Positions 1-24,572 of a stretch of DNA of 24,572 bases are shown here, piece by piece. The stretch is from a virus. Position numbers and translations under genes: made by a program. The notes under the pieces were generated by a model, which did not search any database, was not told the DNA's origin, and saw only the letters and a list, made by a program, of their open reading frames with translations. The DNA is taken from the IMG/VR virus record IMGVR_UViG_3300046559_000319, positions 1 through 24,572 of that record. One strand, 5' to 3'. Every line of letters starts with the position of its first letter. Position 1 is the first letter of the stretch.

Positions 1-459
1 GCCGAAGTTGAGGAACGCGCCCTTGACGGTGCCTGAGCTGGTGATGGCAAACGACAGCGCCGCCGACAGTGCCTTGGCCCCCGCCGTTGCTGCCGACCAC
101 ACCGCAGTCTTGCGGTTGCCGGAATAGGTCGGTGCATTGGCGCCGCCGGCCTCGAGCCAGCCGGCATGCGAGGCCATGGTGTCGCCCGCCGCCACCGCCG
201 TGTACGAGGTCGACGAGATCAGCCCCATGAACGGCCCGGTCACGGTATAGGCCGCGCCGGCGAGGGCCGAGTCGAGCATCAGGTTCTTGCCGACCGTGCA
301 GACGACGTTCTCGATGGTGTCGCGCCATTTCAGCTTGCCGTCCGGCCCGATGCATTCGATCTCGTAGCGGCCGTGCGCCTCGGCCTGCTCACCGATGCCG
401 CTGCCGCGGATGATGGATGCGTCGGCGCATTCGCGCGCCTGCGCGCGTTCGTCAGTCAT
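1..459 (-). CDS. Conserved phage protein of unknown function, 3' end cut off by window edge
   Basis: An open frame begins at an ATG at 459 and runs 153 codons to the left edge without a stop, so the C-terminus is missing. The start has a good ribosome site: AGGAG lies seven bases upstream (AACAGGAGAACACC, then ATG). The first 40 residues are charged (MTDERAQARE) and are followed by TIENVVCTVGKNLMLDSAL, then a Gly/Ala/Ser/Thr-rich part with GPFMGLISS, MASHAGWLEAGG and ALSFAITSSGTVKG. I recall this pattern from an uncharacterised family that recurs beside tail-fibre and lysis genes in proteobacterial prophages; no function is known to me. It follows the 820-aa fibre gene by 23 bases on the same strand and is probably the next cistron of the late operon. 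Coding status is nearly certain; the role is not. Confidence 0.85.
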   Translation of the reverse strand, partial: MTDERAQARECADASIIRGSGIGEQAEAHGRYEIECIGPDGKLKWRDTIENVVCTVGKNLMLDSALAGAAYTVTGPFMGLISSTSYTAVAAGDTMASHAGWLEAGGANAPTYSGNRKTAVWSAATAGAKALSAALSFAITSSGTVKGAFLNFG

Positions 460-482
460 GGTGTTCTCCTGTTAGGAAGTGG

Positions 483-2945
483 TCAGCTTAGGACTATTTT
501 GGGATCGAGATAGTATGTCGCGCTCGCCTTGCCGACGCGCACGCGGGCGTGGATGTAGCCGGCGAGGCCGGGCTGCGGCGAGGATAGCGTGGCGACGAGT
601 TTGAACGACGACCACCCGGCGACGCCGCCGCCACCACCGCCGCCGGTGGCATCCGGCGCGCCAAACCCGGACGGTGCCGTGAAGGCGAAGGTGGTCTGGC
701 CGAAATTGCCCTTCATCACGTCGGTCGATGAGCCGCCAGCGGCAAACGCCACATAGGGCGTATAGGATTGCCGCACGACGGCAAACACGCCGCCGGCGCC
801 GGTCGCCGGATTGGCAGTAGGATCGCCGTTCCAGTTGCCGCCGTTCTTGCGGAACCAGAACAGCGAATTATCGCCGTCCCAGGCCACGCCGATCACGTCA
901 TTGGCGGCGACCGCCCCTAGATCCTTGCCGGTGCTGACGCCGTTCGGCGTGTAGATGGGCGACGAGGACGAGCCCAGGATCACGCCGGTCTTGTTGTTGC
1001 CGGCCGCCGGTGGCGCCGTCGTCGGATCGGTCGGCGTCATGTAGCCGACGCTGTTGCCATTCAAGATCGATGTTTGCACAGTGATTTCGAAATACTGCTT
1101 CACCCCAACATGGCCGGCGGCCGGCCCGCCGAAGTCGGAACTATTGACGCCGGCCACGCTCGTGTTCGGATGCGTGACGGTCAGATTGCCGTTCGACAGT
1201 GTCACGTTCGTGGGAGCGCCGTCGAACGTCATATAGGTCGTGCGTGGCGATGGCTCATCATCCTCGGCCGCCGCCAGCAGCGAAACCCCGCTCCACACCG
1301 AGTCATCCGCCGTCACCGGCAGGTTCGATGCCAGCACGCTCGCCTTGCTGGTGGTGACCATGGTGCCGAGCGGCGACGACGACGCGCCGAGATATTCCAC
1401 TTCCAGCCAGATCTCGTCATTGAATGGCACGTAGTATGAATTCACCGTGCCGTAGACCGTCACCGTGACATTGCTGCCGGTGGTCGGGTTCCAGATCGCA
1501 TAGGGCTCGGCCTTGAACGGCCGCAACCACTGCGCATTCGCCGTGCTGACGATCTTGCGCGATTGCGCCTGGCCGGTCGGATCGGCAGCGCCGCCCGTGC
1601 GGGTGATCGTGGTCTCGGTGGTCTCGGTGCCCTCATAGGTGATGCGCGATGATTTGTAAGCGGCAGCACCGCTATCGCAACGAACCAGCTGGACGACCAT
1701 TCCACTGTTGGTTGGCTGCGTGATGGTGGCGGATGCGTTGAGCTTGCAATCCTTGATGACAAGATTGCTGATCAGATAATTAGTGCCGATCGAAAATAGC
1801 GAGCCGGTGACCTGACTGAGATCGATGCCTTCCAGCACCATGTTGTTCTGGAAACCCTCTGATGTATTGGGTTTGAAAAGGATAAGCGGAAGCGATGATC
1901 CGGAAGCCAGGATCTGTCCGGTGTTCTGCCAGACGAATTGCCCGTTCAGGATATTAAGGAACTGCGCCGTCGTCGCGAATTTAACCGTGCTTTTATTGAA
2001 GACAACAATCTGCCAGATGTTGCTGGTATTGCTGCAAAGTCCAACGCTGCTCGCGCCCGTCGTGGCAATCCAAAACGAGCAGTTGTCAAAGTAGTACCAG
2101 TTCTGGATGTTGCTGAGCAGCCCGGCGCCGATGTTGATGTTTGCCGTGCCAGAAAACCCAACGCCGGCCTTGAACGTCACACCGTAAAAATAGAGCGAGC
2201 CGGCGCCGCTGATGTTGATCGAGCCGCTGGTCGTTGAAATGGTTGCCGCGGTCGCCAAGTCGCCTGCGCCCGGCGGATAACTCCCGGAATGGTTATGACA
2301 AACGACCCTGGCCATGGCGATGGACGAAGGCGAGATCGTGATCGCGGCGCCTGATGATTCGGCGTGGTTGTCGCCGACATAAATCGTATTGCCATCGGCA
2401 AACCAGTTAATGGCGCAGGCATTGGAAAGCCGTGCATGCGGCGCCTGGCCGCCGGTGAAATTGCCAACCGGGCCGAGCGAGGTCCAGGTCGTCGTGCCTT
2501 CCGTTGTCGTCGTGCCGGCGGTGTTGCTGAACGCCGGCTCCGAAGCGCCCATCGTGCCGGCGGTCGAGCAGATCTGATAACTGGCACCAGAGTTTCGCTG
2601 GATTATCGCGCCGAGCGTCGGCGCTCCGAGCGCCTTCATGGCGGTCCAGTTGGCGGTGTTGGTGAGATCGCCGTTGACCGCGCTTGCGCCGGTGCATTCC
2701 TGAAACGTAACGCCGCCGGATGTATTTTTCGCCCCGCGCGTCACCGCCCAGCTCGGCTCAGTGCTCGACGTGCCGGCGACAATGACTACGAACACGCGCT
2801 CGCCGCCGACGCTGGGCGCGGTGAATTGGCGAACGAGTTGGCCGGCGCTGTAAGCCGTCGAGGCCGCAAACTTGGCGACGGCATAATGTCCTGTCGTCGA
2901 TTGGTCGCCGGCGTTGCAATAAAAAACCTGATCTGCGAATGCCAA
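483..2945 (-). CDS. Tail fibre / spike protein with SPRY-like domain, TTG start
   Basis: An 820-aa late protein, probably a virion-surface fibre. The N-terminus (MAFADQVFYCNAG) is one I recognise as recurring in phage tail proteins. Residues about 1-110 look like a virion-attachment part with YSAGQLVRQ and EPSWAVTRG. Residues about 200-440 are rich in Ser, Thr, Asn and Gly with short hydrophobic steps, as in a beta-helix. Residues about 590-760 resemble a SPRY/concanavalin-like sandwich (VGVKQYFEI, DVIGVAWDGDN, FWFRKNGGNW, GNFGQTTFAF). An eight-glycine run links it to a C-terminal 46 residues ending in VRVGKASATYYLDPKIVLS. The start codon is TTG: GAGGG lies eight bases upstream, no ATG fits the conserved N-terminus, and the previous stop is only four bases away. 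The beta-helix part is clearly more AT-rich than the ends, which suggests module exchange. A receptor-binding role is inferred. Confidence 0.85.
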   Translation of the reverse strand: MAFADQVFYCNAGDQSTTGHYAVAKFAASTAYSAGQLVRQFTAPSVGGERVFVVIVAGTSSTEPSWAVTRGAKNTSGGVTFQECTGASAVNGDLTNTANWTAMKALGAPTLGAIIQRNSGASYQICSTAGTMGASEPAFSNTAGTTTTEGTTTWTSLGPVGNFTGGQAPHARLSNACAINWFADGNTIYVGDNHAESSGAAITISPSSIAMARVVCHNHSGSYPPGAGDLATAATISTTSGSINISGAGSLYFYGVTFKAGVGFSGTANINIGAGLLSNIQNWYYFDNCSFWIATTGASSVGLCSNTSNIWQIVVFNKSTVKFATTAQFLNILNGQFVWQNTGQILASGSSLPLILFKPNTSEGFQNNMVLEGIDLSQVTGSLFSIGTNYLISNLVIKDCKLNASATITQPTNSGMVVQLVRCDSGAAAYKSSRITYEGTETTETTITRTGGAADPTGQAQSRKIVSTANAQWLRPFKAEPYAIWNPTTGSNVTVTVYGTVNSYYVPFNDEIWLEVEYLGASSSPLGTMVTTSKASVLASNLPVTADDSVWSGVSLLAAAEDDEPSPRTTYMTFDGAPTNVTLSNGNLTVTHPNTSVAGVNSSDFGGPAAGHVGVKQYFEITVQTSILNGNSVGYMTPTDPTTAPPAAGNNKTGVILGSSSSPIYTPNGVSTGKDLGAVAANDVIGVAWDGDNSLFWFRKNGGNWNGDPTANPATGAGGVFAVVRQSYTPYVAFAAGGSSTDVMKGNFGQTTFAFTAPSGFGAPDATGGGGGGGVAGWSSFKLVATLSSPQPGLAGYIHARVRVGKASATYYLDPKIVLS

Positions 2946-2949
2946 AGCC

Positions 2950-3378
2950 TTATCCCTCGATAAAGATCACGGTCGGCTGCGGGTTCTTCGGCATGATCGG
3001 CCCGTCGAGCGCCAGCACACCGTCGAAACTCGATGGCACGGAATAACCAACCAGGTCGGCTGCGCTCGCCGTCTCCAGCACCGCCGCGGTCAGAACAAGC
3101 GGCACCTTTAACGAAACTGCATCAGCGGCCGTCACCGCCTCGACCACCGCGACCGCATAGGTGACACCGGCATTGACGGTACTGGCGGCGTTCGCCGCCT
3201 CGCGCATGATTTGGCCGAGATAGGCATCGACAAATTCACGCACCGAGGCCGGATCGTCGACCAGCGTGGCGAATACGACATTGCCGGTGCCGGGCTGATC
3301 GAGCGCGGTCGTGGTCTCCGCAATATCAACCGCGATCGCCGCCCGCCGCCGCAGCAGGCTGACGTTACAGACCAGCAT
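2950..3378 (-). CDS. Small tail-region protein with Glu/Ala/Asp-rich repeats, function unknown
   Basis: A 142-aa protein between two fibre genes. The sequence is low in complexity, with recurring blocks such as VVEAVTAADAVS and LETASAADLVG separated by short hydrophobic strands. The same 'E-A-x-x-A-x-D' pattern occurs in the 205-aa protein at 14987-15604, so the two may share a fold or origin. The C-terminus (PIMPKNPQPTVIFIEG) is more hydrophobic. No catalytic motif, signal peptide or membrane helix is visible. It starts at ATG 3378, 12 bases after the propeller-like gene; the ribosome site is weak, so coupling to that gene is likely. Its stop lies four bases before the TTG of the 820-aa fibre. 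A structural role in the tail tip or fibre is inferred from position only. Confidence 0.72.
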   Translation of the reverse strand: MLVCNVSLLRRRAAIAVDIAETTTALDQPGTGNVVFATLVDDPASVREFVDAYLGQIMREAANAASTVNAGVTYAVAVVEAVTAADAVSLKVPLVLTAAVLETASAADLVGYSVPSSFDGVLALDGPIMPKNPQPTVIFIEG

Positions 3379-3390
3379 TGCGGTGCATCG

Positions 3391-4713
3391 TCATAAGTAA
3401 ATAACGTCGGTTGCCTTGTCGTCGATCAGGGTCATGGCTTGCGGGAATGCCACGTCGCTATCGCGTGTTTGAGTCCAGGTAATTCCGTCTTCCGACCGCC
3501 ACATCAAATTGCTGGATTGCTCAAGGCCGGATGGAACGTTAGCGTTGGTTCCGCCAGTTGCACCAAGCAAGAAAAAACCTTTAGTGGTGGCACTCCCTTT
3601 GACGAAAGTTACACAGTAGGAAAAAGCGTAGGTCGCGCCTACTCCCCAAACGAGAGTCGCTCGAGGCCCTAATCTTTGATTGGTCCAGTTCACTCCGTCC
3701 CTGGAGATAGCAACACCCGCGGCCTCAATAGTCGTAGGAAACTCTTGCGTATTGGTCTCGCTATTATCAAGATTGCAATCGTTTATCTTGTAGGTTGAGG
3801 TTGCTACGAATAATCCAAGAACATCGCTGAAGCACACGGTGGACGTGCCGGCGGACACATGCCCGATGGCTGTTGCCGGGTCAGGATGGTTGTTCGTTCC
3901 ATCACCTTGCGATAGATCGAATTTTGGGGTCCAGGAAAGGCCGTCAGAAGAAACCGACGACATGAAGTTTTGATCAACACTCTGCGTTTCAAATTCGCTG
4001 GTTACACCTCCGTGGACGAGGAAGGTAACTCTATAAGCCCTGGCGAATGATCCGGTCGTTACATACCTTTTGTTCTTCTTGTCATAGGCCACTGATCCGC
4101 CATCAGGACTGGCGTCATCGTCGATGTCAACACCGTCCGGGTTGCAAACATCGTGAGCATTGACACCATCGAAGGGTTTTATCCCGAACTTGAAAGTTTG
4201 TCCATCGAAGGAGACACCCATATTGATTTCATTGCCAGCCGTTTCATGACCAACCAGATAGACAATGAAAAACCCATCGCCGGCAAACGTGCAAGAATAC
4301 GCACCTAGATGGCCCGCTGCAGTGAATGGATTTTCACTGGGGATTTTCCCTATCGTGGTCCAGTGCAATTTACCCGCTTCATCTAGCACGCCGCGTCGAA
4401 TGTCTTGGTCAACGCCGCCATACCAATTTCCATCGACGGCAATGAAGCACCCTGGGCCATCTCTCGGCTTGCCGAATGCAATCAACTTATAGCCCGTGCC
4501 GATGACCGTTTTACCCAAACCAGAAGCGCCGCTGAATGTATTTTTGCCAAATTCGGAGACATTGAATTGCTTGCCGTCATTAGTAGCCATAGTCTCTGGC
4601 GTTGCACCGAAAGAACTGTTCGGCATTCCAATTACAACTTTTTTCGGTGCCAAATCCCAATGCACTTTGATAATGCGGGTGATTACATCCTGCCGGAACC
4701 CGCCGACCGGCAT
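3391..4713 (-). CDS. Tail protein with four Asp-box-like motifs, probable beta-propeller
   Basis: A 440-aa protein carrying four copies of an S-x-D-G-x-x-W/F motif at residues about 168-174 (SFDGQTF), 255-261 (SSDGLSW), 337-343 (SRDGVNW) and 407-413 (SEDGITW), spaced 70-87 residues apart. Such Asp-box (BNR) motifs mark beta-propellers of sialidase and related folds. I see no convincing sialidase active-site set, so binding rather than hydrolysis is the safer reading. The first 25 residues (MPVGGFRQDVITRIIKVHWD) may attach it to the virion. The ATG overlaps the stop of the 264-aa gene as ATGA. The gene is much less GC-rich than its neighbours: two sampled 60-base rows hold 31 and 27 G+C, against 41 in a row of the portal gene. 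This points to recent acquisition of a receptor-binding module. Confidence 0.82.
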   Translation of the reverse strand: MPVGGFRQDVITRIIKVHWDLAPKKVVIGMPNSSFGATPETMATNDGKQFNVSEFGKNTFSGASGLGKTVIGTGYKLIAFGKPRDGPGCFIAVDGNWYGGVDQDIRRGVLDEAGKLHWTTIGKIPSENPFTAAGHLGAYSCTFAGDGFFIVYLVGHETAGNEINMGVSFDGQTFKFGIKPFDGVNAHDVCNPDGVDIDDDASPDGGSVAYDKKNKRYVTTGSFARAYRVTFLVHGGVTSEFETQSVDQNFMSSVSSDGLSWTPKFDLSQGDGTNNHPDPATAIGHVSAGTSTVCFSDVLGLFVATSTYKINDCNLDNSETNTQEFPTTIEAAGVAISRDGVNWTNQRLGPRATLVWGVGATYAFSYCVTFVKGSATTKGFFLLGATGGTNANVPSGLEQSSNLMWRSEDGITWTQTRDSDVAFPQAMTLIDDKATDVIYL

Positions 4714-5507
4714 CAGATATCAGTGCGAAGGAACGGCAGCGTCACCGACAACCCCGATGGCGCGGCGTTGTCGGATTGCGTCACCCGCAGCGCGTAGACA
4801 TCGCCCTCGGCAAAATCGGTGGTAGCCGGAATGTTGAATGCGCCGAGCTGGCCGCCGCCAGCATCAGGTGTAGCACCGGCCGTGAACGTGATGGTGCCGA
4901 TCTGCACGCGGTTTTTCTGGATCGCCAGGATGATGTTGGTGCCGGTGCCGATGGCGACATCGAGATAGGCGTAGGCGTGGGCATTGCCGCTCAAGAGTTT
5001 CATCGTCCGGTTGGCGGCGGCCTGGAACATCAGCTCGCCCGCCGTGCGCTGGGCAGTGCCGGGCACGAAGATCGCCGCGTCGTAATTGATGTCGTACAAC
5101 GGCATCCAGAACGAATAGAGCGGATTGCCGGAACCATCGACGGCGTAGGGATCGAACACCGCCGGCAGCGGTGGCGTGGTGTGAGCGACGACGATCTGGT
5201 ACATGCCGATGCCGGGCACCGAGACCAGTTGGCCGGTTGAGTACGGCGTAGAGTTCTGCCACTGCCCGGCATAGGTGATGGTGGCGACCGGCAGCGGAAT
5301 GACTTGCGACGTGCCATCGGTGAAATGGAACGTCATCGAGTTCGGCGTATAGGTCACCGTATCGATGAGCTTGCCTTCCGCCAGGTCGGCATTGAGGTCG
5401 GCAATACGCTGATCGACATCGTAGAAATTGCCGTCGACCTGTGCCGCGCTGTTAGGCGTGCCGGTGCCGGTGCCCCAAGCGCCGTTGCTGACGTAGACGA
5501 TGGGCAT
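4713..5507 (-). CDS. Tail fibre-like protein with carbohydrate-binding-type segment
   Basis: A 264-aa protein. The N-terminus (MPIVYVSNGAWGTGTGTPNS followed by VDGNFYDVDQRIADLNADL) resembles the short heads by which phage fibres dock to the tail. Residues about 78-130 contain YAGQWQNSTPYSTGQLVSV, then MYQIVVAHTTPP and a Trp (SFWMPL). This W-x-Y-x-x-G-x-x-V pattern recalls chitin-binding-like modules (CBM5/12) common in fibres. The remaining half is beta-rich and Gly/Ala/Thr-rich, with NIILAIQKNRVQIGTITFTAG and a final GLSVTLPFLRTDI. It follows the 147-aa gene by 17 bases and shares an ATGA with the propeller-like gene downstream, so the two are probably made and assembled together. Adhesin or fibre-base function is inferred from layout and motif; no enzyme motif is seen. 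Confidence 0.8.
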   Translation of the reverse strand: MPIVYVSNGAWGTGTGTPNSAAQVDGNFYDVDQRIADLNADLAEGKLIDTVTYTPNSMTFHFTDGTSQVIPLPVATITYAGQWQNSTPYSTGQLVSVPGIGMYQIVVAHTTPPLPAVFDPYAVDGSGNPLYSFWMPLYDINYDAAIFVPGTAQRTAGELMFQAAANRTMKLLSGNAHAYAYLDVAIGTGTNIILAIQKNRVQIGTITFTAGATPDAGGGQLGAFNIPATTDFAEGDVYALRVTQSDNAAPSGLSVTLPFLRTDI

Positions 5508-5524
5508 GCCAATGTTATCCGAAT

Positions 5525-5968
5525 TTATTCTGCGTCCGGGGTGACGGTGATGACGTTGCCGGTTTCCTGGGTCTCGATATTGTCAGGCTGTGGCGTGTGG
5601 GCGCCGTAAATCCGTTTGATCGCCCGGCGGCTCCGCTCGGCCGGGCTGGCACCGGCGTCCGGATCGTCTGCTTCAAACCGGGCTTTGGTCGTCCGTTCAA
5701 CATCGACATAGTTCTTCTTGTTGATCGTGCCGTCCTCCTCCACCTGATAGACCCTATCCACATCAACCACCCGCTTGGTTTCCGACTCTGTTGTACTCTT
5801 CGAGGTACTGATGCTGAAACTGTGTGTCAGCTCGATCGTCCGGCCGCCCGACCCGCCGAGCGTGGCAATGCCATTGGTGGGATTATCCGTTGGCGCCAAC
5901 GCCCGCGCCGGCGCCGGCCGGATGTTGGGAAAGACGAACGGCCGGACGACGACCTCAAGACCGGTCAT
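5525..5968 (-). CDS. Tail-tip-region protein, function unknown
   Basis: A 147-aa protein starting in a TAATG overlap with the stop of the 673-aa hub-like gene, hence almost certainly translated by coupling. The N-terminal part is hydrophobic and Pro-rich (VVVRPFVFPNIRPAPARAL). The middle is Ser/Thr-rich and strand-like (TIELTHSFSISTSKSTTESE, then VVDVDRVYQVEED). The C-terminal third is charged with RRAIKRIYGAHTP and ends in an acidic tail. No membrane segment, coiled coil or catalytic motif is visible and I do not recognise the family. Its position between hub and fibre genes suggests a small structural part of the tail tip, or a chaperone or adaptor for the fibres. Confidence 0.75.
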   Translation of the reverse strand: MTGLEVVVRPFVFPNIRPAPARALAPTDNPTNGIATLGGSGGRTIELTHSFSISTSKSTTESETKRVVDVDRVYQVEEDGTINKKNYVDVERTTKARFEADDPDAGASPAERSRRAIKRIYGAHTPQPDNIETQETGNVITVTPDAE

Positions 5969-7989
5969 TACACCGCCTCAAGGTCGTAGCCGGTCGGGAT
6001 CTTCAGGTCGGTAACCTGGATGTCATAACCGCTGGAAAACTGGCGGCTCATGCTCTTGAGCTTGAAGGTGGCTTTAGTCTCGACTTGCTTCAAGGCGTTG
6101 TTGTACGCCTCCGATAGCGCCGCCACCATAGCCTGCCTTTGGTCTTGGTCGGCGGTCACATTGCTGGCCGGCGCATAGTTCGCAATGAGGTGGCTCTCGA
6201 TATAGGCCCGCTGCACGGCCGGCGGGTTCTCGACCACCAGCGGCGTATCGATCACATCCTCGGCCGTGAGCACGGACAGGAACTCGATGCCGTCGTCGTT
6301 CGGATCGGCGCTCGGCGGCGAATAGCCAACCGAGGTGTCGAACAGGACCATGCGGCCGGTGAACTGCTGATAGTCGGCCCCAGTATAGTCGATCTCGGCA
6401 TAGGTCGGATCGCCGCCCGCTGCCACCGCCGAGCCGCCGCGACCGATGGCGCAGCCGATGCGGATCTCGCAGTCGACCTTGCCGTCCGCGCCGTTGAGCG
6501 CCAGCGAATAGCCGATGATCTTGCCGAGCGCCTCGCCGACCCGCGGTTCGGTCAGAAATGCATTCTTGCGCAGCGTGACTTCCGGCATCCGCGATAGCTT
6601 CGGCGCAAACGCGATTTCCACCACCCGAGCCCGCTGCAACAGGTGCGCCCGCGCCAGCGCGATCAGGTGCTCCAGGCTCTGGTTGCCGCGCGCGGTCGCG
6701 ATGTAGGAGCGCCGCCGCGGATCGCCGATCGGCGCATAGGCGTCCGAGCCAGAGCCGATCACCTCGCTCAGGTTGACCGAACGGACATCGTTGACAAGCA
6801 GCGCCTCGCCGTCTTCGGGATCGGTCAGCACATGCTGCACGTCGGCATACAGCGAAAACGTCACCAGCTCGGTGCATTGCCGGTTGGCCTTGTAGCCCGC
6901 CAGCAGCAGCGTCGGCACGGTATAATTGAGCGGCAGCACGACGGCCGTGGCGGAATAGCTGCGGCTCATGGACGAGACTGCCTCCCCACCCGCTGTATGC
7001 TTCACGCTGATATTGTCCTGGGTCACCATCTCGCCCGAGCCGAGATTGCCAGGCCCCATATTGACGGCACTCACCGTCTCGGAAGAAGTGGTGCTCATGG
7101 TCGACGCACCAAACCATGACGAGTCGGGAAACGTCGTCTTGCTGTAGCTGGTGCTGGTCTTGGTGTAGACCTTGAGGTCATACGGCGAGGTGGCAGTCGC
7201 GTCGGTGACCTGCCAGCCGTCACCGATCCCGGCGCCGGGCTTGGGCCAACTGTCGAAGGTGAAGCTGTATGACGTGATGGCGCCGCGCAGGTAGTTGATT
7301 TCGTTCGGCCAGCTCGAAACTATGTATTGAGTAAGGTCGACGTTGCCCTGTGCCTGCTGGGTCCAGGTATATTCGGCGCTGACATCAACCCGCGCCAGCG
7401 GTCCGCTGGTCAGGTTCAGCGCGAGTCCGTCGTACAGCACCTTGCCGTCTTCGCTCGCGCCGTCGAATTCGACCAGGCCGTCCTCGCCGTCGATCTCGTC
7501 CGAGACGGTGAGGACGTGGGTCTCGCGATCGTAATGCCAGACCGCGCTGTAGCCTTCCAGCACGACCTCGGGATCGGTGCGCCGCGCCGGGTCGATCACC
7601 ACCTCGTCGTAGTACGGCAACACGCGCAAACTGTCGGCCAGCGCATTCTTCTGGCTTACCAAGTCGATCGGCCGCGCCACGAATTCCAGCGTGACCAGAT
7701 CCTCGAACAGGCTCGTAGGCACGCCGACCAGGCGGCCGCGAAAGCGGATCAGGTCCGGCCCGCAGTCGAGTGCAAACCAGCACCAGATCTTGCGGCCGGG
7801 ACCGAGCAGGCCGATCGGGTTGCCGTCGGCGTTGCGCGGTCGAAGCACGGCTACAGTAAGGCTCGCCGGATCGCCCTCGTCCTGCTTCAAGGTGAACGAG
7901 AACACGGCCTCGTCCCAGCGCAAATGCTCAGGGCCGAATACCGTCTCGCCCGCATCGATCCAGGCAAAGTATGGCAGACCGGCCGGCAT
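5968..7989 (-). CDS. Putative tail hub / tip protein
   Basis: A 673-aa protein located where siphoviruses encode tail hub or tip proteins: after the tape measure and one small tail gene, before the fibres. The start at ATG 7989 (MPAGLPYFAWIDAGE) overlaps the preceding stop as TAATG; reading further upstream adds only a Gly/Arg-rich stretch. The N-terminal third is strand-rich (FGPEHLRWDEAVFSFTLKQD, then KIWCWFALDCGPDLIRFRGR), like hub domains of the gpD/gp27 type. Residues about 290-360 are a Ser/Thr-rich insertion. The C-terminal half includes LEHLIALARAHLLQRARVVE and LGKIIGYSLALNGADGKVDC, which read like the domain closing the hub. No lysozyme or peptidase motif is visible. Assignment rests on gene order and general composition; a minor tail protein without hub function is possible. 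Confidence 0.8.
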   Translation of the reverse strand: MPAGLPYFAWIDAGETVFGPEHLRWDEAVFSFTLKQDEGDPASLTVAVLRPRNADGNPIGLLGPGRKIWCWFALDCGPDLIRFRGRLVGVPTSLFEDLVTLEFVARPIDLVSQKNALADSLRVLPYYDEVVIDPARRTDPEVVLEGYSAVWHYDRETHVLTVSDEIDGEDGLVEFDGASEDGKVLYDGLALNLTSGPLARVDVSAEYTWTQQAQGNVDLTQYIVSSWPNEINYLRGAITSYSFTFDSWPKPGAGIGDGWQVTDATATSPYDLKVYTKTSTSYSKTTFPDSSWFGASTMSTTSSETVSAVNMGPGNLGSGEMVTQDNISVKHTAGGEAVSSMSRSYSATAVVLPLNYTVPTLLLAGYKANRQCTELVTFSLYADVQHVLTDPEDGEALLVNDVRSVNLSEVIGSGSDAYAPIGDPRRRSYIATARGNQSLEHLIALARAHLLQRARVVEIAFAPKLSRMPEVTLRKNAFLTEPRVGEALGKIIGYSLALNGADGKVDCEIRIGCAIGRGGSAVAAGGDPTYAEIDYTGADYQQFTGRMVLFDTSVGYSPPSADPNDDGIEFLSVLTAEDVIDTPLVVENPPAVQRAYIESHLIANYAPASNVTADQDQRQAMVAALSEAYNNALKQVETKATFKLKSMSRQFSSGYDIQVTDLKIPTGYDLEAV

Positions 7990-8372
7990 TAGCTGATCGC
8001 CCTTTGCTCGGCTTCCAGCGACCACGCCACCTCGGCCGCCCATTCGTCGCGCGAGGTGTTCCAGGCGGTTACCTTGGCCAGAATGGTCAGCACGTCGCCG
8101 GCACCATTGGCGGCGCCGAGGCCGGGAATGCAGGCGATGGTGACATCCATGCCGGGCCAGACATCAGTCAGTTCAGGCGCCTCATGATCGGTGCAGGTGA
8201 TGGTGACCTTGTATTGCCGGAACTGTGCCACCGAGATGTCGGCGAGCTGGCCGCGGCAATCGCGCGCCACGGCCTTGGCCTGGTCGATCGGCGTGAGCGT
8301 CATGGTGATGCCGCGCACGGCGTACTGGCTGAAGTCGATGCCGTCGATCGCGAGCAGCGTATAGGCGGGCAT
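7989..8372 (-). CDS. Small tail protein next to tape measure (distal tail region)
   Basis: A 127-aa protein whose ATG overlaps the tape-measure stop as ATGA and whose TAA overlaps the hub-like start as TAATG. The sequence alternates strands: YTLLAIDGIDFSQYAVRGI, then VAQFRQYKVTITCTDHEAP, then DVWPGMDVTIACIPGLG. I recall short phage tail proteins with this 'TITCTD-x-x-AP ... PG-x-x-V' arrangement in alphaproteobacterial prophages, without a firmly known function. Size and position fit a small distal-tail or tip-ring component joining the tube to the hub. There is no signal peptide, membrane helix or catalytic motif. Coding is very likely; the precise role is inferred. Confidence 0.8.
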   Translation of the reverse strand: MPAYTLLAIDGIDFSQYAVRGITMTLTPIDQAKAVARDCRGQLADISVAQFRQYKVTITCTDHEAPELTDVWPGMDVTIACIPGLGAANGAGDVLTILAKVTAWNTSRDEWAAEVAWSLEAEQRAIS

Positions 8373-10492
8373 CAGCTATACCGGCTCGGCTTGCGTCCGC
8401 CCGAGCGCACTTGCGCCATCGCGGCCGCCTTGCGCAATTGCTCGACCACGCCGGACGAGGCGCGCAGGCCGGTGATTTCAGGCAGGCCGGGAAAGTTGAT
8501 GGTGACGGCATGCATGCCGCCGCCGGCGAAGGCCGGAATGCCGAGCGGCCCGCGCACCAGCCCGCCGAGCGCAAATTGCCCCATGCCATTGAGCGCCGCA
8601 CTCAGATTGCCGCCCGAGCGCCGCAATGCTTCCAGGAACGCCAGCACGCCCGGCTGCCCCACCGCACTCGCCGGCGTGATGTATTCGCCCCGCGAGACCC
8701 AGGCGAGGTTGCTGTCGCTCGTGCCACTGCCGCTGCCGCCCAGCAGGCCACCGGCCGCATGGCTGGCAGGCTCACCACCACCGCCGCCGCCAAGACCAAG
8801 GCTTTGCAGTACAGCATTGAATGTATCGGCTATCCACTGCCAGGCGTTGGCGATCGGCGTCGTCACCCAGTCCGAAATTAACTGCGCGCCCTTCCTAACT
8901 AGCTCCTCCAGCACCATGCCGATGCCCTCGATCGACTGGGCAACCCAGGTGCCAAGCTGGACGAACCCCGATCCGATCTCGCCGACGATGGTGTTGAAAC
9001 TTTCTACCACCTTGGCCGCAAAGTTAATGAGTGCCGCCTCGCTATTATTAAGCATTGTCGTGATGATTGCGCCGAGCTGCGCAATGATCGGGCTTTGGAA
9101 TGCCGCATCCAGCCGCAGTTTGGCATTCTCGACGTTCTGAATGCTGGTGGTCATATCGTCGAAAGATTTGCTGGCCGCAGGCCCGATCAGCGCACCAGTC
9201 TGGCTGATCCGCTGCATCAGGTCGGGGATCTTGTCGGCCTCGCCGCCAAAGCGGCGGATGCGGTCAACGTCGGCTTCGGAAAACCCAACCGTTTTTCCGA
9301 AGTCAATGGCATCCTTGAGCGATGCGGCATTGGCGATGATACTCAGGAATGCTTGCCGTGCATCGCCGGTCGTGTCCTTGACCTCCTTCAGTCTGGCATT
9401 GAGCGCGGCGATCCTGGTCTCTGCCGTCGTCGCCTCGTCGAACTTGATTCCACTCTGCCCTTCCTGGATCTGCTTGATGAGCGGGATGACGTTGCTCAGT
9501 TGGTTAGCCAGCGCTTTGGTGCGCTCTTCCGACGCCTTGCTCACTGCCTCGTCGAGCTTTGCCCGATCGGTCGTCGCCGTCCCGAGCTGCTTATTGATCT
9601 CGATGAGACGCTGACTGGCATTGAGCGCAGCCTGCGGGCCGCCAGCCGCCTGCACCGCAAACTGCGCCTCCAGCAGTTTCTTCTCGGCCTCCAGTGCGGC
9701 GTTCGCCGATGCCTTGATCTTTTCCCCGGCGTCAAAATCCTTCAGCGTCTCGTCGAGTTTAACAACGGCGGCGCGGGCGGTTTCGGACTTGATGCCGATC
9801 TGCTCGAGTGCTGCGGCGCCGGTTTGCAACGATGAGAAGGATGTGCCCGAGGTTTGTGCCAGCGTTTGCAGTTGATGGTTGAGTTTTTCGTATTGATCAG
9901 CGGCAGCGGCTGCTGCTGTCTCAAGGGCTTTCAAACCAACTGCGGCGGCGGCGACGGCGGTGCCAGCGACGATGAAGCCGGTCGCTGTCGGGCCGATGAT
10001 CTCGGCGAGAATTCCAAGGGCTTTGGTTGTGCTGTTGGCGCCGAACGCTAGCTTGGAAAGCGACCTGATGAGGTTTTCGTGACCAGTGACCGCCAAGCCA
10101 ATATCGGCCCCTACCTGCACAATTTCCAGGCCGAGTTTGATCAGTTCGGCGGCGGCTTTTGCCGACTCCACTGAGATATTTTTATATGATTCCGATGCTT
10201 GATCGGCCGCTTGTGCTGTCTGCTGCAGGCCCTCGGCCGCGGTGTTGCTGGCTTCTGCAGCATTGCCGATACCCTCGGCCGCCTTGTCGCCGGCCTGGCC
10301 CGCCGCAGCCAGTCCCTGGGCCGCCTCTGACGCCGCTGCGCCGGTGTCGGTGAAACCGCTGGCGCCCGCCTCGCTGGCCTGCTGAATTTTGGCGGCCGAG
10401 TCGGTCGCCGCCTGCGCCAGCTGTTCGAGCGCCTTCCTGATCTCGTCGCCACCCTCCAGGGTGATCTTCTGGCTTATGGTCTTGCCGGCCAT
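8372..10492 (-). CDS. Tail tape measure protein
   Basis: A 706-aa protein that sets tail length by spanning the tube during assembly. Evidence is the length, the order (after chaperone, before tip genes) and composition. There is a long Ala/Gln/Glu/Lys-rich helical N-terminal half (EIRKALEQLAQAATDSAAK; EKIKASANAALEAEKKLLEA). A hydrophobic, glycine-containing helix pair lies near residues 165-200 (GFIVAGTAVAAAAVGL), with further hydrophobic helices around 470-560. A Gly-rich break follows (GLGGGGGGEP), then a C-terminal part with WVSRGEYITPASAVGQPG, which I recognise from tape measures of alphaproteobacterial prophages. At the usual 1.5 angstrom per residue this predicts a tail of roughly 105 nm. 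AAGGA lies about ten bases before the ATG. No lytic transglycosylase or peptidase motif is seen. Confidence 0.92.
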   Translation of the reverse strand: MAGKTISQKITLEGGDEIRKALEQLAQAATDSAAKIQQASEAGASGFTDTGAAASEAAQGLAAAGQAGDKAAEGIGNAAEASNTAAEGLQQTAQAADQASESYKNISVESAKAAAELIKLGLEIVQVGADIGLAVTGHENLIRSLSKLAFGANSTTKALGILAEIIGPTATGFIVAGTAVAAAAVGLKALETAAAAAADQYEKLNHQLQTLAQTSGTSFSSLQTGAAALEQIGIKSETARAAVVKLDETLKDFDAGEKIKASANAALEAEKKLLEAQFAVQAAGGPQAALNASQRLIEINKQLGTATTDRAKLDEAVSKASEERTKALANQLSNVIPLIKQIQEGQSGIKFDEATTAETRIAALNARLKEVKDTTGDARQAFLSIIANAASLKDAIDFGKTVGFSEADVDRIRRFGGEADKIPDLMQRISQTGALIGPAASKSFDDMTTSIQNVENAKLRLDAAFQSPIIAQLGAIITTMLNNSEAALINFAAKVVESFNTIVGEIGSGFVQLGTWVAQSIEGIGMVLEELVRKGAQLISDWVTTPIANAWQWIADTFNAVLQSLGLGGGGGGEPASHAAGGLLGGSGSGTSDSNLAWVSRGEYITPASAVGQPGVLAFLEALRRSGGNLSAALNGMGQFALGGLVRGPLGIPAFAGGGMHAVTINFPGLPEITGLRASSGVVEQLRKAAAMAQVRSGGRKPSRYS

Positions 10493-10498
10493 CGATCG

Positions 10499-11038
10499 TC
10501 AGTCCTTGATCCGGTTGTCATAGAACTCACCCATGCGATCGGCGGCCTGCGCGAAGATGCTATAGAGATCGAACCGCTTGCGGATGTTGACCTGGCTCAC
10601 GCCGACAAATAGCGGTCCCAGTTCCCGCTTGGCCGCATCGAACAACAGCGGGGGCTTACCGGCCACGTTCACCGACACCAGTTTGCCGCCATACTGCCGC
10701 GGCGAGCGGATGCCGGTCGGCAGGTTGCGCTCCAGCGGCAACCACAGCAGCGGCTTGCCTCTGATTGTAGCGCCACGCTCGAACACCTCGGCAAACGAAA
10801 TGGTATGGAAGATCAGCGCCTCTGGATTGCTGGTGCTCTTGTTGGCGTAGAACTTCGACTTGAGCGCCGTCTGCCAGCGCGCGGGAAACCCGGCTCCAGC
10901 GATGTTGGCCCGGCCCTCCTTGACCGCCAGCCTGGCAACGTCCTGCACCGCGCCGGCCTCGGCTGCCTCGATCTGGCGCTCGACTTCCTCGATCCAGTCT
11001 TTCCAGGCCGCATCCTGCGCCGCAAAGACCAGGTTCAT
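10499..11038 (-). CDS. DUF6441-like phage protein upstream of tape measure
   Basis: A 179-aa protein six bases upstream of the tape-measure gene. The N-terminus is helical and charged (AAWKDWIEEVERQIEAAEAG). The centre has FPARWQTALKSKFYANK and the diagnostic-looking EVFERGATIRGKPLLWLPLE; the C-terminus is PLFVGVSQVNIRKRF followed by a helix. The 'F-x-R-G-A-x-I-R ... W-L' block is what I associate with DUF6441 proteins, which sit next to tape measures in alphaproteobacterial phages. Their role is unknown, possibly in tail assembly or completion. The ATG has no clear ribosome site, which is unusual here, and the gene lies 37 bases beyond the end of the minus-strand break that contains the plus-strand gene. 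Family assignment is from memory and moderate. Confidence 0.82.
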   Translation of the reverse strand: MNLVFAAQDAAWKDWIEEVERQIEAAEAGAVQDVARLAVKEGRANIAGAGFPARWQTALKSKFYANKSTSNPEALIFHTISFAEVFERGATIRGKPLLWLPLERNLPTGIRSPRQYGGKLVSVNVAGKPPLLFDAAKRELGPLFVGVSQVNIRKRFDLYSIFAQAADRMGEFYDNRIKD

Positions 11039-11146
11039 TGCACAATGGCGCCGACGAACAAGAAACTGGCCCAGAATAGCAAGCGGCCGCTATTCCCATG
11101 ACGCCCCGTTTCCGGCTTAAAGAACCAGGATCGAAAGGGCGAATGG

Positions 11147-11368
11147 ATGGCGTGGATCTGGAATAACTCGGTGGCGATCTTGAGCGTGGCTGTGGTGGTG
11201 TTGTTGGTCGGCCTCGGGTGGAAAGTCTTGCAACAGCCGGTCAGCCAGGCCGACCGCGATCGGGTGGCCTTGCAATTGCGCGACAGCGAAGAGCGTCTTG
11301 CCGGCGCCAAACTGCGGCTCAAAAAAGCGTTGAGCAATGTCGGTAACTTCACCCGCCCCAATCCTTGA
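11147..11368 (+). CDS. Small single-TM coiled-coil protein on the opposite strand (candidate moron)
   Basis: This is the only plausible plus-strand gene in the window: 73 aa. Residues about 8-27 form one membrane helix (SVAILSVAVVVLLVGLGWKV); residues about 33-65 form a charged helix with heptad spacing (QADRDRVALQLRDSEERLAG). By hand count 57 of 73 third codon positions are G or C against 30 of 73 second positions, the periodicity expected of a real gene in GC-rich DNA. AAGGG lies eight bases before the ATG. Its last 20 bases overlap the 3' end of the minus-strand chaperone extension, so the genes converge. I see no confident promoter or terminator. N-terminal TM plus coiled coil fits an inner-membrane anchored protein such as an i-spanin-like or superinfection-related moron product, but there is no family match to rely on. 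A non-coding chance frame remains possible. Confidence 0.5.
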   Translation: MAWIWNNSVAILSVAVVVLLVGLGWKVLQQPVSQADRDRVALQLRDSEERLAGAKLRLKKALSNVGNFTRPNP

Positions 11369-11501
11369 TGGTCTTTTCGATTGCCTTGCCGTCGCCCTGC
11401 GCGCCCAGCGCGGTGACCGCCAGATCCTGTGCCCGCTCCATGCGGTCAAGTTGCGCGCCGAATTCGAGATAGGCCGCGATCTGCCGCGGCGTCAGCGTCA
11501 T
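11349..11501 (-). CDS. Tail assembly chaperone extension (T-like frame), likely expressed by -1 frameshift
   Basis: A 50-codon frame starts at an ATG overlapping the chaperone stop as ATGA: MTLTPRQIAAYLEFGAQLDR, then a helix MERAQDLAVTALGAQ and a Lys-rich end (KAIEKTIKDWGG). The same frame stays open upstream of this ATG and reads as convincing protein (ALAEIGLAVTALVRRGFPPD) through the last third of the chaperone gene, whose own frame there becomes Ser/Pro/Arg-rich. This is the layout of lambda G and GT, where a -1 slip joins the two frames. A slip at GGGGCAAAG (11579-11587) would give a 205-aa product: 129 residues of the first frame plus 76 of the second. Independent start at 11501 is the alternative, and a sequencing indel is a third. 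Partners would be the tape measure and tail tube during assembly. Confidence 0.8.
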   Translation of the reverse strand: MTLTPRQIAAYLEFGAQLDRMERAQDLAVTALGAQGDGKAIEKTIKDWGG

Positions 11502-11965
11502 TGCATAGTCGGGCGGGAAGCCGCGTCGGACGAGGGCGGTGACGGCGAGGCCGATTTCCGCAAGCGCACCTTGATCGTCTTTGCCCCTTCGCCCGCGCCG
11601 ACGAGGCTCGTCAGTTCCTCGACGAAAGAGCCAATCCCGTTTGGGAATGTCAGCCCAAAAATGGCCTTGAGAAATTTCAACTGGTGCTCGAGCAGTAATT
11701 TGGCCGCGGGCTGTTCGTAAGTCTCGTCGGCAAGATGGCCACAGCCGGCCGCGATGATCGGCCCGATGGCGGCGCCGCAGCCCTGGATCAGGCGCGGCAC
11801 GAAGTCGCCGCCACCGGTACCATTGACCAGCGATCTCAACTCGGGAAACCGGGCGACGATGGACGCGATGGCGTCGAGCGATAGGCCGCGTACCGTGATC
11901 CGCATGCCGTCGATCTTGACCACTTCGACCGCAGTCGAGGGTGCTATATCCAACAGGTCTGCCAT
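11498..11965 (-). CDS. Tail assembly chaperone (G-like)
   Basis: A 155-aa protein directly downstream of the tail tube gene, where lambda-like phages encode the G chaperone that coats the tape measure. The start at ATG 11965 (MADLLDIAPSTAVEVVKIDG) has AGGA nine bases upstream and leaves ten bases after the tail-tube stop; an upstream GTG would overlap that gene. Recognisable parts are ITVRGLSLDAIASIVARFPE, which is typical of the start of these chaperones, and the helix AAKLLLEHQLKFLKAIFGL near residues 90-115. From about residue 130 the frame turns Ser/Pro/Arg-rich (RKSASPSPPSSDAASRP), while the -1 frame becomes protein-like, so the biologically important C-terminus may be the frameshifted one. 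This short form would be the abundant, unshifted product. Confidence 0.85.
   Translation of the reverse strand: MADLLDIAPSTAVEVVKIDGMRITVRGLSLDAIASIVARFPELRSLVNGTGGGDFVPRLIQGCGAAIGPIIAAGCGHLADETYEQPAAKLLLEHQLKFLKAIFGLTFPNGIGSFVEELTSLVGAGEGAKTIKVRLRKSASPSPPSSDAASRPTMQ
11579..11587 (-). promoter_or_regulatory. Candidate -1 ribosomal frameshift site
   Basis: On the coding strand this reads GGGGCAAAG, with zero-frame codons GGG GCA AAG. A -1 slip puts the A-site tRNA from AAG onto AAA, which is well paired; the P-site move from GCA to GGC is not a perfect match, so this is a weaker slippery heptamer than lambda's GGGAAAG. It sits at the point where protein-like sequence leaves the chaperone frame and appears in the -1 frame. 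Other slip points within the roughly 100-base overlap of open frames are possible. Confidence 0.4.
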
Positions 11966-11975
11966 GCCGATATTC

Positions 11976-12506
11976 CTACGGTCCTGCCGGGACATCGTCG
12001 CGGATAGTCCAGACGCCGAAGTCGCCGGCCGTACCCTTCATCACCTCGGCCTCTAGCTCGATCAGCGTGAAGTCGTCGGCATCGGTGATGAAGTTGAAGT
12101 CACCCGATGGCACGAACGAGACGGTGGCATCGAAGTCGACCTGCTGGCCGATGTCGTTGGTGCCGACCACCTTGATGTCGCCGATGAACTCGGCCTTCGA
12201 CAGGCCCGACAAGGTGACCACGCCCGGCGTGGTGGTGTCCGAGGTGGCGAGTGCAAACATGGCAAGGTTCTCGCCGGTGATCTCGTCAAGCGTAACCTTG
12301 ATCGTCGCGCCGATCTGCGTGATGGCGGTGAAGTCCTTGGTCTTGACGCCCTCGCGCGACGAGAAGTGTTCCTTCTTGGTGACCGCCGGCGTGTAGATGA
12401 ACTTCGGCGCATTGCCGAGGTCGACATAGTCGACGCCGCCGACTTCCTTGAAGCTGACGATGCCTTTGCCGATGTGATAGTTCTGAACGTCGGGTGACGT
12501 GGCCAT
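11976..12506 (-). CDS. Major tail tube protein
   Basis: A 176-aa protein with the size, position and strand pattern of siphovirus tail tube subunits, which stack as hexameric rings. It opens with MATSPDVQNYHIGKGIVSFK and continues with VDYVDLGNAPKFIYTPAV, the usual 'G-x-x-x-F ... LG-x-x-x-x-x' start of the family. It then alternates strands and ends with DADDFTLIELEAEVMKGTAG, typical of the last strand that closes the tube fold. The ATG directly follows the TAA of the tail-terminator gene, and GAGGAG lies six bases upstream: the strongest ribosome site in this part of the operon, as expected for an abundant structural protein. The next gene is the assembly chaperone. Low Cys content and absence of catalytic motifs agree. 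Confidence 0.92.
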   Translation of the reverse strand: MATSPDVQNYHIGKGIVSFKEVGGVDYVDLGNAPKFIYTPAVTKKEHFSSREGVKTKDFTAITQIGATIKVTLDEITGENLAMFALATSDTTTPGVVTLSGLSKAEFIGDIKVVGTNDIGQQVDFDATVSFVPSGDFNFITDADDFTLIELEAEVMKGTAGDFGVWTIRDDVPAGP

Positions 12507-12962
12507 TTAGATCTCCTCGATCTTGAGTGAATACTTGAACATGAACTGCGCCCGCAGCGCCCCTTGCAGCGAGCGCCCCCAACCGAGATCGGTCTGGCAA
12601 CCGAGGTAGCGGATGGCGCCGTTGCCGAAGCGTCCGGTCTTTACGATCTGCTCGTTGAGTTCGGTGTCGGTCAGCACGCGGCGGATCAACTCACGCCGCA
12701 ACGTGGTCAGTTCCGATCCAACTTCGTCGGCCTGTTGCGCGATGATGATCTCGGGATGCATGCGAACCGGGTAGGGCCGCGGCGATCCCCGCATCGACAG
12801 ATCGCCGCCGCCATCGGTTTCCTCGTCGCCATCGAATACGATTGCCGCCGGCAGCTGGTCTTCCGGGATGTCAACGTTGTTGCGCTGCGCCGAGCGGATG
12901 TTCGGAATGGCGGCGACCACTTCCAGGAGCCGCGCGAGGATATCCTCGCGCACGTCCCTCAT
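12507..12962 (-). CDS. Putative tail terminator (tail completion) protein
   Basis: A 151-aa protein just before the tail tube gene, the usual place of the terminator that caps the tube at the head end. It begins with a helix (MRDVREDILARLLEVVAAIP) followed by SAQRNNVDIPEDQLPAAIVF and DGDEE, the 'helix, N/R, P-A-x-x-V/I-x-D-x-x-E' start seen in lambda gpU-type terminators. The middle holds YPVRMHPEIIIAQQAD and a helix TTLRRELIRRVLTDTE; the end is a strand pair (LQGALRAQFMFKYSLKIEEI). Its ATG shares ATGA with the stop of the preceding 120-aa gene, and its TAA abuts the tail tube ATG. Family fit is by fold pattern and position, not by a strong sequence signature. Confidence 0.85.
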   Translation of the reverse strand: MRDVREDILARLLEVVAAIPNIRSAQRNNVDIPEDQLPAAIVFDGDEETDGGGDLSMRGSPRPYPVRMHPEIIIAQQADEVGSELTTLRRELIRRVLTDTELNEQIVKTGRFGNGAIRYLGCQTDLGWGRSLQGALRAQFMFKYSLKIEEI

Positions 12963-13321
12963 CCGGGCGCCGCCTCTTTCAGCAGGAACCGCACCTCGCC
13001 CAGATCCTCGCCGTTCGGCGAGCCGATCAACTCATAGGAGCGCACAGTCCAGGTGCGGCCGTTGAATGCCAGCACCGCACCCATGTAATCGTCGCGCGCA
13101 ACGCCATTGCCCGTCAGTTCGGGAATGCGGGCCAAGGCGCCGGGACCGACGCTGCGCACCTCCGCGGCCTGTCCGGAAGAGGCGACCGGTATCGGCTTCG
13201 GGCGAGTGTCGTCGATCACGGTAATGGCGGTCTCGGTGCCGCCCGCCGCCGTGAACGCCGCCGGCACGCCGAGTTCCGCATAGACCGGATCGAACAGCAG
13301 CGCGCTATAGTCGATGGCCAT
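12959..13321 (-). CDS. Putative head-tail joining (stopper) protein
   Basis: A 120-aa protein between the connector with its membrane-protein neighbour and the tail terminator, the slot normally filled by the stopper (lambda gpFII / SPP1 gp16-like). It begins MAIDYSALLFDPVYAELGVP, then mostly strands: TAITVIDDTRPKPIPV, VGPGALARIPEL, VLAFNGRTWTVRSYELIG, and ends with GEVRFLLKEAAPG. This small beta-barrel profile with a late 'G-x-x-W-x-V' suits the family. The ATG lies two bases after the membrane-protein stop, and its TGA overlaps the next ATG. Reading further upstream adds only out-of-character Arg/His-rich residues that overlap the membrane gene, so 13321 is preferred. Function is inferred from position and fold pattern. 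Confidence 0.82.
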   Translation of the reverse strand: MAIDYSALLFDPVYAELGVPAAFTAAGGTETAITVIDDTRPKPIPVASSGQAAEVRSVGPGALARIPELTGNGVARDDYMGAVLAFNGRTWTVRSYELIGSPNGEDLGEVRFLLKEAAPG

Positions 13322-13323
13322 CG

Positions 13324-13551
13324 CTAATGCACTGGCCCGATGATGTGGATCGACGGCACGCCGATCAGTAGCGCCACGATCATGTACAACGCAATCAGCG
13401 CGACGATGACCATGAATATCTTCTGCACCATCAGCGGCACCGGAAATCCGATGACTTCCATCAGCCAAAGCACGATGTAGCCGATGAGGATGAGCACAGC
13501 CACGACGATCGCAATATTTATCACTCCCAAAAGCAATCCGGTCAGCGACAT
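13324..13551 (-). CDS. Small two-helix membrane protein inside the connector cluster
   Basis: A 75-aa, almost entirely hydrophobic protein with two predicted membrane helices, at residues about 5-31 (INIAIVVAVLILIGYIVLWL) and 45-65 (IFMVIVALIALYMIVALLIG), joined by a short loop with Glu and Pro, and ending in HIIGPVH. It has its own good ribosome site (GAGGT seven bases before ATG 13551), so it is deliberately expressed. Such a gene between head-tail connector and stopper is not part of the standard set. Two short helices and small size are compatible with a class II holin, but a holin would usually sit with lysis genes. A superinfection-exclusion or membrane-docking role is equally possible. 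I do not recognise the family. Confidence 0.78.
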   Translation of the reverse strand: MSLTGLLLGVINIAIVVAVLILIGYIVLWLMEVIGFPVPLMVQKIFMVIVALIALYMIVALLIGVPSIHIIGPVH

Positions 13552-13563
13552 GGTGTGACCTCG

Positions 13564-14202
13564 CTAGACATAGATCCGCATATACGGGTTGAGCATGGCG
13601 TTGACGGTGTTGGTCAACGATGAGGTGGGACCCTTCATGCCGAACAGTTGTGCCGGATCGGCATACTGTACGCGGACATCCCCGTGCATGACCGAGCGGA
13701 CGACGTTGAGGGAACCCATGCGCAACTGCACCCGCGCCGCCTGGATCAACATTCCGGTTGCCGCCTTCAGGGCCGGCGGCGCCGCCTCGGGCAACTGATA
13801 GCCGCCGCTATAGGTCACGGTGACCGGCTCGGACCAGGCGCCTTGGATGCGCATCTTGCCGGAAGCGTTCTCGACCTCGTAACTCGACGGATCGAGCACG
13901 CTGCCGATCGGCGACTCCACCGCGGTAATGTCGGCATCGGCGACCGGGTAATGCGACAGGAACAGGCGCGGGGTATCGAGCGGAGGGCTATCGCCGCGCC
14001 AGGTTTCCGCCACCTGTTCGTAGGCGAACACGCGATTGCACATGGTGGCGACCACGTCGCTGTACTGATCGATCCATAATTGCAGTTGCGCGTCCTCGGC
14101 GGTGTTGGCCGGCGGGATGTTGAGAATGGTCTTCAGTTCGTCGAGCGTCAGCAGCGCATAACTGTCGGCCGGCTGCAGCACCTTGACCCAGATGTCGGCC
14201 AT
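13564..14202 (-). CDS. Head-tail connector protein (HK97 gp6-like)
   Basis: A 212-aa protein of the ring-forming adaptor type that binds beneath the portal. It shows the family pattern: VKVLQPADSYALLTLDELKT, a 'D-x-Q-L-x-x-x-I' helix (AEDAQLQLWIDQYSDVVATM), then VAETWRGDSPPLDTPRLFLS and HYPVADADITAVES, where 'L-x-x-x-PV' is typical. There follow a strand with TVTYSGGYQLPEAAPPALKA and helices MLIQAARVQLRM and LTNTVNAMLNPYMRIYV. The Y-x-x-GY-x-x-P-x-x-x-P-x-x-x-K block is characteristic of these connectors. The ATG at 14202 overlaps the collagen-like gene's stop as ATGA; longer readings upstream run antisense-like through that gene and were rejected. The product normally follows portal and capsid directly; here it is separated from the portal by a fibre-like cassette. 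Confidence 0.9.
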   Translation of the reverse strand: MADIWVKVLQPADSYALLTLDELKTILNIPPANTAEDAQLQLWIDQYSDVVATMCNRVFAYEQVAETWRGDSPPLDTPRLFLSHYPVADADITAVESPIGSVLDPSSYEVENASGKMRIQGAWSEPVTVTYSGGYQLPEAAPPALKAATGMLIQAARVQLRMGSLNVVRSVMHGDVRVQYADPAQLFGMKGPTSSLTNTVNAMLNPYMRIYV

Positions 14203-14990
14203 CAGCGCGCCTCGTCGTGGAACTGCTCGAACAGGCCGCGCAGCTCGAGCGGCGGCGCCTCGCTCTGGTCCGACAGGATCGGGATGGCGGCATAGGCTTT
14301 GCGGTCGATGCGCCAGCCGAGGATGACCGGCGCGGAAACACCCGGCAGGCCGCGGGCGCCGGCTTCCCCGCGCTCGCCACGAACTCCTGGCGGTCCCTTG
14401 ATGCCCTGGCGGCCGGCCGACGCGATCAATTGCCAACCATCGCCGGGACACGGGCCGGGCTGATCATGCCGGGCAATGAAACTCGAGCCGCCGACCGCGG
14501 CAATGTCGAGCGCCGCATAGGTTTCATCTTCTTTCCAAGTGCCGCGCACCTTCGGCATCATGGCATCGCGGCCGGGACGGGCGAGACAGATCCAGTCGGC
14601 ATGCCCCGGTGCCTGCCCGGTGTCGCGGCTGGCCTGCCAGGCGCCGCCGGCATGGGTGACCACGGCGCCGGCATAATGAACGGTGTCGGGTGTCCATTCC
14701 CGCGCCATCGGCAGTTTTCCGGTCTCGCCCTTTTGGCCGCGCTCGCCGGCCTGGCCATCGATCCCGTCGCGCCCCGCCGGGCCGGCCTTGCCAGGCTCGC
14801 CGCGGTCGCCCTTCTCGCCAACGTCACCCTTCTGGCCACGCTTGCCTTCCGGGCCGGGCAGGCGGGCGAGAGCTCGCACTTCGGCCAGCGCTCGCTGCGC
14901 CATCGCGAGACAAGTGCCCAGACCTTCGATGATGGTATATTGTGGGGCAGGAATGATCGGCTTCTCTGTCATGCCCTCCCCTTTATTCAT
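14202..14990 (-). CDS. Collagen-like protein with carbohydrate-binding-type modules
   Basis: A 262-aa protein built as collagen block, two aromatic modules, second collagen block. After a helix (CLAMAQRALAEVRALARL) come about fifteen G-x-y triplets (residues about 47-95, beginning GPEGKRGQKGDVGEKGDRGE). Then WTPDTVHYAGAVVTHAGGAW with a closing Trp (HADWICLARPG), and a second copy WKEDETYAALDIAAVGGSSF closing with GDGWQLI. These are W/Y/G spacings of CBM5/12-type chitin-binding modules. Eight more triplets follow (GRQGIKGPPGVRGERGEAGA) and a short C-terminal part. Collagen blocks imply a trimeric, elongated fibre. I chose ATG 14990 because it overlaps the previous stop as ATGA, the rule in this operon; ATG 14972, with GGGGAGGG close upstream, is an alternative. 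Head fibre or tail fibre cannot be decided from sequence. Confidence 0.88.
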   Translation of the reverse strand: MNKGEGMTEKPIIPAPQYTIIEGLGTCLAMAQRALAEVRALARLPGPEGKRGQKGDVGEKGDRGEPGKAGPAGRDGIDGQAGERGQKGETGKLPMAREWTPDTVHYAGAVVTHAGGAWQASRDTGQAPGHADWICLARPGRDAMMPKVRGTWKEDETYAALDIAAVGGSSFIARHDQPGPCPGDGWQLIASAGRQGIKGPPGVRGERGEAGARGLPGVSAPVILGWRIDRKAYAAIPILSDQSEAPPLELRGLFEQFHDEAR

Positions 14991-15604
14991 GCTGCTAGCA
15001 GCCACGCCACGATGGCGGCGGCCTCGTCGTCGTCATGTTGTCCGATAGCGGCGCCGCGGATATTGCCGATCACGCCGAAGCCTTGGCCGCGCACGACGGC
15101 GTTGCCCGAACCATCGGCATCAAGCCCTTTGAACACCGCGACTGCCGCACCGGCTTGGCCGCGTTCGCCGGATGCCGCCGCCTTGAGCGCCAGCCGCGCC
15201 GCGCTGCGTCCGGCAACACCGGCCGCGCCCGCGGCATCGGCGCGGATGTGGCGCAGCACCGCGGCGCCGTTACTGGCGGCAACGACGACACCGTGCGCCT
15301 CGCCCCAGAGCGCGGGTAGAACCGCATAGCCATAACCCTCGACCGTTTCCGGCTGCAGCGGCCGGCGATAACCGCCGCCGATGATGACACCGATAACTGC
15401 CGGCTGAACGGCGGCATCAAGTTGATCGAGCGCACCGGCCACCTCGACGACAATGACGGTGCCGACAACCGCGACAACCGCATCAATCCGGTCGGTTGCA
15501 CTGGCCGCCTCGACTACATCTGCGTCGATGCAGACGACCCGCCCGTCCGCAGTGACGCAAAGTGTATCCGCAGTCCAGAGCGTAGAGTCGGCGCTAACTG
15601 TCAT
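14987..15604 (-). CDS. Ala/Val/Asp-rich protein in fibre cassette, function unknown
   Basis: A 205-aa protein coupled on both sides by ATGA overlaps. The N-terminal 40 residues are strand-like and hydrophilic (WTADTLCVTADGRVVCIDAD). Then come low-complexity blocks with EAASATDRIDAVVAVVG and VEVAGALDQLDAAVQPAVIG, the same style of repeat as in the 142-aa protein at 2950-3378. The C-terminal half is rich in Ala and Gly (VVVAASNGAAVLRHIRADAA; AGVAGRSAARLALKAAASGE). It has no membrane helix that would survive the Asp/Glu content and no catalytic motif. The high alanine content makes shadow coding worth considering, but the two ATGA junctions and the fit between neighbours argue for a real gene. 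A fibre-associated structural role is inferred from the neighbours only. Confidence 0.75.
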   Translation of the reverse strand: MTVSADSTLWTADTLCVTADGRVVCIDADVVEAASATDRIDAVVAVVGTVIVVEVAGALDQLDAAVQPAVIGVIIGGGYRRPLQPETVEGYGYAVLPALWGEAHGVVVAASNGAAVLRHIRADAAGAAGVAGRSAARLALKAAASGERGQAGAAVAVFKGLDADGSGNAVVRGQGFGVIGNIRGAAIGQHDDDEAAAIVAWLLAA

Positions 15605-17223
15605 CTAATATTTGCTGACGCGGCCGTTCCTTCCAGCACCTCGATGCGCGCCATCGCCTCCTGCAATGCTTTGGTCAGCGCAGCGATCAGCGTAAACGGA
15701 TTAGGCGACTGGATGCTGTCAGGGCTGTCCTTGACGGCGGTTGCGGCGCTCGGCGTCAGCGTCTCTTGCAGTTCATGCGCGACGAAGCCCCAGCGCTCGA
15801 TGTCGTCGGCCTCAAACATCGGCCCGGTGGCGACCTCGCGCGGCTTGGCCTTGGGATTGTCTTCGGCCTCTTGGCGCGCCTTCAGTGTTTCACTGGCGAT
15901 GTGCTTGATGTGCGACGGCGGCGAGAACTGCGCTTGCGTGTATTTGATCGGGCGCAATGCCTTCACGGTTTCCCACATCTCGGGGAGGTCGGCGACATCC
16001 TTCTTGATGCGATAGTCAGAAGTGAACGCTAAAGTACCTGCAAAAGTCGTATTCACGTAAGCTAGTAGATTGGAAGAGTTCCAGAACAAATTCCAATAAT
16101 TGGCATCAACGGCGTTATTGTCGCCTCGCTTACTCGAAAACCCGCAGCTCACTCCGTCCGTTGGAATATGACCTGGGGCAATTAACGGACCTCCAGCGAG
16201 ATTGAAGCTGGTGCCGTCGTACTGCAAGAATTTGGCGCCGCTAGAACCGAAGTAATAGGTGCCTGTTGTTGTCGTCTTGGCGGCCATGATGTCGCTATCG
16301 ACGATGAATGTGAGGGCACCGAAAAGCGCGAAGTTGGTGCCGTCGTACTGCAGGAATTTGGTGCCGCCGTTACCGAAAAAATAAGTGCCGGTGGTGCTAT
16401 TGCCGGCCTGCACATTGCCGCTGACTGCTACATCGTGCGCGAAAGCAGCAAATCCATTCGAGCGGGTGATGCTGAACGGCGCGTCGATGAAATTTCCGCC
16501 ATCGCTGTACCTGAGAATGTCGAAATTTGAGCCGGCGTTCCCGCCAGTTTCGGAAATGGCATTACCGAGTTCTAGCTGCCAGCGATTTGTGCCGGTGGAT
16601 TGCCCGATAATGAGAGCACTGTCGGGTGAGCCGAGCTTATTGAGAGTTAAACCTGGAACAACCTTTGCGATGGTCAAATTGCCGGTCATGGTGTCGCCCG
16701 ACTTGACGATCCTCAGTGCGTCCTGACTGTCGACATAGGCCTGAGTTACGCCGCCGGCAGCACCCGTAACGGCCGCCAGCACTGGCGCATTTGGCAGCGT
16801 CCCACCGGACGCGGTAACGGCAACCGTGAATTCCCAATAGGTGGTTTTGTCGACCGGCGCGCCCGTGACATCAAACTTGACGTAATTGGTATTGTCGTTC
16901 TTATCCTGCAAAATCAACTTCGCGCCGGTTGTTGCGGCGGAAAGAAACTGTTTGATATTTATTCCGGATGACGTTGTCTGGCTGACCCACAGTTTGGTGG
17001 TCGATGCCTGCACTGCCTGATTAAAACGAACCTGCCCGGACAGCGGCGGCTCGGTGGTGGCGTTGTTGAACAGATACTGGATCGTGTTGCCGGTTGGCAC
17101 ATTGGCGGCAACGCCGGCATAAAGTTCGCTGAAGTTGCCATTGCACTTGTCGAACGATATGCGCAGTTGATCGCCGGTGCCGTCGTTTGCCACCGCGCCG
17201 ATGTTGATGATCTGCTGGGCCAT
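15601..17223 (-). CDS. Fibre protein with C-terminal S74 intramolecular chaperone domain
   Basis: A 540-aa protein. The N-terminus (INIGAVANDGTGDQLRISFD, then CNGNFSELYAGV) is the common docking head of phage fibres. The centre is Gly/Thr/Asn-rich and strand-like and contains TMTGNLTIAKVVPGLTLNKL, plus two copies of a 42-residue unit with KFLQYDGT. The C-terminus is an S74 autoprocessing chaperone: SDYRIKKDVADLPEMWETVK with the catalytic-type Ser and the Lys-rich strand, then RWGFVAHELQETLTPSA, then a trimer-forming helix (LIAALTKALQEAMARIEVLE). Such domains trimerise the fibre and cut themselves off at the Ser. The middle is more AT-rich than its neighbours, as in exchangeable receptor-binding genes. 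It is coupled by ATGA at both ends. The unusual point is its place between portal and connector. Confidence 0.92.
   Translation of the reverse strand: MAQQIINIGAVANDGTGDQLRISFDKCNGNFSELYAGVAANVPTGNTIQYLFNNATTEPPLSGQVRFNQAVQASTTKLWVSQTTSSGINIKQFLSAATTGAKLILQDKNDNTNYVKFDVTGAPVDKTTYWEFTVAVTASGGTLPNAPVLAAVTGAAGGVTQAYVDSQDALRIVKSGDTMTGNLTIAKVVPGLTLNKLGSPDSALIIGQSTGTNRWQLELGNAISETGGNAGSNFDILRYSDGGNFIDAPFSITRSNGFAAFAHDVAVSGNVQAGNSTTGTYFFGNGGTKFLQYDGTNFALFGALTFIVDSDIMAAKTTTTGTYYFGSSGAKFLQYDGTSFNLAGGPLIAPGHIPTDGVSCGFSSKRGDNNAVDANYWNLFWNSSNLLAYVNTTFAGTLAFTSDYRIKKDVADLPEMWETVKALRPIKYTQAQFSPPSHIKHIASETLKARQEAEDNPKAKPREVATGPMFEADDIERWGFVAHELQETLTPSAATAVKDSPDSIQSPNPFTLIAALTKALQEAMARIEVLEGTAASANIR
16204..16395 (-). 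repeat. In-frame direct repeat inside the S74 fibre gene
   Basis: Two similar copies of about 66 bases begin at 16204 and 16330, exactly 126 bases (42 codons) apart. Each encodes a unit with TTGTY-F/Y-FG, then KFLQYDGT and a Phe. The unit length and composition suggest one turn or one layer of a beta-structured fibre shaft, and a duplication that could vary in number between relatives. Confidence 0.75.
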
Positions 17224-17585
17224 CAGGGCATCGCCAACCGGAACGAGCGCAGCCGCACCGGGCTGTTGCGGTAGATCCTGGTGGTATTGAGCCGGATCAC
17301 GGCGCCGGAATTCTCGTCGCCGACATCGCAGGAAAACACCTCGCTGCCGTCGCGCGCCAGGATGCGCGCCACTGAGGCACTGCCCTCCGCGATGGCGGCA
17401 TCTTCCTCGGCAATCTTGTTAAGCACCAGTTCGCCGCCGGTGGCATCCTGCGCCGCCGGGTTGGACAGTTTCAACACGGCGAGAATTCCTTGATCGTCCG
17501 ACAATTGAATGCTGCCGCCATCCATCAGCCCTGCCAGCACATTGAGCATGGCGTTTCTCGCCTCGTCGGACAGGTTGAGGATCAT
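17223..17585 (-). CDS. Small conserved phage protein after portal, function unknown
   Basis: A 120-aa protein starting at ATG 17585 inside the portal stop (ATGA) and ending in an ATGA with the S74 fibre gene. A much longer reading in this frame exists but runs through the portal gene as an Arg/Ala-rich shadow. Parts: a helix (LSDEARNAMLNVLAGLMDGG), strands IQLSDDQGILAVLKLSNPAA and GGELVLNKI, then ASVARILARDGSEVFSCDVG, and a last strand set (VIRLNTTRIYRNSPVRLRSF). I recognise this arrangement, especially 'A-x-x-x-R-x-x-x-x-D-G-x-x-V-x-x-x-D-V-G ... L-N-T-T', from a widespread phage family that sits among tail-fibre or structural genes without assigned function. It may form a small beta-sandwich that decorates the virion or assists the fibre. 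Confidence 0.82.
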   Translation of the reverse strand: MILNLSDEARNAMLNVLAGLMDGGSIQLSDDQGILAVLKLSNPAAQDATGGELVLNKIAEEDAAIAEGSASVARILARDGSEVFSCDVGDENSGAVIRLNTTRIYRNSPVRLRSFRLAMP

Positions 17586-19225
17586 TCGTAGACCGGCACG
17601 AAGGCGCCACTCTCGTCGCGCTCGATGCGCGTGACCCGTGGTGACGGTGCGATCTCGCTGAGCGGCGGCAGTTCGTGCAGTTGCCGCGTTGCGCTGGCGA
17701 TCTGCTCGGCCAGTTCGGGCGGTAACCGGGCATTCTCGCCATTCTCGTCTGTTGGCCCCGGCTCGTCGTCGCGCGCGGCCTCGAGCCGGTTGGCCTCGAT
17801 CCGGTCGGCGACCATGCGCTGGAATTCGGCAATGCCGGTGCGCAGTTCGGCGATCATCGCCTGCGCCTGCACCTCGGATGCCGAAGGCTTGGGCGCCGGG
17901 TCCGGTGCGGTTGGCGGTGGCGGGGCGGGCGGCGCCGGGATCTTGCCGATCTGGCTCAACGGAACCACCTGCTGCTGCACGCGCGGCTCGTCGCCGAACT
18001 CGACGCTCTCCAGCCCTTCCATGTTGCGCGCCTCGTTGGGGGAATAGATGCCGCCCTGCACGCCGCGCGCCAGGCTGTCGATGCGATCCTTCATCGCCGA
18101 GCGCAGCAAGGCGGCAGTATCGAATTCCACATACTCGTCGGGCTGGCCGGTGAGGTTGAAGAGCAGGCCGAGCGCTTCCTCGATGTGGTTGAGCGCAAAG
18201 CCGAGCCCGCTGGAGACCCAGCGCTGCATCAAGAGTTCGGTCGAACTGTACGGACTGCCGCCGATGCCGAGGATCTGCAGCGGGATACTGAAGGCGAGCG
18301 CAATATGCTCGTTCGACAGTTTCAGCATCTCGGCAGTGGCGGCATCCTTGCCGCTTTCCGCCCACGGCTGCACCTTCAGGCCGGCGGTGAGGATCGGCGT
18401 GCCGCCCTTGTGCAGGCCCTTGGCCTGCTCGTTCCAGCGGTCGCGCAGCGCCTGCACCTGGTCCTTGTCGAGGGTGAGGTCGGTCGACAGCACCGCCGAC
18501 GGCCGCGCCTCGTTGAGGTAGTAGCGCAACTGCTGCTGGCCGATCGCGGCATTGACGCCGATGTCGCTATAGGCGGCGAGGATCGGGCTTTCGCCGATCA
18601 GCGGCACCGGCCAGCGGTTTTTCACCGTATGCAGCCGGACGTGCAGCACGTCGCGCTGCGGCACGATCAGCGGCTCGCCGCCGAGCCGCTTCTCGATCAC
18701 CTGGTTGCCGAACAACTGGTAGAAAATCTCGCCGTTGTTGCCGAGCCGCGGATAGGACAGCAACGGGTCCATCAGGTGCAATTCGTCGATCTCATAGCGC
18801 GAGTTGCGCAAGCCGAGCGCATAGGCGTTGCCGTGCAGGTAGAGCGCGCGGGTGGCGTTCAGCATGAAATCGCTGATCGACTGGTAGTCGTTGGGATGGC
18901 GCAGCAGCCGCGACAGTGCCGAGGTCTTGACGCGGTCGCGGCCGCCTTTGTCGTTCATCCGCCAGTGGTCGCCGGGGCACATCGCCACGGTCTGCGCATA
19001 GGCCGAGACGCAAGCCTCGACCATGGCTGACTGCGACGATGCGCCGACGACGTTGTAGCCGTTCTGCCACCAGTTCCAGCTGTCGCCGACATCGGCCGGC
19101 AACCAGCCACCGCTGACCGGCAGGAACCACGGCCCGGCATGGGCCTCGCCTTCGGCCTTGGTCACGAGCGTCGGAACGCCCCCGGCCTTGACGCGATAGC
19201 GAGGCTTGGCGGCCGGCTCAGTCAT
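17582..19225 (-). CDS. Portal protein (HK97 family)
   Basis: A 547-aa dodecameric ring protein through which DNA enters and leaves the head. Family signs in order are VEACVSAYAQTVAMCPGDHW near residues 67-90; LSRLLRHPNDYQSISDFMLN; the strand with GNAYALGLRNSRYEIDELHL; DVLHVRLH, then the PLIGESPILAAYSDIG motif; the long stem helix with NEARPSAVLSTD; and GTPILTAGLKVQPWAESGKD, followed by AFSIPLQILGIGG. The C-terminus is Pro-rich (PAPPAPPPPTAPDPAPKP) with a charged coiled coil, likely the part facing the head interior. The chosen ATG overlaps the previous stop (ATGACTGA); a GTG 27 bases upstream is possible but also lacks a good ribosome site. In HK97-type phages portal usually precedes protease and capsid; here it follows them. 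Confidence 0.93.
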   Translation of the reverse strand: MTEPAAKPRYRVKAGGVPTLVTKAEGEAHAGPWFLPVSGGWLPADVGDSWNWWQNGYNVVGASSQSAMVEACVSAYAQTVAMCPGDHWRMNDKGGRDRVKTSALSRLLRHPNDYQSISDFMLNATRALYLHGNAYALGLRNSRYEIDELHLMDPLLSYPRLGNNGEIFYQLFGNQVIEKRLGGEPLIVPQRDVLHVRLHTVKNRWPVPLIGESPILAAYSDIGVNAAIGQQQLRYYLNEARPSAVLSTDLTLDKDQVQALRDRWNEQAKGLHKGGTPILTAGLKVQPWAESGKDAATAEMLKLSNEHIALAFSIPLQILGIGGSPYSSTELLMQRWVSSGLGFALNHIEEALGLLFNLTGQPDEYVEFDTAALLRSAMKDRIDSLARGVQGGIYSPNEARNMEGLESVEFGDEPRVQQQVVPLSQIGKIPAPPAPPPPTAPDPAPKPSASEVQAQAMIAELRTGIAEFQRMVADRIEANRLEAARDDEPGPTDENGENARLPPELAEQIASATRQLHELPPLSEIAPSPRVTRIERDESGAFVPVYE

Positions 19226-19547
19226 GCGTGGTCGTGCGGGTCTGATAGGCACCGCGGCTGGCCGGCTTACCCTCGATCTGCCGCTTGTCGGTTGCTACCG
19301 GCGTGATGCCCGGATCGGGCGGTGAGCCATCCGGCTCGTGCTCGAGGACATGCACGCCGGAAGCGGCGAGGTCGTTCTCTTCCTGGGTCGGCGTGGGTTT
19401 CACGTCGCCGGCCACGCCACGCTGCTCGGCGTGGGCTTTCTCGCGCGCCTCTTTCTCCTCGGCCAGCCGCTTCCTGGTGGCTTCCTTGTGGGTTTCCGCC
19501 GCCTTGGCGCGTTCCTGTGCCTGATGTTCGGTGTTTTGTTCGGCCAT
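19218..19547 (-). CDS. Small highly charged protein between capsid and portal genes
   Basis: A 109-aa hydrophilic protein. Its first half is a charged helix or coiled coil (ERAKAAETHKEATRKRLAEE; KEAREKAHAEQRGVAG). Its second half is Pro/Asp-rich and probably disordered, with KPTPTQEENDLAASGVHVLE and EPDGSPPDPGIT, a motif that I recall from small proteins beside capsid genes in alphaproteobacterial phages. It has the best ribosome site in the head module: AGGAGG five bases before ATG 19547. A GTG six codons upstream lies before that site and was not chosen. Strong initiation suggests many copies, as for a scaffold-like, decoration or minor head protein; this is inference. The 40-base gap before it carries a near-palindrome resembling parS. 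Confidence 0.82.
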   Translation of the reverse strand: MAEQNTEHQAQERAKAAETHKEATRKRLAEEKEAREKAHAEQRGVAGDVKPTPTQEENDLAASGVHVLEHEPDGSPPDPGITPVATDKRQIEGKPASRGAYQTRTTTHD

Positions 19548-19557
19548 GATGGCCTCC

Positions 19558-19573
19558 TGTTTCACATGAAACT
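19558..19573. promoter_or_regulatory. parS-like 16-bp near-palindrome
   Basis: The plus strand reads TGTTTCACATGAAACT, in the 40-base gap after the capsid stop and just upstream of the AGGAGG of the next gene. It matches the conserved chromosomal ParB site (TGTTTCACGTGAAACA) at 14 of 16 positions. In mRNA the same bases can form a five-base-pair hairpin (GUUUC/GAAAC) immediately before the ribosome site. DNA operator, ParB site or mRNA hairpin cannot be separated from sequence alone. Confidence 0.35.
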
Positions 19574-19587
19574 TCTAGATGGCAACT

Positions 19588-21741
19588 TTACCAGGTCACG
19601 CCAGCCGACCACGCCACCACACCGGCGCGCCGGATGGTCCAGTTGCACGGCAGGATTAACCGAAGGGCGAGCGAATCGGTCTGCCACATCGACTTGACCG
19701 GCGCCGCCACGGTGGCGGGCGAACCGGGCGTGCCGATGTCAAGCGGTGTGGTGTCTTCCATATGTAAGCTCGCCTGATCGCTGATCTCAAACCTCGGCGC
19801 ATCGCCACCTACCGCCACGAAGTCGGCGGCATCGATGGCGATCACGGTGCCGAGCGGGACCGTGCCCGAGTCAATGACCGGCCAGCCGCCCAACTGTCCG
19901 GCCTGGATCTCGCTGCGATACGGGAACACGCCGGCGCCGGGAGCCGCAACATAGAGCGCACTGTTGATCTGTTGCGGGTTCATCAGCCAGACTGGGTTGC
20001 GCACGTTGCCCTTGGTGCCGGTCAGGAGCGCGCCAGAGATCGCCTTGATATCGCCGGTCAACGCCGCGAAACCGCCACCGGCGGTCGGTGTCAGTCCGGA
20101 CACGCCGTTGAGGATGCCGGCCGGGCGCACCGTGGTGGCCGGGTTGGCATCGAGCAGCACCGAGTCGAGCGAGATTGCGGTGTCTTCCTGCACGCCATCG
20201 CGCAGCAAGCCCTCGATCGCCGGTACGGAATGTTCCGACAATTCCCTGGTCCAGGTGGTGATCACCGCCATTTTCTTCGGCGTCAGGATCTGCGAGGTGA
20301 ACAGTCCCTGGCGAACCGGGATCGGCAAGCCTTCACCGACGAACGAGCCGGCGATGGTCGGCGTCGTGGCCCGCGTCGGGATCGAGATTTTGCCGGCGGT
20401 GCCGAAACTCAGCGACAGGCCCTTGCCGGCGAGCCGCGGAAACACCGCTTTCGGATAGAGCACTTCCATGAAGGCGGTGAACAGCGTCTGCGCCAACTCG
20501 GCGGCCCAGCCGGTCTGCGTCGTGGTGGCGATCGTGGAAGCGGCGCGGGCCGAATATTCGAGCATGGCGCGGGTGGCCTCGTCGTCACCGTAGATTTCGC
20601 GCATCTTCTCGGCGCACGAAACCCGGTCGCGATGGGCGAGCAGCTGCACGGTGCCGGCCCGCACCAGGTGATCGATCGCGCTCAGTTGCTTGCGCGGCGG
20701 GGCACTGAACGGCCGGGTGGCCGAGATCTGCCGGGCGGGAACTGCGGGTGTGGGCGCACGGACCACCAGCGCGTGGCTGTTGTCGTCGGAGGTGGCGGCG
20801 AGATGGCGCTCGGCGTCGCGCAATCCGGCCAACGTGCGTTCTTCCAACGCAATCCGGTCTTTCAACTCGTCAGCGTGCCTGAGTTGCTCTTCGCTGACAT
20901 TGGCGTCGTCGGTCTTGGCCCAGTGGTCGTTGAGCTGGTCGCGCAGTCCATTCAACCGCTGCTCGGCAGCGGTAATCCGTTGAGCATACGACATCGTCGT
21001 ACCCTTCTCTGTATCTGATGAATTCCTGGCTTGCCCGCCGGTGAGCCCGCGCCGACGAGTGCCGTTGTCTTTGCCTTTCCCGGCGAAAACGACATCGATG
21101 GTGGCGGGCGAAATCTGCAGTGACTTGGCGATCGCCAGCGCATTCGGGTTGGCTGGCACCGAGACGAGGCTCGTCTCGATCAATTCGGCCTTGGTGAAGT
21201 ACATGCCGTCGGATTCCGGCCGCGGCTTGGAGCCCTTCGGGCGGAAGCCGACGCTGACCGCGCGCAGAATGCCGGCGTCGATCAGTTTGCGGATCTCGTC
21301 GATGCGCTCGCTGGTGCCGGCCGGCGCCAATTCGAGATGGCCGCGCAGCTGCTTGTCGACGACGCGGACATTGGTCCACTTGCCGATCGGCGCGTTGCTG
21401 TTATGGTTGAACAGTGCGATCGGGTTTTTCTGGAAGTTGCCGATGTCCCAGCCATCCGCCAGGATGATGTCCTGCAGGCGGTCGGGAGTTTCATCCGACA
21501 GCACAAACTCGCGGCCGTTGACCTGGCCGGTGTGGGTCTTGTGGCAGATGCCGGTGGTGCCGGACATGGCCATGTCGTCCTCGGCGGCGTCGTCATCCCA
21601 GATCAACTGACAGACGTTGAGATCGCCAACTTGATCGCCGCAGCGGTCCATGAATGCCTCGTAGGACTCGCCGTCGTTCGGATAAAGATCACCCTCTTCC
21701 AATCCGCCCACGTCCGAGCCCTGGCGCCGTTGTGTGCGCAT
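19588..21741 (-). CDS. Fused prohead protease and HK97-fold major capsid protein
   Basis: A 717-aa single frame. After a short acidic lead with ESYEAFMDRC and VCQLIWDDD, residues about 78-215 are an S78-type prohead protease: FQKNPIALFNHNSNAPIGKW with the His, RAVSVGFRPKG with the Ser, and AELIETSLVSVPANPNALAI. A linker follows, then from residue 250 a delta/scaffold-like coiled coil (QRLNGLRDQLNDHW; LKDRIALEERTLAGLRDAER). The HK97-fold capsid comes last (AAELAQTLFTAFMEVLYPKA; FVGEGLPIPVRQGLF; a late PVWLMNPQQINSALY; GWPVIDSGTVPLGTVIAIDA). Start 21741 has GAGGAGG five bases upstream; a longer reading overlaps the HNH gene and was rejected. The protease should cut the scaffold part off the shell protein after assembly. 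An internal ATG at 20994 with GAAGGG upstream may also give capsid alone. Confidence 0.93.
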   Translation of the reverse strand: MRTQRRQGSDVGGLEEGDLYPNDGESYEAFMDRCGDQVGDLNVCQLIWDDDAAEDDMAMSGTTGICHKTHTGQVNGREFVLSDETPDRLQDIILADGWDIGNFQKNPIALFNHNSNAPIGKWTNVRVVDKQLRGHLELAPAGTSERIDEIRKLIDAGILRAVSVGFRPKGSKPRPESDGMYFTKAELIETSLVSVPANPNALAIAKSLQISPATIDVVFAGKGKDNGTRRRGLTGGQARNSSDTEKGTTMSYAQRITAAEQRLNGLRDQLNDHWAKTDDANVSEEQLRHADELKDRIALEERTLAGLRDAERHLAATSDDNSHALVVRAPTPAVPARQISATRPFSAPPRKQLSAIDHLVRAGTVQLLAHRDRVSCAEKMREIYGDDEATRAMLEYSARAASTIATTTQTGWAAELAQTLFTAFMEVLYPKAVFPRLAGKGLSLSFGTAGKISIPTRATTPTIAGSFVGEGLPIPVRQGLFTSQILTPKKMAVITTWTRELSEHSVPAIEGLLRDGVQEDTAISLDSVLLDANPATTVRPAGILNGVSGLTPTAGGGFAALTGDIKAISGALLTGTKGNVRNPVWLMNPQQINSALYVAAPGAGVFPYRSEIQAGQLGGWPVIDSGTVPLGTVIAIDAADFVAVGGDAPRFEISDQASLHMEDTTPLDIGTPGSPATVAAPVKSMWQTDSLALRLILPCNWTIRRAGVVAWSAGVTW
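20992..21007 (-). promoter_or_regulatory. Internal ribosome site and ATG for a separate capsid product
   Basis: GAAGGG lies seven bases before an in-frame ATG (codon 250 of the fusion), exactly at the border between protease linker and capsid scaffold domain (MSYAQRITAAEQR). Use of it would make a 468-aa capsid precursor in excess over the protease fusion, similar in logic to the nested lambda C/Nu3 genes. Whether it is used is inferred. Confidence 0.5.
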
Positions 21742-21769
21742 GGCATCCTCCTCGCGGTGTTTTAAGAAT

Positions 21770-22051
21770 TCAGTTTTGGCGGTCGAGCGGCCAGCCGTCG
21801 GCATCGACGCCGGGGCGGTCGCGTTCCATCATCTTCTTCGTGGAATTGTGGCAGGTCTCGCAGAGCGACTGCAGCTTGCCGAGCACGAACTTGTCCCAAT
21901 TGCCGCGGTGCGGCTCGACGTGGTCGACGATGGTGGCGCGCACGACAAGGTGGCGGTCGGCGCAGAACTTACAGAGCGGATGCGCGCGCAATTGCGCCCG
22001 CCGCCGCCGTAGCCAGTAGGCGGTCGAGTAGAACTGATGCCAGTCGCCCAT
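21770..22051 (-). CDS. HNH endonuclease (packaging-associated)
   Basis: A 93-aa HNH nuclease. The zinc-binding CKFC and CETC pairs flank the core: VVRATIVDHVEPHRGNWDKF carries the conserved Asp-His and the Asn after Gly, and LQSLCETCHNSTKK carries the final His. The N-terminus (FYSTAYWLRRRRAQLRAHPL) is the usual Trp/Arg helix of terminase-linked HNH proteins. These proteins are found next to terminase and portal genes in many cos phages and, where tested, are needed together with terminase for end cutting and packaging. The gene starts three bases after the preceding stop and ends 28 bases before the protease-capsid ATG. A free-standing homing nuclease is less likely given its full coupling into the operon. 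Confidence 0.93.
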   Translation of the reverse strand: MGDWHQFYSTAYWLRRRRAQLRAHPLCKFCADRHLVVRATIVDHVEPHRGNWDKFVLGKLQSLCETCHNSTKKMMERDRPGVDADGWPLDRQN

Positions 22052-22054
22052 CGG

Positions 22055-22396
22055 TCAGGCGGTTTCGACCGCGATGGCAAACTTGCAGTCCACCTTTTGC
22101 GCGACCGGATGGCTGCGGGTGCCGGACCTGAACTTTATGAAGTTGATGGATTTGGTCCAGGCTTCCGCCACCACGATGCCGGTATCGGCCTTTGCCGTCA
22201 GCGTGACCATGTCGCCGCCAGCCAGATGCAGGTCGTTGTAGAGGTTGCCGTCGCTCGACACCTGGAAGGTCAGGTTGGCCGAGGTGAATTCCTGCGGCAC
22301 GGTGATGCGCACGATGGTGCCGGCCGAGCAGTCGGCGCCGTCGGAAAGGCTTTCGCCCGCGGCAATGGTCGGGCCGTCTACGATCGTGAGGGCCAT
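22055..22396 (-). CDS. Small beta-rich protein between terminase and HNH genes, function unknown
   Basis: A 113-aa protein with a strong ribosome site (GGGAGG before ATG 22396), 11 bases after the terminase stop. It looks like a small beta-sandwich: MALTIVDGPTIAAGESLSDG, IVRITVPQEFTSANLTFQVS, then the eye-catching SSDGNLYNDL and ITVVAEAW-like strands, closing with KVDCKFAIAVETA. I recall this 'I-x-x-G-x-S-L-S-D ... TFQ-x-SSDG-x-x-Y-x-D' pattern from small proteins near terminase genes of Rhizobiales prophages; no function is known to me. Strong initiation and a sandwich-like pattern would suit a virion surface or decoration protein, but that is speculation. There is no catalytic motif, signal peptide or membrane helix. 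Confidence 0.82.
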   Translation of the reverse strand: MALTIVDGPTIAAGESLSDGADCSAGTIVRITVPQEFTSANLTFQVSSDGNLYNDLHLAGGDMVTLTAKADTGIVVAEAWTKSINFIKFRSGTRSHPVAQKVDCKFAIAVETA

Positions 22397-22407
22397 CTGT
22401 TTCCTCC

Positions 22408-24066
22408 CTAGCCAATAAGACTTTCGATATCGACCGGCTTGACCGCGGCATCGCGCGCTCGCAGCCCGAGCAGCATGGCGAGCGCCACCGCGCCGTCGAT
22501 ACGGAAGCGCGCCTTGCCCTTGTCGAGCTTACGGTTGCCGGCCGGATCGGTGGTGGCGATCGCGTTACCCATGTTCCAATTCAGTAACGGATTGTTATTG
22601 TGGACGAGCGAGCGCTCGGTGATGGCCAGCTCGAGCGCGTCGATGGCCGGCGCCATATCTTTAAAGCCCTGGCCCCACGGTACCAGCCGCAGGCCGTCGC
22701 CCTTCTCGCCGTCCTTGTAGGTCTGCAGCCCGAGCCGATCGAACTCGCGCATCAGTTCGTTGATGCGCCAGCGATCGTAGGCCAGGCCGCGAATGCGATA
22801 ACGCTGCGTCAGTTCGGCAATGTAGAGCGCCACCACCGACGGATCGATGCTCTTGCCGGGCGAGGTCTTGAGATGACCCGCCTCGTGCCATTCCACATAG
22901 CGCAAATTGCCGGCGCCGAAGTCGCGGTTGCTATGGTCGCGCAACAGATCGGCCGGCTTCCAGAACAGCGACTGCACCCGCATCGGCTCGTCGACCGAGC
23001 CCATCACCAGCGCGGTCAGATCCCAGACGCTCGACAGGTCGACGCCGAGGTAGACTTCCTCGCCGTCGACGAACTCGGCCGGCCCGGCGCAGGCGAACCA
23101 CTCGGCGCGTGCGATCAGCGAGGCGTTCGGCGACACCCGCTGGTTCAGGAACAGGTTGCGCACCTTCGGCTCTTCCGCCGGCATGCGCAGCGCCTTGTAG
23201 ACGGCGGTGGCAAGATCCTCGCGGTCGCGGAAGATGCTTAGTGCCGGGTTGGCTTTCGACCACTGGCTCTCGTCGTCGAGCGCGCAGTCCTCGTCGGCGG
23301 CGTACAAGTGACAGACGATCGCCGGATCGGTCTTGGCCAGCCCGTCGTCGATCAGTTTCGAAAGAATGTGCTCGGGATCGTTCGACTGGGTGCTGATCGT
23401 TACAAACAACGGCTCGTCGCGCCCGCCGAATGAGGTATCGAGCACGTCATAGAGATCGCGGCTTTTCGCCTGCGCCAACTCGTCGTAGATCACCAAGCTC
23501 GGCAGGTAGCCGTGCTTGGTGCCGGCCTCGGCCGAAATGGCCCGGTAGATCGAGCCGGTCGGCCGCGCCACCATGGTCTTAGTCGACGGCACCACCTCGA
23601 CCATCGCCATCAGCTCGGGCTCCAGTTCGACGATCTGGCGGGCGAACTTGAACACGATCGCCGCCTGGTCGCGGTCGTTCGCCGCGCTGTAGATCTCGCC
23701 GTTCGGGATCGCTTCCGGCCCGATCAGATGAGCCAGCGCGAGCGCCGCGATCAGCGCGGTCTTACCGTTCTTGCGGCCGATCGACAGGATGGCCCGCCGC
23801 ACCACGCGCCGCCCATTGCGGTGCGGCTCGTAGATGTCACGAATCCAGTTTTTCTGAAATGGCGCCAGCTTGAACCGCTTGCCCTGGCCCTTCCCACTCG
23901 GCACCGTCAGACACTCGATGAACTTGATGACCTTGGCGGCCCGCCGCTTTCCGTCCGGTGTCCTCACCGCCAACGAGGCCGGCGAACTTCGACCGGGCAT
24001 TGCCGGCGGCGACTCCGGCGGCGATGCGGGCGCGGCTGGCGGGGGTAAATCCAAACTCACAGGCAT
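22408..24066 (-). CDS. terL: Terminase large subunit
   Basis: A 552-aa DNA-packaging motor and nuclease. The ATPase part shows a deviant Walker A (residues 97-103, GRKNGKT), Walker B with catalytic Glu (about 191-196, LVIYDE) and the coupling motif TISTQSND (223-230). The nuclease part shows the expected acidic triad at D343 (LGVDLSSVWDLTAL), D431 (LAYDRWRI) and D524 (RIDGAVAL). This set fits the Terminase_1 / HK97-like group. The adenine-binding region just before Walker A reads FKLAPFQKNWIRDIYE. The first 35 residues are Pro/Ala/Ser-rich and lie antiphase to the small-subunit gene, so ATG 24066 is uncertain; ATG 24000 is an alternative. The gene overlaps the small subunit by 230 bases, far more than any other junction here. 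It acts with the HNH protein and the portal. Confidence 0.95.
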   Translation of the reverse strand: MPVSLDLPPPAAPASPPESPPAMPGRSSPASLAVRTPDGKRRAAKVIKFIECLTVPSGKGQGKRFKLAPFQKNWIRDIYEPHRNGRRVVRRAILSIGRKNGKTALIAALALAHLIGPEAIPNGEIYSAANDRDQAAIVFKFARQIVELEPELMAMVEVVPSTKTMVARPTGSIYRAISAEAGTKHGYLPSLVIYDELAQAKSRDLYDVLDTSFGGRDEPLFVTISTQSNDPEHILSKLIDDGLAKTDPAIVCHLYAADEDCALDDESQWSKANPALSIFRDREDLATAVYKALRMPAEEPKVRNLFLNQRVSPNASLIARAEWFACAGPAEFVDGEEVYLGVDLSSVWDLTALVMGSVDEPMRVQSLFWKPADLLRDHSNRDFGAGNLRYVEWHEAGHLKTSPGKSIDPSVVALYIAELTQRYRIRGLAYDRWRINELMREFDRLGLQTYKDGEKGDGLRLVPWGQGFKDMAPAIDALELAITERSLVHNNNPLLNWNMGNAIATTDPAGNRKLDKGKARFRIDGAVALAMLLGLRARDAAVKPVDIESLIG

Positions 24067-24454
24067 GTTTCATCATCTCGCTACTGGCCACGCTGGCGAT
24101 CGTGAGCAATGGGTTTTTGATCATGTTGCCGGTGGAAGAAGACTTGACCAGCAGGCCATGGTTGACCGGATCGTCCTTCGCCATCCTGGCAATCAACTTT
24201 TCTGCCGCCAGCCAACGCCCAAACGCCTGGCAGTAGTTCGCAAACGCCCGCTCGTCGACGATCGACAGCAGCCCCAGGCGATAAGCCTCTGCGCCAATGC
24301 GGCGCCACTCGCCCTTGGCCTCGGCGGTCAGGAACGATGGCGGATCAGGAATGCCGGGCGCCTTGGCGGGATCTAACTCGGGATGAATGACGCGCTGGCC
24401 AGGGTTGCCGCGCAACATCTTCAAATGCGCCGGCATCGCCTTTCTCCCCCTCAT
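23837..24454 (-). CDS. terS: Terminase small subunit (P27 family), with extended C-terminus
   Basis: A 205-aa DNA-recognition subunit. P27-family signs are RKAMPAHLKMLRGNPGQR at the N-terminus, then IPDPPSFLTAEAKGEWRRIG, GLLSIVDERAFANYCQAFGR with the Trp after it, and the late FGFTPASRARIAAG. Related proteins, as I recall them, end shortly after a 'KFAGL' step, here at residues about 157-161. The last roughly 43 residues (DTGRKAAGRQGHQVHRVSDG onward) are antiphase to conserved terminase-large sequence and look like read-through after loss of the original stop. GAGG lies eight bases before ATG 24454. It is the first gene of the visible operon, and the three GGTTCC repeats just upstream are candidate binding sites for it. 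Confidence 0.92.
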   Translation of the reverse strand: MRGRKAMPAHLKMLRGNPGQRVIHPELDPAKAPGIPDPPSFLTAEAKGEWRRIGAEAYRLGLLSIVDERAFANYCQAFGRWLAAEKLIARMAKDDPVNHGLLVKSSSTGNMIKNPLLTIASVASSEMMKHACEFGFTPASRARIAAGVAAGNARSKFAGLVGGEDTGRKAAGRQGHQVHRVSDGAEWEGPGQAVQAGAISEKLDS

Positions 24455-24572
24455 CGCAGCATCCTCATTTTACCGGCAGGCATCCTCGGGGTGACCGCGC
24501 GGAACCCATATGGAACCCCCATGGAACCTCAAATGACCCTGCAATCAGCAGGATTTAATGCGCGATTTCGGG
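24455..24572. other. Non-coding leader upstream of terminase genes
   Basis: These 118 bases hold no convincing gene on either strand. They contain the small-subunit ribosome site (GAGG near 24465), the three GGTTCC repeats, and on the right a more AT-rich stretch toward the window edge. Position before the small terminase gene is where cos or pac sites and a late promoter are often found; I see no clear promoter hexamers. Confidence 0.5.
24501..24528. repeat. Three GGTTCC iterons at 11-bp spacing (candidate TerS binding / packaging site)
   Basis: On the plus strand GGAACC begins at 24501, 24512 and 24523, that is, exactly 11 bp apart, so all three face the same side of the helix. Two of them are extended to ATGGAACC. 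The block sits about 50 bases before the small terminase ATG. Small terminase subunits bind repeated, helically phased sites in cosB- or pac-type regions, which makes this the natural candidate. A late-operon activator site is the main alternative. Confidence 0.5.

Follow-up and report, generated by a model that had tools for sequence, protein, structure and literature searches.

The window, a 24,572-base contig of an uncultivated soil phage from IMG/VR, very probably encodes a lambda-type -1 frameshift at the heptamer C_CCA_AAC, through which a single tail assembly chaperone gene would yield both a protein G and an extended form, GT (probability about 0.93). Sequence comparison establishes that the -1 frame is coding upstream of the ATG at 11501, that the heptamer is conserved, that a stem downstream of it has co-evolved and that the -1 frame lacks a usable start codon; slippage itself, and its rate, we infer from the same comparison. 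An earlier note, made by reading this one genome, had proposed a lambda-like G/GT frameshift in this gene, and the comparison of relatives strongly supports that proposal while moving the slip to a different site.

Relatives were gathered from IMG/VR in four scans, which yielded 111 distinct sequences from many metagenomes. The -1 peptide and its potential start codons were assessed in 53 distinct sequences, and the extension also in 76 non-redundant sequences. Stop counts were made in 45 non-redundant sequences and the arm-swap test of the stem in 41.

Genomic setting and identity of the chaperone gene

The genes on the minus strand run in the order major tail protein, G/GT, DUF6441 protein and tape measure protein (Table 1), which is the gene position expected of a G/GT pair. 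The protein encoded in the 0 frame belongs to the Pfam family PF23789 (Pre_tape_measure), with a score of 48.1 bits against a cut-off of 27, and is thus a member of a chaperone family. Past about residue 130 it turns rich in Ser, Pro and Arg, as the earlier note had described.

Table 1 Coordinates of the G/GT locus and its neighbouring genes in the window
Feature	Position	Strand	Remarks
Tail terminator	12962-12507	minus	weak match
Major tail protein	12506-11976	minus	upstream of the chaperone gene
Chaperone G (pre-tape-measure protein), 0-frame ORF	11965-11498	minus	155 aa; PF23789 and PHROG 5260 (tail)
Slippery heptamer C_CCA_AAC, 0 frame	11645-11639	minus	TT[C CCA AAC]; sole in-frame X_XXY_YYZ in the chaperone gene
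Spacer GGGATTG	11638-11632	minus	7 nt; fold starts 7 nt past the heptamer
Stem-loop 5' arm, GCTCTTTCGTC	11631-11621	minus	pairs with the 3' arm, 11 bp
Stem-loop 3' arm, GGCGAAGGGGC	11593-11583	minus	overlaps the first bases of GGGGCAAAG
-1-frame extension T	11349-11639	minus	96 codons and stop; open from before the heptamer in all relatives tested; conserved peptide
Portion of T past the in-frame ATG	11349-11501	minus	50 codons and stop; matches PHROG 13355
0-frame TGA stop	11500-11498	minus	overlaps the ATG at 11501-11499
DUF6441 protein gene	11038-10499	minus	between GT and tape measure
Tape measure protein	10492-8372	minus	

In the AlphaFold model of G, block means exceeded 70 for residues 11-40 and 61-110 only, the first ten residues being low, and the segments below 50 included residues 123-142 and 144-151. 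Structural matches to this predicted model (E 1.9e-4 and 5.5e-5) included the tail assembly chaperone of Serratia phage JS26; sequence identity with G was about 20%. Searches of the PDB with G, both by sequence and by fold, gave no significant match. No match was obtained by tblastn of G, the -1 peptide and a 691-aa protein against 50,697 phage records, and no relative was found when a profile of G was scanned over species genomes.

The interval separating T from the DUF6441 gene contains, on the plus strand and so opposite to these genes, a 73-aa ORF (11147-11368) with a transmembrane stretch and a charged helix. Among the relatives fetched it was present only in L002 (88%), the contig of which is shared with L082 and L201. 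The gap between T and the DUF6441 gene ranges in relatives from a few bases up to several hundred and resembles a slot for extra genes.

The -1 frame is coding ahead of any start codon of its own

The -1 frame over the 3' part of the chaperone gene reads ALAEIGLAVTALVRRGFPPD and runs on, uninterrupted by stops, into a 50-codon ORF (11501-11349), in agreement with the earlier note. Across 53 sequences, and also in the 76 non-redundant extensions, the -1 peptide LEEIAIAITALIRRGFPPDYA|MTLTPRQIAAYLEF was conserved without a break through the ATG at 11501.

The distribution of stop codons marks where this coding begins. In the 45 non-redundant relatives, which are related to one another and are not independent trials, 107 -1-frame stops fell at alignment columns 1-98 and none between column 107, the heptamer, and the 0-frame stop. 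Synonymous recoding of the 0-frame protein gave a mean of 37.9 expected -1 stops in columns 107-140, with a minimum of 20 in 300 simulations, and 0 were seen. In the same relatives, 23.8 were expected and 0 seen in columns 107-127, which precede GGGGCAAAG, and about 21 were expected by synonymous recoding in columns 139-161, with none up to the 0-frame stop. The -1 stops go abruptly from numerous to absent, and the place of this change matches that of a canonical heptamer.

Substitution patterns changed over the same region. Upstream of the heptamer, the differences between relatives lay at 0-frame third positions at a proportion of 0.60. Between the heptamer and the overlap they were divided 0.36/0.14/0.50 by 0-frame position, over the final 66 nt of that frame the -1-frame third position became the commonest class (0.44), and beyond the TGA the -1-frame third position reached 0.54. 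This shift indicated that constraint acts on both frames past the heptamer and that a conserved T domain starts near 11566.

None of the 53 sequences had an ATG, GTG or TTG codon in its -1 frame less than 150 nt from the ATG at 11501, and internal initiation therefore does not account for the conserved -1 peptide. The nearest candidate start, at -159, was a GTG present in L035 and L041. These results indicated that the extension is coded in the -1 frame and is conserved as protein ahead of any start codon of its own.

A slippery heptamer conserved in all relatives

The heptamer was kept in all 111 distinct relatives, as CCCAAAC in 108 and CCCAAAT in 3, and C_CCA_AAC is the only in-frame X_XXY_YYZ conserved across them. 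The codons TTC and CCA at the heptamer were each present in 45/45 sequences of the stop-count set. Upstream of the heptamer in the same genes, Pro was encoded by CCG 86 times, CCC 56, CCA 37 and CCT 24 (CCA 37/203), and Phe by TTC 50 times and TTT 52. Given this mixed usage, codon preference does not explain the fixed TTC CCA.

In E. coli, a strong tendency to shift has been reported for the form C_CCA_AAG (PMC5009743). The A-site codon here is AAC, and the efficiency of the shift may therefore be low or host-dependent. A literature search found no paper that gives CCCAAAC for a phage chaperone; Xu 2004 lay outside the reach of that search, and CCCAAAC is therefore not claimed as a new heptamer.

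Two further features were observed close to the heptamer. The Thr codon ACA at 11650-11648 (minus strand), two codons before the CCA of the heptamer, is kept in 37/45 sequences although Thr has other codons, and neither the heptamer nor the stem accounts for its conservation. An upstream TTTGGG/CCCAAA inverted repeat in the window includes the heptamer.

A co-varying stem-loop downstream of the heptamer

In the window, GCUCUUUCGUC is predicted to pair with GGCGAAGGGGC in a stem of 11 bp (-25.6 kcal/mol, z -2.16 versus dinucleotide shuffles). Its 7-nt spacer falls within the usual heptamer-to-structure spacing of 5-9 nt (PMC5009743). Most relatives carry the stem in the form GCUCCUUCG/CGAAGGAGC, and those with altered 5' arms (e.g. 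L274, L278, L280) form it from other sequences at the same spacer or within about a base.

In an arm-swap test, a sequence's own arms paired better than swapped arms in 36/41 non-redundant sequences (Wilcoxon P 9e-7), and own-arm pairing was stronger in all 14 of the 14 sequences with divergent 5' arms. Against synonymous shuffles the z-scores of the stem were moderate (mean -1.5), and some relatives had weak or alternative stems. RNAalifold, run on a MAFFT alignment, returned almost no consensus structure, register shifts having obscured it; the evidence for the stem rests on the per-sequence folds and the arm-swap test.

Alternative origins of the downstream product

Frameshifted GT could be accompanied by some free T, a C-terminal fragment made by termination and re-initiation at the conserved ATGA. 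The locus would then have three products, and the third would be a separately tuned component in the tail assembly complex; we regard this as unlikely. The ATGA overlap of the two frames, which the earlier note had recognized, is present as ATG|TGA in 110/111 relatives, and the one exception, L030, in which the stop has moved, keeps a Met at the next codon. However, no Shine-Dalgarno-like sequence is visible ahead of the ATG at 11501, and the near-invariant Met at 11501-11499 may be a structural residue or, alternatively, a start for re-initiation. Free T would, moreover, be without part of the predicted domain, since the ATG is preceded by conserved -1 peptide and by a predicted helix. Re-initiation at 11501 may occur at a low level in addition to the frameshift, but the frameshift model does not need it.

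A slip at or near GGGGCAAAG (11587-11579), for example on an A_AAG tetramer, is a good deal less probable. The earlier note had located this motif correctly and had placed the changeover there, describing it as an unusual, non-standard heptamer. The GCA-AAR codons of the motif are fairly conserved (GCA 34/45, AAR 42/45), and the 0-frame substitution pattern lasts to about codon 132. The motif is not X_XXY_YYZ, however; several relatives have no A ahead of the AAR codon (GCC AAG in L042 and L044, GAG AAA in L068 and L074), and L050 has AGG instead of AAR. A slip at this point would also leave unexplained why -1 stops are missing from the 60 nt upstream. The motif begins with the last five bases (GGGGC) of the 3' arm of the paired stem, which can partly explain why the motif is conserved; the motif probably belongs to the stimulator instead of serving as a slip site. 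Both GGGGCAAAG and A_AAR were rejected as slip sites. The real candidate, C_CCA_AAC, lies about 60 bases upstream and is a standard X_XXY_YYZ, so the unusual element disappears. The switch had been put in the region of GGGGCAAAG because the conserved T domain begins late, near 11566; the case shows that reading one genome by eye places the slip at the visible frame change and not at the upstream heptamer.

Slightly less credible again is an arrangement of two separate genes, in which the 50-aa ORF would be translated by re-initiation at the ATG at 11501, after the overlapping TGA and without any frameshift. The recurrent ATGA overlap and the match of the 50-aa part to PHROG 13355 fit such an arrangement, but every relative keeps the -1 frame open ahead of the ATG and conserves the peptide encoded there. 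In five relatives (L164, L165, L174, L196, L198) the stretch past the ATG is down to 26-31 codons, whereas the stretch ahead of the ATG is never lost. Modelling of the extension (96 residues) also predicted a disordered basic linker of about 20 aa followed by a helix at residues 21-38, upstream of Met 47. Two separate genes would, in addition, leave the heptamer and the stem unexplained. On the frameshift reading, the 50-aa ORF that is listed separately makes up the C-terminal portion of a protein produced by frameshifting, as PHROG 13355 probably does too.

A single uncultivated contig might be suspected of carrying an indel from sequencing or assembly, or a gene in decay, that splits one ORF. 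The 111 distinct sequences, drawn from many metagenomes, nevertheless share the two-frame layout and conserve both frames where they overlap, which makes this origin vanishingly improbable and excludes the indel joining the frames that the earlier note had named as a refutation.

Proposed mechanism and comparison with known systems

Under the frameshift model, G and GT would both be made from the single start codon at 11965. Most ribosomes would terminate at the TGA and release G. A minority would be held at the stem-loop 7 nt past C_CCA_AAC and would slip by -1 there, from CCA-AAC to CCC-AAA. The slip product, GT, would comprise 109 residues of G and 96 of T (the basic linker and the helical T domain), for a total of 205 aa, the size that the earlier note had given for the fusion. 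As in lambda, G would coat the tape measure protein and the T extension would recruit the major tail protein, and the ratio of G to GT would matter; these roles are suggested by family and position, by analogy with lambda.

For lambda, PMC5009743 describes binding of the tape measure protein by G, recruitment of the major tail protein by T and a G:GT ratio of about 30:1; the -1 frameshift was described in Levin 1993 and Xu 2004, 2013 and 2014, reviewed in PMC5009743. The window appears to resemble lambda in that the gene follows the major tail protein gene and precedes the tape measure gene, the -1 shift would lie near the 3' end of G, and a short T extension would be fused to most of G. It differs from lambda in its heptamer, C_CCA_AAC, in the clear stem-loop at 7 nt, in the replacement of about 46 residues of G's own tail in GT, and in the one DUF6441 gene between GT and tape measure.

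Within the same G family, the G-T fusion gp55 of Burkholderia phage AH2 has been deposited as a joined -1 gene, attributed to AAAAAAG (PMC3483164). AH2 gp56 (G) scores 122 bits in the Pfam family of the window's G and also falls in the same PHROG family, and the G family is therefore known to be used for a -1 fusion. The AH2 heptamer lies at codon 126 and differs from C_CCA_AAC. Comparison of the window's T with AH2 T by hhalign gave no detectable similarity, and a fold search with T gave no significant match. Burkholderia phages BcepNazgul (G-T) and KL1 (gp18/gp19) have comparable G/GT systems (PMC3483164); in KL1, as in the window, GT and tape measure are separated by a gene, but the predicted KL1 heptamer is GGGAAAC. 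For Caulobacter phages phiCbK and Colossus, the -1 heptamers AAAAAAC and GGGAAAC, respectively, have been predicted (PMC3556154). Compared by layout, these phages share with the window a pre-tape-measure chaperone with a -1 extended form and a heptamer ending in AAC, although the heptamers differ. An AAC codon in the A site thus has phage precedents, as predictions.

To judge from its sequences, the locus is a G/GT frameshift of the ordinary lambda type, and its signal is a textbook one; the family of uncultivated phages that carries it is thereby placed in the lambda-type G/GT scheme. It also supplies a compact, deeply sampled -1 signal that consists of C_CCA_AAC and a co-varying stem.

Other genes in the window

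An ORF at 15005-14202 (minus strand), adjoining the head-tail adaptor gene, contains collagen-like repeats (GPEGKRGQKGDVGEKGDRGEPG...) at about 14450-14950. A tail-fibre-like protein is encoded at 15601-17223 (minus strand), upstream of the head-tail adaptor gene, where fibre genes are not usually found.
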